A stretch of 63,908 nucleotides of DNA from Methanolinea sp. (lineage in GTDB: Archaea; Halobacteriota; Methanomicrobia; Methanomicrobiales; Methanospirillaceae): the NCBI GenBank assembly GCA_025453675.1, contig JALOPW010000009.1:1-63908 (forward strand), given 5' to 3'. The translations under genes were made by a program, and so were the position numbers. The notes beneath the pieces are model-generated. The model did no database searches. It saw only the letters and a list, made by a program, of their open reading frames with translations, and was not told the origin of the DNA. This document shows, one piece after another, positions 1-63,908 of this stretch. Positions within the stretch are counted from its first letter, which is position 1. Every line of letters starts with the position of its first letter.

Positions 1-1910
1 TGCGGTGACTGTCACGCTCACGGCAGGGCTGCCTGATGGTGCATGTGTGGTGCTGCCGGCGTAGGTGGCCCTGTACCGGAAGGTCCCGGCTTTCGAAGGA
101 GTGTGCGTGACGAGGTACTCGCCGTTTCCGTCCGTGGTCTTCTGGCCGAGGGTGCTCCAGGTTACCCCGTCAAGGGAGTACTGGACGGCAATGACGGCAT
201 CGGGGACGCGCCTGCCGCCCTGTGTCTCCTTCAACAATCCAGTCACGTTCACGGTCTCGCCGACGATCAGCGAGGCGGGTGCTGCACTGATGGAGAGGGT
301 TGTGGCCTTCTGCTGAGGGGAAGAGACGTTCACCGCGACCACGGGGCTCTCGGAGCCCGTGTAGGTGCTGTCACCGCTGTACGTCGCCTTGAAGAAGAAA
401 CGGCCCGGGGTGCTCATCTGGGTGCTGGTGGAGTACTTCCCGTTCAGGCCGGTGGTCACCACGCCGAGGGGAGAGAAACTGGTGCCGTCGGAGGAGGAAA
501 GCACGATGATTGATCGTCCCGGAATGCCTTTGCCCCCCTTCACCGCGGTGAGGTTCCCGGAGAGTATCACCGTGCCTCCCGGAGCGAGATCCCGGGGTGA
601 TGCATTGATCGAAAGGGCAGAGTCCAGCGGGCTGACAGTGGATTTGATGATCACACTCTGCTGGGAACTGCTGGAAGGCGCATACGTGGCGTTCCCTGCG
701 TAGGTGGCCCTGTACTGGTAAGTCCCGGCCTTCGAAGGAGTATGTGCGGCCAGGTACTCCCCGTTTCCATCCGTGGTCTTCTGGCCGAGCATGTTCCAGG
801 CAGATCCGTCGGAAGAGAACTGGATGGCAATCACGGCACCGGGGATGCGCCTGCCTGTTCCCGCCTCTGTCAGTACACCCGAAAGATTCACGGCCTGGCC
901 GAGGATCAGCGTTGAGGCAGACGTCCTGATCGAGAGGACCGTGGGCAGTTTCTGCTGATTGGCGTTGATGTCCACCGCGACCACGGGGCTCTCGGAGCCC
1001 GTGTAGGTGCTGTCACCGCTGTACGTCGCCTTGAAGAAGAAGCGGCCCGGGGTGTTCATCGGGGTGCTGGTGGAGTACTTCCCGTTCAGGCCGGTGGTCA
1101 CCACGCCGAGGGGAGAGTAACTGATACCGTCGGAGGAGGAAAGCACGATGATCGATCGCCCGGGGATGCCATTGCCTCCCTTGACCGCGGTGAGGTTCCC
1201 GGAGATCGTCACGGTTCCCCCCTGGGCCAGGGTCTTGGGAGAAACCAGGATCGTGAGGGCGGAAGCTCCGGGTCCGGAGGGGGATGTCACGTTCACCGCC
1301 ACGGAGGGGCTGCCGGATGGTGCGTACGTGGTGTTGCCTGCGTAGGTGGTCCTGTACTGGTAAGTCCCGGCCTTCGAAGGAGTGTGCGTAGCCAGGTACT
1401 CCCCGTTTCCATTCGTGGTCTTCTGGCCGAGCATGCTCCAGGCTCCCCCGTCAAGGGAGAACTGGACGGCAATAAGGGCCTCGGGGATGCGTTTTCCTCC
1501 GTAGGTCTCCTTGAGAATCCCGGTCAGGTTCAGGGTCTGGCCGAGGGCCAGGGTGGAATTGGAAGCCCCCAGTGAGAGGGTCGTGGCTTTCTGCTGCAGG
1601 GAGGTTACTTCTACCGCGACGACGGGGCTCTCGGAGCCCGGATAGGTGCTGTCCCCGTTGTACACCGCCTTGAAGAAGAAGCGGCCCGGGGTGTTCATCG
1701 GGGTGCTGGTCGAGTACTTCCCGTTCAGGCCGGTGGCCACCACTCCAGTGGCGGAGAAACTGACACCGTCGGAAGAGGAAAACAGGACGATCGATCGCCC
1801 CGGGATACCTTTCCCGCCCGGGGATTCCGCAAGAATCCCGGACAGTGTCACGGCACCTCCCTGAGCCAGGATCTGGGGGGCAGCAAAGATCGAAAGGACC
1901 GAGCTCTTCC
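1..1910 (-). repeat. Long-period (about 640 bp) tandem coding repeat
   Basis: The same block, recognisable by ACGGGGCTCTCGGAGCCCG, recurs at about 341, 983 and 1622, so the spacing is 642 and 639 bp. Each period encodes two different Ig-like domains. Identity looks highest between the copies nearest the left edge and falls toward the N-terminal end of the protein. Confidence 0.85.
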
Positions 1911-2313
1911 CACCTGAGGGAGATTTTACCGTGACGATCACCGGGGGGCTGGTCGCCGCCGTATAGACCCTGCTTCCGGGGAATGTCACCCGGAAGTAAT
2001 AGGTCCCCGGATCTCTCATCAGCCGTGTGAACTTGAACTGCCCGGTCTTGCTGATGGTGGACAGGATGCCGGTCCAGGATACGCCGTCTGGCGAGGACTG
2101 CAGGGTGATTGTCGACATGGGTATCAGGGCATCTGTCGAGGCATCCGAGAGATTCCCTGCCAGGAGTACTTCCTCTCCGGAAGTCACGACTGTCGGTGAC
2201 GCGGAGAGGGAGAGCACGGCGGCATTGGCCGCCGCCGCCGCGGGGATCAGAGAGAAAACGGCTGCAATGACGAATATCGCCACCAGCAACTTGGTATGGG
2301 ATCGTCCTTTCAT
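1..2313 (-). CDS. Secreted tandem Ig-like repeat surface protein (5' part, runs off the left edge)
   Basis: The minus strand stays open from an ATG at 2313 to the window edge, giving 771 visible residues with no stop. A ribosome binding site (AAGGTGG) lies about 6 nt before the ATG. The product begins with an Sec-type signal peptide: a short basic start (MKGRSHTK), a hydrophobic run, then an Ala-rich cleavage region near residue 28. A first Ig-like domain of about 100 aa follows, then two alternating domain types of about 105 aa each, so the pair repeats every 213-214 aa (639-642 bp). Each domain has the bacterial Ig-like/invasin-type pattern (G.L, NG.Y, Y.G...Y). It is probably an extracellular or cell-envelope protein; ligand and anchor are unknown because the C-terminus is missing. 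Near-identical DNA between repeats suggests recent duplication or gene conversion. Confidence 0.85.
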   Translation of the reverse strand, partial: MKGRSHTKLLVAIFVIAAVFSLIPAAAAANAAVLSLSASPTVVTSGEEVLLAGNLSDASTDALIPMSTITLQSSPDGVSWTGILSTISKTGQFKFTRLMRDPGTYYFRVTFPGSRVYTAATSPPVIVTVKSPSGGKSSVLSIFAAPQILAQGGAVTLSGILAESPGGKGIPGRSIVLFSSSDGVSFSATGVVATGLNGKYSTSTPMNTPGRFFFKAVYNGDSTYPGSESPVVAVEVTSLQQKATTLSLGASNSTLALGQTLNLTGILKETYGGKRIPEALIAVQFSLDGGAWSMLGQKTTNGNGEYLATHTPSKAGTYQYRTTYAGNTTYAPSGSPSVAVNVTSPSGPGASALTILVSPKTLAQGGTVTISGNLTAVKGGNGIPGRSIIVLSSSDGISYSPLGVVTTGLNGKYSTSTPMNTPGRFFFKATYSGDSTYTGSESPVVAVDINANQQKLPTVLSIRTSASTLILGQAVNLSGVLTEAGTGRRIPGAVIAIQFSSDGSAWNMLGQKTTDGNGEYLAAHTPSKAGTYQYRATYAGNATYAPSSSSQQSVIIKSTVSPLDSALSINASPRDLAPGGTVILSGNLTAVKGGKGIPGRSIIVLSSSDGTSFSPLGVVTTGLNGKYSTSTQMSTPGRFFFKATYSGDSTYTGSESPVVAVNVSSPQQKATTLSISAAPASLIVGETVNVTGLLKETQGGRRVPDAVIAVQYSLDGVTWSTLGQKTTDGNGEYLVTHTPSKAGTFRYRATYAGSTTHAPSGSPAVSVTVTA

Positions 2314-2770
2314 ATGTTCCACCTTGTAAATCTGCCTATGGCGTCGTGATGCTCAGGCCAGGTGCACCAAAGGCATAATCTTCATACCTGGCATCTGCGA
2401 GGGAATGGAGCAGGCATGCTACCCCTCCCCTCATTGAGTTGTTCTGTGCGGGAAGGAGGTGCCGAGGGGAACGGAGCATGACTCCTTCCAGTGTAAGAGG
2501 AGTGTAAAAAACCCGGAACTATATATATATATTCAAGTATTCACGACATACTCTTTTCCAGGATTCGATGCACAGGCCCCACTTCAGTTCTCTGCGGCAC
2601 CTTCCCCGGAAATACCAGGAAAATGCCGCGGAGACGGTTTTTCGGCTGGGATGCAGCGGGATATCCGCGCGATCCTATTTCCAGTGCCTGATCACCTGGT
2701 GAAATGAGCTGCTCTTTGGGAAAATTCCGCGGATTTCCGTCAATTCCTTTTATTCCACCGCAATATTCAA
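2314..2770. other. Intergenic region with divergent promoter signals
   Basis: No convincing gene was seen in these 457 bases. An alternating AT run lies at about 2520-2531 and could serve as a box A. A TTTTATT box at 2747-2753 lies about 24 nt before the ATG at 2771. Longer open frames here lack start signals and domain character. Confidence 0.5.
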
Positions 2771-3040
2771 ATGGATCCTGGAAAAATCTCTTTTCACGAC
2801 ATGTATCCCATCATCCTCGCAGGATTGACCGGCATTTTCGGGAAGGGGGCCATACACAGGAGCCTCTCCGCACGGGTTGCCGGGTTCCTGTACGGGTTGG
2901 TCGTCGCGGTCGGGATACTCCTGGGAGCTGCATGGGACCATTCCGGCGATGTGGACGGAACAGGCCGCATCATACGGGCCTCTCCCATTCAATGGGATGC
3001 ACTCCCGGGATCCTCTTTTTCGGGCCTGGATCGTAGATAA
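2771..3040 (+). CDS. Small putative membrane protein, function unknown
   Basis: This frame encodes 89 aa. Residues of roughly 11-55 form one or two hydrophobic helices (around IILAGLTGIF and FLYGLVVAVGILLG), and the tail is polar. No family is recognised. Support for a gene is a TATA-like TTTTATT centred about 24 nt before the ATG, which fits a leaderless archaeal transcript, and a codon pattern rich in G/C at third positions. No Shine-Dalgarno site is visible, and competing frames exist on the other strand. It may therefore be spurious. Confidence 0.4.
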   Translation: MDPGKISFHDMYPIILAGLTGIFGKGAIHRSLSARVAGFLYGLVVAVGILLGAAWDHSGDVDGTGRIIRASPIQWDALPGSSFSGLDRR

Positions 3041-3267
3041 ATCCCCTCTAAAGAGCCAGGGATTCCCCCTCCGTCACGGATCCCGCGCTCACCCCTGCAC
3101 TGCATCTTCCTCCCATACCCGCCAGGGGGATCACGTCCATGTCCCCGCACACCCCTACCAGAACAACCAGTCCCGATACAGACACTGCGGGCGAAAAACC
3201 GCCTGCCGCACCGCACCGCTCCTCCCCCCCTGCCCTTCCCGGCCATACCATGGGAGGAAGCGCAACT

Positions 3268-3606
3268 ATGACTACCTGCCCCCGGGCCCGCCCGGTGGAG
3301 TTCGAGGCCCGTGATATCCTCGATGCCATGGGGTATCACTCGCTCAGGTTCAACGGCGCAAAAAGCCCCGTGAACCTGGTGGGAATTGATGATCAGGAGG
3401 TGCTCCTGGTCCAGGTCCGGCGGGAGCGGATGCCGATCCCTGGTATCCGGGAGGTGAACGCCCGCTACCGGGGCGACATGGACCTGTTGCGGGGGGTTGG
3501 GAGCCCCAGGTGCTGCAAAAAGGAGTTATGGGTCTATTCCGGGCATGAGGGCTTCCATTACTACGAGGTCTTCCCGGGAGGGCTGATGGAGATCGGGCAG
3601 CCCTGA
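3268..3606 (+). CDS. PD-(D/E)XK-like (Hjc/Mrr-fold) protein with degenerate active site
   Basis: The start is set by a strong GGAGGAAG site 7 nt before the ATG at 3268; a longer frame beginning at 3139 has a low-complexity Pro/Thr extension and is less likely. The 112-aa product has the pattern of the archaeal Holliday-junction-resolvase/Mrr endonuclease fold: an early helix with Glu (VEFEARDILDAMGY), then LRF.G.KSP, a beta hairpin (NLVGID..EVLLVQVRR) and an alpha/beta tail. In active members the hairpin carries D...(E/Q)xK. Here the Asp position is Asn and the Lys position is Arg, so catalysis is doubtful and it may only bind DNA. The assignment rests on motif reading. Confidence 0.6.
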   Translation: MTTCPRARPVEFEARDILDAMGYHSLRFNGAKSPVNLVGIDDQEVLLVQVRRERMPIPGIREVNARYRGDMDLLRGVGSPRCCKKELWVYSGHEGFHYYEVFPGGLMEIGQP

Positions 3607-3624
3607 TACCGTATTGGCCCCTCC

Positions 3625-4140
3625 TCACTCGCCGCCGAGGGTGAACCGCCACATGCAGAACATGTCCGGAGGGTGGGGGTCCGGCGGGGCAAAGAGGCAC
3701 TCGACCTGTATCCTCTCGTCAATCTCCTTTGCAAAGGCAGTGAACTCCGCCCGGTGCATCTCCCGGCATACATACTCGGAAAGCCCCCGGCGGAGGCGGG
3801 CTTCCTGGGTGGGGCAGGAGGGCACCCGGATGATCACCTCGTCCTCGCGCTCCTCGATCCGGTAGTCGACGAGGATTGTCCACGGGAAGAGCCGGAGTGC
3901 ACGCACAAACCCCTTGAGCCCCTTCTCGGTGATGCCGAACCTCTCTTTCAAGTCTCTTGCCGCCATCGAGGCCACGCGGCCCCACACCTGCTCGTTGACC
4001 CGCTCGGCGACGGGCTGGCCAAACTCCTCTGCAAGATTGATGAACCAGAAGGCGTCAACCACCCGGTAATGCCAGAGCAGGAACTCCAGGTAGGACGTCA
4101 TCTCCTCCTTCTCCATACAATCGAATCGTGCCAGGTTCAT
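3625..4140 (-). CDS. DUF6125-like conserved protein
   Basis: The 171-aa product has a helical N-terminal half typical of a family seen in methanogens and some anaerobic bacteria: [15 protein letters not shown], then AARDLKERF and a LFPWTI stretch. The C-terminal half carries conserved Cys and His residues ([38 protein letters not shown]). I recall this as DUF6125; no activity is known to me. The ATG at 4140 is preferred because GGAGAAGG lies about 4 nt upstream; an in-frame ATG at 4161 has worse spacing. It converges with the small nuclease-fold gene. Confidence 0.75.
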
Positions 4141-4375
4141 GGACCCTTCTCCATGCTCCATCTCTTCCCGGGATCACATCACGTTTCCCATGTACGGCCG
4201 GGAGGAGACCCGCATCCTGTCATCCAGTGTCCGATCGTTCATTTTGCAATCCAATACCCTCCTTTTGAGAAAATAAGAAAGAATGAGCCCTTGTTTACCT
4301 CCCCCGGTCAATCTCCTTGATATGCCCTGCCCCACCGGGTAGGTGCCCCTCGAAAGGGGGCAGGAAAGAAAAAGA

Positions 4376-4879
4376 ATGGCAGACTTTGTGCAGAAGAGCA
4401 CCACCAAGACCGCGGCCCGCGAGCTGGCCGCACCGATCGCCGACGTGACCACCTTTGCCTCGATCGTGCAGAGCGTGATCGACACCAACCCCTTCGGATG
4501 CACCTCCCACGAGGTGGGAGGGGTGACCTTCGACCCGGTGGCAAAGAACCGCGAGGCCTACACCGCGAGGATCCTCTACCAGGATGATGACGGCAGGACC
4601 GTGGGACAGATCACCGCCCGCTCGGGGAGCGTGGCCGGGTTCAACGCAAGCATCTCTGAGATCATGGGAGACGCGGAACTCACCGCGGCCATGGGGGGCG
4701 ACCCGGCCAGGGACACCGAAAACGAGCGCTACCTCTGCGCCCTGCGGTGCCACGACCCGTCCGGGGAGACCTACTACGTCACCTTCTCCCGGGACCAGGT
4801 GCGGATCTCCTCCTACGCAGACGACGTCATCGTGGGGCTGGTGGAAGCATGGGCAGACACCGTCCCCGCGCTGGCCTGA
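4376..4879 (+). CDS. Conserved hypothetical protein
   Basis: This frame gives 167 aa from ATG 4376 (MADFVQKS); an upstream in-frame ATG at 4343 would add 11 residues with no better signal. The sequence is soluble and mixed alpha/beta, with features such as FGCTSHEVGG, YTARILYQDDDGR.VGQI and YVTFSRDQVRISSY that suggest a compact beta-rich domain. I do not recognise a family. It is followed after 37 nt by a tiny membrane-protein gene on the same strand, so the two may be co-transcribed. Confidence 0.7.
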   Translation: MADFVQKSTTKTAARELAAPIADVTTFASIVQSVIDTNPFGCTSHEVGGVTFDPVAKNREAYTARILYQDDDGRTVGQITARSGSVAGFNASISEIMGDAELTAAMGGDPARDTENERYLCALRCHDPSGETYYVTFSRDQVRISSYADDVIVGLVEAWADTVPALA

Positions 4880-4916
4880 TCTCCACGGGATATGGGCAGG
4901 GCTCCTGGTGAATACC

Positions 4917-5048
4917 ATGGAACAGTCCGTCCTGATCGTGGCCATCTTCGTGGGAGCCGGGCTCCTCGCATACGTGATCATCCCCGGCCTGATCCTGATC
5001 TGGGACCGGGTGCTGGATGCAGTGGAGAAGAATGAGAGGGAGGAGTAA
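4917..5048 (+). CDS. Small single-pass membrane protein (43 aa)
   Basis: A 43-aa frame starts at ATG 4917 with a GGTGA ribosome binding site 6 nt upstream. The sequence has a hydrophobic segment of about 25 residues (VLIVAIFVGAGLLAYVII) followed by a charged tail rich in Glu, Lys and Arg. This layout is typical of small membrane proteins. No family is recognised. The position right after the 167-aa gene suggests the same transcript. Confidence 0.6.
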   Translation: MEQSVLIVAIFVGAGLLAYVIIPGLILIWDRVLDAVEKNEREE

Positions 5049-5303
5049 TCATCCTCTCTTTGCAGGTGAATGTGGCTCTTTCACGCCCCAAATGGGGCAT
5101 GCGGGGAGTTCACATGGGGAATTTGCGAGTGGTGCGTTTCGAATAAGAATGATATCATTCCCCCGGAGAGACCAAGGAACGCCTGCATCTCCTTCCGGTC
5201 AGCGGGGGGAGAAGGGGAGAGCATTATCTCCTGTCCTCGTTTTCGCGAAAAAACCATTGTGTGCCGGAAACACTCATGTCCCCGGCCCATGATCCTCTGT
5301 GGA

Positions 5304-5633
5304 TTACAGGTTCGGGCAGTTCCCGCAGGAGCCGTCCCGGAGCCGGGTCTGGTTCCGTGCCATGGTCCGCACCTGGTCCTGCTCCCCATCCCCTGTGCAG
5401 GAGCGGATCCTGAGCATCTTCCCGTTCCCGCTCTTGCTCACGTCATTCAGACCGTGCTTTGCGCAGAACTGGTACTGGCCTGCGGTATTCTCCGACCCGT
5501 CCGTCTGTTCCTGGAGCACGGGGGCAGAGCCCTGTGCGCCTGACTTCCCCTGCCCCTGGGATCCTGCTGCCATCACGGTGGCAGGGACCAGGATAAGTCC
5601 CAGGAGGAGGCATAATATGAGTAGTGTTCTCAT
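5304..5633 (-). CDS. Small secreted protein, function unknown
   Basis: The 109-aa product starts at ATG 5633, with AGAGGAAC in good ribosome-binding position. It begins with a clear signal peptide (MRTLLILCLLLGLILVPA, then AAG). The mature part is polar, Gly/Gln/Ser-rich at first, and ends with four Cys (FCAKHG, RSCTGDG, GSCGNCPNL) that could form two disulfides or bind metal. No family is recognised. It shares its direction with the membrane-tethered regulator upstream and follows it after 121 nt. Confidence 0.7.
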   Translation of the reverse strand: MRTLLILCLLLGLILVPATVMAAGSQGQGKSGAQGSAPVLQEQTDGSENTAGQYQFCAKHGLNDVSKSGNGKMLRIRSCTGDGEQDQVRTMARNQTRLRDGSCGNCPNL

Positions 5634-5754
5634 GGTGGTTCCTCTTTGCCGGGTTCCCGGGCAGATTCCCGGAGAACCCGTCTCCATTCACCGTGGGACG
5701 GGGGTATTCAAGGGATCTCTCGCACGGAGAGCTACCTGTCGGAGGGCTGGAACA

Positions 5755-7026
5755 TCACGCGGTGGACTGCGGGGCCGCGTCCCGCACTCCGTCGGGCAGG
5801 GAATACGGCATCACCCTTCCGAACGACTCGAGGACCCGGATGGCCTCCATGGTGAGGTAATAGTGGTGGGACCTTCCCGACCCCCTGTTCTCCACGATTC
5901 CATCCTCGTCCAGGTTCTGCAGGTGCCGGGTGATGGACGGCCCCGAGAAAGAGAGCGCTTCTGCAACCTGTGCCCTTGTCATTCCGGGAGTATGCCAGAG
6001 GAGGGAGATGATCTCCCGTGGGGTACCGGTCCAGAGATAATGCAGGAGGCACTGGACATGAGGGGGATACATGCCCTGGTTCTGGTAGTACCGGACCACA
6101 CCCGGGCGGGAGAAGGCGGTGATCTTCCCGGCACGGATGAGGGTGAAGAGGTGGTAGCGCAGGGTATTGATATTCGTCTCCACCAGGTCCGAGAGGGTGA
6201 GGGCATCGATCCCGGGGTGATCCACGATGGCCTGGTAGACGCGGCTCCGGGTGTCGTGCTCCAGGACATTCTTCCCGGATATCCTCCGGAATCCAAGGAA
6301 AGGCAGGAAGAGGAATGGATAGAGCGGATCATCAGCGGCAGCCGGGGGATTCTCAGGTGCAGCACCATTCCCGTCCCCGGCCTTCCTTGTTCTGGGGGAT
6401 GCGGGTGTCTTCGGTTCGGGATCAGTCGCCCCCGGTGCGGCTGGAAGGGGCTCCGCCGTCTGGGCAGGTCCGCATGGGTACCTCCCCGCCTGCGTTCCCG
6501 GCCCGTAGGGCTGTGAACGGGCGGGCGGTCCCCGGTGCTGCCCCTGGGAGGAAGCAGGGAGGGCCTCACCGCCGGAGGGGGGCTGTGCCAATCCAGACCT
6601 CGCCCCCGTCAGGGCGCCACCCTGGCTCTCCTGACCTCCAGCGGTACGGGCTTCACGAAAGCCACTGATCCCCTGGGATCTCGCCTGGACCCCCTGCACT
6701 GCAGCCTCCGGGGGTCCTGTTGACCCACTGGTCCCCTGGGCCCATCCCAGCGGCCCTCCGCCCGATCCCGGTACCGAAGAGGGGGGGTGGTCAAGGGTCT
6801 CCTGTCCCGCCTGTGCCTGGAATGGCGTCTCACCAGATCCGTAGCCAGGAATGGCGGAAGGTGCGCCCCCGCTTCCCCCGCCGGGAGCTGCCATGGCGGC
6901 CTGGCCACCCCCTCCATGTGATGAAGAAGAACCGGCACTCCCTCCATGGCCAGCGCTGGCGGGTATGATGGCCACAACGAGGGTAAAGAGTACAAGGAGT
7001 GCGAGGTGCCGCCAGGAGATGCTCAT
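5755..7026 (-). CDS. Membrane-tethered tandem winged-helix transcriptional regulator
   Basis: The 423-aa product begins with a hydrophobic segment (residues about 7-24) that reads as a signal peptide or signal anchor. Roughly 200 residues of Gly/Ser/Pro/Gln-rich low-complexity sequence follow, then a short hydrophobic patch near 230-245 (PLYPFLFLPFLGF) that could be a second membrane segment. The last 170 residues hold two winged-helix domains: the first around GIDALTLSDLVETNINTLRYH, the second around GMTRAQVAEALSFSGPSITRH with a wing ending RSHHYYLT. This predicts an extracytoplasmic linker tied to cytoplasmic DNA-binding domains, if the second hydrophobic patch spans the membrane. A box-A-like TTTATC lies about 26-31 nt upstream of the start, and no Shine-Dalgarno is visible, so the mRNA may be leaderless. 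Confidence 0.8.
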   Translation of the reverse strand: MSISWRHLALLVLFTLVVAIIPASAGHGGSAGSSSSHGGGGQAAMAAPGGGSGGAPSAIPGYGSGETPFQAQAGQETLDHPPSSVPGSGGGPLGWAQGTSGSTGPPEAAVQGVQARSQGISGFREARTAGGQESQGGALTGARSGLAQPPSGGEALPASSQGQHRGPPARSQPYGPGTQAGRYPCGPAQTAEPLPAAPGATDPEPKTPASPRTRKAGDGNGAAPENPPAAADDPLYPFLFLPFLGFRRISGKNVLEHDTRSRVYQAIVDHPGIDALTLSDLVETNINTLRYHLFTLIRAGKITAFSRPGVVRYYQNQGMYPPHVQCLLHYLWTGTPREIISLLWHTPGMTRAQVAEALSFSGPSITRHLQNLDEDGIVENRGSGRSHHYYLTMEAIRVLESFGRVMPYSLPDGVRDAAPQSTA

Positions 7027-7138
7027 TTTTGTTGATCAGGTGGGACGGGTCCGATAAATACACTCTCATACCGGCAGCTACCCTTCTGCCGGCCGGTCCG
7101 TGGGAAATGGTAGAACCCCGTGAAAAAGAAGCATTCTT

Positions 7139-7146
7139 CTTATATC
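7139..7146 (+). promoter_or_regulatory. Box A (TATA) for the Yip1 gene
   Basis: TTATATCC lies about 31-37 nt before the ATG at 7176, in a 149-bp divergent intergenic region shared with the winged-helix regulator. The placement suggests a very short 5' leader. Confidence 0.5.
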
Positions 7147-7175
7147 CTGCAATCATACCAGCCATAGTGGTAGTT

Positions 7176-7778
7176 ATGGACTTTCTAGAGACGATTAAGG
7201 GGTTCCTCATGGAGCCGGTCCCTTCCTTCCGGAAGGCAAGGAAAACCCCGTTCGGGGACGCGATCAAGTATTACCTCATCCTTCTCATCATCAACGCCAT
7301 TCTCACGGTGATTGTGGAGCTGGTGATGGCCAGTGCAATCCTGTCAGCGATCAACCAGGCCATGGGCCAGATGGGGATGGGGGAACTGTTCCTTGTGGGG
7401 ACTGTCGGCGTGGTGGTCGGCGCCATCATCCTCGTGATCCTCTCTCTCATCCTGCTCTTCATCGTTGCGGGCTGGCTGCACATCTTTGTGTACCTGCTGG
7501 GCGGCAGAAAGGGGTATCTGGAGACGGTGAAGGCGCTGATCTTCGGGTCCACTCCCTACATGCTGATCGGCTGGATACCCGTCATCGGGATCATCGTCGG
7601 GGGTATCTGGTCACTGATCCTCGAGATCCTGGGCATCAGGGAACTGCACCAGGTCTCGACCGGAAGGGCCGTCGGTGCCGTCATCCTGGCCATGCTGATC
7701 CTTGTAATCATCATCGTATTCATCGCAGCCTGGTTCATCATCTCCCTCGTCAGCATCGAACCAGCGATGATGACCTGA
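7176..7778 (+). CDS. Yip1-family integral membrane protein (first paralogue)
   Basis: The 200-aa product starts with MDFLETIKGFLMEPVPSFRKAR, the usual Yip1-type N-terminus, and has about five hydrophobic helices. The hallmark is W.H.FVYLLGG(R/K)KG.L.TVKAL.F...P..L.GWIPVIG...GGIWSL. Family members are polytopic membrane proteins of unknown biochemical role in archaea. A paralogue lies at 24580-25167. A T6 run follows the stop, and a dispersed stem-loop element begins 112 nt further on. It is divergently transcribed from the membrane-tethered regulator. Confidence 0.85.
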   Translation: MDFLETIKGFLMEPVPSFRKARKTPFGDAIKYYLILLIINAILTVIVELVMASAILSAINQAMGQMGMGELFLVGTVGVVVGAIILVILSLILLFIVAGWLHIFVYLLGGRKGYLETVKALIFGSTPYMLIGWIPVIGIIVGGIWSLILEILGIRELHQVSTGRAVGAVILAMLILVIIIVFIAAWFIISLVSIEPAMMT

Positions 7779-7785
7779 TCCCCTC

Positions 7786-7791
7786 TTTTTT
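7786..7791 (+). terminator. T-run terminator after the Yip1 gene
   Basis: A run of six T lies 7 nt after the stop codon, in keeping with the oligo-T terminators of archaea. Confidence 0.5.
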
Positions 7792-7890
7792 CCGGTGTAA
7801 TGCCACTCAGCAGTGTTTGGAAATGGTATCCGGAAACCGCCCCGGGTCCTCTGTCACCCCTGCACCAGGGAGATCGAGGGCTGCATACTG

Positions 7891-8032
7891 AAAAAAACAA
7901 CATGATTCCCTTCGAGACACACGCATACAGAATGAAAAAGGCGAAGCCGTTTTGGTATGAAAACCGCATCCGCGGTTTTCATCAGGGGGGGGCATGTGAC
8001 CCGATGGTCTCATGTGCGGTTCATTAGAAAAA
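7891..8032 (-). repeat. Dispersed multi-stem-loop element, copy A
   Basis: The element is read on the minus strand. It holds a conserved head (CACATGAGAC..TCGGGTCACATGC), a perfect hairpin at 7957-7982 (11-bp arms ATGAAAACCGC, loop of 4), a second hairpin at 7935-7953 and a tail (CGAAGGGAATCATG) ending in a T run at 7891-7897. Copies B and C share the order of head and hairpins with base changes. No protein is implied. The T-run end suggests a transcribed RNA or a terminator. Confidence 0.8.
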
Positions 8033-8415
8033 TGGTTTCCAGGGTATGGCCGCCTGGAAGAGGGGTGTGCATGCAGTATTCATGAGGCGAGGAGGCAGGC
8101 GCCGGACAAGATCCCCTTTGGCCAGACTGCCACGCACCGGGCAACCCCTGGGTATCCCGGCTGCAGAAGAATATTGGCCGGTAAAAGTATTAAATATTTT
8201 TATTTTTGTAATAATAATTAAGTAAAAAATGTAAATCTTTTCCGAAAATTCCCCGGCTGTACCGTGATGAATTTCCAGGGACCCTGCATGCTTCCTGCGC
8301 CTCAGATGCTCCTCTTCCCCTCCCCGTCTCACGTGGTCACCGTTCCCGGGGTACGGACACCCCCGTGAAACCATACCCTTAATTCTCCATCGCGGCGGAT
8401 AGCTATTGACTGTAT
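8033..8415. other. Intergenic region with an AT-rich tract
   Basis: No gene was recognised. A markedly AT-rich stretch at about 8178-8240, with several overlapping TATA-like stretches, contrasts with the GC-rich surroundings. It may hold promoters or a curved or easily melted segment. The cyclo-ligase gene starts at 8416. Confidence 0.45.
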
Positions 8416-8982
8416 ATGTGCGCCGAGAAGCAGGCTCTCCGGGTCAGGGCGAGGGAGATCAGGGCCGCCATCCCCCCAGGAAAAAGAGCGGAGCTCTCCC
8501 GGGCCATCATGGATCGTCTGCTTGGGCTCCTGGACGGTGCGGACCCGGTCCTGGTCTACGTCTCCAAGCCCCCGGAAGTCGACACTGCCCCGCTCATCTC
8601 GGCCATGCTCACCCGGGGGACCGGGGTGGTGGTCCCCATCATCGAGAGGGAGCAACGGAGCCTGCGCCTCTCCTATCTCCGTGACCCTTCGCTCCTGTCT
8701 GTCAGCACGTTCTCGGTGCCTGAGCCCATCGGCCACGAGATCCCCGCGGAACCCCGCGAGATCGCGGTGGTGATCGTCCCCATGATTGCGTATGACGCTC
8801 GTGGGCACCGACTGGGGTACGGGGCCGGTTACTATGACCGATTCCTCTCCCGCCACCCCCACATACAGAAGATAGGGGTTGCCTTCTCCTGCCAGGAGGT
8901 GGAGAGCATCCCTGCCGACGAGAACGATGTCAGCATGGACTTCATCGTGACAGAGAGTGGCGTCACCCGCGTCCCCGGTTGA
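8416..8982 (+). CDS. 5-formyltetrahydrofolate cyclo-ligase family protein
   Basis: The 188-aa length is usual for the family. Motifs include the basic N-terminal helix (LRVRAREIRAAIP), the central VYVSKPPEVDT strand region and the signature D.RGHRLGYGAGYYDRFL near residues 132-150. Bacterial and eukaryotic members convert 5-formyl-THF to methenyl-THF with ATP. In methanogens the C1 carrier is usually tetrahydromethanopterin, so the physiological substrate is uncertain: a folate salvage role, a methanopterin equivalent or another small molecule. It converges on serS with 3 nt between stops. Confidence 0.85.
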   Translation: MCAEKQALRVRAREIRAAIPPGKRAELSRAIMDRLLGLLDGADPVLVYVSKPPEVDTAPLISAMLTRGTGVVVPIIEREQRSLRLSYLRDPSLLSVSTFSVPEPIGHEIPAEPREIAVVIVPMIAYDARGHRLGYGAGYYDRFLSRHPHIQKIGVAFSCQEVESIPADENDVSMDFIVTESGVTRVPG

Positions 8983-8985
8983 GTG

Positions 8986-10263
8986 TTACAGGTATTCGAT
9001 ACCGTTCATGTAGGGGCGGAGCACCGGCGGCACCATGACCTTTCCTCCCTCCTCCTGGTAATTCTCGAGTATTGCCCGGATCGTCCTCGTGGTGGCCACG
9101 GCAGTGGAATTGAGGGTGTGGGCGAAGCACTTCGACTCGAAGTCGTGCGCATCCCTGACCCGCATATGTGCCCGTACGGCCTGGTAGGAGGTGCAGTTCG
9201 AGCAGGAGACCACCTCCCGGTACGCCTCCTCCCGGGGCATCCAGACCTCGATATCGTACTTTTTGGCGGCCACGGTCCCGATATCCCCGGTGCAGATGTT
9301 GACCACGCGGTAGGGGAGGCCAAGCTGGGTATAGATATCCTCGGCGTTCGCCAGCAGTTCCTCGTGGATATCCCAGGACTCCTCCGGCCGGCAGAAGACG
9401 AACTGCTCCACCTTGTGGAACTGGTGAACCCGGAAGAGCCCTTTCGTGTCGAGGCCATGGGACCCTATCTCCCTCCTGAAGCAGGGAGAGATCCCGGCCA
9501 GCCGGAGGGGGAGGTCACGTTCCTCGAAGATCTCGTCCTGGTACATGGCTCCGATAGGGTGCTCGCTCGTGGCGATCAGGTAGGCATCGTCGCCGTCGAT
9601 CTTGTACATCACCTTCTCGAAGTCCTCGAGGTCCGTCACCCCCTCGTAGGATCGGCGATTGATCATGTAGGGAGGAATGACCGGCACAAACCCCCTCTCT
9701 GCCAGGAGGTCGATGGCAAATCGCTGCAAGGCCAGGTCGAGGAGGACAAGGTTCCCTTTCAGGAAGTAGAACCCCGCACCCGCGGCCCTGGTCGCCCGCT
9801 CGAAGTCCGCCCATCCCCTGTCGCTCGCAAGCTGCCCGTGGCTGGCAAGCGGGAACGCGAAGGTGCGGGGCGTCCCTACCCGGCGGATCTCCACGTTCTC
9901 TGTATCGTCTTTTCCGACCGGGACGCTCTCGTGAAGGATGTTCGGGAGGCGCATCTGGTAATACCTGATACGGCCTGCAATCTCCTCGAGCTCCGTTTCC
10001 ATCTCCCGGATCTTCCCTGGAAGGAGGGAGGCCTCCTCCTTGAGGGCGCCTGCGTCCCGGCCGGCCTTCCTCTCTTCGTTGATCTCCCTGGCAATGCTGT
10101 TCCGCCGCCTGCGGAACTCGTCGGTCTGCACCTTCAGGGCCCGGGAACGCCGGTCCTTCTCGAGCAGGTCATCCACCCAGGCGTACTTCTCCGAATCCCC
10201 TCGCTTCCGGAGATCATCTCTTACCGCATCCGGATGTTCACGGATGAACTTCAGGTCGAGCAT
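8986..10263 (-). CDS. serS: Seryl-tRNA synthetase (standard class II type)
   Basis: The 425-aa product has the N-terminal helical hairpin for the tRNA long arm (residues about 1-105, charged coiled coil) and a class II catalytic core. Visible motifs are TSEHPIGAMYQDEIF, the motif 2 region (CFRREIGSHGLDTKGLFRVHQF) and motif 3 near the end (ALENYQEEGGKVMVPPVLRPY-like, here beginning RAILENYQ). This is the common SerRS rather than the rare methanogen-specific form. It charges tRNA-Ser and, by misacylation, starts selenocysteine tRNA where present. The start MLDLKFIREHP at 10263 has a GGGAGAG site just upstream; the longer in-frame extension is unlikely. Confidence 0.95.
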   Translation of the reverse strand: MLDLKFIREHPDAVRDDLRKRGDSEKYAWVDDLLEKDRRSRALKVQTDEFRRRRNSIAREINEERKAGRDAGALKEEASLLPGKIREMETELEEIAGRIRYYQMRLPNILHESVPVGKDDTENVEIRRVGTPRTFAFPLASHGQLASDRGWADFERATRAAGAGFYFLKGNLVLLDLALQRFAIDLLAERGFVPVIPPYMINRRSYEGVTDLEDFEKVMYKIDGDDAYLIATSEHPIGAMYQDEIFEERDLPLRLAGISPCFRREIGSHGLDTKGLFRVHQFHKVEQFVFCRPEESWDIHEELLANAEDIYTQLGLPYRVVNICTGDIGTVAAKKYDIEVWMPREEAYREVVSCSNCTSYQAVRAHMRVRDAHDFESKCFAHTLNSTAVATTRTIRAILENYQEEGGKVMVPPVLRPYMNGIEYL

Positions 10264-10496
10264 CTTTCTCTTCTCTCCCTCTCGCCGCTGCCGGTCAGGG
10301 CTCTTCCAGGTACTTGTGCTGTGGGACTGCATTGTCTTTGCGGGTCGGATGGGTGGGGATCACGGCACGCAGGGGGGCCATCGGAGGACTCTTTTCCCCC
10401 TCGCGTATCCTTTCATCCACATATTCATCGGGATTTTCTCCCAATCCGGAAATGGTTGGGAATCCTCGTCCCCTGGGGGCACGCCACGAGTGATAG

Positions 10497-10510
10497 TTTT
10501 ATATATAATA
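10497..10510 (+). promoter_or_regulatory. Box A (TATA) for the CDC48 gene
   Basis: A 14-base AT-only tract (TTTTATATATAATA) lies 45-58 nt upstream of the ATG at 10555. Transcription would start about 25 nt downstream, giving a leader of about 20 nt. Confidence 0.6.
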
Positions 10511-10554
10511 GTTCCCTTACTTTAAGTAAATTATAAAATCCAGGAGCCATTACC

Positions 10555-12936
10555 ATGACAAACGCTGATTCCATTGAGGTGTACGTAAAAGAGGCGGCCA
10601 GGGACGATGCCGGACGGGGCATCGCCCGGCTGAGCATCGAGGCCATGCGTGCGCTCGGTGTCGTGAGCGGCGACGCGATCGAGATCCAGGGGAAGAAAAA
10701 GGCTACCGCTATCGTCTGGCCCGGCTTCTCCCAGGACACGGGGCAGGCCATCCTCAGGATAGACGGGACCGTCCGCAGCAATGCGGGGACAGGTGTCGAC
10801 GAGCGGGTGAGGGTGCGCAAGGTGGAGGTAGGGTATGCCAAGAAGGTGGTGATCAATCCCACCCAGCCCATACGCCTGCTGCAGGGAGAGCAGTACCTCT
10901 CCCGTCTGCTCCGGGGCCGGGCGGTGATGGAAGGCCAGACCGTGAGGGTGGACGTGATCGGAAACCCCCTCACCCTGGTCATCACCAAGGTCAGCCCAAA
11001 GGGCGTGGCAATCGTCACCGAGGACACCCAGATCGAACTCAAGGAGACCCCCTACGAGCCTGAGGAGAAGAAGAAGGGCGAGACCGCGGATGTCCATTAC
11101 GAGGATATCGGGGGCCTCTCGAGGGAACTCGAGATGGTGCGGGAGATGATCGAGCTGCCGCTCCGCCACCCCGAGCTCTTCGAGCGCCTGGGGATCGAGC
11201 CCCCGAAGGGGGTTCTCCTCTACGGGCCTCCGGGGACTGGAAAGACCCTGATCGCGAAGGCGGTGGCAAACGAGGTGGATGCCCACTTCATCTCCATCTC
11301 GGGCCCCGAGATCATGAGCAAGTACTACGGGGAGAGCGAGGGGAAGTTGCGGGAGGTCTTTGACGAGGCCCAGGAGAACGCCCCGGCCATCATCTTCATC
11401 GACGAGATCGACTCCATCGCACCGAAGCGGGAGGACACCAAGGGTGAGGTGGAACGCCGGGTGGTGGCCCAGCTCCTCTCCCTGATGGACGGGCTCAAGT
11501 CCAGGGGGCAGGTGGTCGTCATCGCCGCCACCAATCTCCCTGACGCCATCGACCCTGCGCTGCGCCGCGGAGGCCGCTTCGACCGGGAGATCGAGATAGG
11601 TATCCCGGACCGGAAGGGAAGGATGGAGATCTTCCAGGTCCACTCCCGGGGAGTACCCCTGGCCGAGGGTGTCAAACTGGAGAACTACGCAGATACCACC
11701 CACGGTTTTGTAGGGGCGGACATCGCGCTCCTTGTCAAGGAAGCGGCCATGCATGCACTCCGGAAGATACTCCCCAAACTCGACCTGGATAAAGAGATCC
11801 CGGCAGAACTCCTGGACGAGCTGAAGGTTACCAACCAGGACTTTGACGAGGCACGCAGGCACGTGGAGCCGAGCGCCATGCGGGAGGTGCTTGTCGAGGT
11901 CCCGGACGTGACCTGGGAGGACGTCGGAGGTCTCGAGGAGGTGAAGCAGGAGCTCCGGGAGGCCGTGGAATGGCCGCTCCGCTACCCCCAGGTCTTTGCA
12001 AAACTCGCCACCAAGCCCCCGAAGGGCATCCTCCTCTTCGGGCCTCCGGGGACCGGGAAGACCATGCTCGCGAAGGCGGTGGCAAACGAGAGCGAGTGCA
12101 ACTTCATCTCGGTGAAGGGGCCGGAACTCCTCTCCAAGTGGGTGGGAGAGTCCGAGAAAGGGGTGCGGGAGATCTTCCGCAAGGCCCGGCAGGCCTCCCC
12201 TGCCATCATCTTCTTCGACGAAGTGGACGCCCTGGTGCCCAGGAGGGGAACCTACATGGGCTCATCGCATGTCACCGAGAGCGTGGTCAGCCAGATCCTC
12301 ACCGAGCTCGACGGCCTCGAAGAACTGAAAGACGTGACCGTGATCGGGGCAACCAACCGGCCCGACATGCTGGATCCTGCCCTGATGCGTCCCGGGAGGA
12401 TAGAACGGCATATCTATGTCCCGCCCCCTGACAAAGAGAGCAGGAAGAAGATATTCGAGGTCTACCTCAAAGATGCACAGGCCATCCTCACCGGGGACGT
12501 GGAAGTCGACGACCTGGTGGCTGCAACCGAGGGTTACGTGGGTGCAGATATCGAGGCGCTTGTCCGGGAGGCGAAACTTGGGGCCATGCGTGAGTTCATC
12601 ACCGTCATGGCCGGAAAGAGCGAGCAGGAGATGGCCGACGCCGTGGTGAACGTGCGCATCACCCGGGCGCACTTTGACGAGGCGGCAAAAAAGGTCAAGG
12701 GCTCGATGGACCGCGAGTCCCTTGAGAGCGCCGAGCGCCAGTCATGGGAGCTCCTCTACAATCAGGAGCAGCGGACCATTCTTGAGAACGCGGTCGCCGC
12801 CCTGAAGCAGGCAGAATTCCGCAAGGAGAAGGATCACGACACCGATACCCTCCGGGAACAGACATTCCGGAGGAGCAAGGACTGGAAGGAGATCACGCGG
12901 CTGACCCAGCGGCTGGAGGAGGAACTCCAGGCCTGA
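10555..12936 (+). CDS. cdc48: CDC48/VCP-type AAA ATPase (VAT)
   Basis: The 793-aa product has an N-terminal substrate-recognition domain (double-psi barrel plus alpha/beta subdomain, about residues 1-180) and two AAA modules. Walker A GPPGTGKT occurs at residues 224-231 and 496-503. Each is followed by a Walker B ([20 protein letters not shown]), a sensor 1 Asn and arginine fingers ([17 protein letters not shown]). The archaeal enzyme is a hexameric unfoldase that feeds proteins to the proteasome and remodels complexes. The length matches the family. It is followed directly by an Hsp20-like gene, which suggests a protein-quality-control operon. Confidence 0.97.
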
Positions 12937-13416
12937 ATGGGCATATTGCCCGTGTCAGTCCGGATTGAGTTGAAAATGACCGAAAAACCAGAAGACGCCC
13001 GGAAGACACTCGAAGAGATGCTGCGCCACCTGATGCAGTCTGCCCTGAGCGGGGAGGCCCACCCACTCTTCATCGGGATGAAGATCATCCTCCCGCCTGG
13101 TGGGGACAACCCCCACCCCCCGCAGAAGATCCGGGGTGACTCCACCGAGCCCTCCATCGAGGTGCACCATATTGGCAGGAGGGTGATGCTGGTCACGGAG
13201 ATGCCGGGCATGACCCCCGAGAACATCCAGGTGATGTTCCGGGGTGACCGGGTCTTCATATGGGCCAGGGACCAGGAGCGGCACTACCAGAGCAGTGCGG
13301 CGGTCCCACCGGCACAGAAGGGATCAGAGGAGATCTCTTTCCGCCACGGGGTCCTGGAGGTCTCCTACCTCCCGGCTCCTGATGAGAAACCAGAAGACCC
13401 GTCCACTCCCTGTTGA
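12937..13416 (+). CDS. Hsp20/alpha-crystallin-family small heat shock protein
   Basis: The 159-aa frame starts at an ATG directly after the cdc48 stop; an in-frame ATG at 12976 (MTEKPEDARK) is a possible alternative, and neither has an ideal ribosome site. The C-terminal half is an alpha-crystallin-like beta sandwich: PSIEVHHIGRRVMLVTEMPGMTPENIQVMFRGDRVFIWA, then EEISFRHGVLEVSYL. Such proteins hold unfolding proteins as oligomers. The usual C-terminal I-x-I motif is not obvious, so oligomerisation could differ. Tight linkage to cdc48 supports a role in protein quality control. Confidence 0.85.
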   Translation: MGILPVSVRIELKMTEKPEDARKTLEEMLRHLMQSALSGEAHPLFIGMKIILPPGGDNPHPPQKIRGDSTEPSIEVHHIGRRVMLVTEMPGMTPENIQVMFRGDRVFIWARDQERHYQSSAAVPPAQKGSEEISFRHGVLEVSYLPAPDEKPEDPSTPC

Positions 13417-13447
13417 CACTCCCTGTTGATCGGGAGAGAATACCCCA

Positions 13448-13455
13448 TTTTTTTT
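13448..13455 (+). terminator. T8 run after hsp20
   Basis: Eight consecutive T lie 32 nt after the hsp20 stop, just before the promoter of the next gene. Confidence 0.5.
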
Positions 13456-13467
13456 AAAAACCCACAG

Positions 13468-13476
13468 TTTTTTATC
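13468..13476 (+). promoter_or_regulatory. Box A for the FBP aldolase/phosphatase gene
   Basis: A TTTTTTATC-type box lies 45-53 nt before the ATG at 13521; a TTGAGGAT ribosome binding site follows about 7 nt before the start. Confidence 0.5.
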
Positions 13477-13520
13477 TCCCGTATCTATTAGTATGTAAGA
13501 ATGTAGTTGAGGATATCCAC

Positions 13521-14618
13521 ATGCCAAAGACCACGATTTCCCTGATAAAAGCAGATATCGGGAGCTTTCCGGGCCACTCCCGGACTCACCCGCTGCTCCT
13601 GGAGAAGGCGGCGAAGATGCTCAAGGAGCAGGAGGGCACGCTCCTGATCGACTCCTTCGTGACCCACTGCGGTGATGACATGGAGCTGATCATGACCCAT
13701 ACCAGGGGAGAGGATGACGCCGAGATCCACGCCCTCTCCTGGAAGGTGTTCATGGAGTGTGCAAAGGTAGCGAAGGAGATGAAACTCTATGGTGCAGGCC
13801 AGGATCTCCTCTCCGATGCCTTCTCCGGGAACGTGAAGGGGATGGGGCCGGGCGTGGCAGAGATGGAGTTTGAGGAGCGCGGGTCGGACCCGGTCCTCCT
13901 CTTCATGGCCGACAAGACCGAGCCCGGGGCATGGAACTTCTACCTCTACAAAATGTTCGCCGATCCCTTCAACACCGCGGGGCTTGTCATCGACCCGCAG
14001 ATGCACGAGGGGTTCATCTTCGAGGTCCATGATGTGATTGAGAAGCGAAAGATAGAGTTCCGCACCCCTGAGGAGAGCTACAGCCTGCTCGCCTACATCG
14101 GGGCTCCCTCCCGGTACGTGATCAAGTATGTCAGGCGGAAAGACGGCCTCATCGCCGCATCGACCAGTACCCAGCGGCTCTCCCTCATCGCCGGGAAGTA
14201 CGTGGGGAAAGACGACCCGGTCATGATCGTGCGGGGCCAGAGCGGCCTCCCCGCGGTGGGAGAGATCATCGAACCGTTCAGCATCCCCCTCATCGTGGCA
14301 GGCTGGATGCGGGGCTCGCACCACGGGCCCTTCATGCCGGTGGGACTCCCGGACGCAAACTGTACCCGGTTCGACGGCCCGCCCCGGGTGATATGCCTCG
14401 GGTTCCAGGTCTGCAACGGGAAACTCATCGGCCCGGCCGACATGTTCGACGACCCTGCCTATGACCGGGTCAGGTCCCGCTGCAACGAACTCGCAGACAT
14501 CCTGCGGGCCCACGGCCCCTTCGAGCCCCACCGGCTCTCCCTGTCCGAGATGGAGTATACCACACTTCCGGCCGTAGAGAAGGCTCTGAAAGGCCGTTGG
14601 GTGCCTATCAAGGAATAA
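13521..14618 (+). CDS. fbp: Bifunctional fructose-1,6-bisphosphate aldolase/phosphatase (class V FBPase)
   Basis: The 365-aa product matches the archaeal FBPA/P family from end to end. Visible elements are the N-terminal metal-binding start (ISLIKADIGSFPGHSRTHP), HCGDDMELIMTH, the ADKTEPGAWNFYLYKMFADPFNTAGL segment with the lid residues, and GSHHGPFMPV with DGPPR near the C-terminus. The enzyme condenses DHAP and glyceraldehyde-3-phosphate and then removes the 1-phosphate, a single-enzyme gluconeogenic step in the cytoplasm. It has its own promoter and is followed by an LSm gene. Confidence 0.96.
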   Translation: MPKTTISLIKADIGSFPGHSRTHPLLLEKAAKMLKEQEGTLLIDSFVTHCGDDMELIMTHTRGEDDAEIHALSWKVFMECAKVAKEMKLYGAGQDLLSDAFSGNVKGMGPGVAEMEFEERGSDPVLLFMADKTEPGAWNFYLYKMFADPFNTAGLVIDPQMHEGFIFEVHDVIEKRKIEFRTPEESYSLLAYIGAPSRYVIKYVRRKDGLIAASTSTQRLSLIAGKYVGKDDPVMIVRGQSGLPAVGEIIEPFSIPLIVAGWMRGSHHGPFMPVGLPDANCTRFDGPPRVICLGFQVCNGKLIGPADMFDDPAYDRVRSRCNELADILRAHGPFEPHRLSLSEMEYTTLPAVEKALKGRWVPIKE

Positions 14619-14662
14619 CTCCCCCCTTCATACCAACAGTTCCAGGTGCCGGGCTGAAAACC

Positions 14663-14670
14663 AATAAATA
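14663..14670 (+). promoter_or_regulatory. Box A for the LSm gene
   Basis: AATAAATA lies 25-32 nt before the ATG at 14695, so the leader would be very short. An AGAGG sits immediately before the start. Confidence 0.5.
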
Positions 14671-14694
14671 CCGGCACCCCCCAATAAGAGGCAG

Positions 14695-14931
14695 ATGGTG
14701 AACGGTATCGTATTACCTATAAAAAAGGTCTTTTCTCTGGTGGATTCAAGAGTCACGGTGGAGATCAAAGACGATCAGCGCAAGCTCCAGGGACGCCTGG
14801 TGGCAGTGGATGAGTACCTGAACATACACATGGAAGACACCAGCGAGTATGTCAACAACCAGCGGGGCCGCACCCTCGGGACTGTCGTCATCCGGGGCAA
14901 CAATATCCTCTCCATACAACCCAATATCTGA
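14695..14931 (+). CDS. LSm/Sm-like archaeal RNA-binding protein
   Basis: The 78-aa length is normal for archaeal LSm proteins. Sm1 is visible as VTVEIKDDQRKLQGRLVAVDEYLNIHMEDTSEY (residues about 20-52) and Sm2 as TLGTVVIRGNNILSI (about 61-75). Archaeal LSm proteins form heptameric rings that bind U-rich RNA and associate with RNase P RNA and small RNAs. The next gene, a winged-helix regulator, starts 12 nt after the stop, so the two are likely one transcript. Confidence 0.93.
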   Translation: MVNGIVLPIKKVFSLVDSRVTVEIKDDQRKLQGRLVAVDEYLNIHMEDTSEYVNNQRGRTLGTVVIRGNNILSIQPNI

Positions 14932-14943
14932 GATACCAGGCCT

Positions 14944-15285
14944 ATGACCCAGACCCCTGAGGACGCACTCAAAGTGATCCAGTCGCACCCTGAAGGAGTC
15001 CTGCAGAGCGAACTGTGGAAGATCCTGGATGTCGACAGCCGCAAGTGCTCCCGCCTGGTCAAGAAACTGCTTGACTCAGGGATGATCGACCGGGTGGAAT
15101 TCAGGAAGGATGGGATCAAGACCTTTGTCCTGAAGGCCAGCCGCCGTCCCGTGGAGCCTGTCCTGATCCTCGCAGGGGAGGAACTGATCCCCTGTATCGG
15201 CTGTGACCAGGAGTGCCACATCGAAGAGTGCGCAAAACTCCTGGACTGGATGTACCAGCTGGCCATCAGCGATGTGGACCAGTAA
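14944..15285 (+). CDS. Winged-helix regulator with a C-terminal four-Cys site
   Basis: The 113-aa product has a winged helix at residues about 5-65 (HPEGVLQSELWKILDVDSRKCSRLVKKLLDSGMIDRV with a following wing). A short tail holds Cys84, Cys87, Cys91 and Cys96 (CIGCDQEC...EC) plus His92. The four Cys look able to bind zinc or an iron-sulfur cluster, so redox or metal control of DNA binding is possible. I recall similar archaeal MarR/Lrp-like proteins, but no target is known to me. A T6 run lies 8 nt after the stop. Confidence 0.8.
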   Translation: MTQTPEDALKVIQSHPEGVLQSELWKILDVDSRKCSRLVKKLLDSGMIDRVEFRKDGIKTFVLKASRRPVEPVLILAGEELIPCIGCDQECHIEECAKLLDWMYQLAISDVDQ

Positions 15286-15293
15286 AGGTCGCG

Positions 15294-15299
15294 TTTTTT
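15294..15299 (+). terminator. T-run terminator after the Cys-containing regulator
   Basis: Six T follow the stop codon at a distance of 8 nt. Confidence 0.45.
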
Positions 15300-15311
15300 A
15301 TAATAGTGGCG

Positions 15312-15384
15312 GCACGGGGAGAATCCCCCTCCGGGCCTCCCCCTGCGTATTCCCCGCAGTAGGGGGCGATTCGCCCCCTACTGC
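15312..15384. repeat. GC-rich 3'-end repeat (diverged relative) with a perfect 14-bp inverted repeat
   Basis: The stretch contains CCCCTCCGGGCCTCCCC, as in the repeat at 27937-28400, and then a perfect inverted repeat at 15356-15384: two 14-base arms (GCAGTAGGGGGCGA and its complement) around a single base. It ends exactly next to the thiC stop, between two convergent genes, so it may end both transcripts. Confidence 0.65.
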
Positions 15385-16659
15385 TCAAAAACTGAAGTGA
15401 CGGTTCACGATCTTCAGGGCGCAGTAATCGCCGCACATGGTGCAGGCATCGGCATCGGCCGGCATCCTCTCGTCCCGGATTTTCTTTGCCCTCGCCGGGT
15501 TCATGGCAATCTGGAACTGCCGCTCCCAGTCCAGGTCCCGGCGTGCATGCCCCATCTCGAGGTCCGCGTCCCGCTTCTTCAGTTTGATCATGTCCCCGAC
15601 ATGGGCTGCTATCCGCGAACTGATCACTCCCTCGAAGACCTCCTCGGGGGTGGGGAGGGCCAGGTGCTCTGCGGGGGTGACGTAACAGATGAAATCAGCG
15701 CCATAGGACGAAGAGAGGGCGGCGCCGATGGCGGCGACCCGGTCGTCGTAACCGGGGGCGATATCGGTCACAAGCGGCCCGAGCATGTAGAATGGCTTGC
15801 GGTTGCTCACCCGCTTCTGCAGGATCACGTTCGCCTGGATCTCGTCGATGGGGACGTGACCGGGTCCTTCCACTATCACCTGCACCCCCTCGGCATGGGC
15901 CTTGTCTGCCAGCTCCGAGTTGATGAGGAGCTCCTGTATCTGGGCCCGGTCGGTCGCGTCGTGGACTGCACCTGCCCGCATCCCGTTGCCCATCGAGAGC
16001 GTCACCTCGTGCTCTTTCATGATCTCCATGAGGTAGTCGAACTCCGAGTACAGGGGGTTCTCCTTCTGGTTGTGCAACATCCAGGCGGTCATGAATGCGC
16101 CGCCACGCGAGACCAGCCCGCCGTGGCGTCCCTGGTTCTGGAGGCGCTTGACGGTCTCCCAGTTTATTCCGGTGTGGATGGCCATGAAGTTGGTACCGAG
16201 TTTCGCCTGCTCCGCAGTAATGCGGAAGAGGTCGTCCTCTTTCATGTGCACGACCGCCCCGTCTTTTCTGGCAGCCTCGATAAAAGCCTGGTAGAGGGGG
16301 ACGCTTCCGACCGACAGCGTGGTGGCCGCGACCACCCTCTTTCGGATCTCCACGAAGTCCCCACCGGTGGAGAGCTCCATGAGGGTATCCGCCCCGGCGA
16401 GCTCTGCCTGGCGGGCTTTCTCAATCTCCATATCGATATCCACGATATCTGAAGAGGTCCCGATCGAGGCGTTCACCTTGGTGCGCAACCCCTCGCCGAT
16501 CCCGCAGATCTTCACGTCCCTGTAAGGGGAGACCGGGATCACGATATGGCCGCCGGCAAGCCCCCTCCGGACGAACTCCTCGGTTACCCCTTCCTGCCGG
16601 GCTACCAGCTTCATCTCTTCGGTGATGATGCCGGCCCTGGCGTCGTCAACTAGGCTCAT
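15385..16659 (-). CDS. thiC: Phosphomethylpyrimidine synthase ThiC
   Basis: The 424-aa product is the radical-SAM-type enzyme that rearranges aminoimidazole ribotide into HMP phosphate for thiamine. It shows the conserved core ([39 protein letters not shown]-like, [24 protein letters not shown]) and the C-terminal cluster site CTMCGDYC, which in archaeal members replaces the bacterial spacing. The start at 16659 ([10 protein letters not shown]) is chosen by homology; no Shine-Dalgarno is seen, but TTTATCTTG at about 16681-16689 fits a leaderless transcript. thiD lies 40 kb away in this window. Confidence 0.95.
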
Positions 16660-17037
16660 GGATACACGTGTGAGGAAAGACAAGATAAAGGGTTGTTTTT
16701 CCAAATCAAGACTAAATTTTGATTGTTCTCTTATCAAGTAAAGTTGAATTGCGTTGTGGCAACTTCAATTGTAAATTGGGCGCTGGCAGGGAGTGGGATG
16801 GGATGGAAGAGGTATACCTGGACGCAGGAGCAGCAGGAGATAGTTACATGCCCGCGCTGACGGATGAGAGGGAGCGCGGTTTCTGTGAAATAATTCCAGG
16901 GAAGAATCGAGCTCTTCGACTTTCGGGATGCACCGGCTGCACGGGCATCAGGCTTTGGTGAATCGCACTCTCAGGCGTGTCCTCTCTCGCCAAATTCCAT
17001 ACATTCAAGAAACTGCCGGGACTATAGGTATTGCACG
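16660..17037. other. Intergenic region between thiC and the radical SAM operon
   Basis: These 378 bases hold the thiC promoter (TTTATCTTG on the minus strand near 16685) and an ACTATAGG box just before the GTG at 17038. No RNA gene or riboswitch-like structure could be recognised; the short open frames have no family character. Confidence 0.4.
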
Positions 17038-17880
17038 GTGATCCGGGTGCAGGTGAATTTTGGCGGATTTGTGGACCTGAGCACGATCGACTGGCCGGGG
17101 AGGGCGGTATGCACGGTATTCCTCCGCGGCTGCCCGCTCCGCTGCTCTTACTGCCACAATGCCGCCATCCAGGCAGGGAGCGACATGCGGGAGATAGACG
17201 AGGTGATCGCAAGGATAGAGACCGCCCGCCCGCTCATATCAGGGGTGATCTTCTCCGGCGGCGAACCCACCATGCAGAGAGCACCGCTCCTCGTGCTTGC
17301 CCGGGCCGCGAAGGAGCGTGGGCTCCTCGTCGGTATCCAGACCAACGGATACTTCCCTGACACCCTTGAAGCGCTGATCAGTGAAGGGGTGGTAGACCGC
17401 GTGGCCCTTGATTACAAGAGCCGGTGGGAAGGCTTCGCCAAGCGCTGGGAAGGGTATGCAAACGTCTGCACAGAGGACTATACTGTCCAGGTGCGGCGAT
17501 CCATGGCGTTATGCCAGGAGGCGCATCTTTCGGGGCGGCTCTCTGACTACGAGGTGGTGCTGACCATCTTCTGGGGGAACGAGAAGGAGATCCTGGCAAT
17601 CGAGAAGGAACTGCCCAGGGGGACGATTGTACTTCAGCAGGGGGTGCACAAGCGGTTCTGGAAGGACTGGGCCCTCTCAAAGGAAGTGAACGGGAAAGCA
17701 TACCGCTCGGACGAAGAAGTGAAGGGTGAGCGTGCCCCTCTCACCTTCGGGGAACTGGCTGCACTCGGCGCGAAGATGGTCAGAGTGGGCAGGACGATCA
17801 AGATACGCACCAGGGACCGCGGGGAGGTGATCTATGAAGGTGATCGGGGTCGTTGGGTTGCCTGCCAGCGGCAAGGGTGA
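17038..17880 (+). CDS. Radical SAM protein, anaerobic RNR-activating-protein type
   Basis: The 280-aa product has a radical SAM cluster site C32-P-L-R-C36-S-Y-C39, followed by FSGGEPTMQ and QTNGYFP. The N-terminus (VNFGGFVDLSTIDWPGRAVCTVFLRGC) is that of the NrdG-like activase group, which generate glycyl radicals on anaerobic ribonucleotide reductase. The substrate here is unproven because no reductase gene is adjacent. The start is a GTG at 17038; GTGs at 17047 and 17053 are alternatives and no clear ribosome site is present. It overlaps the next gene by 47 nt and begins a four-gene operon. Confidence 0.85.
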   Translation: MIRVQVNFGGFVDLSTIDWPGRAVCTVFLRGCPLRCSYCHNAAIQAGSDMREIDEVIARIETARPLISGVIFSGGEPTMQRAPLLVLARAAKERGLLVGIQTNGYFPDTLEALISEGVVDRVALDYKSRWEGFAKRWEGYANVCTEDYTVQVRRSMALCQEAHLSGRLSDYEVVLTIFWGNEKEILAIEKELPRGTIVLQQGVHKRFWKDWALSKEVNGKAYRSDEEVKGERAPLTFGELAALGAKMVRVGRTIKIRTRDRGEVIYEGDRGRWVACQRQG

Positions 17881-18382
17881 GTTCTCCCGGATCGCAGGAG
17901 AAATGGGGATCCCCATCGTGGTGATGGGCGACGTGATCCGGGAGGCGGTGCAGCAGGAGGGTCTTTTTGTCACGGATGCCAACCTGGGCGCGGTGGCGAA
18001 CCGGCTTCGCCGGGAGGAGGGGATGGACGCCATCGCCCGTCGCTGCGTACCCCGCATCCGTGGCTGCAATGCATCCCTTGTCCTGGTGGACGGCATCCGT
18101 GGGGACGCGGAGGTCAGCGTCTTCCGGGAAGAGTTCTCCGGCTTCTTCCTGGTCGGAATAGACGCCCCCTTCCAGGACCGCCTGAAACGCCTCTCGCTGC
18201 GGGGCAGGGAGGATGACTTTTCCCGGCCGGAAGCGCTGGTGGAGCGGGACCAGAGGGAGATCAGCTGGGGACTCGGGAGAGCCCTCTCATCAGCAGACCA
18301 CACGCTCTTCAACGGGGGGACTCTGGAGGAGTTCTCCAGGGCATCACGGCAGCTCCTCATGCAGATCATGGAGGACCCATGA
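17834..18382 (+). CDS. UPF0200-family nucleotide kinase-like protein
   Basis: The 182-aa product starts with a P-loop (GLPASGKG, residues 8-15) and resembles archaeal UPF0200 proteins and dephospho-CoA or adenylate kinases: MGDVIREAV, VDGIRGDAEVSVFRE, and a lid-like RLSLRGREDD. The substrate is unknown. It sits inside a tightly overlapping operon, sharing 47 nt with the radical SAM gene and 4 nt (ATGA) with the next gene. Confidence 0.85.
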   Translation: MKVIGVVGLPASGKGEFSRIAGEMGIPIVVMGDVIREAVQQEGLFVTDANLGAVANRLRREEGMDAIARRCVPRIRGCNASLVLVDGIRGDAEVSVFREEFSGFFLVGIDAPFQDRLKRLSLRGREDDFSRPEALVERDQREISWGLGRALSSADHTLFNGGTLEEFSRASRQLLMQIMEDP

Positions 18383-19152
18383 CCATCCGGCTCTCATTCT
18401 CCTCCTCCTCCAAGGTCTGGGAGGACATCTCCTGGATCTACGGCATCGAGGAGGCCGGTTTCCAGGGGTGGGAGATCGTGGCTGACGGGAGCTACCGGCT
18501 GGACTCCCCCGAACAGGTGCGGCGTATCGATCAGGCTATCGCCTCCACCCACCTCGCGATCACCGTGCATGCCCCGTATGCGGACTTGAACCTTGCCACC
18601 CTCAATTACCCTATCTGGAGGGAATCTGTCCGCCAGGTCTGCACCTGCATCGAGCAGGCATCTGCCTGGACGGACCGGGTGACCATCCACCCGGGGTACC
18701 TCTCTCCTGTAGGGAAGATCATGCCACAGCGGGCATGGCAGCAGCAGAAGGATGCTCTGCGGGAGATCGGGAAGGTCGCCGCAGACCGGGGGGTCCTGGC
18801 ATGCCTCGAGAACATGATCGGGGTGAAGGAGTTCCTGTGCCGCGACCCGGGCGAGCTCTTCGGGATGACAGAGGGGCTGGAGGGGATCGGGGTCACCATC
18901 GACATCGGCCACGCCCACACGGTCGGGCTGGTCAGGGAATACCTCCCCTGCCTTGGGAAAGCTTCCCACATGCACATCCACGACAATTGCGGCCAGCACG
19001 ACGAGCACCTGGCAATCGGGGAGGGGACCATCGACTGGACCCTGGTGGGCCCTGCTATCGCCAGCCGGTACTCCGGGGTCCTGGTGGTGGAGGGGAGGAG
19101 CCTGCAGGAGGGCAAAAAGAGCCTCCGGATCGTAGAGGGGTGGCTGGCATGA
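18379..19152 (+). CDS. Xylose-isomerase-like TIM barrel protein (sugar epimerase / AP endonuclease 2 family)
   Basis: The 257-aa product shows the family strands and metal ligands: ITVHAPYADLNLA, VTIHPGY, LENMIG, TIDIGHAHTVGL, HMHIHDNCGQHDEHL and VVEGRS. These fit a divalent-metal TIM barrel of the sugar phosphate isomerase/epimerase or endonuclease IV superfamily. The short barrel and lack of DNA-binding loops make an epimerase or isomerase more likely than a DNA repair enzyme. ATGA overlaps link it to its neighbours on both sides. Confidence 0.8.
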   Translation: MTIRLSFSSSSKVWEDISWIYGIEEAGFQGWEIVADGSYRLDSPEQVRRIDQAIASTHLAITVHAPYADLNLATLNYPIWRESVRQVCTCIEQASAWTDRVTIHPGYLSPVGKIMPQRAWQQQKDALREIGKVAADRGVLACLENMIGVKEFLCRDPGELFGMTEGLEGIGVTIDIGHAHTVGLVREYLPCLGKASHMHIHDNCGQHDEHLAIGEGTIDWTLVGPAIASRYSGVLVVEGRSLQEGKKSLRIVEGWLA

Positions 19153-20096
19153 GCGGGGAGACGATGCATGTCTACTTCCTGGGGACCGCGGCAGCGCTCC
19201 CCACCCCCATGCGAAACCCCGCCTGCATCATGATCAAGCGGGGCCGCGATACCCTCCTCTTCGACTGCGGGGAGGGTGCCCAGCAGCAGATGATGAGGGC
19301 CAGGACCGGATTTTTGGTGGACGCGGTCTTCATCACCCACTGGCATGCCGACCATTTCCTGGGATTGTTCGGCCTCTCCCAGACCCTCTCGTTCATGGGA
19401 CGGACCGAGCCCCTGACCATCTACGGCCCCGAATGGGTCCACGACGTCGCGGCATCCGTGAGGACCCTCTCGCGGTACAACGTGAAATTTCCTATCCAGT
19501 CAGTGGAGCTCCGGCACGGATCCACGGTGCGGTTTGACGGGTATACCGTGCAGGCATTCGAGACCTCCCACGGCATGGCAGGGCTCGGTTACATCCTCGA
19601 GGAGGACGAGAGGCCGGGACGGTTCAACCGCCAGCGGGCCATCGAACTCGGGGTTCCCCCCGGGCCACTCTTCGGGCGGCTGCAGCGCGGGGAGACCGTC
19701 TGCATCGCACGGGACGGGAACGGGGTTGAAATCAGGCCGGAAGAGGTCATGGGGCAGCCGCGGCCGGGGCGGAAGATCGTCTACACCGGGGACACCCGCC
19801 CGATCCACTCCCGTATCCGGGAGGTGGCAATGGCGCCGGATCTCCTGATCCACGACGCTACCTACGACGACCAGGCCATGGACCGGGCCAGGGAGGTTCT
19901 CCACTCCACCGCGGGGGAGGCAGGAGAGGCGGCGGAATTCCTCCACGCCCGCATGCTCGCCCTGGTCCATATCAGTTCCCGTTATACCACCACCGCCGGC
20001 CACCATAAGGACGCTTCTGCACGATTCAGCGGCCAGGTGATGGTACCCTCCGATCTGGAGATGCTGGAGATTCCCTTCCGCGATTCCGACGAATGA
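19149..20096 (+). CDS. rnz: Ribonuclease Z (tRNA 3' processing)
   Basis: The 315-aa product is a metallo-beta-lactamase of the ElaC/RNase Z type. The signature HWHADH is at residues 64-69, and FLGTAAALPTPMRN, FDCGEG, FETSHGMAGLGYI, YTGDTRP, HDATYDD and ALVHISSRY follow in order. It cleaves tRNA precursors after the discriminator base; the tRNA in this window lacks an encoded CCA, so this step would be needed. The start overlaps the upstream stop (ATGA) and has GAGGGGTG about 6 nt upstream; MHVYFLG at 19164 is an alternative. Confidence 0.93.
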   Translation: MSGETMHVYFLGTAAALPTPMRNPACIMIKRGRDTLLFDCGEGAQQQMMRARTGFLVDAVFITHWHADHFLGLFGLSQTLSFMGRTEPLTIYGPEWVHDVAASVRTLSRYNVKFPIQSVELRHGSTVRFDGYTVQAFETSHGMAGLGYILEEDERPGRFNRQRAIELGVPPGPLFGRLQRGETVCIARDGNGVEIRPEEVMGQPRPGRKIVYTGDTRPIHSRIREVAMAPDLLIHDATYDDQAMDRAREVLHSTAGEAGEAAEFLHARMLALVHISSRYTTTAGHHKDASARFSGQVMVPSDLEMLEIPFRDSDE

Positions 20097-20213
20097 ACCG
20101 CCGGCTGCGGTGGATGATTCCATACTTACATAAGAATCCTGCACCTATTCCTATACTCAAAGGAGAACGGATCCGGGAGAGGAATAAGAGCCTTGCCAGA
20201 ATCTGGTGAACAT

Positions 20214-22058
20214 ATGAATGACACGAATATCATGGTATACCGCATGGGGCCGGGGTGCGACCTTGGCGATGTGGAAGTCGGAAAGACCTATATCGGACGC
20301 GTCCAGGGATTTGCAAATTTCGGCACATTTGTACAGTTGAATGACCGGATAAAGGGACTGGTGCACAAGAGCAATGCCCGCACCACCCACCGGGAACGGG
20401 AGAGCATCCTCGTGAAGGTGCTCAATATCAGGAACAACGGGAACATCGACCTCGAGGAGGTTACCATCCCCGTCTATACCGTGGAGATGGTGGAGAAGAA
20501 GTCCACCGCGGTCCGGCTCTCTGAACTTGGGGGAAAGGTGGGGAGAACGGTACGGATCGAAGGGGAGATAGCCCAGATCAAGCAGACCAGCGGCCCCACC
20601 ATATTCACCATCGTAGACGAGTCCGGGACAGAGAACGCAGCCGCATTCGTCGAGGCGGGGGTGCGGGCCTATCCCGAGGCGGAGCTCGGGGACATGGTCC
20701 GGATTGTCGGCGAAGTGATGATGCGCCAGAACCAGGTCCAGATCGAGGTGGAGAACCTCACCATCCTTGCAGGAGAGGATGCCGAGGTGGTCAGGGACCG
20801 TATCGAGAAAGCCCTTGACATGAGGGCTGAACCGGCAGATATCCCGCTGCTGGTCCAGAGCGAGGTGATGGAGCGGCTCCGGCCGGAGATGCGGAAGGTG
20901 GCCAAGATCATCAGGAGAGCGGTCTTCTCATCACAGCCCATCATCCTGCGACACCACGCGGATGCGGATGGCATCTGCTCGGGGGTGGCTATTGAGCAGG
21001 CCGTCGTCTCCCTCATCCGGGAGTCCGGCGGCGATTACGACGCCGATTACTTCCTCTTCAAGCGGGCTCCCTCAAAAGCCCCCTTCTACGAGATCGAGGA
21101 CATCACCCGTGACCTTGATTTTGCCACCAAAGACCATGTACGGTACGGGCAGAAGATGCCGCTCGTGATCCTCACCGACAACGGTTCCACCGAGGAAGAT
21201 CTCCCCTCGATGAAGGTCGCCCAGGTGTATGATCTCCCCATCCTGGTGATCGATCACCACCACCCCGATGCCATCGTGGACCAGTTCCTGGTGGGGCACG
21301 TGAACCCCTACCATGTGGGGGGAGACTTCGGGATCACTGCGGGGATGCTCGGCACAGAAGTGGCGAGGCTGATCAACCCGGCGGTCGAGAATCTCATCCG
21401 GCACCTCCCGGCAGTGGCAGGGGTCGGGGACCGGAGCGAAGCCCCCGAGCGGGCCCGCTTCCTCGCACTGGTACAGGACACTTACACCGAGCAGGACTGC
21501 AAGGACATCGCGCTCGCGCTTGATTACCAGCAGTTCTGGCTCCGGTTCAACGACGGCCGGGAACTCGTCAAGGACGTCCTGAACCTGACCGGCAATACCG
21601 AGCGGCACAGGAAGATGGTTGCCCTCCAGGTCGAGGGGGCGAACCTTGCCATCCAGGACCAGATGAGTGCCAGCATGCCACACGTCCGCCACCAGACCCT
21701 TAAAAACGGTGCCGAGCTCTTCCTCCTCGACGTAGAGATACATGCCCACAAGTTTACCTTCCCCCCTCCGGGGAAGACATCCGGGGAGGTGCACGACCGC
21801 CTGTGCCAGCAGCATGCCGGCTCACCGGTGGTGACGATTGGGTTTGGCCCTGACTTCGCCGTGCTCCGCTCCCGCGGGGTCATGATGAACATCCCGAAGA
21901 TGGTGAGGGAGCTCCGGGACGAGATCCCCGGCGGGGGCATTTCAGGCGGCGGCCACCTGGTGGTGGGGAGCATCAAGTTCGTGGAAGGGATGAGAGAGGA
22001 AGTCTTAAGCGGGCTCATCGAAAAGATCTCTATTGTCCAGGCCGGGATGCCTTCTTAA
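20214..22058 (+). CDS. Archaeal RecJ-like DHH phosphoesterase with S1 and OB domains
   Basis: The 614-aa product begins with an S1-type RNA-binding domain (VEVGKTYIGRVQGFANFGTFVQLNDRIKGLVH), then an OB-fold region (VRIEGEIAQIKQTSGPTIFTIVDESG). The DHH core shows HHADADGICSG, ILTDNGST, IDHHHPDA and AGVGDRSE. DHHA1 near the C-terminus has PGGGISGGGHLVVGSI. Related archaeal proteins are single-strand nucleases. The added RNA-binding domain suggests RNA or DNA-end processing. Start ATG 20214 has GGTGA 5 nt upstream; a TTG at 20193 is less likely. Confidence 0.88.
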   Translation: MNDTNIMVYRMGPGCDLGDVEVGKTYIGRVQGFANFGTFVQLNDRIKGLVHKSNARTTHRERESILVKVLNIRNNGNIDLEEVTIPVYTVEMVEKKSTAVRLSELGGKVGRTVRIEGEIAQIKQTSGPTIFTIVDESGTENAAAFVEAGVRAYPEAELGDMVRIVGEVMMRQNQVQIEVENLTILAGEDAEVVRDRIEKALDMRAEPADIPLLVQSEVMERLRPEMRKVAKIIRRAVFSSQPIILRHHADADGICSGVAIEQAVVSLIRESGGDYDADYFLFKRAPSKAPFYEIEDITRDLDFATKDHVRYGQKMPLVILTDNGSTEEDLPSMKVAQVYDLPILVIDHHHPDAIVDQFLVGHVNPYHVGGDFGITAGMLGTEVARLINPAVENLIRHLPAVAGVGDRSEAPERARFLALVQDTYTEQDCKDIALALDYQQFWLRFNDGRELVKDVLNLTGNTERHRKMVALQVEGANLAIQDQMSASMPHVRHQTLKNGAELFLLDVEIHAHKFTFPPPGKTSGEVHDRLCQQHAGSPVVTIGFGPDFAVLRSRGVMMNIPKMVRELRDEIPGGGISGGGHLVVGSIKFVEGMREEVLSGLIEKISIVQAGMPS

Positions 22059-22188
22059 GCCTCCAGGGCTCTCCTGTTTTCTCCCCGTCTCAATCTTTCC
22101 CTCAGGTAAGTGTCGAGAATTCGTTTAGAAAAAGCCGAAATTGCTGAAAGTTCGAGTATAAACCCTTTCTGGGTGTCAGGGTGAATAG

Positions 22189-22202
22189 GTATATATTTAT
22201 AC
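22189..22202 (+). promoter_or_regulatory. Box A for the DUF7123-like gene
   Basis: A strong TATATATTTATAC tract lies 42-55 nt before the GTG at 22244, giving a leader of about 20-30 nt that carries the GAGGTGA site. Confidence 0.55.
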
Positions 22203-22243
22203 ATGCATATGTGTACCATTCTCACACGGCTGAGGTGATAATC

Positions 22244-22495
22244 GTGAACACATCACGAAATATCCGTGATCGGTACAATGAGACTCAGACCAGAATTGTC
22301 CAGTACCTCCAGGGAGGTCTCGAGAAGGGAAAACACTACTTCAAATCAAAATACATCGCCAAAGAACTGGGACTCTCCCCGAAAGAGGTGGGAACCAACA
22401 TGGCTATCCTTTCAGAGATCTGCCAGGACCTGGCAATTATCAAGTGGAGCTATTCAAACAGTACCACCTGGATGGTTACCTCCAGGGCGGTATAA
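22244..22495 (+). CDS. Small helix-turn-helix-like protein (DUF7123 type)
   Basis: The 83-aa product starts at GTG 22244, chosen because GAGGTGA sits 6 nt upstream; an ATG at 22181 would place the TATA box inside the gene. Sequence elements are QTRIVQYLQGGLEKGKHYFKSKYIAKELGLSPKEVGTNMAIL, a winged-helix-like core, and a short tail with SNSTTWMV. I recall a family of small archaeal proteins like this (DUF7123). DNA binding is inferred only from the fold pattern. Confidence 0.75.
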   Translation: MNTSRNIRDRYNETQTRIVQYLQGGLEKGKHYFKSKYIAKELGLSPKEVGTNMAILSEICQDLAIIKWSYSNSTTWMVTSRAV

Positions 22496-22523
22496 TGGGG
22501 CTCTCTCCCCAACCCCTTTTACT

Positions 22524-22712
22524 ATGAAGAAGATTGCAGAGATCGAATCGGCCATCGAGTTCGTGGCCGTCATCAATGAAGAGAAGGACTGTCTGATGTC
22601 CCAGGACAAGACCCAGGACCAGCCCGGCTGCCTGTGGTTCAACATCGATGTGCCCAAGGGGCATGGGATCAAGGCCGGGGACCGGGTGAAGGTCACCATC
22701 GAGAAGTTGTGA
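22524..22712 (+). CDS. Small conserved hypothetical protein
   Basis: The 62-aa product starts MKKIAEIESAIEFV and ends with a beta-rich tail (CLWFNIDVPKGHGIKAGDRVKVTIEKL). The pattern GIKAGDRVKVTI resembles AbrB or OB-type beta elements, but no family is certain. No clear ribosome site is seen. It starts 28 nt after the previous stop and may be translated from the same mRNA. Confidence 0.6.
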   Translation: MKKIAEIESAIEFVAVINEEKDCLMSQDKTQDQPGCLWFNIDVPKGHGIKAGDRVKVTIEKL

Positions 22713-22818
22713 GCATAGAAAAAGAGGAGATCTTCCCCTCGAAGACCACCCCGTGAGTTATCTTCCCGGGCAGGAAAGAGAAAAAGAGAAAAACCAGGAG
22801 AAGAGGTGAAGAGAAGGC

Positions 22819-23937
22819 TCACCCCTGATCCTCACTCTCTATTGTCTCCTCGATGTCTTCCACCAGTTCTGACCCTGTCTTCTTCCTGCTCTTGCTGATG
22901 TCTTTCAGCTCCTCGACGGTCACTTCAGTCCTGATGGCCTTGTCCATCTCTTTTAAGATCTCCGTGACCTCGTCGGCGGTGGGGATGGTGCCGAGGATGG
23001 TGGTGTCAGGAACCCCGGACACGGCGGGCTCCTCGGGCACCTCGTCGGTGGCCCCGATGAACCGTGCCGCCTGCTTCATGAGGCTCGAGATCTCGAAGGG
23101 GAAGATGATCTTGGTGGCCTGCCCGTTGGCCATCTCTTTCAAGGCATCCAGGGAGAGGACCGTGATCGCCCGCCTGTCGAGGGGCTGAGCCCCGACTGAG
23201 AGGATGCGGAGTGACTGGGCCTGGCCCTGGGACTGGAGGATGCGGGAGATCCGCTCCCCCTCGGCCCTCAGCACCTTGCTCTGCCGTTCACCCTCCGCCT
23301 CCAGGATCATGCTCCTTTTTGTCCCTTCCGCCTTCAGGATCGCGGACCGCTTCTCCCCGTCCGCACGGAGGATGGCGGCACGGCGGGCTCTCTCTGCCGC
23401 GGTCTGCTCGGTCATGGCCTGCTTGACCGCCCCAACCGGGTCCACCTCCTTGATCTCCACCCGCTCCACCTTGACTCCCCACTGGTCGGTCTCACGGTCG
23501 AGGATGTCCCGAAGCTTGGTGTTGATGATATCCCGGTTATAGAGGACCTCGTCGAGCTCCATGTCCCCGATGATGCCACGAAGACTGGTCTGGGCCAGGG
23601 CCACCGTGGCCAGGCGGTAGTTCGCCACCTCGAAGAATGCCTTCTCGGGATCGATGACCCGGATATAGACGATGGCGTCCACGTTGGTGGGAGAATTGTC
23701 CTTCGTGATCACCTCCTGCGAGGGGACGTCCATCACCTGGGTGCGGAGGTCCATCTTTATCACGTTGGTGATCAGGGGGAGGACCCACCGGAATCCCGGG
23801 TTCATCCTCCCGATATACCTGCCAAGCCGGATCTGCAGGCCCTGCTCGTAGGGCTGGACGATCACCACTCCCCTGGCAAATATGATCACAATGACGAGTA
23901 TCAGAAATATGGTTACAAGAGTCTCTATCACAGCCAT
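22819..23937 (-). CDS. Stomatin/prohibitin-like SPFH (Band 7) membrane protein
   Basis: The 372-aa product has an N-terminal transmembrane helix (residues about 5-28) and an SPFH domain (VVIVQPYEQGLQIRLGRYIG to about residue 200). A long Ala/Glu/Arg coiled coil with repeats of the form ILKAEGxKRS follows (about 185-235), and an acidic tail. Such proteins form membrane-bound oligomers that organise lipid domains or regulate proteases and channels. It is downstream of an NfeD gene with only 4 nt between, the usual pairing of stomatin and NfeD. Confidence 0.93.
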   Translation of the reverse strand: MAVIETLVTIFLILVIVIIFARGVVIVQPYEQGLQIRLGRYIGRMNPGFRWVLPLITNVIKMDLRTQVMDVPSQEVITKDNSPTNVDAIVYIRVIDPEKAFFEVANYRLATVALAQTSLRGIIGDMELDEVLYNRDIINTKLRDILDRETDQWGVKVERVEIKEVDPVGAVKQAMTEQTAAERARRAAILRADGEKRSAILKAEGTKRSMILEAEGERQSKVLRAEGERISRILQSQGQAQSLRILSVGAQPLDRRAITVLSLDALKEMANGQATKIIFPFEISSLMKQAARFIGATDEVPEEPAVSGVPDTTILGTIPTADEVTEILKEMDKAIRTEVTVEELKDISKSRKKTGSELVEDIEETIESEDQG

Positions 23938-23941
23938 AGCC

Positions 23942-24403
23942 TTACTTCACCTCTTCCACGACGACATGTACTCCTTTCGATGACGTTACCCTGACGGCAA
24001 CCCCGGGCGGGATCTCACCCGAGGCACTGCGGGCGCTCCACTCCTGGCCGGCAATGAGGACTTTCCCGGAGAGTGACCCGGGAATGACCTTCTTGATGAC
24101 CTGGCCCTCCATGCCCACCAGCGTATCGCGGCTGATGGTCGTGGGGGTCGTCTCCCCGGGGTTGATCCGGCGGTAGAGCCAGATAGTGATCATCGAGACG
24201 GCCACGGCGGCCACCACCCCTATCACAAGGCCCACGGGCCCTGAAAAGATATCTACTCCCAGGAGGAGGAGCACCCCCAGGATGATCATCACCGTCCCCG
24301 GGACAGCAATGAAGAAACCCGGGCTCGAGGCCTCGATCACCAGGAAAAGTGCCCCGATCACCACCAGGATCCAGCCAAAGGAGAGGTCAGCCAGTTCGAC
24401 CAT
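23942..24403 (-). CDS. NfeD-family membrane protein
   Basis: The 153-aa short form of NfeD shows three or four N-terminal membrane helices (residues about 8-75) and a C-terminal OB-fold domain (LVGMEGQVIKKVIPGSLSGKVLIAGQEWSARSASGEIPPGVAVRVTSSKGVHVVVEEV). In the family the OB domain works with stomatin-like SPFH proteins. The ClpP-like protease domain of long NfeD proteins is absent. It forms an operon with the stomatin gene directly downstream. Confidence 0.93.
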   Translation of the reverse strand: MVELADLSFGWILVVIGALFLVIEASSPGFFIAVPGTVMIILGVLLLLGVDIFSGPVGLVIGVVAAVAVSMITIWLYRRINPGETTPTTISRDTLVGMEGQVIKKVIPGSLSGKVLIAGQEWSARSASGEIPPGVAVRVTSSKGVHVVVEEVK

Positions 24404-24540
24404 ATCAGGATATTGACCGGGCGGGAGAAAAACTCTCTCGAAGGTCCGGGAACGGCGGGAAGGAACTCAAAGAGGGGACGACATCATGATTCAACTGGCC
24501 GCACGGCCCTCTTCTCCGGAAAGGAGGGGGAAGAAATCCG

Positions 24541-24550
24541 GTATATTAAA
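24541..24550 (+). promoter_or_regulatory. Box A for the second Yip1 gene
   Basis: GTATATTAAA lies 30-39 nt before the ATG at 24580, a similar spacing to that seen upstream of the first Yip1 gene. Confidence 0.5.
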
Positions 24551-24579
24551 AATGCCGCCCGTCAAATGAGATATTTACT

Positions 24580-25167
24580 ATGAGCACGCCCATCCTGGAG
24601 AAAATTCGGGGATTCATGTTCAATCCTTCATTGGCCTTCCGGAAGGTGAAGGACGAGGAGGCGGGGGAGACCATCAAGTACCTGATGGTCCTGGCGATCT
24701 TCTATGCCATCATGAGCACGCTGCTGACCGTGATCAATATTTTTATACACCCCTTCCTGGGGATCTCACCGATGGAGCCCGCTCCTGCAGAACCTCTCCT
24801 CATCATCTCCTGGATATTCGTAATCCTTGTCATCACCCTGATTATTGCCGTATTCTTTGGGTTATGGCTGCACCTCTTTGTGTTCCTGCTTGGAGGTCGG
24901 AAGGGCGTGTGGCAGACGGAAAAGAGCGTGTTCTATAACCTGACCCCGACTCTCCTGCTGGGATGGATTCCCGTGATTGGTCCGCTGGTAGGCGGAGTGT
25001 GGTCCGTGATCATCGGGGTCATCGGGGTCAAAGAACTGCAGGACCTCTCTGATACGAAAGCAGCACTTGCGGTGGTGCTCGCAATAGTCATCGCTGCTAT
25101 CCTGGCGGTGCTGATACTGGGTGCCATGCTCCTCGCAGTGGTCTCATCCCTTTCAATGACCGTATAA
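24580..25167 (+). CDS. Yip1-family integral membrane protein (second paralogue)
   Basis: The 195-aa product is clearly related to the gene at 7176: N-terminus with IRGFMFNPSLAFRKVKDEE, five hydrophobic segments, W.HLFVFLLGGRKG, and GWIPVIGPLVGGVWSVIIGVIGVKELQ. Role unknown; Yip1-type proteins are polytopic membrane proteins. A T6 run begins 2 nt after the stop, and dispersed stem-loop element B starts at the same place. Confidence 0.85.
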   Translation: MSTPILEKIRGFMFNPSLAFRKVKDEEAGETIKYLMVLAIFYAIMSTLLTVINIFIHPFLGISPMEPAPAEPLLIISWIFVILVITLIIAVFFGLWLHLFVFLLGGRKGVWQTEKSVFYNLTPTLLLGWIPVIGPLVGGVWSVIIGVIGVKELQDLSDTKAALAVVLAIVIAAILAVLILGAMLLAVVSSLSMTV

Positions 25168-25169
25168 CC

Positions 25170-25382
25170 TTTTTTCGAATGAAACGCACATGAGACTGTC
25201 GGGTCACATGCCCCCCTGATGAAAACCGCAGATGCGGTTTTCATACCAAAATCACTTCGTGATTTTCATGAATTATGTCCGAAATCCTGAAAAGAGTTCA
25301 TGTAAGGTGAAAATGAAAATGGCTGCGCCATGTTCATGAATGCGTATGCGTGTGTCTCGAAGCGAATCATGTAGTTTTTTTT
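25170..25382 (+). repeat. Dispersed multi-stem-loop element, copy B
   Basis: This is the longest copy. In order it has a head (CACATGAGAC..TCGGGTCACATGC), hairpin 1 at 25219-25244 (11-bp arms) and hairpin 2 at 25248-25266 (perfect 8-bp arms AAAATCAC/GTGATTTT, loop TTC). An insert with a third imperfect hairpin around GGCTGCGCC (about 25315-25340) follows, then a tail (GAAGCGAATCATG) and a T9 run at 25374-25382. It fills the whole space between two convergent genes. Confidence 0.85.
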
Positions 25383-26235
25383 ATGGTCGCAGCAGAGCGA
25401 TCTTACTTCCCCGTGGGACTCCCACCTCATCGGCAATAGGCTCGCATTTCACTGCCATGAGGTAGGCAACCGGGGGGAGATCCTGGTACTCCGAGAGGGA
25501 TTCGTAGTTGGCCATCCCCTTGGAGATGACGAGGGTGCAGGTCTCCATGGCCCGGGAGAGTGCATCGGGCATGCAGTCCAGCCTGATCCCAAGCTCGCAC
25601 CCGCACCCGGTGGTGGTGATCACGTCGGCGAAACGGTCCATGTGCAGGGCCAGCGCCTCCTCCATCGTGGCATCGTTCAGGATGGGCTCCTCACGGACAG
25701 CCAGCGTGATACGGGACCCATGCCGTTGCAGGAACTCGAGGAGGAGCCGGTCGAAGACGATCTCCCCGCAGTTGTCGGTGAAATACACCACCCGCGAGGC
25801 AAGGGGAAGTATCCGGTCGCAATCATCGATAAAGAGACCCGATCGGAACTCCTCCTCGAAATACTGTGAAAAATCAGGTTTCACGATGTGGGATTTGACC
25901 CCGTAATCGAAGGTATTCCCAATCACGCTTGCGAGGACAAGGTCCCTGAACGACTGCAGGCGGGAGCGGACCTTTCTGCAGACTCCGAGTGCCTGGCGGG
26001 CGCTCTCCTCTTTCAGCGACCGGAAGGGATCGGTGCTCCCGAGCCGGTCATATGCATGCCGGTGCATTGCGCTGGCTATCTGGGGGTGCGAGAGGGGCTG
26101 CGTGTGCAGTTCATCGAGGAGCCGGGCACATTCGTCCCTGATCTGGCTGGAGAGGTCCGGACCTGCATCGCAGAGGCTGCATTCGAGCATTACACGGGAG
26201 AGAAGGCAATCAAAACAGCGTGTATCGAATTTCAT
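25381..26235 (-). CDS. DUF89/ARMT1-like metal-dependent phosphatase
   Basis: The 284-aa product starts at MKFDTRCFDCLLSR (GGTGTG just upstream; ATG at 26253 is a less likely start). The N-terminal C..C pattern and the C-terminal metal site elements (TDNCGEIVFDRLLLEFL, ILNDATMEEA, ISKGMANYESL) match the DUF89 damage-control phosphatase family, including archaeal AF1104-like proteins. Members remove phosphate from damaged or excess sugar phosphates and similar metabolites. The native substrate is unknown. Element B separates it from the Yip1 gene. Confidence 0.88.
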   Translation of the reverse strand: MKFDTRCFDCLLSRVMLECSLCDAGPDLSSQIRDECARLLDELHTQPLSHPQIASAMHRHAYDRLGSTDPFRSLKEESARQALGVCRKVRSRLQSFRDLVLASVIGNTFDYGVKSHIVKPDFSQYFEEEFRSGLFIDDCDRILPLASRVVYFTDNCGEIVFDRLLLEFLQRHGSRITLAVREEPILNDATMEEALALHMDRFADVITTTGCGCELGIRLDCMPDALSRAMETCTLVISKGMANYESLSEYQDLPPVAYLMAVKCEPIADEVGVPRGSKIALLRP

Positions 26236-26260
26236 GGGCACACCAGAGAACAATAATGGA

Positions 26261-26334
26261 TGGGGCCACTGCGATTTGAACGCAGGTCAGAAGACCCCCA
26301 GTCTCCTAGGATGGCCAGGCTACCCTATGGCCCC
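26261..26334 (-). tRNA. tRNA-Pro (anticodon GGG)
   Basis: The minus strand folds as a cloverleaf: acceptor GGGGCCA with TGGCCCC, a D arm, an anticodon stem GGAGA/TCTTC around loop C-T-GGG-G-G, and a T arm CTGCG-TTCAAAT-CGCAG. U33 precedes anticodon GGG, read as proline CCC/CCU. The discriminator is A, and CCA is not encoded. No intron is visible. An AT-rich box lies about 20-30 nt upstream (plus strand 26350-26362). Confidence 0.95.
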
Positions 26335-26797
26335 GTGCAGGTGTAGTGTGTTATGCATTTTACAGCCGGATGACTGTTATTTTGCATTTCCGGACCCAAA
26401 TAGTCTGGTTTTTGGGTTATACTATGTATAGAAGGGATGCATAATAAAACATCCCATCCAAAGAGACAGACCGCCCGGAAAGGGGGCGTCAGCGTCCCTC
26501 CTGGGGTCTTCACCCCCGGGGTTATCGAACCGGAGGGAACTCTCGAGTTTCCGCGACAGAGTACCCACTTTGGATATACTCGTGACTTCTTCATGGAGGG
26601 CGGGTAGATTCCAGGAGGGGATAGTGCGGCATCGATGGGAATCCATGGTTGCCAGGTATTTGTTCTTTTGATCGGAACGGCCTCCCGGTGAAACGGGTGC
26701 CATGGCAGGATCCGTGATCATGCATATGAATAGAAAGAATGAATAATCTGTGAACACCTCTGGCAATGAGAGTGACCTGATACATGGGTGAGATCAC
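26335..26797. other. Intergenic region with possible RNA structure
   Basis: No convincing protein gene is seen in 463 bases. Features are a 6-bp inverted repeat GGGATG/CATCCC at 26434-26455 with an AT-rich loop and a GGGGT-CTTC-ACCCC hairpin near 26512-26526. A roadblock-gene ribosome site (GGGTGAGA) lies near 26785. The two hairpins hint at a structured RNA, but I do not recognise a class. Confidence 0.4.
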
Positions 26798-27157
26798 ATG
26801 CTGAAGGAGAAAATAAAAGGACATATTGAGAGGATAAAGGCAATTGAAGGCATCAGAGGGTGTGCCCTCATCTCCCGGGACGGAATCATGCTCGGCCAGT
26901 CGATGGAAGGAGAGTTCAATGAACCCTGGCTTGCAGCAATGTGTGCGACGCTCTTTGCGTCTGCCGAGTCCGCATCAGGGATCCTCAGGATGCAGCCACC
27001 CGATGCGGTATCCGTCATGATGAAGGGTTCCACGGTCATGGTGCTCGGGGCGGGAGAAAAACTCCTCATTGTAGTGGTAATCAAGAGCGAAGTGGAGCGG
27101 CCTCCTGCAATACGCCAACTTGAAAATCTGGCCGGGGAGATCGGGGGGTCATTCTGA
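26798..27157 (+). CDS. Roadblock/LC7 domain protein
   Basis: The 119-aa product has the roadblock/LC7 pattern: a helix (LKEKIKGHIERIKAIEGIRGCALISRDGIMLGQSM) followed by A..CATLFASAESA, a beta meander (SVMMKGSTVMVLGAGEKLLIVVVIK) and a final helix. Such small proteins work with GTPases or as dimeric scaffolds in signalling. GGGTGAGA precedes the ATG. The stop overlaps the start of the response regulator by one base, so they are translationally coupled. Confidence 0.88.
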   Translation: MLKEKIKGHIERIKAIEGIRGCALISRDGIMLGQSMEGEFNEPWLAAMCATLFASAESASGILRMQPPDAVSVMMKGSTVMVLGAGEKLLIVVVIKSEVERPPAIRQLENLAGEIGGSF

Positions 27158-27792
27158 TGTTCACGGTGATGGTGATCGATGACAGCCCGTTTATCGTCGA
27201 TATCTTCGTCACCATGCTGCAACGCGGGGGGTACCAGACAGTGGCAGCTTACGGCGGACAGGAAGCACTCGAGACCCTCTCTACAGTCAAGCCTGATCTC
27301 ATCCTCCTGGATATCATGATGGAGCCCATGGATGGCTGGGAGACCCTGATGAACCTGAAGAATTCACCAGGCTTGAGGGATATACCGGTCATGATGCTCA
27401 CCGCCAAGCAACTCACCCCGAGCGAAGCCCAGGAGTATGGCATCTACATAGAAGACTACATCATGAAGCCCATCACCCACAAGGAACTCTACGAGGCCAT
27501 TGAGGGGCAGCTGAATCGAAGGAGGATGATGGAGATCGATATCCAGATGGCCACCGAGGCAGGGGTCGATGCAAAGACCATCGAGGAGTACGGTCGGCTG
27601 CGAAAGAGCATTGATATCAATAAGAGGCTTCTCAAACTCCTCGAGAGCACCTATAAAATCAGCGACGAGAAGATGAAGATGGGAGACGAGGCTGGGCTCG
27701 CCATCCGCAGCATGGGTATGAACGTCCGGTTCCAGGAGGAACGCCTGGAACAGTTGCGCACGGAGTTCTCGGCAGGGAACAGGCCGGCATAG
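27157..27792 (+). CDS. Response regulator (receiver plus C-terminal helical domain)
   Basis: The 211-aa product has an intact receiver: acidic pair Asp8-Asp9, phospho-acceptor Asp52, Thr82 and Lys104. From about residue 120 to the end it carries a charged helical region (RRRMMEIDIQMATEAGVDAKTIEEYGRLRKSIDINKRLLKLLESTY) that looks like a coiled coil rather than a DNA-binding domain. It is likely to act by protein-protein contacts, probably with the roadblock protein encoded just upstream, since the genes overlap by one base (TGATG). No kinase is adjacent. Confidence 0.9.
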   Translation: MFTVMVIDDSPFIVDIFVTMLQRGGYQTVAAYGGQEALETLSTVKPDLILLDIMMEPMDGWETLMNLKNSPGLRDIPVMMLTAKQLTPSEAQEYGIYIEDYIMKPITHKELYEAIEGQLNRRRMMEIDIQMATEAGVDAKTIEEYGRLRKSIDINKRLLKLLESTYKISDEKMKMGDEAGLAIRSMGMNVRFQEERLEQLRTEFSAGNRPA

Positions 27793-27936
27793 CGACTCGA
27801 AATCGCGCCCCATTGTGCCGGGGTAATGTGGCACGCTCTTTTTTCCCCCCAACCCTCCTCGTATATCCCCTGTAAAAGCGTCAATGCGAAAAAGTATGGT
27901 TGTTCAACCCACGATCAGAGTTGATTGGGATCTTTG

Positions 27937-28400
27937 ACCGGAGGGGGTTCGCACCCCCTCCGGGCCTCCCCTGCACACGATAGGTCCCCGGCAGGGTTTT
28001 CTGGGACAGAATCAATCATGACTTTTCCTCCAGCACTGGACCTATCGCATTGGGGGGATGCCACAACGGCGGGGCGGAGCCCCAAGAGTGTCGAGGTGAG
28101 GAGTGCGGTTTTTGCGAATGTTCCAGAAAGAACAGGGCTCTTTGACCGGAGGGGGTTCGCACCCCCTCCGGAACCACCCCGTAACTCCCGCAGGAAAGAG
28201 CGCCTCGCTCGGGGACCCGGAGGGTTGGGGCCTTACGGCCACCTCCTGCTCTTTAGGAACGTTATCGTAAAAGAGTGCGGTTACCACCTGATCGGAGGGG
28301 GTTCGCACCCCCTCCGGAACCACCCCATAACTCCCGCAGGAAAGAGCGCCTCGCTCGGGGACCCGGGAGGGTTGGGGCCTTACGGCCACCTCCTGCTCTC
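27937..28400. repeat. GC-rich 3'-end repeat cluster (three identical hairpins)
   Basis: A perfect hairpin with 10-base arms (CCGGAGGGGG and complement) and loop TTCGCA occurs at 27938-27963 and 28146-28171, and again at about 28293-28317 with a shorter arm. A block with GGTTGGGGCCTTACGG is present at about 28226 and 28372, and GAAAGAGCGCCTCGCTCGG accompanies it in both. The last copy overlaps the 3' end of the TfuA gene and provides its stop codon. The family recurs at 46843 and 63815. Confidence 0.85.
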
Positions 28401-29054
28401 CATCTCGACCGCGACCTCCCTGGTCCGCTTGAGTGCAGCCAGGGCATCCTCTCTCTTCTGGTCAACCGCATGGTGGCGGGTGAATTCCAGGAACTTCTGC
28501 AGAGTCGGGGATGAGACACTGTCCTTCGCACACTCGCAGATGTGCGGGTAAGTCCGATCTGGGAAATAGAGTGAACGGGCCACAGAGAGGAGCGCTGCAC
28601 CCTCTTCCCTGGAGATGATGCCGCTCTCCCTGGCGCTGCGGATGGTGCAGCGGATGTTGACCAGCGGTTCGGAGAGGGAAAAGAATGTCTCGGGATCATA
28701 CACCAGCGCCACCTCGTCGTCAGAGATGAGGATCCCGTCCCGGTAGAGGCGGTAGACGACGCCCACTCCCTCCATCCCCAGGGTGTGAAGTTCTGCAGCA
28801 CGAAGCGCCCCCATGCTGGAGGCACCGATCACCCGGATCCCGGATTTCAGCGCTGCAAGTATCTCCCGGTGGCCTACCGCGCTCTCCTGGAAGAAGACCC
28901 CGTCGATAAGAGTGATGATGCGGGCGCCGTTCCCGGCGGCCGCGGTCAGGTCTCCCCGTGCTGCGGGAGGGAAGAAAAACCCTGCCGGGAGGATCGACTC
29001 TGCCACGGCCCGTTCACAACTGGGACCCAGGAATACGGCGATATCGTGCGGCAT
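28380..29054 (-). CDS. tfuA: TfuA-like protein, partner of YcaO
   Basis: The 224-aa product has the TfuA core: VFLGPSCERAVAESIL, a middle IITLIDGVFFQESAVGHREILAALKSGIRVIGASSMGALRAAEL, then DGILISDDEVALVY. In methanogens TfuA works with YcaO in thioamidation of the MCR alpha subunit glycine, probably by delivering sulfide. The start MPHDIAVF at 29054 lies inside the ycaO gene, a 41-nt overlap. The last codons and stop (SRRWP) come from the GC-rich repeat, so the C-terminus may differ from relatives. Confidence 0.9.
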   Translation of the reverse strand: MPHDIAVFLGPSCERAVAESILPAGFFFPPAARGDLTAAAGNGARIITLIDGVFFQESAVGHREILAALKSGIRVIGASSMGALRAAELHTLGMEGVGVVYRLYRDGILISDDEVALVYDPETFFSLSEPLVNIRCTIRSARESGIISREEGAALLSVARSLYFPDRTYPHICECAKDSVSSPTLQKFLEFTRHHAVDQKREDALAALKRTREVAVEMESRRWP

Positions 29055-30225
29055 GGCACCGTGCCCCCATGCGTTCCTGGTCCATGGCATACATCTCGAG
29101 GCCGGGGACGATCACCCGGACTACCGGGACTCCTATCTCGGGGCGGGTGAGATCAACCACGATCACCCGGTCCATCCCGGCCTCTTTCAGCCGGTCGAGG
29201 GTCATCCTGATATCGGTCAGGAAGTCATCGGTATCAAAGGAGGGGACCTCTTCAAAGGGCTTCTCTGCCGGGGCCTCGAACCAGTACCGGTTCATCCTCC
29301 GGACCCGATCGTAGCCCATCCGTTTCCTCATATCCGCGGTGGGGGTATCTTCCCGGGCTCCGTGGATCTGGGTCAGGCGGCTCTGGGCCACCTCGGTGAG
29401 CGCCCGAAGGAGCGCGATGCTCGCACTGGTGTGGGTCCCCATCCCGATGGTGAGGAGAGTGGGATCGCGGAGCTGCAGGTCGTCAGAGACAGCGGCAAAG
29501 GTGGGGATGCCAAGATCGCTCGTGATATCCTTGATATGTACTTCTACCTGTGCTGATTTGAAGCGCGAGAGAAGATCGCCGGCAAGCGGCTCATGGATCC
29601 CGGTGACCCGAAGCCCGGTCCTCCTGCTGGCCTCCACCAGTGACCAGGCGTCCCGTTCGATCACCTCCATGAGGGCGTGGAAGACCGCCTCTTCCAGGGT
29701 GTTTCCGGAGGCCAGGCCGTTTGTGGAGGTGCGGAAGAGCTGGGGATACATGCCGGGCAGTGGGTGGAATACCGCGCTTGCAGGTACATGCAGCTCCTCT
29801 TCCTGTATGAGGTCATACCCCTGCACCCAGGGGATAGGCATCGCCGGGTCTGCACCCCTGGGAAGGATGAGGAGGGACGGATCGAGCGCAGGCCCACTCG
29901 CTGCAATCTGTGGGTAGCGATCGATGCGGAGGTCGCCGTCGGGGACCTCGGCCGAGAATCGCTCTATCCCCTCCATGATGGCCGAGACCCGAGCCTCGAT
30001 AGGCGTTGCTCCCTTGCCGTTATAGACCGATATGGCCCCCTTACCCGCCGTGGGGCGGATGCTGGAGAAGACGGGGATCCCGATCCGGTCAAGGCTCGTG
30101 ATATCTGCCACACGGGTAATCCCCGCCGCCGGAAGGGCTTTTTCCACCCGGACAAGGGTCTCCTCCGGAGAGGTAGTGCGCTGCGTCTCATTCCTGTAGG
30201 CCTTCTTGCAGGGCGAAAGGATCAT
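29014..30225 (-). CDS. ycaO: YcaO ATP-dependent enzyme, likely MCR thioglycine synthesis
   Basis: The 403-aa product shows the YcaO ATP-binding pattern: SVYNGKGATPIEARVSAIMEGIERFSAE, FRTSTNGLASGNTLEEAVFHALMEVIERDAWSL, and AL.EVAQSRLTQIHGARED. YcaO with TfuA installs the thioglycine in methyl-coenzyme M reductase in Methanosarcina; the presence of both and the absence of a precursor peptide or transporter gene nearby supports that role here. The C-terminus (PGLEMYAMDQERMG) is intact. The start at 30225 (MILSPCKKAYR) has GGAG 6 nt upstream; 30273 is a longer alternative. Confidence 0.9.
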   Translation of the reverse strand: MILSPCKKAYRNETQRTTSPEETLVRVEKALPAAGITRVADITSLDRIGIPVFSSIRPTAGKGAISVYNGKGATPIEARVSAIMEGIERFSAEVPDGDLRIDRYPQIAASGPALDPSLLILPRGADPAMPIPWVQGYDLIQEEELHVPASAVFHPLPGMYPQLFRTSTNGLASGNTLEEAVFHALMEVIERDAWSLVEASRRTGLRVTGIHEPLAGDLLSRFKSAQVEVHIKDITSDLGIPTFAAVSDDLQLRDPTLLTIGMGTHTSASIALLRALTEVAQSRLTQIHGAREDTPTADMRKRMGYDRVRRMNRYWFEAPAEKPFEEVPSFDTDDFLTDIRMTLDRLKEAGMDRVIVVDLTRPEIGVPVVRVIVPGLEMYAMDQERMGARCHAARYRRIPGSQL

Positions 30226-30318
30226 GGGGGGCTCCGGGAACTGTTGCAGGTGGTAGTTTTGGGAGATTGTCACATATAGGTTCCTCGGGGATCTGCGTCA
30301 TATCTGCCCAGCCAGGGG

Positions 30319-31683
30319 TTACACATGGAGGAGGTAGGGCAGCGCGATGATGGAGAAGAGCATCACCAGCATCAGGGAGGAGACGAAGGAGACTACCGGA
30401 AGCGCGTATTTTGTGAGACCTCTCCGCTCAAAGAGCCTCTCCACCCCTTCTTTCAGTATATACCCCCCATCAAGTGGGATCATCGGGATGGCATTGAAGA
30501 TCCCGACGTTGATATTGATCCAGGCGCACCAGAAGAGCAGGTGCACCGCTCCCCAGAATCCCGGAAAGGGCTCCTGGTAAAAACGGGTTTCAGGGGTCTC
30601 GAAGGCCAGTATGCGAAGCATCTGGCCTCCCATGGAGGGATCGAAGGGGATGGTGAGGAACCGGAAGAACCCGGGGACCGAGAGCCCACTCTCCACCTGG
30701 TCCATCACCATGGCCCCGTCATAGTAGTGCACCCCCATGAACCCGGACTCCCGGGAGGCCCCCAGTTCCTCAGGCCATGCCGAGAGGGTGAGGGGATAAC
30801 TCGAGGTCTGGCCCTGGAAATCCACGGTCATCGTGACCACGTCGCCCGGGCGGGTGGCGTTCAGGATCATGGAGACGTCGTCGCGGGTCTCCACCGGGAC
30901 CCCGTTGAGGGCAGTGATGACCGAGGGGGTGGGGACACCTGCATCCCAGGCAGAGTAGTTCTGGTAGACACCTGCAAGGACCGGGCCCCCCGGGGGGACC
31001 GCCATCCCTGCGAGAAGGATCATGGCGACAAAGCAGATCCCCCCCACCACGAGGTTATTGGTGATCCCGGCACCGAACATGCGCATCTTCGGGAGCCCCT
31101 TCGTCTTCTCCAAATCCTGCTCGTCAGGCTCCACGAAGAAACCGATGGGGATCACCGCGACCAGCGCACCCATACTCTTCACGGAGATCTTCTCCACCCG
31201 GCAGAGGATCCCATGCCCGAACTCATGGATGGCAATGGTGAGCACGAAGGCAAACCAGACCGCCAGGGTCGAGGGGACATACTCGTTGAGCCCTGGTATC
31301 AGGAGAATATTCTGGGGAGCATAGATGCCGGTGGGCTCGGGCCGGAAAAGCAGGGTAAACTGGACCGAGACAAAGAGGATGAGGGCGATCCCGGCAGAGA
31401 TGATCACCACCATGATCACCCCGAATGACGCATAGAACCGGAGCAGGGTGGTGAACCCGGTGAAACGGTCGAAAAATCCCACACGATCGGTTTTTATCCC
31501 AAGAATAGGGCCATAGAAGACGATGGCATCCCAGATGGCCCGTTCCGGCTGCTCGCCCGCCATCTCGGGAAACGCGATACGGTCTGCCTTCTCACGTTCA
31601 TACGCGGCCTTCCTGGTATAGATATACCCGGCAACAAGGGCATAGGCGGCAACGGCCAGGAGAACGTAGAAGAGCCAGTGCAT
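30319..31683 (-). CDS. Site-2-protease-like membrane metalloprotease (M50) with PDZ domain
   Basis: The 454-aa product is a polytopic intramembrane protease. The zinc site HEFGH is at residues 153-157 and the second site NAIPMIPLDGG lies near residue 415. A PDZ-like stretch between them contains VPTPSVITALNGVPVETRDDVSMIL. Family members cut membrane-bound regulators inside the bilayer. A tethered winged-helix regulator is encoded at 5755 in this window, but no direct link is shown. Confidence 0.92.
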   Translation of the reverse strand: MHWLFYVLLAVAAYALVAGYIYTRKAAYEREKADRIAFPEMAGEQPERAIWDAIVFYGPILGIKTDRVGFFDRFTGFTTLLRFYASFGVIMVVIISAGIALILFVSVQFTLLFRPEPTGIYAPQNILLIPGLNEYVPSTLAVWFAFVLTIAIHEFGHGILCRVEKISVKSMGALVAVIPIGFFVEPDEQDLEKTKGLPKMRMFGAGITNNLVVGGICFVAMILLAGMAVPPGGPVLAGVYQNYSAWDAGVPTPSVITALNGVPVETRDDVSMILNATRPGDVVTMTVDFQGQTSSYPLTLSAWPEELGASRESGFMGVHYYDGAMVMDQVESGLSVPGFFRFLTIPFDPSMGGQMLRILAFETPETRFYQEPFPGFWGAVHLLFWCAWININVGIFNAIPMIPLDGGYILKEGVERLFERRGLTKYALPVVSFVSSLMLVMLFSIIALPYLLHV

Positions 31684-31746
31684 TCCTGTACTATTCGCGG
31701 GAAATCTACATAAAACTGTGCGAATTGACAGGAAAGACGGGGCAAT

Positions 31747-32397
31747 TCATGGATCTCCACCCGGAAAGTCCAGGAGGCTGGACTGCTCCGCCTGCGTGAC
31801 CAGGGTGCGAATGGTCTCCCAGCTCCTCCGTGCCATGGGCGGGGGATGGCCGTGTTGTCGGATGTACCCTTCAAGGAAGCGGATGGTGCCCGGGTCTGAC
31901 GGATACCCGCTGCCGATCTCCCCATACTCCACTTTGAGCACGCCGATGGCATGATCGCGCTCCACCTTGGCCACGATGCTCGCTGCAGAGACGGCGGGGT
32001 GGTGCCGGTCGGCATGGTGCCGGGAGACTATCCTGCAGGGGTTGTCCAGGTGCCCGGAGACCATGGCCCCGTAGCGGGAGGCCACCACGTCGCAGGCATC
32101 AACCACCGCGATCGCCGGGTGCAGGGCTGAGATCACCCGGGCATGGGACCGGGCCATGAGTGCGTTCATGGTCATGCCCCTGGCATCGATCTCCCCCGGT
32201 GAGATCTGCAGGACCTCTACCGGGAAAGAGGCCCTGATCTCCCCGGCAAGCACCTCCCGGCGGGCCGGGGAGAGTGCCTTTGAGTCCTTCACCCCGAGGT
32301 CCGAGAGATCTCTCTTCCTGCGGCAGGCCACTCCTGCCACCACGAGCGGGCCGAGTACTGCGCCCTTTCCCGCCTCATCCACCCCGCAGAGTATCAC
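31747..32397 (-). CDS. rnhB: Ribonuclease HII
   Basis: The 216-aa product has the RNase HII signature early on (ILCGVDEAGKGAVLGPLVVAG), VKDSKALSPARR, a central VVDACDV and AASIVAKVERD. It removes RNA from RNA/DNA hybrids and single ribonucleotides from DNA. The GTG at 32397 is chosen: it gives the family's usual length, and an AAATAATTT box about 25-33 nt upstream fits a leaderless transcript. trkA starts 56 nt away on the other strand, so the two promoters are divergent. Confidence 0.93.
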   Translation of the reverse strand: MILCGVDEAGKGAVLGPLVVAGVACRRKRDLSDLGVKDSKALSPARREVLAGEIRASFPVEVLQISPGEIDARGMTMNALMARSHARVISALHPAIAVVDACDVVASRYGAMVSGHLDNPCRIVSRHHADRHHPAVSAASIVAKVERDHAIGVLKVEYGEIGSGYPSDPGTIRFLEGYIRQHGHPPPMARRSWETIRTLVTQAEQSSLLDFPGGDP

Positions 32398-32452
32398 TGG
32401 AACAGTGTCGGCCCGCAAATTATTTGAAGGCCCATGATGGTAACCCGTACGC

Positions 32453-33121
32453 ATGTACATTATCATCGTGGGGCTCGGCGGTATAGGGAGAAACCTCACC
32501 CAGCTGGCGGTGGAGCATGGCAATAACGTGGTGATCATCGACCGCGACGAGCAGCGCTGCAGCGAGATGCTGGAGCACCATGATGTATTGGCCATCACCG
32601 GGAACGCCACTGACAAGTCCATCCTGGAAGACGCGGGGATCGACCGGGCAGACGCACTGGTGGCCACCACCAGCGACGACTCGGTCAACCTGATGACCTG
32701 CTGGCTGGCAAAGCGCTTCAAGGTCACGAATGTCGTCTCCATCGTGAACCAGAAGGAGCACTCCGACCTCTTCTCGGAGGTGGGGGTGAAGATCTCGGAG
32801 AACCCCGATGAGCTGGTGGCGCAGAGGCTCTACTACTGGGCTGAGAACCCCCAGATGCAGCAGCTCGCGTCCATCCCCGGCGGCACCATCTTTGAGGTGG
32901 TGGCGGAGAAGGGAGCCCCTATTGTGGATCACGAGATCAGGGAGCTGAAGGTCAAGGACTTCGTCTTCATCGCCATCCGGAGGGCAGGGGGGGAACTGAT
33001 CATCCCGAGCGGAACGGTGAAGATCCGTCCGGGGGACACCATCACCGTATTTACCAAAAAAGAGGCCGAGGATGAGTGCCTGGCCATCCTCAACCGGCAG
33101 CTCCGGGCCTCACCCGAGTGA
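32453..33121 (+). CDS. TrkA-type K+ transport regulator (RCK)
   Basis: The 222-aa product has an RCK_N nucleotide-binding domain with GLGGIG at residues 7-12 and Asp30 at the end of the second strand, then a TrkA-C domain (from about residue 140). It senses NAD(H) or other ligands to gate a K+ transporter; no Trk membrane subunit is adjacent. c-di-AMP binds TrkA-C domains in some bacteria, and a DAC gene lies at 58399. It converges with the reductase gene and overlaps it by 12 nt. Confidence 0.9.
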
Positions 33122-34306
33122 GGCTTTGAGTGCAGCCAGTTCCACCACGAGTTTGGGGTTCCGCTTCATAAGCTCCCGGATAAGGTTCAGGGTGCTGAAT
33201 TCCTTCATATTGAGAGAGGCGGCTGAATGAACGATGGCATTCAGTTTCTCGTCCGACAACTTGATGAGGTATTCCTTGATCTGCCAGTTGCGGGCGATAG
33301 CCTTTCCCATGGGGGAGTGCCGCCATTCCGCATCGTACGGCATCAGGGCAGCCTTTGAGCAGTCATTGCGGGCAATGGCTGCCTTCGCGGTCAGTGCGGC
33401 GAGCCTCCCGGTGAACATGGCATTGTAGATGCCACCCCCTGTCAGCGGGTCAACCACCCTTGCGGCATCTCCCACGATCATGAGCCCGTCTGCCACCGTG
33501 CAGGGGAGCGGCTGGCAGACCGATACGCCTCCAACCACGTGCTCGATGGTCTTTCCGTTCGGGAAACGGGAGGAGACGAAGCGGTCCAGGTAGTCCCTGG
33601 CCCTGTGGCCGGGGCCGCTCTTCTTTCCGCTGATACCAATCCCGACGTTTGCGGTGCGATCACCTTTTGGGAATATCCACAGGTATCCTTCCGGGGCAAC
33701 CTCGTTCCCAAGAAGGAAGACGGTGGTGTAGGGATCAATATCGATATCCGTCATCAGGTACTGGGCGGAGGTCATGATCTCCCGGACGGGGACGGTGGTG
33801 TCGATCCCGCACCAGCGGGAGAACTTGGACTCCACCCCGTCGGCGGCGATCACGATATCGGCCTCCACCCTCCGCCGCTCTCCGCAGGATTCCAGGACTG
33901 CACCCCTGACAGCGCCCCCCAGAAGGAGCGGTGCACTGGCACGGGTCTTCACCGCCACGTCAGCCCCGGCCTCTGCGGCCTGCCATACGAGCTCCCGGTC
34001 GAAGAACTTCCGGTCAAGGATATACCCCACCTTGCTCCCGGCCTGCTCGGACGCAAGCCTCATGGTAGTGCCGTCGGGGGCTACAATCTCGGCCCCTTTC
34101 AGTTCCGCGGAGATCCATCGCGGGTCTGGCTTCACGAACTCGGCGAGTGCCTCCTTTCCGATTCCTTCCGCACAGCGGACCGGCGCTCCTATGGCCGGGC
34201 GCTTCTCCACCATGCAGACAGAAAGGCCGTTCTCTGCCGCCGTCCTGGCGGCGATGGCCCCCCCGGGCCCCCCGCCTACCACCAGCACGTCATACCTGGC
34301 CCTCAT
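33110..34306 (-). CDS. Geranylgeranyl reductase family protein (archaeal lipid saturation)
   Basis: The 398-aa FAD-dependent oxidoreductase starts with a Rossmann [10 protein letters not shown] motif and shows [19 protein letters not shown]-type Cys context and [18 protein letters not shown]. The family reduces digeranylgeranylglyceryl phospholipids to saturated archaeal membrane lipids using ferredoxin as donor. The adjacent ferredoxin gene overlaps its start by 17 nt, which supports electron delivery in that step. The pair is transcribed leftward. Confidence 0.92.
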
Positions 34307-34472
34307 CTGTCACCTCCAGCGCCCCCAGGGGGCACACCTTTGCACAGATACCACAGCTGGTGCAGCATTCACCTACCTCCAGGTAGGTATCGATCAGCTC
34401 CAGGGCACCCTCCGGGCAGACCGAGACACAGCAGCCGCAGTACCCGCATACATCGCGGTGAACCTGCAACAT
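34290..34472 (-). CDS. Two-cluster ferredoxin
   Basis: The 60-aa product has two CxxCxxCxxxCP motifs ([12 protein letters not shown] and [12 protein letters not shown]), so it binds two [4Fe-4S] clusters. It sits directly upstream of, and overlaps, the geranylgeranyl reductase gene, so it is the likely electron donor for that enzyme. Confidence 0.92.
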
Positions 34473-34557
34473 CCGGGTACTATACGCGCGGGGCTCCCTA
34501 AAACCTTTGCCTCTAAAAACCTGGAGAATCCCCGGATTCCATCAAAATGGGAGAATT

Positions 34558-35682
34558 TCAGAAGAATGAGAAAGTGCCGTAACGCCCCCCGCCACCAGGG
34601 GAGAAAGAAACCCTCCCGCATCGCAGGGCATCGATTGCCATCGCGGTTTCCCGGTGCACCCCGGCAAGGTCAGGTACAGGAACCCCGGTGAGCACCCGTA
34701 TCTCGTCACCACACAGGGCGATGAACCGGTCATAGAGGATCCGGACTCCCTTCGCCTGCGGAGAAGAGAGAGAGAGCACCCTCTGCAGGATCTCCGCGAG
34801 GGGGATCATGTGCAGGTAGGGTGGACGGGGGCGGGGGTCCCCGAGGGAGAGCTCCCTGGCCCTGTCACACACGCCTTTCTTTATCCGCCCGCCCTCATCA
34901 GGGCACTTCCAGGCATTCCCCTCCGCCTCTTCCAGGGTGAACTGGCGGAAGCAGCGGGAGCAGGCAGTGCGGTTGTACTTGCCCTCCTCGGGGAAGAGAC
35001 CCACGTTCCGGATCACCCTCCCCCGGGAGATGCTCTCCAGTATGCCGGCAGGGGTGGCCTCCCTGACCTCCAGGACCACGAACTCCCTCCCCAGCCTCCC
35101 CGGGTCCGGGCCGTGCGCATCGGAACTGGATATGAAGGGGATCCCGCAGAGGTCGGGAATCGCAGCACCATACGAGCTGTCCGCAGAGAGCCCGAGTTCC
35201 AGGAAGTCGATCCGCTCGCCCCCGTAGCAGTCCTCCACCCGGTCATGGCTGGCGTACATGGATGTCCATGGGGTGAAGGCATGGGCGGGCCCGACCAGGC
35301 CGCCATGGTCGTGCACGAAACATGCGATCTCCTCCCCCGAGAGGTGGAGATGGGGGCGACCGGTGGAGGTGATATCCTTTCCATGGGGAGAGAGCACCTC
35401 CTGGAGGTCGCAAAAACCTGAAAAATCGTCCATGAGGATGAGGTGGTGCACCCTTTTCTGGTCCTCCACTTCTGATGAGGGTACCACGACAATCTCTCCC
35501 TCACCTCCCCCGGACAGGAACTCCTCCCACATCCCCCGCCACACCGGGTGGAGTGCGTCACCGCTCCCGATCACGGAGAGGCCCTTCATCTGTGCGGCCC
35601 CCACCATGGCAGGGGGGACCATACGGGGGGATGAAGCGATCGAGAAGCAGGAATGGAGGTGGAGGTCGCAGGGTGCGTGCAT
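34558..35682 (-). CDS. Endonuclease Q-like PHP-domain protein
   Basis: The 374-aa product has a PHP metal site (DLHLHSCFSIAS near the start; SSDAHGPDP in the middle; HDHGG and HAFTPW). A zinc-finger-like CSRCFRQFTLEEAE..W.CPDEGG follows, and a C-terminal helical region. This architecture matches endonuclease Q, which nicks DNA 5' of deaminated bases and abasic sites. The start MHAPCDLHLHS at 35682 follows the PAC2 stop; an alternative ATG at 35709 would overlap that gene. The role here is inferred from sequence. Confidence 0.85.
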   Translation of the reverse strand: MHAPCDLHLHSCFSIASSPRMVPPAMVGAAQMKGLSVIGSGDALHPVWRGMWEEFLSGGGEGEIVVVPSSEVEDQKRVHHLILMDDFSGFCDLQEVLSPHGKDITSTGRPHLHLSGEEIACFVHDHGGLVGPAHAFTPWTSMYASHDRVEDCYGGERIDFLELGLSADSSYGAAIPDLCGIPFISSSDAHGPDPGRLGREFVVLEVREATPAGILESISRGRVIRNVGLFPEEGKYNRTACSRCFRQFTLEEAEGNAWKCPDEGGRIKKGVCDRARELSLGDPRPRPPYLHMIPLAEILQRVLSLSSPQAKGVRILYDRFIALCGDEIRVLTGVPVPDLAGVHRETAMAIDALRCGRVSFSPGGGGRYGTFSFF

Positions 35683-35686
35683 ACCG

Positions 35687-36439
35687 TCAGACGATATACC
35701 GCAGTTCATCGCTCTCGGTCGCCCGCTCCGTATCCACCAGTTTCTGGATCATGTGCTCCATCTCAATCCCCCTCTCCTGGAGGGTGGTGGCATCGATCCG
35801 GAGGTCGAGCAGCGTGCAGAGCACGTCAAGCACCCGTGCGGCGCTTTTTGGGTCCACCAGGTACCCGGAGGTCTCCCCCATCAGGCAGATCCCCTCGATA
35901 CCACGTGCACGCCCGAGGCCCAGCAGGAGGCCGGCGGCCCCGATGATCCCTCCCCCGGGCTCATCAGGACTGATCACCGCCCCGGCAGATTCGATCTGCT
36001 CCCTGAGATCCTCGTGGTTCACTGCCCCGAGTACCCGCGGCACCTCAACCAGGTGTCCCACCCCGTACCCCCCCAGGGTATACATCCGGGAGACTCCCAG
36101 GTCCTCCGCAATGGAGAGGAAGGTGTCTGCGAGGAGGTAGTGCCCTTCTGCGGAGGTGCTCTGGAAGTCACCGACCAGGAAGAGGAGCCTGTGATCCTCC
36201 CCCTCGTAGAAGTAGATCTCGTTGTTTGCCAGGCGGACCATGCCGTTTTCCCCGATGATCACCTGGGGCGGGAAGAAGATGGACTCGATCTCTGCAATCT
36301 TACTGGCCCCGAGTTCGTGGATCAGGTGCTCGGCCACCAGTTTGCCGACATGGCCGATGCCCGGGAGGCCTTCTATGAGGATGGGGGCAGAGACCTCCCC
36401 CGGCCCTGGTCCCAGGTAGCGGACGGTTATCTCGTCCAT
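35687..36439 (-). CDS. PAC2-family protein (proteasome assembly chaperone-like)
   Basis: The 250-aa product has the PAC2 pattern: PILIEGLPGIGHVGKLVAEHLI, IESIFFPPQVIIG, LLFLVGDFQS, YTLGGYGVGHL and the GGGIIGAAGLLLGLGRA segment. Archaeal PAC2 proteins (PbaB-like) bind proteasome subunits or act as assembly factors. The gene follows nop10 with a 13-nt overlap, a conserved neighbourhood in archaea. Confidence 0.9.
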   Translation of the reverse strand: MDEITVRYLGPGPGEVSAPILIEGLPGIGHVGKLVAEHLIHELGASKIAEIESIFFPPQVIIGENGMVRLANNEIYFYEGEDHRLLFLVGDFQSTSAEGHYLLADTFLSIAEDLGVSRMYTLGGYGVGHLVEVPRVLGAVNHEDLREQIESAGAVISPDEPGGGIIGAAGLLLGLGRARGIEGICLMGETSGYLVDPKSAARVLDVLCTLLDLRIDATTLQERGIEMEHMIQKLVDTERATESDELRYIV

Positions 36440-36588
36440 TCCCTCATCACCATGCGGTAACGGCCGAAACGGTCCTGCGGTGAAAAACGGGCCGGGTGGG
36501 CAGTCACGGTGGGCTCCCCGCAGACCGGGCAGGTCTCCTGCAGGGTGTAAGTGCGGTCATTCGGGCACCGCCTCAGCCGACCGCTCAT
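36427..36588 (-). CDS. nop10: Nop10, H/ACA RNP subunit
   Basis: A short 53-aa frame encodes the archaeal Nop10 pattern: RLRRCPNDRTYTLQETCPVCGEPT with a Cys zinc knuckle (archaeal form CPN...CPVCG), then AHPARFSPQDRFGRYR. It is a structural subunit of the box H/ACA pseudouridylation complex. The ATG overlaps the aIF2-alpha stop by 4 nt, and the stop lies 13 nt inside the PAC2 gene. The short length matches the family. Confidence 0.95.
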   Translation of the reverse strand: MSGRLRRCPNDRTYTLQETCPVCGEPTVTAHPARFSPQDRFGRYRMVMREWTR

Positions 36589-37370
36589 GCCGTCTTCCCG
36601 GACTTGGGTTTCTTGACGAATTTCCCCTCTCCGCCTGCCCGCTCCACCACCCCGATGGCTGCAGCGGCGGCCTTCTCGATGGCCTTCTCCGCAGTCTTGT
36701 AGTCATGGGCGGTGACTTTGATCCGGTAGGCGGGTGCCCCGAGGTACGTAAGCTCGATATCCACGTCGGGGATCTTGGGCTCGGCACTCCGGAGCGCCCT
36801 CCTGATGATGTTCACCCCGTCGGGCTTTGTGGAGGTGAGGATGATATTGCCGCCCACGGTGACCCGGGGCACTTTCACGTTCTCTTTCGCTACCTGCTGC
36901 AGGGCTGCAACGGCTCCTGGTGAGAGGCCAAGTGAGTCGAGGGACCGTTCGCCGCTGACGATATCTTCAAATACGGAGTAAAGGTCCCCGTAATGGGAGT
37001 AGATCGCATCTTCGATGGTCTCCGGCTTCTCACCCGAGGCCTGCGCGGCGAAACCGATCCATTTCTGGGCCTTGGATTCGTTCTTCCACTCCCGGATCTT
37101 CTCCCTGCGCTGGTGCTCGTTCACGTCTTTGAGCGAGAGATCGATGTGGCCCCTCTGGGTATCCACGTGGAGGACCTTGCACACCACCTTCTGCCCCTCC
37201 CGGATATGGTCGCGGATGTACTTGATCCACCCGGTTGCCACCTCGGAGATGGGGATCAGGCCCACACGTCCGGGATATTCGTCGAGGCTGACGAATGCAG
37301 CGAAGTCTTTCACGTCCTTGACTGTGCAGACCACCAGTTCCGCTGACTCGGGCCACTCTCTCTCGCTCAT
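36585..37370 (-). CDS. Translation initiation factor aIF2, alpha subunit
   Basis: The 261-aa product begins with an S1 domain (ELVVCTVKDVKDFAAFVSLDEYPGRVGLIPISEVATGWIKYIRDHIREGQ), then a helical middle domain (residues about 88-170) and a C-terminal alpha/beta domain. It is the tRNA-binding regulatory arm of the heterotrimeric aIF2. The start is set at MSEREWPESAE by family length; a longer frame runs upstream. It overlaps nop10 by 4 nt and follows rps27e by 8 nt. Confidence 0.95.
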   Translation of the reverse strand: MSEREWPESAELVVCTVKDVKDFAAFVSLDEYPGRVGLIPISEVATGWIKYIRDHIREGQKVVCKVLHVDTQRGHIDLSLKDVNEHQRREKIREWKNESKAQKWIGFAAQASGEKPETIEDAIYSHYGDLYSVFEDIVSGERSLDSLGLSPGAVAALQQVAKENVKVPRVTVGGNIILTSTKPDGVNIIRRALRSAEPKIPDVDIELTYLGAPAYRIKVTAHDYKTAEKAIEKAAAAAIGVVERAGGEGKFVKKPKSGKTA

Positions 37371-37378
37371 CGCACCAA

Positions 37379-37567
37379 TCACTCGAGCGTCGCCAGGATC
37401 TCTGCCTTGAGCTGTGCCTTTCCGCCGGAAGGCTCGGCAAGGACTTTGCCGCAGACCACGCACTCTACCCTGGTGCTGGCCTTCTCAAAGACCACCTGTT
37501 CATTCTCGCAGTCGGGGCACTTGACCCTGAAGAATTTGCTGCGGTTTTCACGGAGTTGTCGTACCAT
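37379..37567 (-). CDS. Ribosomal protein S27e
   Basis: The 62-aa product has the S27e zinc site CPDC...CVVC with FFRVKCPDCENEQVVF before it and VLAEPSGGKA after it. It is a small-subunit protein. It lies between L44e and aIF2-alpha in the conserved archaeal order. Confidence 0.95.
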   Translation of the reverse strand: MVRQLRENRSKFFRVKCPDCENEQVVFEKASTRVECVVCGKVLAEPSGGKAQLKAEILATLE

Positions 37568-37572
37568 CCTCT

Positions 37573-37851
37573 TCACTCCTTCAGTTCGAATTTGCCTGCC
37601 CGGAACCCGCTGCGGAGGTGGGCCTTGCCGCAGGTGCTGCACCGGTAGCGCACGTTGATCTTCTTGGTGGGCTTGTCCCCTCCGGGAACCTTGGAGAATT
37701 TCCCCATGCTGCCCACAGTGCTCCTCCTGGCCTTCTGCCTGTCGATCCAGTGCAGGCCTGAGGTCCTGCTCTTCTTGACCTTCTCCACCTCATGGACCTG
37801 GTGGTTGCGGCAGAACGGGCAGTATGTCTTGAATTTGACTGGCATTTTCAT
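37573..37851 (-). CDS. Ribosomal protein L44e
   Basis: The 92-aa product carries two Cys pairs (CPFC and CSTC) for zinc binding, and the family's [27 protein letters not shown] core. It is a large-subunit protein near the E site. GAGG lies 8 nt upstream of ATG 37851; a second ATG at 37845 is possible. Confidence 0.95.
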
Positions 37852-37888
37852 GGAATTGGCCTCTTATTCAGGATATCGAATATCAGTA

Positions 37889-38515
37889 TTATTTGCCAGG
37901 ATTGATATTTAAGACTATGTTGCGCTCACAGAGTACCTCGGCATTCCTCTCCGGAAGGGTCACCAGGTCTTCACGGTGCAGTTGGTAGATGCGCCCGTCA
38001 ACACCCATGAACGGCTCCATCTCCTGGAGCACCCTGGAGACCACGAACCTGGGCTGTTCCACTGCGTCCTGGACCAGCACTGCGGCACAGGGCTCCCCCT
38101 CCCGCTCCCTCCCCGGGTGGCCCGGGGCACGTGGCATGGACCCCTCCACCAGCCGGCAGCGCGCCTGTTCCAGGGCCAGCACCACCTGGTTGAACATGTC
38201 TTTCTCCTCGGGGAGCAGCTTCTTCAACTCCTCGCGGTCGATGTGCTGCCCATCCTCCTGGGTGCGTGCGAGGGAGAGGATCTTCTCTGCCCGTATGCGG
38301 TAGAGGTCCGAGAGGGTCTCCCGGATCGCGCTGATCCGCTCGATGAGGACCCGTGCCTCATCCGAGAAGGGGTCTTCACACGCGTAGAGATCGGTGTAGA
38401 GCGCCTCCAGGCCCCTCCCTGTGGAGACAAAGAGGTCTTTCTGGATCTGCACAAGGCGGCCCGTCTCCCGCTCGGAGAGGAGGAGGATACGCAGCTCATC
38501 CAGGTGCACGGGCAT
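37889..38515 (-). CDS. GINS-family replication factor
   Basis: The 208-aa product matches archaeal GINS15/51-like proteins: an N-terminal helical A-domain (LDELRILLLSERETGRLVQI) and a C-terminal small beta-rich B-domain (RFVVSRVLQEMEPFMGVDGRIYQLHREDLVTLPERNAEVLCE). GINS joins MCM helicase and RecJ-like nuclease at the fork. The start (GGGGGTG just before the ATG) lies 20 nt inside the primase gene, so both replication proteins are translated together. Confidence 0.9.
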   Translation of the reverse strand: MPVHLDELRILLLSERETGRLVQIQKDLFVSTGRGLEALYTDLYACEDPFSDEARVLIERISAIRETLSDLYRIRAEKILSLARTQEDGQHIDREELKKLLPEEKDMFNQVVLALEQARCRLVEGSMPRAPGHPGREREGEPCAAVLVQDAVEQPRFVVSRVLQEMEPFMGVDGRIYQLHREDLVTLPERNAEVLCERNIVLNINPGK

Positions 38516-39662
38516 CACCCCCGGAGATCTCTGCCGCACCGCGGCAGCAGAGGAATACCGCAAGTGCCTCGGGGACCTTCTGGGACCCTTTCTCCAGGTG
38601 GAAGGAAGACCCGAGGAGGGGCATGGAGAGAGGGAACGCGAGGTCCACCCTCACCTCCCGCTCCCCGAATACCACCGCATCCACGAGGGGATCAAAATCC
38701 TCGAGTTCTTTTGGGGTAAGCGGGGTCACCCGGAACCCGCTGCCGCCGTGCAGGGATGAGGGCAGGCGGATCAGCCTCTTCGTGTCGGTGGTCACCGGTT
38801 CGTCCGCGAGTGCGGCCCTGTTCCTGAGAAGGGTGGCGAATTCCCCCTCCTTCTGCGTGGAAAGGCCGCGTATCACTTTCGAGAGGACCGCGTCCCGCAT
38901 GTTGAGGGATGAGGGGTCCGTGGAGATGAGGGAGATGATCTCTCCGAGGCGCCGGGAGAACTCTTCAGCAGTCGTCCTTCCCACCCCCTCCAGGCCGGTA
39001 ATGGCAGCCAGCCGCTCCTTCTCCGGAAGACCCTCCAGCCATAGGAGGTACTCGTGAAGTGCAGCTATATAGCGATGATGCCATCCGCGGGGCGAAGGTG
39101 TGCGGTGGGCAAGTAACCGCCCGGGGTCGAGGCCGATCCCGCAGACATAGTCGATCAGTTCCCTCCGCTCGCTGCTGCCCCAGTTCCGCACCGCCAGGTC
39201 ATGGACGTGCACGTGGTAGCCCCTCCCCCCTGAAAAGACAATATCGATCTCCTGGGCAGGGAATCCAAGTTCCATGGTGAGCATATCCAGGAGCTTGTGC
39301 GTCTCCTCCTTGACCCGGGAGAGCATGCGATCGTAGGGTCCGCGCATGATGTGATCGGCATCAAGGTCGAAGATGAGATCGGCTCCCAGCCATTCCTTCT
39401 CCTGCATGGTGGGCGCACCCGGACGGGCATAGTAGGCGGTGGAGTAGTAACTGTGGGCAGGGACCATGCTCCGGATGTAGGAGAAGACCTCAGATTTCGT
39501 CTCGAACCCGAGGTGCCTGCGCATGTGGATATCCGGGAAATCAGGGTCGAAGAAGACGAATGCCCATTCCCGCTGCGGGATGGAGGACGGGGAGAGGAGC
39601 GGCTCTTTCCCGTAGTAGGAAGAGAAACGCTGGCGCAGGAACTCCAGGGTGGCAGCCTTCAT
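38496..39662 (-). CDS. priS: DNA primase small (catalytic) subunit PriS
   Basis: The 388-aa product has the catalytic DLDAD motif at residues 99-103 (LIFDLDADH) and SGGRGYHVHVHD, together with the N-terminal REWAFVFFDPDF strand. It synthesises RNA or DNA primers with PriL. It overlaps elp3 by 4 nt upstream and the GINS gene by 20 nt downstream. Confidence 0.96.
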   Translation of the reverse strand: MKAATLEFLRQRFSSYYGKEPLLSPSSIPQREWAFVFFDPDFPDIHMRRHLGFETKSEVFSYIRSMVPAHSYYSTAYYARPGAPTMQEKEWLGADLIFDLDADHIMRGPYDRMLSRVKEETHKLLDMLTMELGFPAQEIDIVFSGGRGYHVHVHDLAVRNWGSSERRELIDYVCGIGLDPGRLLAHRTPSPRGWHHRYIAALHEYLLWLEGLPEKERLAAITGLEGVGRTTAEEFSRRLGEIISLISTDPSSLNMRDAVLSKVIRGLSTQKEGEFATLLRNRAALADEPVTTDTKRLIRLPSSLHGGSGFRVTPLTPKELEDFDPLVDAVVFGEREVRVDLAFPLSMPLLGSSFHLEKGSQKVPEALAVFLCCRGAAEISGGDARAPG

Positions 39663-41233
39663 GCAAGCCTCTTGTGCAGGTATGGACCCCGGCGCTCATA
39701 TCCGTGACGCCGGTAGTAGGGCCGGACGCCAATCCCGCTCATCACCGCGATCTCGCGGTGCCCTTCGCGGAGGGCGGTCTCCTCGGCCAGGGAGAGGAGG
39801 AGACGGCCGAAGCGGCGGTGCTGGCGCTGGTCCGGTGCGGGTGAACTGCCAAGGGGGACGATGCTGCCGTAGACGTGCAGCTCCCGCAGGAGCGCGGCAT
39901 TGCACAGTTCTTCCCGCCAGCGCTCTCCCCCGCACCGCAGGCGGGCGAACCCGATGAGGGAGTCGCCGGAGACCGCAGAGAGGAAATGCTCCTCCCCGCC
40001 GGTGCAGGCATAGGAGAGGGTCTGGAAGGTGACCTCACCATCACCCGGCGACCTTCCTGCCTCCCGGCAGCGGATGCAGCGGCACCGCCCTCCCTGGAGC
40101 GCCAGGCGCTGCTGGCAGAGCTGGCGAAAATTGCTGTGCCGGGACCCGGCTACGATCAGTTTTGCCGGGATGTCCCGCTGTATCCTCTGCAACCGGACGT
40201 ACTCGGGGAGGAGGGACTTTCCGTAGGCTATCAGGTCGATTTGGGCATCCTCATCGTAGGGGGCATACTCCCCCCGGAGCCAGAGTGCCTCTATCTCGGA
40301 TCCGGGGGTGACCAGGGTGGGGTAGATCTTCAGGAAATCGGGCCGGAAGTCAGGGTTCTCCCAGAGCTCCCGGAACATCCACCGGTCATCCTCAAGGCTG
40401 CTCCCCGGGAGGTTGGGCATCATGTGGAACCCCACTTTGATCCCGGCGTCCCGCAGAAGGCGGTTGGCAACGACAGAGTCCTCGACCGTGCACCCCCTGC
40501 GGTTGTGGGCCAGTATCCGGTCATCCAGGTGCTGTACGCCGAGTTCCACCTTCGTTACCCCGAGCGCGAGCATGCGGTCGATATGCTCTCTCCGGCACCA
40601 GTCGGGCCGTGTCTCGAAGGTGGTGGCCACGCAGCGGACCGGGGAGTACTCGTTCTGCCGGAAGACGGACGCGGTATCGGTTGCGATCCCTGCGTGGTAT
40701 CCCCGGTACTCGTTCATTGCCCGGATGCAGGAGGTCACGAACCACTCCTGGTAGTCAGGGAGCCTTGCGGTCATCGTCCCCCCCATCACGATCAGTTCCA
40801 CCTTGTCCACGTGGTGGCCCAGCAGCTCGAACTGCTCCAGGCGGGCCCTTACCTGGGAATAGGGATCGTACCCGTGCTCACGGGCCCGGAGGGCGGCAGG
40901 CTCCTCCCCCGTGTAGCTCTGGGGGGACTGGAAGGGGTGGTCTGGGCCCCCAGGGCAGGGGAGGCATTTCCCGTGCGGGCAGGGGGAGGGGGAGGTCATC
41001 ACCGCCACCGGGGCCACGCCCGAGAGGGTGCGGGTGGGCTTGACCATCAGGAGTGCCCGGAGCCGTTCCCGCTCACCAGGGAGGGCGGCGGCCAGGAGAG
41101 CCGAGTTCTTCGGTACCGCCGGAGCCCCGTATTTCCTGCAGATCTCAATTTTTATGCGGGGGATGTCCCCGGGGTGGACATCACGGGAAAAAAGGACCTC
41201 GAGTATCTCCCGGGAGATATCGGGGTGGGCCAT
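39659..41233 (-). CDS. elp3: Elp3, radical SAM/GNAT tRNA wobble-uridine modifier
   Basis: The 524-aa product has a radical SAM domain (CPHGKCLPCPGG, a CX4CX2C cluster site), VELIVMGGTMTARL, KVELGVQHLDD, and KVGFHMMPNLPGS, then a C-terminal GNAT acetyltransferase domain (ALLRELHVYGSIVPLG, GRLLLSLAEETALREGHREIAVMSGIGVRPYYRRHGYERRGPYL). It makes the cm5U family at tRNA position 34. It is first in the superoperon and overlaps priS by 4 nt. Confidence 0.96.
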   Translation of the reverse strand: MAHPDISREILEVLFSRDVHPGDIPRIKIEICRKYGAPAVPKNSALLAAALPGERERLRALLMVKPTRTLSGVAPVAVMTSPSPCPHGKCLPCPGGPDHPFQSPQSYTGEEPAALRAREHGYDPYSQVRARLEQFELLGHHVDKVELIVMGGTMTARLPDYQEWFVTSCIRAMNEYRGYHAGIATDTASVFRQNEYSPVRCVATTFETRPDWCRREHIDRMLALGVTKVELGVQHLDDRILAHNRRGCTVEDSVVANRLLRDAGIKVGFHMMPNLPGSSLEDDRWMFRELWENPDFRPDFLKIYPTLVTPGSEIEALWLRGEYAPYDEDAQIDLIAYGKSLLPEYVRLQRIQRDIPAKLIVAGSRHSNFRQLCQQRLALQGGRCRCIRCREAGRSPGDGEVTFQTLSYACTGGEEHFLSAVSGDSLIGFARLRCGGERWREELCNAALLRELHVYGSIVPLGSSPAPDQRQHRRFGRLLLSLAEETALREGHREIAVMSGIGVRPYYRRHGYERRGPYLHKRLA

Positions 41234-41239
41234 ACAAGA

Positions 41240-41506
41240 TTAGTGTTCGGCTGCAACCGTCTCGGATGCTGTCTCGGTAGTATATCCCACCGGTACCATC
41301 TGGGTGACCCTGATGTGTGTGACGATCTCGTCGCCCAGGGCAAGGATAGCATCTTTATGGCACTTTTTATTCTTGTGGATATGAACAGGAGAGATTTCAA
41401 GGGAGTTATAACGTTTTGTGGGAAGTTCATCGTTGGTGATGGTTTCGTAGTACTTCTTGATGTGGATCATCAGCATGTGGAGATGGAGTAGTTCTTCCTT
41501 TTGCAC
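41240..41506 (-). CDS. UPF0058-family protein
   Basis: The 88-aa product begins MQKEELLHLHMLMIHIKKYYE and has a conserved HIHKNKKCHKDAILALGDEI segment, as in the archaeal UPF0058 family. Function is unknown; His and Cys residues near the centre might bind metal. It lies 6 nt upstream of elp3 on the same strand. Confidence 0.88.
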   Translation of the reverse strand: MQKEELLHLHMLMIHIKKYYETITNDELPTKRYNSLEISPVHIHKNKKCHKDAILALGDEIVTHIRVTQMVPVGYTTETASETVAAEH

Positions 41507-41559
41507 ACTATCACCTTCTTTGAATCAACACTTTTTTCCTGATCAGATATAGTTTATTG

Positions 41560-42444
41560 GTGACCTTTATATCCGACATTCGGCACGCCACCGGCGTCCT
41601 GCTGGGGCTGGCGATTGGTGACGCAATGGGTGCGCCCCTGGAAGGATCCCCTTTCTCCCCCCAATTGGTCCGGAAATTGTACCCTGGCGGTCGTATGGTC
41701 CGGAAATCCGGAACCTATACTGATGATACGTACCAGGCCCTGGCACTTTCAGAGTCGCTGGCGGCATGCCGGGGCTTCTTCCCGGAAGACTTCATGGCGA
41801 GGCTTTTATGCGATTTCCTGGCCCATAACGCGTGGTATGGCCCTACATCGGGTGCAGTGTTCACCCGGGTGCTGCAGGGGGCACCGCTCTACCGTGCGGC
41901 CCGCCTTGTCCATGCCGAACGCGGGGGGAGCAGGAGCAACGGGAGTGTGATGAGGGGGCCGCCGCTCGGGGTCTTCTACAGTGGCCCCGAACTGGAGGCA
42001 AGTTCCCTGGCCTGTTCGGCGCTCACCCACCGGGACCCGGTTGCCGGGGCCTGCTCCGCGTTTGTCAACCGCATGGTGAGCGATATGTGCCGTGGGATTC
42101 CGAAGGAAAGAGCATGGAGCCGGGCCCTGCAGCAGTGCCGCAACGCTGAGGTGGCGACAAAGCTCGGGAGGTGGCGGGCATTTCCAGCGATCCCCGGTCT
42201 CGATGCCCTGGAGGCGACTCATGCCGCGGTCCTGGTCTTCATGGACTCGGAATCGTTCGAGTATACGGTGCCGGCTGCGGTGAGTATGGGCGGGGACAGT
42301 GACACGGTGGGAGCCATCGCCGGGGCGCTGGCCGGGGCTGCATACGGGGTGCACACCATCCCTGACGAGTGGGTATGTGGCCTCTCCGGCAGTGACCGGG
42401 TATGGCGGGCAGCGTACGGGTTGTGGCAGGCTTCCCTCTTGTGA
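41560..42444 (+). CDS. ADP-ribosylglycohydrolase family protein
   Basis: The 294-aa product contains the metal-binding signatures of the DraG/ARH family: GLAIGDAMGAPLEG, YTDDTYQALALSESL and SMGGDSDTVGAIAGALAGAAYG. These enzymes remove ADP-ribose from proteins or nucleic acids, and some act on other ADP-ribosylated compounds. The start is taken as the GTG at 41560 after an AT-rich box; a TTG directly before it is in frame. There is no adjacent ADP-ribosyltransferase, so the target is open. Confidence 0.88.
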   Translation: MTFISDIRHATGVLLGLAIGDAMGAPLEGSPFSPQLVRKLYPGGRMVRKSGTYTDDTYQALALSESLAACRGFFPEDFMARLLCDFLAHNAWYGPTSGAVFTRVLQGAPLYRAARLVHAERGGSRSNGSVMRGPPLGVFYSGPELEASSLACSALTHRDPVAGACSAFVNRMVSDMCRGIPKERAWSRALQQCRNAEVATKLGRWRAFPAIPGLDALEATHAAVLVFMDSESFEYTVPAAVSMGGDSDTVGAIAGALAGAAYGVHTIPDEWVCGLSGSDRVWRAAYGLWQASLL

Positions 42445-42451
42445 ATGGTCC

Positions 42452-42898
42452 CTAAAGCCCTCTCAACTCCACCAGTTGCAGGTTCCTTCCCTTCTCGCAA
42501 TTCCCTGGGGCACTCCCGAGCACCTGGATGACTACATATTTCTCCCCCGGGATTGCTCCTTCGGGGTTGCAGATCCCATAGTGCTCGCAGTGCTCCCGTG
42601 TACAGGAGCGCTCAAAGGTGATGCGGGTGTTTTTGATCGCCATATCCGCGCTGATAAGCGCCGGGATGGGGGCTTCCACCACTTCCACCGTGGTGGCCCC
42701 CCCCAGGTGGACAGGGCAGGAATGGTGAGCCTTCCTCACCCCCACAATACGATACTTCCTCCCGGCCTTCAGGTTGTGGCAGGCTTTCTTCACCGTGCAA
42801 CTGTCACACTCGGGGGTCTCTCCCTCGTACATGAACTCGAGATCGATCCTGGCCAGCCCTGTCCCGATAAGGGTGACTTTTGGTTTTGTATCTGCCAT
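42452..42898 (-). CDS. UPF0179-family protein
   Basis: The 148-aa product shows the UPF0179 pattern: VTLIGTGLARIDLEFMYEGETPECDSCTVKKACHNL, then VRKAHHSCPVHLGG and a tail SCTREHCEHYGICNPEG. Several Cys, in CxxC and nearby spacing, suggest metal or cluster binding. Function unknown. It is 4 nt downstream of egsA, so they are likely co-transcribed. Confidence 0.88.
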   Translation of the reverse strand: MADTKPKVTLIGTGLARIDLEFMYEGETPECDSCTVKKACHNLKAGRKYRIVGVRKAHHSCPVHLGGATTVEVVEAPIPALISADMAIKNTRITFERSCTREHCEHYGICNPEGAIPGEKYVVIQVLGSAPGNCEKGRNLQLVELRGL

Positions 42899-42902
42899 AT
42901 GC

Positions 42903-43982
42903 TCACTCCTGATACAGCATCCTCACCAGTTCGGTCGCAGATTCCCGGGTCAGCCCCAGGTCCAGTATAGTGAACCGCTCCGGGCGGATCGTCTTTGCCA
43001 TCAGGAGAGCCTCCACAGCGACCGCATCATCGATCCCCAGGTCGGACGGGGTGGTGGGGGCGCCGATGCTCCGGAGCGCCTCCCGAATCGCTTTCCAGTC
43101 ACCCCCGTGCAGGTACATGTCAATGATGGTGCCGATCCCGCAGGCCTCCCCGTGGAGGGCTGCTCCCGGTGCGAGCCTCTCCAGGGCATGCCCGAATTTA
43201 TGCTCCCCTCCTGACCCGGGCCGGGATGAGCCGGCGATGCTCATGGCCACTCCTGATGAGACCAGGGCCTTGGTGACCATCCATGCCGACTCCTCGTGAT
43301 GGGGCTTGATGTTCTTCGCATTCTTCATAAGGAGATCTGCGGTCATCCGCGAGAGCGCCATCGCGTACTCGCTCACCTCCTCGTGTTTCAGACGGTGAGA
43401 GAGCTCCCAGTCCAGTACCGCGGTGGAATTTGAGATCACGTCTGCACAGCCGGCTGCAAGGAGGCGGTGTGGCGCCGCGGCAATAAGGCCGGTATCGGCG
43501 ACTATCGCCAGGGGGGGATGGGCCTCCAGGGAGACGCTGCCGCTCTCCATGGGTACCGACGCCCTCGCAGAGGCAATTCCGTCATGGGAGGCGGCGGTGG
43601 GGACGCTGATGAACTGGCGATCAAGGTTGTAGGAGACGATCTTTGCGCAGTCGATCACCCGGCCGCCGCCCACGCCCACCAGGAAGCCCGCACCCTGCGA
43701 AGACTCCTCCGCTTCCCTGATCACCTCCATGCTGATCTCTTTTACTGTGAAGGTGGAGACCTCGTAGCGTTCCCCGAGGAGGGATGCCACCCGCTTTCCG
43801 GCGAAGTCACGGGTGTGCGTCCCCGAGAAGACGATTACCGGGTCCTTGAGGCAGAGGTCGGCGCAGACAGCGGGGATCTGGGGGAGGACGTCATGGCCAA
43901 TGACCACGTCCCGGGGGAGCTGCATCCACCGGGATTTGTCAAAGACCTTGGTTTTGAGTACTTTTATCGGGTCTGCGCTCAT
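42903..43982 (-). CDS. egsA: Glycerol-1-phosphate dehydrogenase
   Basis: The 359-aa product makes sn-glycerol-1-phosphate from DHAP with NAD(P)H, the first step of archaeal lipid backbones. Motifs are the GVGGGRVIDCAKI nucleotide site, SVPTAASHDGIASARAS, and the zinc site SSRPGSGGEHKFGHAL followed by LHGEACGIG. The gene is divergent from the DUF63 gene: the starts are 12 nt apart, so their promoters must overlap. Confidence 0.95.
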   Translation of the reverse strand: MSADPIKVLKTKVFDKSRWMQLPRDVVIGHDVLPQIPAVCADLCLKDPVIVFSGTHTRDFAGKRVASLLGERYEVSTFTVKEISMEVIREAEESSQGAGFLVGVGGGRVIDCAKIVSYNLDRQFISVPTAASHDGIASARASVPMESGSVSLEAHPPLAIVADTGLIAAAPHRLLAAGCADVISNSTAVLDWELSHRLKHEEVSEYAMALSRMTADLLMKNAKNIKPHHEESAWMVTKALVSSGVAMSIAGSSRPGSGGEHKFGHALERLAPGAALHGEACGIGTIIDMYLHGGDWKAIREALRSIGAPTTPSDLGIDDAVAVEALLMAKTIRPERFTILDLGLTRESATELVRMLYQE

Positions 43983-43994
43983 ACAAATCAGGAA

Positions 43995-44843
43995 ATGATC
44001 TGGGATTTCATACAGAAATACTACATCGATCCAATACGCTACGGGCAGCCATACAACGTAGTGGACACCACCACCTACGCTCTGGTTCTGATCCTCGCCA
44101 TATATATCATTTATCGCTGGCTCAGAAGGTCCGAGATCATCCGCATCGACCGGGACTTTGTCCTCTGCACCCTTCCGTTCGTGGTGATGGGCGGAATGCT
44201 GCGGGTGGTCCAGGATACCGGGATGATCACTTCAGACTGGCAGTTCCTGCTGATCACACCCCTCATCTACTTCGTAATGTTCTTCTATACTGCGGGGGCG
44301 CTGGTCACCACCGCAGCACTCCAGAAGAAAGGGATAGTCAGGGATTATCACAGGGGGTACATGGCAGCAGGACTCGCCGGGGCAGGGGTGACTGCCCTCA
44401 TCCTCCTCTGGTTCGGTATCCAGAACGGGATCATCGCATGGGACGTCCTCGCCATTATTCTCGCCATGGCGGTCGCGACCAGCGCGGCAGTCCACGGGGT
44501 CATGCGCCACCTCCTGCAGTGGCGCTACGCGGCAGACCCCCTCTACCTCTCACTCCTCTTCGGGCAGCTCCTGGACGCCAGCGCCACGAGTTACGGGATC
44601 GACCTGCACCCCCTGCACTACGTGGAGGTGCATGTGGTGGGCTCCCATCTTATCGCATGGACCGGGACGGCCTTCTCCATGTTCGCCTTGAAACTCCTGG
44701 TCCTCTTCCCCGGGATCTATATCCTGGAGCGGTTTCGCCACGAAGGCCCAAGCGCCCTCTGGCACCTCATCCTCCTTGCCATGATCACGGTCGGGCTGGC
44801 GCCGGGAATCCGGGACATGATGAGGATGGTGCTCTATGTCTGA
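43995..44843 (+). CDS. DUF63-family membrane protein
   Basis: The 282-aa product starts MIWDFIQKYYIDPIRYGQPYNVVDT and has about eight hydrophobic helices; conserved elements include FVVMGGMLRVVQDTG and LLDASATSYGIDLH. DUF63 members are archaeal membrane proteins of unknown role. The start of the SpoIIM-like gene lies inside its last 8 nt. Its own start is only 12 nt from the divergent egsA start. Confidence 0.9.
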   Translation: MIWDFIQKYYIDPIRYGQPYNVVDTTTYALVLILAIYIIYRWLRRSEIIRIDRDFVLCTLPFVVMGGMLRVVQDTGMITSDWQFLLITPLIYFVMFFYTAGALVTTAALQKKGIVRDYHRGYMAAGLAGAGVTALILLWFGIQNGIIAWDVLAIILAMAVATSAAVHGVMRHLLQWRYAADPLYLSLLFGQLLDASATSYGIDLHPLHYVEVHVVGSHLIAWTGTAFSMFALKLLVLFPGIYILERFRHEGPSALWHLILLAMITVGLAPGIRDMMRMVLYV

Positions 44844-45396
44844 ACTGGCAAGGAACTCCGGGATCGCACTCCTGCTCCTCCTGGTCTCGGTAGGGTTCGG
44901 GGCCTGGACCACCATGGAGGACCCGGCAGTCGGGGAGCAGATCATCACCCTGCTGCGGGATTCCATCATGGGAGAGACCCTTGACTCATCCAGTGCCCTC
45001 CTGGCGGTGAAGCTCTTCTTCAACAACCTGCAGGCCTGCCTCCTCATGTTCCTCGGCGGAGCGTCTTTTGGGCTCCTGACGGTCTTCATCATCAGCACCA
45101 ACGGGTTTGTGATCGGCTCGGTGCTGGAGCTGGTGCGCGAGCAGCATAGCGCTCTCTACGTCATTGCTGCCATCGTCCCCCACGGCATCTTCGAGATACC
45201 TGCCTTCCTCATCTCGGGGGCGCTCGGTCTCCTGCTGGCAAAGGCCCTGTGGAGGGAGTGGGAAGGGAGCGAGGACGCCTCTGTCCGGGCGTATGCGTTC
45301 GGGCGCACCTTCCTGCTCCTGGTGGTCCCCCTGGTCGCCGTGGCCGCGGGTGTAGAGGCATTTATTACGCCGGAAATCCTACGATTTATCATTTGA
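44836..45396 (+). CDS. Stage II sporulation protein M-like membrane protein
   Basis: The 186-aa product has five or so hydrophobic helices and the SpoIIM core: LFFNNLQACLLMFLGGASFGLLTVFIISTNGFVIG and VPHGIFEIPAFLISGALG. Archaeal SpoIIM-like proteins have no known link to sporulation. Transcription is shared with the DUF63 gene (8-nt overlap). Confidence 0.9.
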   Translation: MSELARNSGIALLLLLVSVGFGAWTTMEDPAVGEQIITLLRDSIMGETLDSSSALLAVKLFFNNLQACLLMFLGGASFGLLTVFIISTNGFVIGSVLELVREQHSALYVIAAIVPHGIFEIPAFLISGALGLLLAKALWREWEGSEDASVRAYAFGRTFLLLVVPLVAVAAGVEAFITPEILRFII

Positions 45397-45405
45397 GGTG
45401 TGTTT

Positions 45406-46842
45406 TTGGCCGAGGAAGAACAGGGAGCACTGCCTCCCAAGGGAGACTTCTCTGCATGGTATAACGAACTCCTGTGGCGGGCGGAGATCATGGATGTCCG
45501 CTATCCGGTCAAGGGCCTCTACGTGTGGTACCCGTTCGGGTTCGCCATGCGAAGGAATGTCTACGACCTGCTGCGGGCCCTGCTGGACCGCGACCACCAG
45601 GAGGCTTTATTTCCCCTGCTCATCCCCGAGAACGAGTTTGCGAAGGAGGCCGAGCACATCAAGGGGTTCGAGGAGGAGGTCTACTGGGTCACCCACGGCG
45701 GCCTCACCCCGCTCGAGGTGAAACTGGCGCTCCGGCCCACGAGCGAGTGCGCCATCTACCCCATGTATGCCCTGTGGGTCAGATCCCACGCTGACCTCCC
45801 CCTGAAAATTTACCAGATCGTGAACACGTTCCGGTACGAGACCAAGCACACCCGTCCCCTGATACGCCTCCGGGAGATCACCTCGTTCAAAGAGGCCCAT
45901 ACGGTCCATACTACCTGGGAGGACGCCGAGCGGCAGGTTGAGGCGGCCATCGCCCTGTACCGCGAGTTCTATGACCGGCTCTGCGTCCCGGTGATCATAT
46001 CGAGGCGGCCCGAGTGGGACAAGTTCCCGGGTGCTGATTACACGATCGCGGTGGACACCGTGATGCCGGATGGGAGGACGCTGCAGATAGGGACCGTGCA
46101 CCACCTGGGGGACCACTTCTCAAAGACCTTTCAGATCACCTACGAGGACGCGGGTGGTGAGCAGAAATACACCCACCAGACCTGCTACGGGATATCCGAG
46201 CGGTGCATCGCAGCCCTGATCAGCATGCACGGTGACGACCGTGGTCTCATCCTCCCCCCGGACCCGGCCCCCGTCCAGGTGGTGATCATCCCGATCACCA
46301 TAGGAAAGAGGAAAGAGGAGGTGAGTGCGGCGGCAGAGGGGATCGGGAAGGAGCTGGCCGCATCGGGGTTCAGGGTGAAGATCGACACCCGGGACATACG
46401 GCCGGGCGCCAAATACTACTACTGGGAGATGCGTGGGGTCCCCCTCCGGCTGGAGATCGGCCCAAGGGATCTCGATGCCAGGCAGGTCACTGCGGTCACC
46501 CGCCTCGGGGAGAAGTCTCAAATACCAAGGGAGACGCTGGTGGACGGGGTCAGGGACCGGCTCTCCTCGTTCAGTGCTGCACTCAGGGAGAGGGCGGAGG
46601 CGCATGTCCGCACCCATATCGGGGTATCGCATACCCTCGATGAGGTTGCAGCTGCAGTGGAGCATGGGGTCACCCTTGTCTCCTGGTGCGGCAACCGGGA
46701 ATGTGCGGATCTCCTTGAGGAGAAGACCCGGGCTGCAGTGCTCGGGACGGATGTCCGGTCTGCTTACCTGGTGGACGCAGGCGGCCCCTGCGTGGCATGC
46801 GGGAAGCAGGGCACCACTGCTCTTGTGGGAAGGTCGTATTGA
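45406..46842 (+). CDS. proS: Prolyl-tRNA synthetase, archaeal type
   Basis: The 478-aa product is a class II synthetase: [41 protein letters not shown] (motif 2 area), and [16 protein letters not shown] (motif 3). A C-terminal zinc-type domain has Cys pairs CGNREC and CVACG, ending in a Tyr as in the archaeal/eukaryotic form. The start is a TTG at 45406, since GAGGTG lies 5 nt upstream; the in-frame GTG at 45400 is part of that ribosome site. A GC-rich repeat begins at the stop codon. Confidence 0.95.
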
Positions 46843-47245
46843 GCAGTTGGGGCGAGGAGCCCCAACCCTCCGGGTCCCCGAGCGAGGCGCTCTTTCCGCG
46901 GGTGCTACGGGGTGGGCCGGGAGGGGGTTCACCCCCTCTCGTCTGGTGAGAACCGGAGTTCTCCACCAGGCCCCCTCCGGTCAGGTGGAAACCGCACTCC
47001 TTGACGATGACGCTCCAGGGGCTCCGCCCTGCTGCTGTGGCGACCCCCCAATGCGATAGCCCCAGTGCTGGGGAGCAGTTGGGGCGAGGAGCCCCAACTG
47101 CGGGGGCTACGGGGTGGGCCGGGAGGGGGTTTTTCCCCTCCCGTCTGGTGGGAACCGGAGTTCTCCACCAGGCCCCCTCCTGCGGGGGCTACGGGGTGGG
47201 CCGGGAGGGGGTTTTTCCCCTCCCGTCTGGTGAGAACCGCATCAC
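46843..47245. repeat. GC-rich 3'-end repeat cluster, second locus
   Basis: The cluster starts right after the proS stop with TTGGGGC-GAGGA-GCCCCAA hairpins (about 46850 and 47090). CCGGGTCCCCGAGCGAGGCG follows, and two tandem copies, 82 nt apart, of a block with GTGGGCCGGGAGGGGG and its complement. It shares GCCCTG..GTGGCGACCCCCC with the inverted strand of the 27937-28400 cluster. Open frames inside it are shadows of the repeat. Confidence 0.8.
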
Positions 47246-47352
47246 ACAAAGAACACACAAAAAAACCGTGAATGCGGCTATCGCCGGGTCGCCCTGGGGT
47301 CGAGGAACGGAACCTCCGGCAGGAAAAAAGTGTGAAAAAACTGGCAAGGTCC

Positions 47353-47813
47353 CTATTCGCACGAACCGCAACGGTGGGTGATGCGGTAACCGGGGATGGC
47401 CAGGTCGCCGGAGAGGAGTTTCCTGCCGCCCCGGAAAAAGACTTTTCCGCACCGGTCACAACGCCTGGGGATGAGGCTGTCAAAGCGCCCGGGGGGGTGA
47501 TCTCGAGTTCGAACCGGGTATCCAGCTGGGTGCATGCCTCTGTCATGCAGGAGTCTTCGTAGAGGGAGACGAGCTGCATCACCTTGAGCGGACTGGCCCC
47601 GAGATCGGTGAACTGCTTGAAGAGGAAGTAGTTGAAGATGAGCCAGGAGAAATCCCCCCGGTCAAGCAGTTCTTCCACATCGCTGTCCACTTCCTCCAGG
47701 TCTTCCAGGGTGCATCCGCAGAGCGGGCAACGCCCCTTGACAAGCTCGTCAAGGTACACTTCTTCCTGGCAACCCGGGCAGGTGGTATGGGCAGCGTGAG
47801 TTCGGGATGTCAT
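47353..47813 (-). pseudogene. Zinc-ribbon protein gene with a frameshift at a C7 run
   Basis: The 5' part (from MTSRTHAAHTTCPGC at 47813) encodes an N-terminal zinc ribbon (CPGC, CPLC) and a helical segment to ELEIT. The frame then continues out of register, while a second frame gives FDSLIPRRCDRCGKVFFRGGRKLL and ends GYRITHRCGSCE at 47353. Both join if one C is added to the seven-base run at 47491-47497, giving about 153 aa with two zinc sites. The run could mark a real mutation, a programmed slip or an assembly error. No family name is recognised. Confidence 0.65.
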
Positions 47814-48206
47814 GGTTCCAACAGATATGGTATTCCTGGGCAATGGTGGTATAACAGCGGTTCTCCGTGCTGTAGTGAGCTGGTCCGCATAACGGTACCA
47901 TTCTTTTCACCGCACGCCTGGACAGGATGCATCGAACGGTGCACCCGCACCATACCCCCCTCTCCAGGTAAATTGCCTCTCCTATTTGATCCGGTATCAC
48001 TTAAACCATGCGCTTGGGGACATTTTCTCCAGGCAATGGACGAATAAAGAGTTATTTGCTGATATAAAAATCTGTCTCAAAGGGGCAGCAGAGCACCCCC
48101 GGATCATCCGCCGCAGTATCGCACCTCATGCTATTTCGGTCCACTCCATGGTTCGGGAAGAAGGGAGCATTTTCGTGTGCCTCTGCACCGGAGATGACTC
48201 TCTCTT
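47814..48206. other. Intergenic region
   Basis: No gene was recognised in these 393 bases. A box-A-like GATATAAAAAT lies near 48060 on the plus strand, and weaker AT-rich patches lie upstream of the frameshifted gene. Open frames here run antisense into the TPR gene and look spurious. Confidence 0.4.
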
Positions 48207-49202
48207 TCACCTGAGCAGGATACCAAACGCCTGGGAGAGGCAGCGCAGGCCTTCATCCTTTCTTCCTTCCCGGAGGAGGGTGACTGCCTGCGAGAGGCAG
48301 TTCCTGAGGTCCTGCTTGTCGATCCCGTAGGCGACCATGAAGCAGCGGACAGACTCCTCGATCTCCCCGACCATGAAATGGCAGTTGGAGAGCTCAATCC
48401 AGGTCTCCACCTGCCGGGGGTCTTCGGCCACCACCCTTGACAGGATGGCGATGGCCTCCCTGCACCGCCCGGAACGGGAGAGGGCCACGCCCTTCCAGTA
48501 GAGGCTGCGAAAGTCCAGCAACGGCCTGATCTGCTCGGCCTGCTGGAAACAGGTGGCGGCCTTGCCATAGGCCCCCATATGGCAATAGGCAATGCCCATG
48601 TTGATCCAGGCGGAGGTAAACCCCGGGAAGATCTCGAGCGCCCGCACGTATGCGGTCACCGCCTCCCGAGGTCGTTTCAGTTTCATCAGCGCATATCCCC
48701 GGTTGACCCATGCACCAAGGTACCGTGGGCGAAGCGAGGTCGCAATCTCGGTGCAGGTCAGTTCCTCCTCAAAACGGCCGAGTTCTCCCAGAGTGTGGCC
48801 CCTTGCGTTCCACGCCTGGGCAGACGAAGGGTTCAGGACAATGGCCCGCTCGCAGCAGACCAGTTTCTCCGAGAACCGGGAGAGTTTTCCGAGGGCAAAA
48901 CCGCGGTTGATCCAGGCCTCCACCAGGGTGGGGTCGAGCGCGAGCGCCTGGTCACAGGCTTTGATCTCCTCCTTGTACCTCCCAAGTTTTCCAAGCGCAA
49001 ACCCCGATGCCACCCAGGCAGGGATATTGGTGGGATCTTCCTGGAGAGCACTGGTGAACAGTTCCAGTGCCTCGGTATGCCGACCTTTCCGGGATAATCG
49101 CAATCCCTCCTTTGTGAGGAGTGAGACACCTGATTCCTGCTCATCCCCGGAGGGGTCCATTGCCGCCTGGCTGCCATCTTCCCCGGTATCTGTCCCGACC
49201 AT
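48207..49202 (-). CDS. TPR-repeat protein
   Basis: The 331-aa product is built of about eight 34-residue TPR units (e.g. PAWVASGFALGKLGRYKEEI, EAWINRGFALGKLSRFSEKL, QAWNARGHTLGELGRFEEEL), from residue 40 to the end. It probably acts as a protein-protein scaffold. ATG 49202 is chosen; a TTG at 49232 could extend it by ten residues. No clear ribosome site is seen. Confidence 0.88.
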   Translation of the reverse strand: MVGTDTGEDGSQAAMDPSGDEQESGVSLLTKEGLRLSRKGRHTEALELFTSALQEDPTNIPAWVASGFALGKLGRYKEEIKACDQALALDPTLVEAWINRGFALGKLSRFSEKLVCCERAIVLNPSSAQAWNARGHTLGELGRFEEELTCTEIATSLRPRYLGAWVNRGYALMKLKRPREAVTAYVRALEIFPGFTSAWINMGIAYCHMGAYGKAATCFQQAEQIRPLLDFRSLYWKGVALSRSGRCREAIAILSRVVAEDPRQVETWIELSNCHFMVGEIEESVRCFMVAYGIDKQDLRNCLSQAVTLLREGRKDEGLRCLSQAFGILLR

Positions 49203-49310
49203 GCCCGTGCCTGCAGAATACGCCTGCGTCAATAAAATGGTTCTCCCGTCATTTCAATAAATGCACCCTTCTCTCCGGTCTGAAGAATGGGATGGTTCTC
49301 CCGACATTTT

Positions 49311-49470
49311 GAAAAAACTACATGATTCTCTTCGAGATACAAGCATATACATTCATGAAACGGATATGAGACTCGTTGTCACATACCCATCATATGAAAA
49401 CCGCGGATGCGGTTTTCATGCCAAAATGGCGAAGCCGTTTTCATTCGGAAATGCCTCCGGCATTTTTATG
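49311..49470 (+). repeat. Dispersed multi-stem-loop element, copy C (rearranged)
   Basis: The core (from about 49352) has the family head (GATATGAGACT..TGTCACATAC), hairpin 1 at 49394-49419 (ATGAAAACCGC arms) and hairpin 2 at 49423-49441 (AAAATGGC/GCCGTTTT, loop GAA). A third hairpin follows at about 49449-49468 (AAATGCC/GGCATTT). The tail (CATGATTC...CGAGATAC), which in copies A and B lies after the core, is here found inverted in front of it at 49311-49350. Confidence 0.8.
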
Positions 49471-49697
49471 CGTCGGGTATGTTGCGAATTGCATCATTCT
49501 TGTTTTCATATTGAAAAAGGATTTGAATCCGGGTGTATCGCTCTTGCAGGAGAGAAAATTGGGAAAGGCAGGTTCAGTGATGGACGAATCATCCGCCTGT
49601 TCCGCCCCGCCATGTTCCAAATTGCGAAGTTTGATTTTCAGAACCGGATATTGTAAAGTATACACCCGAACCGCTCCGGGGGGGAAAGGGGCCTTCA

Positions 49698-52600
49698 GTG
49701 ATTTCGATTCTCTATGTGGATGACGAACCTGCGCTTTTGGAAATCGTCAGGCTTTACCTTGAACTGAGCGGCCAGTTCACTGTTGAGACCCTCACTTCAG
49801 CTGCCAGTGCCCTCGGGAAACTGAAGACCTGGGACTATGACGCCATCATTTCAGATTACCAGATGCCGGAAATGGACGGGATCGCATTTTTAAAAGCAGT
49901 TCGCGAGCAGCATGGAGACATCCCGTTTATCCTCTTTACCGGCCGTGGAAGAGAGGAGATTGTGATCCAGGCCATCAACTTTGGGGTTGACTTCTATCTC
50001 CAGAAAGGCGGTGACCCGAAGGCACAGTTTGCCGAACTTGCTCACAAGGTCCGCCAGGCCGTTGCACGGCGGCGGGCGGAACTCTCTCTCATCGAATCAG
50101 AGAAGCGACTCGCTGACCTCATCAACTTTCTGCCCGATGCGACGTTTGCCATTGACCGGTCCGGCAAGGTGATCGCATGGAACCGCGCCATCGAGGAAAT
50201 GACCGGCATTTCTGCCTCTGATATACTGGGAAAAGGTGATTTTGAGTATGCGATCCCGTTCTACGGCATACGGCGCAAGATACTCATCGACCTGATATTC
50301 GAATCAGAAGAGGTTATTGCAAAATCTTATTCGCACATCATTCATGAAAAAGACATCCTTATCGCAGATACCACGCTACCCCGCCCGAAAGGGAGATTGG
50401 TCACGCTGATGGGCACGGCAAGCCCGCTCTATGACCGGCAGGGAGCGATTGTAGGGGCGATCGAGTCCATACGCGACATCACGGAGTTGAAAAAAACAGA
50501 AGAGGAGCTCCGTGCGGCAAACGAACAACTTGCAGCGTCTGACGAGGAACTGAGATGTCAGATCGAGGAACTGGCAAAAAGCGAGCAACAGGTCCGCGAG
50601 AGTGAGTTGCGGCTCCGCTACATGCTCGGTTTTTACGAGATGGCCAGACAACCGGAGAAAGAATTGCTCTCCTATGCAGTGGAAGGGGCAGGATCTGTGA
50701 CCGGAAGTTCCCTGGGATACGTAGCGTTTCTCAATGATGAAGAGACCGAACTCATGATGTATGCGTGGTCGCAGACTGCCATGCAGGAGTGCTCCATGCG
50801 GGAGAAACCGATCATCTACCCGGTGGAGAAGACCGGGCTCTGGGGAGAGGCGGTCCGGCAGCGCCGGCCTGTCATCACCAACGATTACCAGGCCCCCAAT
50901 CCCGGAAAGAAGGGATATCCACAAGGGCACCCCCACATCACCCGGCACATGAACGTCCCCATCATGGATGGGGGGAATATCGTGATGGTTGCCGGGGTCG
51001 CGAACAAACCCTCCGATTATTCGGATAACGATGTGAGGCAGCTCACTGTATTGATGCAGGGGCTCTGGCATGTCTTACAAAGACGGCGGGCCGAGGATGA
51101 ACTCCGGGCTGCGAACGAACAACTTGCGGCGTCTGACGAGGAACTCCGCGGGCAGTATGAGGAACTGGCACAAAGCGAAAAGCGGATCCGGGAGAGTGAA
51201 GGAAAATACCGCGAGCTTGCCGAGATGCTGCCCCAGATCGTCTTCGAGATGGATACGGATCTGCGGATCACCTATGCGAACCAGTATGCCCAGAGGGCAT
51301 TTGGCCTGAAACCCGGTTTTCTTGAGCGTGGAGTAAACGCACTCTCCTGTATCGATCCTGCCCAGCACCAGCGCGCCCGGACGAGTATTGGAAATCTCCT
51401 CCACGGGATAGAGGATACAAATCCGGAATATACCGCCATTCGCATGGATGGGACCCCGTTTCCCGCAATGATCTATACGGCACCAGTTTTTCATGAAGGG
51501 GTGCTTTCCGGCTTCCGAGGGGTAGTCATCGATATCACGGACCGTAAAAATACCGAAGAAGCGCTTCAGGAGAGCGAGGAGCGGTTCAAAACCCTGTTCG
51601 AAAAATCTGCTGAAGCACAGATGCTGATTGATGGGACCGGAAAGATTACAGACTGCAACGACGCATTTCTCGCCCTCTTTGCATTGAAGGACAAAGAAGA
51701 GATCCGCGGGTATTCCCCTGAATATTTTGCCCCGGAATTTCAGCCTGATGGTGTTTCTTCTTCTGTTCGCGCTGATGAAATTTTTCGCACCGTAATGGAA
51801 GAAGGTCAGGCCCATTATGAGTGGGCGCACCAGAAGCACGATGCTGCCCGGACCCATATACTGACCGAGACGATTTTAACCCGTATCCATATCGCGGGAC
51901 AGCAGATGATCCATGCGAGTATCAGGGATATCACCGATAGGAAAAAGATCGAGGAGCACCTGCAGGAGAGCGAGGAGAAGTACAGGTCTCTTGTGGACCT
52001 TGCCCCGGATGCAGTGATCGTTGATCGCGATGGCGTTATTGTTTTTGCCAATCGTGAGTGTATCCGGCTTTCCGGAGCGGATTCAGCGGACGACCTCATA
52101 GGGAAGAGCATCATGCCGTTCATCCACCCGGACGACCGGCAGACAGCGCTTGAGCACTTTTCCCAGATGAGCGCATATGGCAGGACGATACCACTACATG
52201 AGCAGCGGCTGATCAGAGTCGACGGGCAACCGTTCCTGGCCGAGATCACCGCAAAACCGATCCTCTACGAGGGCAGGCCGTCCGTCATCAGCATCTTCCG
52301 GGACATCACCGAGCGCAAGCGGGTGGAATACGCCTTGCGGGAGAGCGAGGCAACGCTTGCCAGTATTTTCCGGGCGGCACCGGTCGGGATAGGGCTTGTC
52401 TCAAACCGGGTGATCCTTAAGGTCAATGACCGGATCTGTGAAATGACCGGGTATACCGGTGAGGAACTGGTGGGAAAAAGTGCCCGCGTCCTCTATCCCT
52501 CTGATGAGGATTTCGAGTATGTAGGAAGGGAAAAATACGAACAGATCAGGAAATACGGGACCGGTACGGTCGAGACCCGCTGGCAGCGCAAAGACGGTGA

Positions 52601-54506
52601 AATCCGGCAGATTCTGATCAGCTCGACACCACTCGACCCGGCTGACCATGCGAAAGGTGTGACGTTTACTGCGCTTGACATCACTGAGCGCAGGCGGGTG
52701 GAAGACGCGTTGCGGGAGAGTGAGGCAAAATTCCGGGCCATCATAGACCAGTCCTTCGAGTTCATCGGGCTGATGATCCTTGACGGTACATTGATTGAGG
52801 CAAACCGGGCTGCACTGCAGTTTGCCGGCATTTCAGCATCGGCAGTCATGAACCGACCTTTCTGGGAGACGCCGTGGTGGTCGCATTCTGCAGATTTGCA
52901 GGAGAGACTGAAAGATGCCATACGGAGGGCAGCATCCGGCGAAACAGTCCGGTTCGAGGCGACGCATCCTGCAGCCGACGGTCATCTTGCATATATCGAC
53001 TTCTCCATCAAGCCGGTGGAAGATTCAACCGGGAAAATCCTGTATCTGATTCCCGAAGGCCGGGACATTACCGAGCGGAAGAATGCCGAAGAGGCGCTCC
53101 GCGAGAGTGAGGAAAAATACCGGACAGTCGTTGAACAGAGCCAGGATGGGATATTTATCGCACAGGAAGGGCTGCTGGTCTTCCATAACACAGCGTTTGT
53201 CACCCTGACCGGATACCAGAGCGACGAACTGGATAGACGATCTATTGCTGACCTTATAGCACCTGAGGACCGGGAACTGGTGTTGACCCGGCACCGTGAA
53301 CGCCTCAAGGGGGAGACTCCCCCGGATGTCTATGAATTCTCTGTGCTGCACCATGATGGAAAGAGCCGGATCCCGGTCAAAATGATTATTGCTCCGGCAA
53401 CTTTCTGCGGAAAGCCGGCAACCCTCGGCACTCTCCACAATGTAATGGAAGATCGCGAGAGGGAACGTGTCCTTCGCGAGAGCGAGGAGCGATACCGGAG
53501 CGTCATCGAAAAGATCCACGAAGGGTTTGTAAGGGCGGATATTGAGGGCCGCATCGTCATGGCAAGCCCCTCTGCGGCTCGAATTTTGGGGTATACGACG
53601 GCTGATGAGATGATCGGCATGCCAATGGACGCCATCTACCTTTTCCAGGAGGACAGGCGGGTATTACTGGACCAGATACGCAAGTACAATGCTGTTGATG
53701 AGTACGAGGTCGAGTTCAAGAGGAAAGACGGCTCAACATTCTGGGGATCTCTCGATGCCCATCTTCTCTTTTACGAAAATGGTGAAGCATCGGGGACAGA
53801 GGCCGTGATTCGTGATATCACCGAACGAAAAAATATGGAAAATGCCATCCGGGAAGCGAACCGCAAACTCAACCTCCTGAACAGCATCACCCGCCATGAC
53901 GTGGCAAACCAGCTGACTATCCTGCAGGGGTTTATACAGGTTGCGGAGATGCACAATCCCGATCCGGTCCTGGCTGAATACCTTTCCCGGATGGAGGACA
54001 CGGCCAGTAGTATCTCGCACCAGATCGAGTTTACCAGGACCTACCAGGAGCTTGGCATCAACGCCCCGGCCTGGTTTAAAATAGGGGAGATTGTGGAGAA
54101 TACCCGCCTGCCCCAGGTGATGTTGTCGGATACCTGCAGCAGGTTCGAGGTATTTGCCGACCCGATGCTCGAGCGGGTATTTTTCAACCTCTTTGACAAT
54201 GCTGTCCGGCATGGCGGACAGGTGACACGGATCGTGGTCCGCTGTGAACCGTCAGCCGGGGGCCTGGCCATTGTGGTCGAGGACAACGGGAGAGGAATCC
54301 CGGATGACGAGAAAGAGAAGATTTTTTTGAGAGGATACGGGAAAAACAAGGGATTCGGCCTCTTCCTGGTCAGGGAGATCCTCGCCATCACCGGGATCTC
54401 GATACGGGAGACCGGCGTCCCGGGGGTTGGAGCCCGGTTCGAGATCCTCGTGCCGGAGGGGATGTTCCGGATTGTGCCGCAGAACACTCCCGGTTCGCAG
54501 GGTTGA
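49698..54506 (+). CDS. Hybrid histidine kinase: receiver, GAF and eight PAS domains
   Basis: The 1602-aa product starts at a GTG with a purine-rich GGGGAAAGGGG site upstream. Order: receiver domain (Asp8, Asp9, phospho-acceptor Asp53), PAS 1 (about 135-260), GAF (310-465), PAS 2-8 (about 497-1375), a dimerisation helix with His1400 in ITRHDVANQLT, and an ATPase domain (NAVRHGGQ, VEDNGRGIP, GFGLFLVREIL). The sensor is cytoplasmic: no membrane segment is visible. Many PAS units end with DIT(E/D)RK. The kinase has its receiver at the N-terminus, a common methanogen arrangement. No separate response regulator is adjacent. Dispersed element C lies upstream. Confidence 0.9.
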   Translation: MISILYVDDEPALLEIVRLYLELSGQFTVETLTSAASALGKLKTWDYDAIISDYQMPEMDGIAFLKAVREQHGDIPFILFTGRGREEIVIQAINFGVDFYLQKGGDPKAQFAELAHKVRQAVARRRAELSLIESEKRLADLINFLPDATFAIDRSGKVIAWNRAIEEMTGISASDILGKGDFEYAIPFYGIRRKILIDLIFESEEVIAKSYSHIIHEKDILIADTTLPRPKGRLVTLMGTASPLYDRQGAIVGAIESIRDITELKKTEEELRAANEQLAASDEELRCQIEELAKSEQQVRESELRLRYMLGFYEMARQPEKELLSYAVEGAGSVTGSSLGYVAFLNDEETELMMYAWSQTAMQECSMREKPIIYPVEKTGLWGEAVRQRRPVITNDYQAPNPGKKGYPQGHPHITRHMNVPIMDGGNIVMVAGVANKPSDYSDNDVRQLTVLMQGLWHVLQRRRAEDELRAANEQLAASDEELRGQYEELAQSEKRIRESEGKYRELAEMLPQIVFEMDTDLRITYANQYAQRAFGLKPGFLERGVNALSCIDPAQHQRARTSIGNLLHGIEDTNPEYTAIRMDGTPFPAMIYTAPVFHEGVLSGFRGVVIDITDRKNTEEALQESEERFKTLFEKSAEAQMLIDGTGKITDCNDAFLALFALKDKEEIRGYSPEYFAPEFQPDGVSSSVRADEIFRTVMEEGQAHYEWAHQKHDAARTHILTETILTRIHIAGQQMIHASIRDITDRKKIEEHLQESEEKYRSLVDLAPDAVIVDRDGVIVFANRECIRLSGADSADDLIGKSIMPFIHPDDRQTALEHFSQMSAYGRTIPLHEQRLIRVDGQPFLAEITAKPILYEGRPSVISIFRDITERKRVEYALRESEATLASIFRAAPVGIGLVSNRVILKVNDRICEMTGYTGEELVGKSARVLYPSDEDFEYVGREKYEQIRKYGTGTVETRWQRKDGEIRQILISSTPLDPADHAKGVTFTALDITERRRVEDALRESEAKFRAIIDQSFEFIGLMILDGTLIEANRAALQFAGISASAVMNRPFWETPWWSHSADLQERLKDAIRRAASGETVRFEATHPAADGHLAYIDFSIKPVEDSTGKILYLIPEGRDITERKNAEEALRESEEKYRTVVEQSQDGIFIAQEGLLVFHNTAFVTLTGYQSDELDRRSIADLIAPEDRELVLTRHRERLKGETPPDVYEFSVLHHDGKSRIPVKMIIAPATFCGKPATLGTLHNVMEDRERERVLRESEERYRSVIEKIHEGFVRADIEGRIVMASPSAARILGYTTADEMIGMPMDAIYLFQEDRRVLLDQIRKYNAVDEYEVEFKRKDGSTFWGSLDAHLLFYENGEASGTEAVIRDITERKNMENAIREANRKLNLLNSITRHDVANQLTILQGFIQVAEMHNPDPVLAEYLSRMEDTASSISHQIEFTRTYQELGINAPAWFKIGEIVENTRLPQVMLSDTCSRFEVFADPMLERVFFNLFDNAVRHGGQVTRIVVRCEPSAGGLAIVVEDNGRGIPDDEKEKIFLRGYGKNKGFGLFLVREILAITGISIRETGVPGVGARFEILVPEGMFRIVPQNTPGSQG

Positions 54507-54706
54507 ACGCTCCGGTTCTTCAGGTGAATGACATAGCGTTCATCATTCGAATGTGCGGGTTGCATGCCACGGCTTTCACCCAAATGGCAGGAGTAAGAGA
54601 AATGATCTCTCGACTGATCAGGGCGAAAGAACCCGAACAGAAGGGGCACTCTCTATTATTCGGTTATTTAATTGACCGAATCGGGAATGCATGGCCCCTG
54701 AACGCA

Positions 54707-56176
54707 TTATTTCTTTGCGAGCGATCCAAGGATGCCCCGGATGATCTCCCTCCCGACCTGGCTCCCCGCGGCCCGGGCGGCGCTCCCGGCCATTTTGGTG
54801 AGCATGTCCGTTCCTGTCTTTCGCGAGGCGGTGCCGGAAGTCCTGGTTGTGGATCTGGCCCTGGTCCCCGGTTCTCTTTCAGCGGCGACCGCCCTCTTTG
54901 CCCTTGCTGCCAGCATTTCGTAGGCAGAGTCCCTGTCCACCACCTTCTCGTAGGTCCCGTAGAGCCGAGAGGATTGGAGCACGGATTTTCGTTCATCGAT
55001 GGTGAGCGGTGTCAGGCGGCTTGCCGGCGGGTAGATGAGGGCCCGTTCGGTCACTCCCGGGGTCCCTTTTCTGTCAAGGAAGGAGACGAGCGCCTCACCG
55101 GTCCGCAGCTCGGTGATGGCCGACTTTGTGTCAAGGGCCGGGTTCTGCCGCATAGTCTCTGCTGCGGCCCTCACCGCCTTCTGGTCTTTCGGGGTGAACG
55201 CCCGCAATGCATGCTGGACCCGGTTTCCGAGCTGCCCGAGGACATCGTCAGGGAGGTCAAGGGGGTTCTGGGTGACGAAGTAGACCCCAACCCCCTTTGA
55301 TCGGATCAGGCGGACTACCAGGACCACCTTCTCGAGGAGTGCTTTCGGGGCGTCTGCGAAGAGGAGGTGGGCCTCGTCAAAGAAAAAGACCAGTTTTGGC
55401 TTTTCCGGGTCTCCTATCTCGGGCAACTGCTCGTAGATCTCGGAGAGGAGCCAGAGGAGGAAGGTGGAATAGAGTCTGGGTGACTGGAGGAGCCTGTCGG
55501 CGGCCAGGATGTTGATGACACCCCTCCCTTCCACCGAGGCGAGGAATGCACCCGGTTCCAGTGCCGGTTCGCCAAAGAACTGAGCGCCCCCCTGGTCCTC
55601 GAGGGCAATCAGGCTCCGCTGGATGGCCCCGATCGTGGCAGGGGAGATGTTGCCATACGCTGCCCGGAGATCCCTGGCGTTCTCGCCCGCGTACCGGGCC
55701 ATGGCCTGGAGGTCTTTTAAGTCAAGGAGGAGGAGGCCCTGGTCGTCGGCGATCCGAAAGATCAGGGTCAGCACATCGGCCTGGGTGTCGGAGAGATCCA
55801 GGATCCGCGAGAGCAGAAGAGGCCCCATCTCTGAAACCGTGGTCCGCACCGGGTGGCCCTGTTCGGAGAAGAGGTCCCAGAAGACCACCGGGAAACCCTG
55901 GTAGGAAAATTGAGAGAGCCCGAGTTCCCGGACCCGCCCGGATACCTTCTCGTTCTCTCCGCCCGGTTTTGCCATCCCGGAGAGATCCCCCTTGACATCT
56001 GCCATGAAGACCGGGACGCCGATACTGGAGAACTGCTCGGCCAGCACCCGCAGACTTACGGTCTTTCCAGTCCCTGTTGCACCGGCAATCAGCCCGTGCC
56101 GGTTCGCCATTCCCGAAAAAAGGCCGAGGGCGCCTGTTCCCTGGGCTACAATGAGGGGGTCATCCTGGAGTGGCAT
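54707..56176 (-). CDS. HerA-like/DUF853 P-loop ATPase
   Basis: The 489-aa product has a P-loop (GATGTGKT, about residues 32-39), a [10 protein letters not shown] segment and a Walker B ([12 protein letters not shown]) with [31 protein letters not shown] further on. This matches the DUF853 group of HerA/FtsK-type ATPases. The C-terminal 60 residues are low-complexity and basic, perhaps for nucleic acid or protein binding. Members may pump DNA, but the role is not established. Confidence 0.88.
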
Positions 56177-56410
56177 GTGGGTCTTCCTCTTACCACTATG
56201 AGGAGAGAGGGGGCAATAATCGTATCCCGCCTAGTTGGATGGCCTTGCAGCAGTATGTCCGCTGGACCTGTCCGCCAGCCGCTGGGGGGATCGTCTGAGG
56301 ATTCTCTGGAAAACAGCTTTATATCCCCGGTACCGGTGGCAATCTCCCCGCCATGGTCTGCATATCAAATGGATAAGCTATATCACGATGCCTGCCCTCA
56401 ATGCCTGCAC

Positions 56411-57226
56411 ATGGAGAGGGAGCTACCTGCCTGTGCCTGCACCATCGCCGGGTCCGATTCGGGGGGTGGCGCAGGGGTGCAGGCGGACCAGAAAGTGTTC
56501 CAGTCACTGGGGGTATGGGGCCTCTCGGTGATCACGGCTCTGACCGCACAGAACACCCGCGAAGTCAGGGGCATTCAACTGATCGATCCGGGGATGGTGG
56601 CACTCCAGTTGCAGACCATCTCTGCCGAGTTTGATATCAAGGCTCTCAAGACAGGGATGCTGGGTGGTGCGGCAACCATCAGGGTGGTGGAGAGGGAGCT
56701 CCCCGAGCATGTTCCCCTGGTGCTCGACCCGGTGATGATATCCACCAGCAGGCACGAGCTCCTGGAGCAGGGTGCACAACAGGATCTCATCGAGCTCCTG
56801 CTCCCCAGGGCCACGGTGGTGACCCCCAATATTCATGAGGCAGAGGCGCTCTCGGGCTGTTCCTCTCTTGTCACGCTCGAGGACGCACGTTGGGCAGGCC
56901 TGCATATCCTGGACCTCGGCCCCGAATACGTCCTCATCAAGGGAGGGCATCTGCCAGGGGATGAGGCGACCGACATCCTGATCACTGCCGGCCGGGAATG
57001 GATCATATCCACACCCCGGTACCCCCTCACTGTGCACGGAGCAGGGTGCTGCTACTCGGCCGCATTCTGTGCCCATCTTGCCCGTGGATGCATGGTGCAG
57101 AATGCGTTCGGGCTGTCCAAGGCGTATATGCATCGCCTGGTCCGGAATGCCGTGAAAGCCCCTTCCGGCATATACCTCCTCTCTCCCGATCAGGAGAAAG
57201 GAAACGTGTGTATACCAAGAGAATAG
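56411..57226 (+). CDS. thiD: Phosphomethylpyrimidine kinase ThiD
   Basis: The 271-aa product phosphorylates HMP and HMP-P in thiamine synthesis. It shows [64 protein letters not shown] and [13 protein letters not shown], where GAGC holds the phosphate loop. There is no C-terminal ThiN domain. The start at 56411 fits a leaderless mRNA with GCTATATCAC about 24-33 nt upstream; an in-frame ATG at 56369 (with another box at 56308) is an alternative. Confidence 0.92.
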
Positions 57227-57306
57227 CACACCAGTCAGCGGAAGGAGGAAAATTACCGGCATGTTCATGGGGAGGTCGGTAAAAGATCATCTTCACCGGA
57301 GAGATC

Positions 57307-58371
57307 GTGGGAGACCGTAGCGAGAGAGAAGAAGGGGGTGGTTTTGGGGAGAGTATCCGGCAGGCCCTGCTGGACGCCATGCCGGGCCCGGTCTGTGCGG
57401 TGGACAGGGAGGGACGCATCATCTACGCAAACCCGTCCATGGCCTCCCTGTGCGGCGGCAGATCACCCGGAGACTGCATGGGAAAGCCTGCCAGGGTGGT
57501 GCTCGAGTCCCTGCCGTTCGAGATCCAGGACGCACTCTTCTCGGCATTGCGTGAGGGGAAGAGGGTGAATGTCAGGAGCTCCTTGACGGGGAACGTGAAG
57601 GAACGGGTAGTCCTGGAGGGCGAGGTGTTCCCCATCACTTCTCCCGGGGAAAAATTGCCTTCTGCAGCCGCCTGGACCGCCATGGTGATGCAGGATGGGG
57701 TCCCCAGCCGGGAAGCCCTGGCAATCGAAGCCTCCCGCAGGAAGGCAAAAGACCTCCTCTCGGTCGTCCGTCACGATATCCTCAACCAGCTGACCATCCT
57801 GATCGGGTTCCTCCAGTTCTCGGAGGATTTCATACAAGACCCCACGTTAAGGGATTTTTTGGGAAAAGAAGAGACTGCGGGGCAGATCATCCAGGCGCTT
57901 ATCGAGTTCACCAGGGACTTCCAGGACCTGGCGGTCGAGGATCCCCGCTGGATGCCACTCTCTTCCCTCGTACGGTCCGCACAGGAAAGGACCGATCCCG
58001 GGAACGTCCGGATTGAAGTACAGGTCGGCTCGATAGAGATCTTTTCTCCCCCCGTTCTCAGGCATGTCTTCTTCACCCTGCTCAAGAACGCCCTCGACCA
58101 TGCCCATGGGCTCACCCGGGTCACCATCTCCCAGGTTGAGGAGAACGGCAGCCTCCTTCTGGTGTGCGAGGATGATGGCCCCGGCATCCCGGAAGGAAAG
58201 AAGAGGGCACTCTTCGAGAGGGGGCACGGCAGGAACAGGGGATACAGCCTCTGGCTGTCAAAAGAGATCCTCTCCATCATCGGGGCCTCTCTCCAGGAGA
58301 CCGGCAGGGAGGGGGCCGGGGCCAGGTTCGAGATTCGTGTGCCGGAGGGGATGTGGCGGGGCGGGACCTAG
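57307..58371 (+). CDS. PAS-containing sensor histidine kinase
   Basis: The 354-aa product has a PAS domain (residues about 18-135), a dimerisation helix with the phospho-acceptor His156 in VVRHDILNQLT, and an ATPase domain (NALDHAHGL, CEDDGPGIP, GYSLWLSKEIL). The start is a GTG with GGAGAG 5 nt upstream. The C-terminal half resembles that of the 1602-aa kinase. In the last ATPase motif the usual GLGL is GYSL, which may lower activity. It converges with the DAC gene; stops are 27 nt apart. Confidence 0.88.
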   Translation: MGDRSEREEGGGFGESIRQALLDAMPGPVCAVDREGRIIYANPSMASLCGGRSPGDCMGKPARVVLESLPFEIQDALFSALREGKRVNVRSSLTGNVKERVVLEGEVFPITSPGEKLPSAAAWTAMVMQDGVPSREALAIEASRRKAKDLLSVVRHDILNQLTILIGFLQFSEDFIQDPTLRDFLGKEETAGQIIQALIEFTRDFQDLAVEDPRWMPLSSLVRSAQERTDPGNVRIEVQVGSIEIFSPPVLRHVFFTLLKNALDHAHGLTRVTISQVEENGSLLLVCEDDGPGIPEGKKRALFERGHGRNRGYSLWLSKEILSIIGASLQETGREGAGARFEIRVPEGMWRGGT

Positions 58372-58398
58372 GAAGAGTCGTCCCCCTCCACCCGTCGG

Positions 58399-60066
58399 TC
58401 AGGCAATTTCCTGGACCATACGGCCATTCTTGAAGATGGAGATCTTGCCCCCGCTCTGCGAGAGCACGATGCCGATAGCGTTCGTGACCAGGGTAATCCC
58501 CGCCACTGATGAGTGCCGGGTGCCCAGCCCTTTCGGGATCCCCACCTTGCTGGTATCGATCGTGATATAACGGGCTGCAGCCTCTATCCGGCCATCGCCC
58601 CTCACCACGAAGGCCCCGTCGAGCTGGGCCAGCTCCTTGATGTTCTCCTTGATATCGTGGTTGGTGATCATCCGGTCGGCGGCGGGATGGCCCTCGAACG
58701 GGTTGAGGATCAGCTGCTTTGACTTAACCAGGACCGCGTCCGAGTCCCCGATGATAAACGCGGTCCCCACCTGCTTGCCCTCCCTCCCCTCCTTTGCGAT
58801 CTCCATGCAGATGTACAGCACCGAGTCAAAGACCCCCTCCTGGATGTCGGTCCCGGTGATCACGGTGTCCCGCCACATGGCGGTGCTGATCCTGCGCCGG
58901 TCCCGGTGCTCGTGGTCGGTGATGTCATGGCCGATGCAGACCACCTCCTCCAGGTGCCCGCTCCCGTCGCGGATGGCCCTGGTGTGCCATGCCACCCAGA
59001 CCGGTTCCCCGCCGCGGAGCATCATCTCGTTGATCCGGAGACCTGATGCCTCGTGGTTCAGGCTGGTGTCGGTGACAAAGTCCGCGGCCCCTTTCCGGGC
59101 TCTTTGGGGGATCAGGGTGTCGAGCACTCTCTTTCCCAGAATTTCAGCCTCGGAGTAGCCGAAGAAGGCCTGTGCATGCTTGTTGAAGAAGGTGACGATA
59201 CCCTCGGGGTCCAGTTTGATGATCAGGCTCGAGGCATTCTGGAGGAATTCCCGGTAGCGGAGGTCGCTCTCTTTCTGGGCCTCCAGGAGCTTCTTCTGGT
59301 CAGAAAGGTCCTCGCAGACCAGCACCTGGCCCCGGGCAGGGTCTTCGGGGTCCATGGCCCGGATCCTGAGCCTGCAGGGGAGAAGGGTCCCGTCGCTTCG
59401 CCGGAGCACTGATTCTGCGTGGCCCCACCCCTGGTCATCGACCCGGTGGCCAAGCTCCCTGAGGGCCCGGTCATATTCATCGCTTCCCGGGAATATGTTC
59501 TGTATACTCTTTCCCGAGAGAGACCCGGCATCCATCCCGAGGGCGCGGGCCATGGTGGAGTTGACCCATTCGAAGTTCCCGCCCCTGACCTGGCAGAGCC
59601 ACAGGGGAGAGACCGAGAGGATGGCAGAGAGGAGGTCACCGCGCAGTGCCTGGTCACGTTCGGCCTTCTTGCGGAGGACCGCCTGGTAGATCATGTCCCG
59701 TATCTCTGCGACAGGTGCCCGAAAACCCCCTGCCTGGGTGGCGACCTCGGCCGCGAAGTGCACATCCTCGATGAGAAGGGAGTCCCGGTCTGTGCGGTGA
59801 TAGAGGATGAACGGGATCCCGGCCTGGGCGCTCTTGAGTTCCCGCAGGAGCTCGATGCCGGTCATGTCGGCCAGGAACTCGATGCCGTTCACCTCGGGGA
59901 GGCGATAGTAGGAGATGATGATGTCGTATCTCCTGCGCCGGGCCATCTCCATGGCCTGCTTCGTGGAGTGCACGGAATCAACCCTGATCTCCCCCATCCG
60001 CTCCAGGTAGGCCCGGGTGCTCTCAAGGGCATCGCTGTTGTCATGCACGAGAAGGACAGTGATCAT
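58399..60066 (-). CDS. Pseudo-receiver-PAS-PAS-DAC fusion, predicted diadenylate cyclase
   Basis: The 555-aa product begins with a receiver-like domain that has lost its key residues: DDE is HDN, and the phospho-acceptor site reads ISYYRLPE, so the Asp is Tyr. Two PAS domains follow (about 155-265 and 280-395, ending DITDHEH). The last 160 residues form a DisA_N/DAC domain: GTAFIIGDSDAVL, LNPFEGHP, DGA at 483-485 and RHSSVAG at 517-523, an RHS version of the usual RHR. It would make c-di-AMP under PAS control. The start ATG at 60066 is preferred to a TTG at 60108. An inverted repeat lies just upstream. Confidence 0.85.
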   Translation of the reverse strand: MITVLLVHDNSDALESTRAYLERMGEIRVDSVHSTKQAMEMARRRRYDIIISYYRLPEVNGIEFLADMTGIELLRELKSAQAGIPFILYHRTDRDSLLIEDVHFAAEVATQAGGFRAPVAEIRDMIYQAVLRKKAERDQALRGDLLSAILSVSPLWLCQVRGGNFEWVNSTMARALGMDAGSLSGKSIQNIFPGSDEYDRALRELGHRVDDQGWGHAESVLRRSDGTLLPCRLRIRAMDPEDPARGQVLVCEDLSDQKKLLEAQKESDLRYREFLQNASSLIIKLDPEGIVTFFNKHAQAFFGYSEAEILGKRVLDTLIPQRARKGAADFVTDTSLNHEASGLRINEMMLRGGEPVWVAWHTRAIRDGSGHLEEVVCIGHDITDHEHRDRRRISTAMWRDTVITGTDIQEGVFDSVLYICMEIAKEGREGKQVGTAFIIGDSDAVLVKSKQLILNPFEGHPAADRMITNHDIKENIKELAQLDGAFVVRGDGRIEAAARYITIDTSKVGIPKGLGTRHSSVAGITLVTNAIGIVLSQSGGKISIFKNGRMVQEIA

Positions 60067-60078
60067 GGGTGCCGGCCG

Positions 60079-60099
60079 TTCCGGGCAATTTTCCCGGAA
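60079..60099 (-). promoter_or_regulatory. Inverted repeat in the DAC gene leader
   Basis: Arms TTCCGGG and CCCGGAA (7 bp, perfect) enclose a 7-nt loop, ending 12 nt before the ATG of the DAC gene. It could be an operator or a 5'-leader hairpin. AT-rich box A candidates lie further upstream at about 60126-60140. Confidence 0.5.
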
Positions 60100-60192
60100 T
60101 GTATACAAAATGGTTGGATATTCCAGAATTTAATAATTATTGGTGAGAAATTTCCAATTGAACCATGCAGGGGGCGCATTTTGGAAGGGAGC

Positions 60193-61527
60193 CTACCTCT
60201 TCCTTCCCTTTCCCCCACCTGCCCCCTCGAGTGTCCCGGACTGCATCTTGAAGAGCGCCGCGGCAACCTCGAGCGAAGTGTGTTCGTCCCCCATCACCTG
60301 CTCTACGCGGGCGATGTAGGGTTCCAGGTCCCCGGAGGAGATGGTCCCCCTGATATTCTCTATCATGTTGACGATCCGACGTTCCCGGAGATCCTCCTCG
60401 GCCGGGATTGCATGGCGGGCAATCCGGATCTTGGCAAATTTCTGGATATCCCGGAGTTTCCACATCTCTTTCCCGGAGACGAAGGTGAATGCCTTGCCGG
60501 ATTTCCCTGCCCTCCCGGTTCGCCCGATGCGGTGGATGTAATACTCAGGGTCCTGGGGGACATCATAGTTGAAGACGACTCCCACCTCCTCCACGTCAAT
60601 CCCGCGGGCGGCCACGTCGGTGGCAACCAGGATGTCTGACGCCCCGGTCCGGAACCGGGACATCACCCGTTCACGCCCCTTCTGGTCCATGTCACCGTGC
60701 AGGGCTTCTGCCAGGTAGCCCCTTGCCTGGAGCTGGGAGCAGACCTCGTCCACCTTCCTCTTCGTGTTGCAGAAGACCAGGGAGAGCCGGGGGTTGTAGA
60801 AGTCGATCAGCCGGGAGAGGACTTCTACCTTCTCAGAGTCCCGGACCTCGAAGTAGCGCTGCTCTATTATGGTGGGGACCTCCAGCCGGCCGTGCACCAC
60901 CTTGACCATGCGGGGGTCTTTTAAGAACTTCTGGGTCAGGGCCAGGATCTCCTTTGACATGGTGGCAGAGAAGAGGACGTTCTGACGCTCGACGGGGATC
61001 CGCTTCAGGATAAGCTCGATATCATCCCGGAATCCCATGTCCAGCATCTCGTCTGCCTCGTCAAGGACCACCATCTTCACCGCGGAGAGGTTGATGGTAC
61101 GGCGATCGAGGTGGTCGATGAGCCGCCCGGGTGTCGCGATCACCACCTGGACCCCTTTCCTGAGCACCGAGATCTGCCGCTCGATCGGCTGCCCTCCATA
61201 GACGGGGAGGATGACGATACCACGCAGGTATTTGGCCAGTTTGAGGAGTTCCTCTGATACCTGTATGGCCAGTTCCCTTGTGGGGCAGAGTACCAGGGCC
61301 TGCACTTCGGGGCGGTTGCCATCGATCTGCTCCAGGAGCGGGATGCCGTAGGCGGCGGTCTTCCCGGTCCCGGTATGGGCCTGGCCGACCATGTCGTGGC
61401 GTTCGCGGATGACGGGGATGGCAAGTGACTGGATGGGGGTGGGCTCCTCGAACCCAAGGTCGAGGATGGCCCGCATAAGGGGATCCGGGAGATCCAGATC
61501 AACGAATGAGATAGTTTTCATGTACAT
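60193..61527 (-). CDS. DEAD-box RNA helicase
   Basis: The 444-aa product has the motifs in order: Q motif (PTPIQ), AHTGTGKT, PTRELA, TPGR, DEAD, SAT, VFCNTKRK, ATDVAARGIDV and HRIGRTGR. It unwinds RNA duplexes; the 70-residue basic C-terminal tail (KGRKR) may bind RNA. The start is at MYMKTISFVDLDL, with either ATG possible; the longer frame to 61617 has no support. It lies between the DAC gene and the K+ channel gene on the same strand. Confidence 0.95.
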   Translation of the reverse strand: MYMKTISFVDLDLPDPLMRAILDLGFEEPTPIQSLAIPVIRERHDMVGQAHTGTGKTAAYGIPLLEQIDGNRPEVQALVLCPTRELAIQVSEELLKLAKYLRGIVILPVYGGQPIERQISVLRKGVQVVIATPGRLIDHLDRRTINLSAVKMVVLDEADEMLDMGFRDDIELILKRIPVERQNVLFSATMSKEILALTQKFLKDPRMVKVVHGRLEVPTIIEQRYFEVRDSEKVEVLSRLIDFYNPRLSLVFCNTKRKVDEVCSQLQARGYLAEALHGDMDQKGRERVMSRFRTGASDILVATDVAARGIDVEEVGVVFNYDVPQDPEYYIHRIGRTGRAGKSGKAFTFVSGKEMWKLRDIQKFAKIRIARHAIPAEEDLRERRIVNMIENIRGTISSGDLEPYIARVEQVMGDEHTSLEVAAALFKMQSGTLEGAGGGKGRKR

Positions 61528-61930
61528 GTTCCATGCATATGCCTGCACCAGAGGAGCCAGGTGCCATTCCTGGACGAGGTCCCCCCGGATCGTGCTGCAG
61601 GAATAATGCCCCTCCACCCTTTATAGGCGTTTGTGATGGGTATCACCCTGCCCGCTCCAGGGAAGGCAGTGAGGGGGATTTTTACCGGCTCATCCTTCCC
61701 TCACCTGTGTCACTGCATCTCCTGTGCCTTCTGCTGATTCCGGGCTGCCGCCCACCTGACACCGGATGGAGAGGTCCCCCACCTCCCGGAAGGGGTCGGT
61801 GCGACGCCTCGGCCTGTCGCGCCCGGTCAAGGTGGTTTTCGTGACTGCATATGAACGAGAGGTGTGCATTTCATGCCCCTTCGTCTCCCGACGAGGAGGC
61901 GGTGGAGGGGGGACACGTGCAACCACCGTG
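61528..61930. other. Intergenic region upstream of the helicase
   Basis: The 403 bases between the K+ channel stop and the helicase start hold no recognised gene. Frames of up to 100 codons are rich in Pro/Arg and look like shadow frames. No repeat family member was identified. Confidence 0.4.
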
Positions 61931-62752
61931 TCAGTCGGTGATGATCACCGAGGCATTCTCGTCGAAGGGATTGGTGCGGATGGCAAGGGAATAGAGGTAC
62001 GGGTAGTGTATCTTCAGGTGACCCAGGTATACGACCCATTCCGTGACCAGCAGCCCATAGACCCGGTTGAGGTCCCCTGAGAGGTGGGAGGTGTCTTTTT
62101 CGGGCAGGTCGCAGGGCACCTCGCGGTGCGCCAGCTCCTGCCAGAGGTGGAGGAGCGCCTGGAGCAGATCGGTGAACCGCGAGTGCTCCTCAAGGTCGGG
62201 GTTCTGCAGGAGGATGGTGATCACGTCCAGTTTCTGCCCCAGGGTGTCCCTGATCCCGGCCAGATCAAATTCGCGGCAGTCAAGGGCATAGGTACGGGAC
62301 AACAGGGTTGCGGTGAGCCCGTTGAGCTCCTTATTCCCGATTCCCCCAGGGTCCCGGAGGAGTCGGGCGAGATCCTCCCTCCCGGGATCGAGCCGTGCAC
62401 AGGTCGCGAGCAGTGAGGTGCCCACCTGGGAGAAGAAGAGGCCCACCAGCATGTTCGTCTTCTCCCGCCGCCGGGCCCGCTCCTGCCGGTAGGCGATGTG
62501 CTCGACCACGTTTGCCACCACCCCTACGAAGCACCCCACCCCCGCCACGATCAGGATGATGGCAAGCACCTTCCCTCCGGCAGTCACGGGGTGGAGGTCG
62601 CCGTACCCCACGGTGGCGATGGTCACGATGGTGAGGTAGAAGGAATCGAATGGCGAGAACCCTTCGAGGAGGGAGAACCCGGCGACGCCGAGGAGCATGA
62701 CCGAGACCAGGAGGATGATATAGGTTTGTATCCTCCGTTCATACGAGCCCAT
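61931..62752 (-). CDS. Two-TM potassium channel with a C-terminal cytoplasmic domain
   Basis: The 273-aa product has a first helix (about 10-28), a pore region with TVGYGD at residues 47-52, and a second helix (about 63-86). The remaining 185 residues are cytoplasmic, charged and helical, without a recognisable RCK motif. The selectivity filter implies K+ conduction. The start MGSYERRIQTYI at 62752 fits a leaderless mRNA with an ATTTATTATC box about 28-38 nt upstream. Confidence 0.92.
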   Translation of the reverse strand: MGSYERRIQTYIILLVSVMLLGVAGFSLLEGFSPFDSFYLTIVTIATVGYGDLHPVTAGGKVLAIILIVAGVGCFVGVVANVVEHIAYRQERARRREKTNMLVGLFFSQVGTSLLATCARLDPGREDLARLLRDPGGIGNKELNGLTATLLSRTYALDCREFDLAGIRDTLGQKLDVITILLQNPDLEEHSRFTDLLQALLHLWQELAHREVPCDLPEKDTSHLSGDLNRVYGLLVTEWVVYLGHLKIHYPYLYSLAIRTNPFDENASVIITD

Positions 62753-62874
62753 CTGGTGAAGGGTCGCCCGGCAAGGATAATAAATTTCACCACCCCCGCG
62801 ACCCGACGAGGGGTAGCCCTCCTGCCGCATCCTTCATCTCATCGTGCTCCCATCATTGTTCTGTGGAGATCGGA

Positions 62875-63177
62875 ATGGATACGTTCACGGAAGTGATGCG
62901 GGAATTGAAGACCCGCCGGAAGGAGGAGCGGTGGAAGACCTACGACACCTGGAAGCGGTCCTGCTGCTGCCCGGAATGCCCGAGCTATGATGAATGCGCC
63001 TCACGGGGCCGTGAACTCCTCTACTGCGTGCTGGGGATGAGCAACGAGTGCATCCGCGATGACAAGCACTGCATATGCCCGAAATGCGCACTTTACCCGG
63101 TGCTCGGGCTCTCTGGCAAGGACTTCTGCATGAAGGGGAGCGAGGCGGCGATCCGGTTCGAGCGGAGTGTGGAGTGA
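62875..63177 (+). CDS. Cysteine-rich DUF2769 protein
   Basis: The 100-aa product starts at an ATG with GGAG 6 nt upstream and has many Cys: CCCPECPSYDEC, then CVLG, CIRDDKHCICPKCALYP and FCMKG. The DUF2769 pattern is seen in methanogens and may bind zinc or iron-sulfur. The last 85 bases overlap the end of the HicA-like gene on the opposite strand. Confidence 0.85.
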   Translation: MDTFTEVMRELKTRRKEERWKTYDTWKRSCCCPECPSYDECASRGRELLYCVLGMSNECIRDDKHCICPKCALYPVLGLSGKDFCMKGSEAAIRFERSVE

Positions 63178-63410
63178 GGGAGGGTTTTCAGAGCATCCCC
63201 TATAAAATCATCAACGGTGAGGCCGGCATCCCTGATGAGATTTCCCAATGTTCCCCTCTTCAATCCGGTATGGAGTGGAACCGAGAGAGTCACATCAAGC
63301 CCGGCTTTCTCCATGATAACGTGGCTTCCTGTCTGGCGGGAAACGGTAAAACCGAATTTAGAAAAAGTTTTCACTGCGATTGATCCAGAAATGACAGGCA
63401 GTTTCGACAT
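63093..63410 (-). CDS. hicA: HicA-family toxin (predicted mRNA interferase)
   Basis: The 105-aa product has the HicA/YcfA core: an N-terminal helix (LPVISGSIAVKTFSKFGF), the RNA-binding SHVIM strand, VPLHTGLKRGTLGNLIRDAGLTVDDFI. The dsRBD-like fold cuts mRNA in bacterial systems. The first 75 residues are the usual length; about 30 extra residues with no family character continue until a stop inside the DUF2769 gene. It follows the HicB gene by one base. Confidence 0.85.
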   Translation of the reverse strand: MSKLPVISGSIAVKTFSKFGFTVSRQTGSHVIMEKAGLDVTLSVPLHTGLKRGTLGNLIRDAGLTVDDFIGDALKTLPHSTLRSNRIAASLPFMQKSLPESPSTG

Positions 63411-63411
63411 G

Positions 63412-63624
63412 TTATACAGAAATGTCGATAACTTTGCTTCCCTGATGTTTTTGAACTCGTTCGTTCAGCACCGCTACGCATCCGGAAATTGCATCCCTGA
63501 TATTTTCGAGCGCTTCTTCAATTGTCTCTCCTTCTGAGTGGCAACCTGGAAGAGCTGGGCAGCTGACCGTGAACCCTCCATCTTCTGTATCCGGTGTCAC
63601 GACAACCTTGAAGATGATAGTCAC
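63412..63624 (-). CDS. hicB: HicB-family antitoxin
   Basis: The 70-aa product is a partial RNase-H-like fold typical of HicB: FKVVVTPDTEDGGFTVSCPALPGCHSEGETIEEALENIRDAISGCV. No separate DNA-binding tail is visible, so autoregulation may need another factor. It is upstream of HicA with a single base between, which is the usual type II pair and gives coupled translation. Confidence 0.88.
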   Translation of the reverse strand: MTIIFKVVVTPDTEDGGFTVSCPALPGCHSEGETIEEALENIRDAISGCVAVLNERVQKHQGSKVIDISV

Positions 63625-63814
63625 TTATTGAATGCTCCACTCCACCCTGAAAATGCTTATGGGAACCACTCCTTCTCATACACCAAGATTTGAAAGAATA
63701 CGGCGATAAGACCTGAAAAGGATGGCGAATTTTTAAAAAAGAGACGTTTTTACATTTTTCACACGACCAGCCAGCACTCCTGCCACGATAAGCCCGAGGA
63801 TAGTTAGGACCCCC

Positions 63815-63908
63815 GGGAGCAGTTGGGGCGACAGCCCCAACCCTCCGGGTCCCCGAGCGAGGCGCTCTTTCCCTCCGGGTCCCCGAGCGAGGCGCTCTTT
63901 CCCTCCGG
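63815..63908. repeat. GC-rich repeat with a 30-bp tandem array, running off the right edge
   Basis: A TTGGGGC-GACA-GCCCCAA hairpin (about 63824-63841) is followed by exact 30-bp units at 63841-63870 and 63871-63900 and the start of a third at 63901. Each unit has CCCTCCGGGTCCCCGAGCG. The same motif occurs once at the proS 3' end, so this copy has expanded. The array extends beyond the window. Confidence 0.9.

Follow-up and report, generated by a model that had tools for sequence, protein, structure and literature searches.

Short two-hairpin repeats in Methanolinea are probably small mobile units that insert at oligo-T tracts

We analyzed a stretch of 63,908 nt (the window) on contig JALOPW010000009.1 of Methanolinea sp. 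(GenBank assembly GCA_025453675.1). The named relatives of one protein from the window put the genome close to Methanolinea (Methanoregulaceae). The window contains three real copies, A, B and C, of a dispersed multi-hairpin repeat. All three share a head and a perfect 11-bp hairpin (hairpin 1), as a preliminary description of this DNA had claimed. Yip1-domain genes at 7176-7778 and 24616-25167 adjoin A and B, respectively, and this common neighborhood is probably due to chance. Convergent called genes flank copy B, which occupies the whole gap between them. Directly after copy C there is a gene for a response-regulator, GAF, multi-PAS histidine kinase of 1602 aa (49698-54506). There are two further repetitive features in the window: a long minus-strand ORF at 1-2313 with about three internal repeats (640-bp period), and another GC-rich dispersed hairpin repeat (CGGAGGGGGTT..CCCCCTCCGG with CCCTCCGGGTCCCCGAGCGAGGCGCTC) at 27927-28399, 46852-47262 and 63827-63902. 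Text like this last repeat also occurs at the site of the gene beside B in two other genomes, G012 and G004. The features of the three copies are as follows; hairpins and tracts were read directly from the sequence.

7786..7791, plus strand: empty T6 tract behind the Yip1-like gene, whose stop is at 7778; at locus L170 of a relative, a minimal unit occupies the orthologous T-run
7891..8032, minus strand: copy A, a composite of an H unit and an inverted T unit (model match 7891-7956, minus)
7891..7897, minus strand: distal T7 (A7 on the plus strand) closing the H unit of A
7932..7956, minus strand: hairpin of the H unit of A, with an A.G mismatch in the fourth apical pair
7957..7982, no strand assigned: hairpin of the T unit of A, perfect 11 bp, CCGC class
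7983..8032, minus strand: T tail of A and proximal T5 (A5 on the plus strand, 8028-8032)
25170..25382, plus strand: copy B (covariance-model match 25313-25381)
25219..25244, no strand assigned: perfect 11-bp hairpin of B, CCGC class
25245..25269, plus strand: second hairpin of B (TCAC/GTGA), perfect
25313..25382, plus strand: H unit of B, with hairpin 1, hairpin 2, GTAG and T8 (also a covariance-model match)
49312..49518, minus strand: copy C (covariance-model match 49311-49382, minus)
49394..49419, no strand assigned: perfect 11-bp hairpin of C, CCGC class

Copies A and C end in a T-run when read on the minus strand, copy B when read on the plus strand. Copy B consists of T6 (25170-25175), an inverted T unit, a TCAC hairpin with an S1-like tail, an H unit and T8 (25375-25382). 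In copy C the order is H tail, T-like module, CCGC hairpin, TGGC hairpin with a T.G wobble, inverted S2 unit and A5 on the plus strand. Copy C had been described as ending at 49470, and this end has to be moved, as the copy continues through the inverted S2 module to A5 at 49514-49518. The T-runs at the tails of A and B, which had been taken to suggest transcript ends, are real and still suggestive, although on the plus strand copy A shows A-runs at both of its ends (7891-7897 and 8028-8032). The arms of the second hairpin had been reported to differ between copies and still to pair. This is correct for B (TCAC/GTGA), which pairs perfectly, whereas C (TGGC/GCCG) keeps a T.G and A (AGGC/GCCG) keeps an A.G, so the example is compensatory only in part.

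The existence of a dispersed family was borne out in the source genome. A search with copy A gave at least 52 matches (40 of 101 candidates scored), and the pattern ATGAAAA-N(6-20)-TTTTCAT occurred 139 times per strand, compared to once for the reversed control. Matches to copy A were found in 12 of 13 genomes of the genus (source included), in 2 of 12 from the family's other genera and in 0 of 16 from elsewhere in the order. The genome-wide covariance-model search that had been proposed detected H units in 20 of 81 genomes and 6 of 31 genera: 11 of the 13 genomes in the genus, 7 of 36 in the family outside the genus and 2 of 32 in the order outside the family. There were at least 58 H units in the source genome and at least 42 in G005, and none were found in G006 or G007. 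This model contains the hairpin-2 pairs only, and 62 candidates were scored per genome with strict filters, so the counts are lower bounds. The matches in another family of the order (9 in G028 and 13 in G033, best E about 1e-6) are candidates. This patchy spread across genomes fits mobility. The earlier statement that no named family with this layout is known agrees with Rfam, which gave no match in the window at gathering score. With the limit raised to E 1, the sole match lies away from the copies, at 19791-19892.

To describe the layout of the repeats we used 75 islands around matches, the window included (243,677 nt, about 13% of the genome); the islands were picked among the matches listed and cover part of the copies. 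In them we counted 85 clusters, comprising 65 T, 50 H, 43 S1, 14 S2, 7 S4 and 5 S3 modules, in both orientations. The modules have a layout in common: hairpin 1 is separated by a short spacer from hairpin 2, which is weaker, and a CATnnnG-like end and a T-rich end follow. Hairpin 1, which has a constant base (ATGAAAA/TTTTCAT) and a variable paired top, is retained in the different sequence classes. Each module resembles a variant of a single unit of about 65 bp, and from the layout we infer that all of them descend from one unit type. Many H units end in GTAG, which is not fixed (GTGG, GTGA and GTTG also occur), and the T-run comes next. By eye, there is a weak CTA(C)ATGA match between CTA-ATGA and CTACATGA at the unit ends, and no clear terminal inverted repeat.

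Units were found single or stacked, in either orientation. Single minimal units are present in other species, and dimers stacked at T-runs were seen at L076, at L024 and, in the source genome, at C48:58049. At L065 (G006:C31, about 1180-1730) there is an 8-fold tandem of one unit that ends in TTTTTT, with a 68-bp period, in a genome where the H model finds no unit. We had considered a CRISPR-like array for these periodic matches; they are really the unit tandem, with near-identical spacers. From the minimal units, the dimers and the 8-fold tandem we read A, B and C as stacks of units. Units on source contigs C35, C36 and C19 seem to be interrupted by a second dispersed element, with GGGTAAA.. 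ends and a GGGGGCGGCGG hairpin, and text similar to it occurs in G005 and G008; the loci concerned are L057, L106 and L050, and also L077 and L136.

The units lie between genes. None of the 85 clusters in the sampled islands overlapped a called gene by more than 20 nt, with gene calls from a home-made finder that misses small genes. For the 49 clusters that bear an H unit, read in the T-run sense, the arrangements (E, element; arrows, flanking genes) were >E> 14, >E< 14, <E> 7, >E? 6 and <E< 4, with no called upstream gene in 4. The upstream gene is thus directed into the element in 34 of 45 clusters (binomial p 0.0004 against one half), and in 27 of these 34 the stop codon is 4-78 bp ahead of the element. 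The null of one half is a simple one; convergent gene pairs are favored by pneumococcal repeats as well (PMC3049150). At 26 sites in other species the upstream gene reads in at 16 of 21 (p 0.013). Tandem gene pairs from both sets gave 22 concordant and 7 discordant cases (p 0.004), and those from the other species alone gave 8 and 3 (p 0.11). A T-run of at least 5 was present within 18 nt upstream in 24 of the 49 H-bearing clusters, compared to 2.9% of 5,000 random intergenic positions, and a T-run of at least 6 was present at the H end in 37 of 49. The exceptions count against reading the units as mobile: the upstream gene reads away in 11 of 45 clusters, including A and C, and in 5 of 21 cases in other species, and an upstream T-run of at least 5 is absent in 25 of 49.

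This bias toward the 3' ends of genes would also be expected if the repeats were host-selected RNA elements, acting in 3' UTR processing, stability or termination, that were spread by duplication and kept for their RNA structure. Folding is consistent with such a role: two hairpins and a U-rich end beat shuffles in seven of eight unit consensus sequences that we wrote ourselves (z -2.6 to -5.0), with S2 at -1.9. Seven of the 49 H-bearing clusters lie between divergent genes, which argues against it, as do the state of orthologous sites in relatives and the changes within stems, both described below.

The orthologous sites tested in relatives were empty of these elements, and at several of them the stop codon is followed by a single bare T-run. 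At C41:23540 of the source genome a stop codon is followed by a T-run, where the element lies. The two flanks are joined at T7-T8 after the stop in G004, G012 and G002, with gaps of -5 to -2 nt, and G041 has a 176-nt gap with no unit. The unit is absent at C47:93444 in 3 of 3 relatives, with T-runs present, and at C32:24889 in 4 of 4. It is also absent at C39:23997 (3 of 3), C3:26876 (4 of 4) and C50:60015 (2 of 2; gaps of -9 in G041 and 306 in G004), and across these three sites the fit of the projected flanks is mostly poorer. At C43:109318 there is no unit in 4 of 4 relatives, and the joint is without a T-run, which counts against the mobile-unit reading. Only one flank of C14:14876 was found in relatives.

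At the site of B, the element is absent in all six genomes in which both flanking genes are adjacent (gaps of 31-147 nt), and G008 has a different sequence of 416 nt without a unit. The 11 loci of relatives around the neighbor gene of C are without a unit. Both flanks of C were found in G005 only, where the gap is -9; here the minus strand carries an oligo-T of 8 at a distance of about 20 nt from the projected joint. When seven units were compared by BLAST to 66 loci of relatives, units were found only in L170 and, incidentally, L277. The clearest filled and empty pair is behind the Yip1-like gene, where L170 has T7-unit-T7 and a bare T6 is present in L171, in L172 and in the window; L173 has what by eye is a decayed unit, under the BLAST threshold. 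Copy A is a different insertion from that in L170, as it lies 112 bp past the Yip1-like gene on the other strand. T-runs on both sides of the unit, in L170 and in many copies, reflect either a duplicated tract or a T-run borne by the unit. The units resemble MITEs in being short, non-coding, dispersed repeats with lineage-specific insertion, evident from the empty orthologous sites.

Changes within the hairpins were analyzed in 142 hairpins chosen by their base alone, 111 from the source genome and 31 from other loci, with perhaps a few unrelated ones among these 31. The hairpins fall into the classes TGGC, TGCC, TCAC, CCGC and TCGC. Of 66 tops of 11 nt, 53 form all four pairs (mean of shuffles 29.4, maximum 38); the count for tops of 12 nt is 50 of 73 (mean of shuffles 37.8, maximum 44). 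Among distinct tops, 13 of 26 of the 11-nt tops were fully paired (shuffled mean 5.0, maximum 11), as were 12 of 30 of the 12-nt tops (shuffled mean 6.3, maximum 13), a number that shuffles also reach. The picture within classes is different. A class was assigned to 139 hairpins. The stem is that of the class in 101 of them; one arm is changed in 30, both arms are changed and pair incompletely in 6, and compensation is full in 2. The one-arm changes are losses of a Watson-Crick pair, some of which become G.T. In the T-run sense the mismatches are 13 A.C, 6 G.T and 8 others; these numbers are small, and with A.C in excess over G.T they do not indicate that resident copies are selected at the RNA level.

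The preliminary description had taken compensatory changes as pointing to a structure under selection, either an RNA or a DNA cruciform. Compensation is present between hairpin classes, and there is hardly any within a class. Mutations that break pairing, which had been named in advance as speaking against selection, are largely what further copies show within classes (30 of 38 stem variants changed in one arm only). In hairpin 2 of 44 H units, 89.1% of cells pair, many through one-sided changes from U-A to U-G, which would suit an RNA, and the shuffled mean is 88.3%. Covariation in this hairpin was within the range of shuffling (85 of 500 shuffles as high) and not significant, and RNAalifold found no pairs in the alignment of these 44 units, in which the two lengths of hairpin 1 are out of register. 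With sites empty in relatives and stems decaying mostly one arm at a time, we consider host-selected RNA elements an unlikely account of the family.

The same counts bear on a process without selection on structure. Quasi-palindrome correction or template switching could have produced the paired arm changes and the flipped loops (TTC/GAA) as by-products, with spread by recombination. Such a process would account for loops in both orientations relative to modules, for modules inverted between hairpins in many composites, and for compensated two-arm changes being almost restricted to comparisons between classes (within classes, 2 of 38 variants). It leaves the oligo-T tracts, the orientation bias and the constant ATGAAAA/TTTTCAT base unexplained, and we regard it as quite improbable as the whole explanation. 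Quasi-palindrome correction may act alongside mobility.

The family is thus better explained by a mobile element than by a set of selected RNAs, and we prefer this reading because the sites are empty in relatives and the units tend toward oligo-T tracts. The pairing pattern is that expected of a mobile element, in which founder units needed the structure and resident copies drift, and it is not evidence of selection on each copy. The apparent compensatory changes are then explained by constraint on founder units and not on residents, which is a caution against taking covariation across repeat families as proof of a functional RNA.

We searched for an enzyme that could mobilize the units in four transposase and reverse transcriptase families. 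Y1_Tnp (PF01797) matched 0 of 13 genomes of the genus (control, 5 of 14 known genomes), and RVT_1 (PF00078) likewise matched 0 of 13, drafts included (control, 3 of 14 known genomes). DDE_Tnp_1 (PF01609) and IS110 (PF01548) had no match in the source genome and matched in 10 of 13 and 2 of 13 genomes of the genus, respectively. The candidates Y1/RAYT, reverse transcriptase, DDE_Tnp_1 and IS110 were set aside as mobilizers given the lack of a match in the source draft genome, and a retroposon copied by reverse transcriptase was rejected on the result for RVT_1. A mobilizer gene could have been missed, as the source assembly is a draft of 53 contigs with 94% completeness. Judged by eye only, ORFs in long gaps beside elements in the source-genome islands, outside the window, suggested no transposase. 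Among 12 transposase loci fetched from the genus (10 PF01609 and 2 PF01548), a unit was nearby in two, L285 and L290. We considered these units as ends of a parent element and read them instead as neighbors or targets. At L290 (G009:C66, about 694-2169) an H unit with an apparently cut hairpin 1 lies about 145 nt from an IS110-type transposase gene; perhaps the IS110 inserted into that hairpin. The mobilizer may have been lost from the source genome, or it may be of a type outside the four families searched.

These searches also bear on REP or REPIN-like elements mobilized by a Y1 (RAYT) transposase. Short, high-copy palindromes between genes would be typical of such elements, and many H units end in GTAG, the tag of a known superfamily of REPs (PMC3733652). 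Y1_Tnp nevertheless has no match in any of the 13 genomes although its control search succeeded, GTAG is variable and is followed by the T-run and not by a hairpin, and the pattern of empty sites indicates insertion at oligo-T. We therefore think a REP origin very improbable.

Taken together, the data make it likely that the repeats are small mobile units, about 65 bp long and non-autonomous, for which oligo-T tracts, in most cases terminators, serve as insertion sites. We suggest that a unit would insert in one orientation into an oligo-T tract, mostly the T-tract terminator of an archaeal gene. A T-run would then stand before and after the unit, either by duplication of the tract or because the unit brings its own. 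The terminator of the host gene would be preserved or renewed, so that insertion would be nearly harmless. The T-run end of each unit could be the target for the next, and tandem and composite elements would form in this way. The hairpins may be recognized, single-stranded or as a cruciform, by a putative trans-acting enzyme. Recognition of structure would require founders to pair, which would give several fully paired classes whose resident copies drift.

A more specific and rather doubtful version is that the oligo-T end serves as an address. A two-hairpin single strand, RNA or ssDNA, would pair its U- or T-run with the A-run of a terminator and be captured by host replication or repair or by an enzyme, renewing terminators and stacking units as it does so. 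No known hairpin-moving transposase would be at work, and the units would represent a new class of archaeal mobile element.

If the units are mobile as proposed, they would be an archaeal counterpart of BOX/SPRITE-type repeats whose landing places are visible from empty sites. Landing at oligo-T tracts, mainly terminators, would be a simple safe-haven strategy, and it would provide a route by which archaeal 3' UTRs and terminators get rewritten.

We place the family among small non-autonomous mobile repeats, apart from BOX, SPRITE, REP and proven MITEs. We recognized no described archaeal family of this kind among the matches listed in the open-licence literature, which is weak evidence of absence. 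Group IIC introns are retroelements that target terminators, and they are far longer than these units. The units resemble them in inserting, as we propose, behind terminators, and differ in having no Rfam match in the window and an RVT_1 match in 0 of 13 genomes of the genus.

REPs form subfamilies with alternative complementary stem residues, and GTAG REPs are tied to RAYTs (PMC3733652). The archaeal units are short palindromic repeats as well. They differ in that they end in a T-run, stack, and occur in a genus with a Y1 transposase match in 0 of 13 genomes; where GTAG REPs carry the tag directly at the palindrome end, GTAG here precedes the T-run and varies. MITEs have been described in Sulfolobus, Halobacterium, Haloquadratum, Desulfurococcus and several other archaeal genomes (PMC10969869). 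Like them, the family is small, non-coding and dispersed; by eye it shows no clear terminal inverted repeat, and a parent IS was not found among the four families searched.

By analogy, BOX and SPRITE of Streptococcus pneumoniae appear closest in kind, in a likeness that is architectural only. Both favor convergent gene pairs and both are read as parasitic (PMC3049150). BOX is short, modular and stem-loop forming, with a variable number of internal modules (PMC3049150). Its order is boxA-boxB(n)-boxC, with terminal inverted repeats and reported target-site duplications. The archaeal units are likewise short, modular and stem-loop forming, whereas their modules each look like a complete hairpin-plus-T-run unit, in both orientations and at oligo-T sites. 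SPRITE is a terminator-like repeat near gene 3' ends with AAAA/TTTT ends, one 18-bp duplex and a U-rich tract, and no comparable empty site was found for it in PMC3049150. The archaeal units are similarly terminator-like and close to gene 3' ends, with AAAA/TTTT as well, and they are distinguished from SPRITE by two hairpins, by stacking and by empty sites in relatives.
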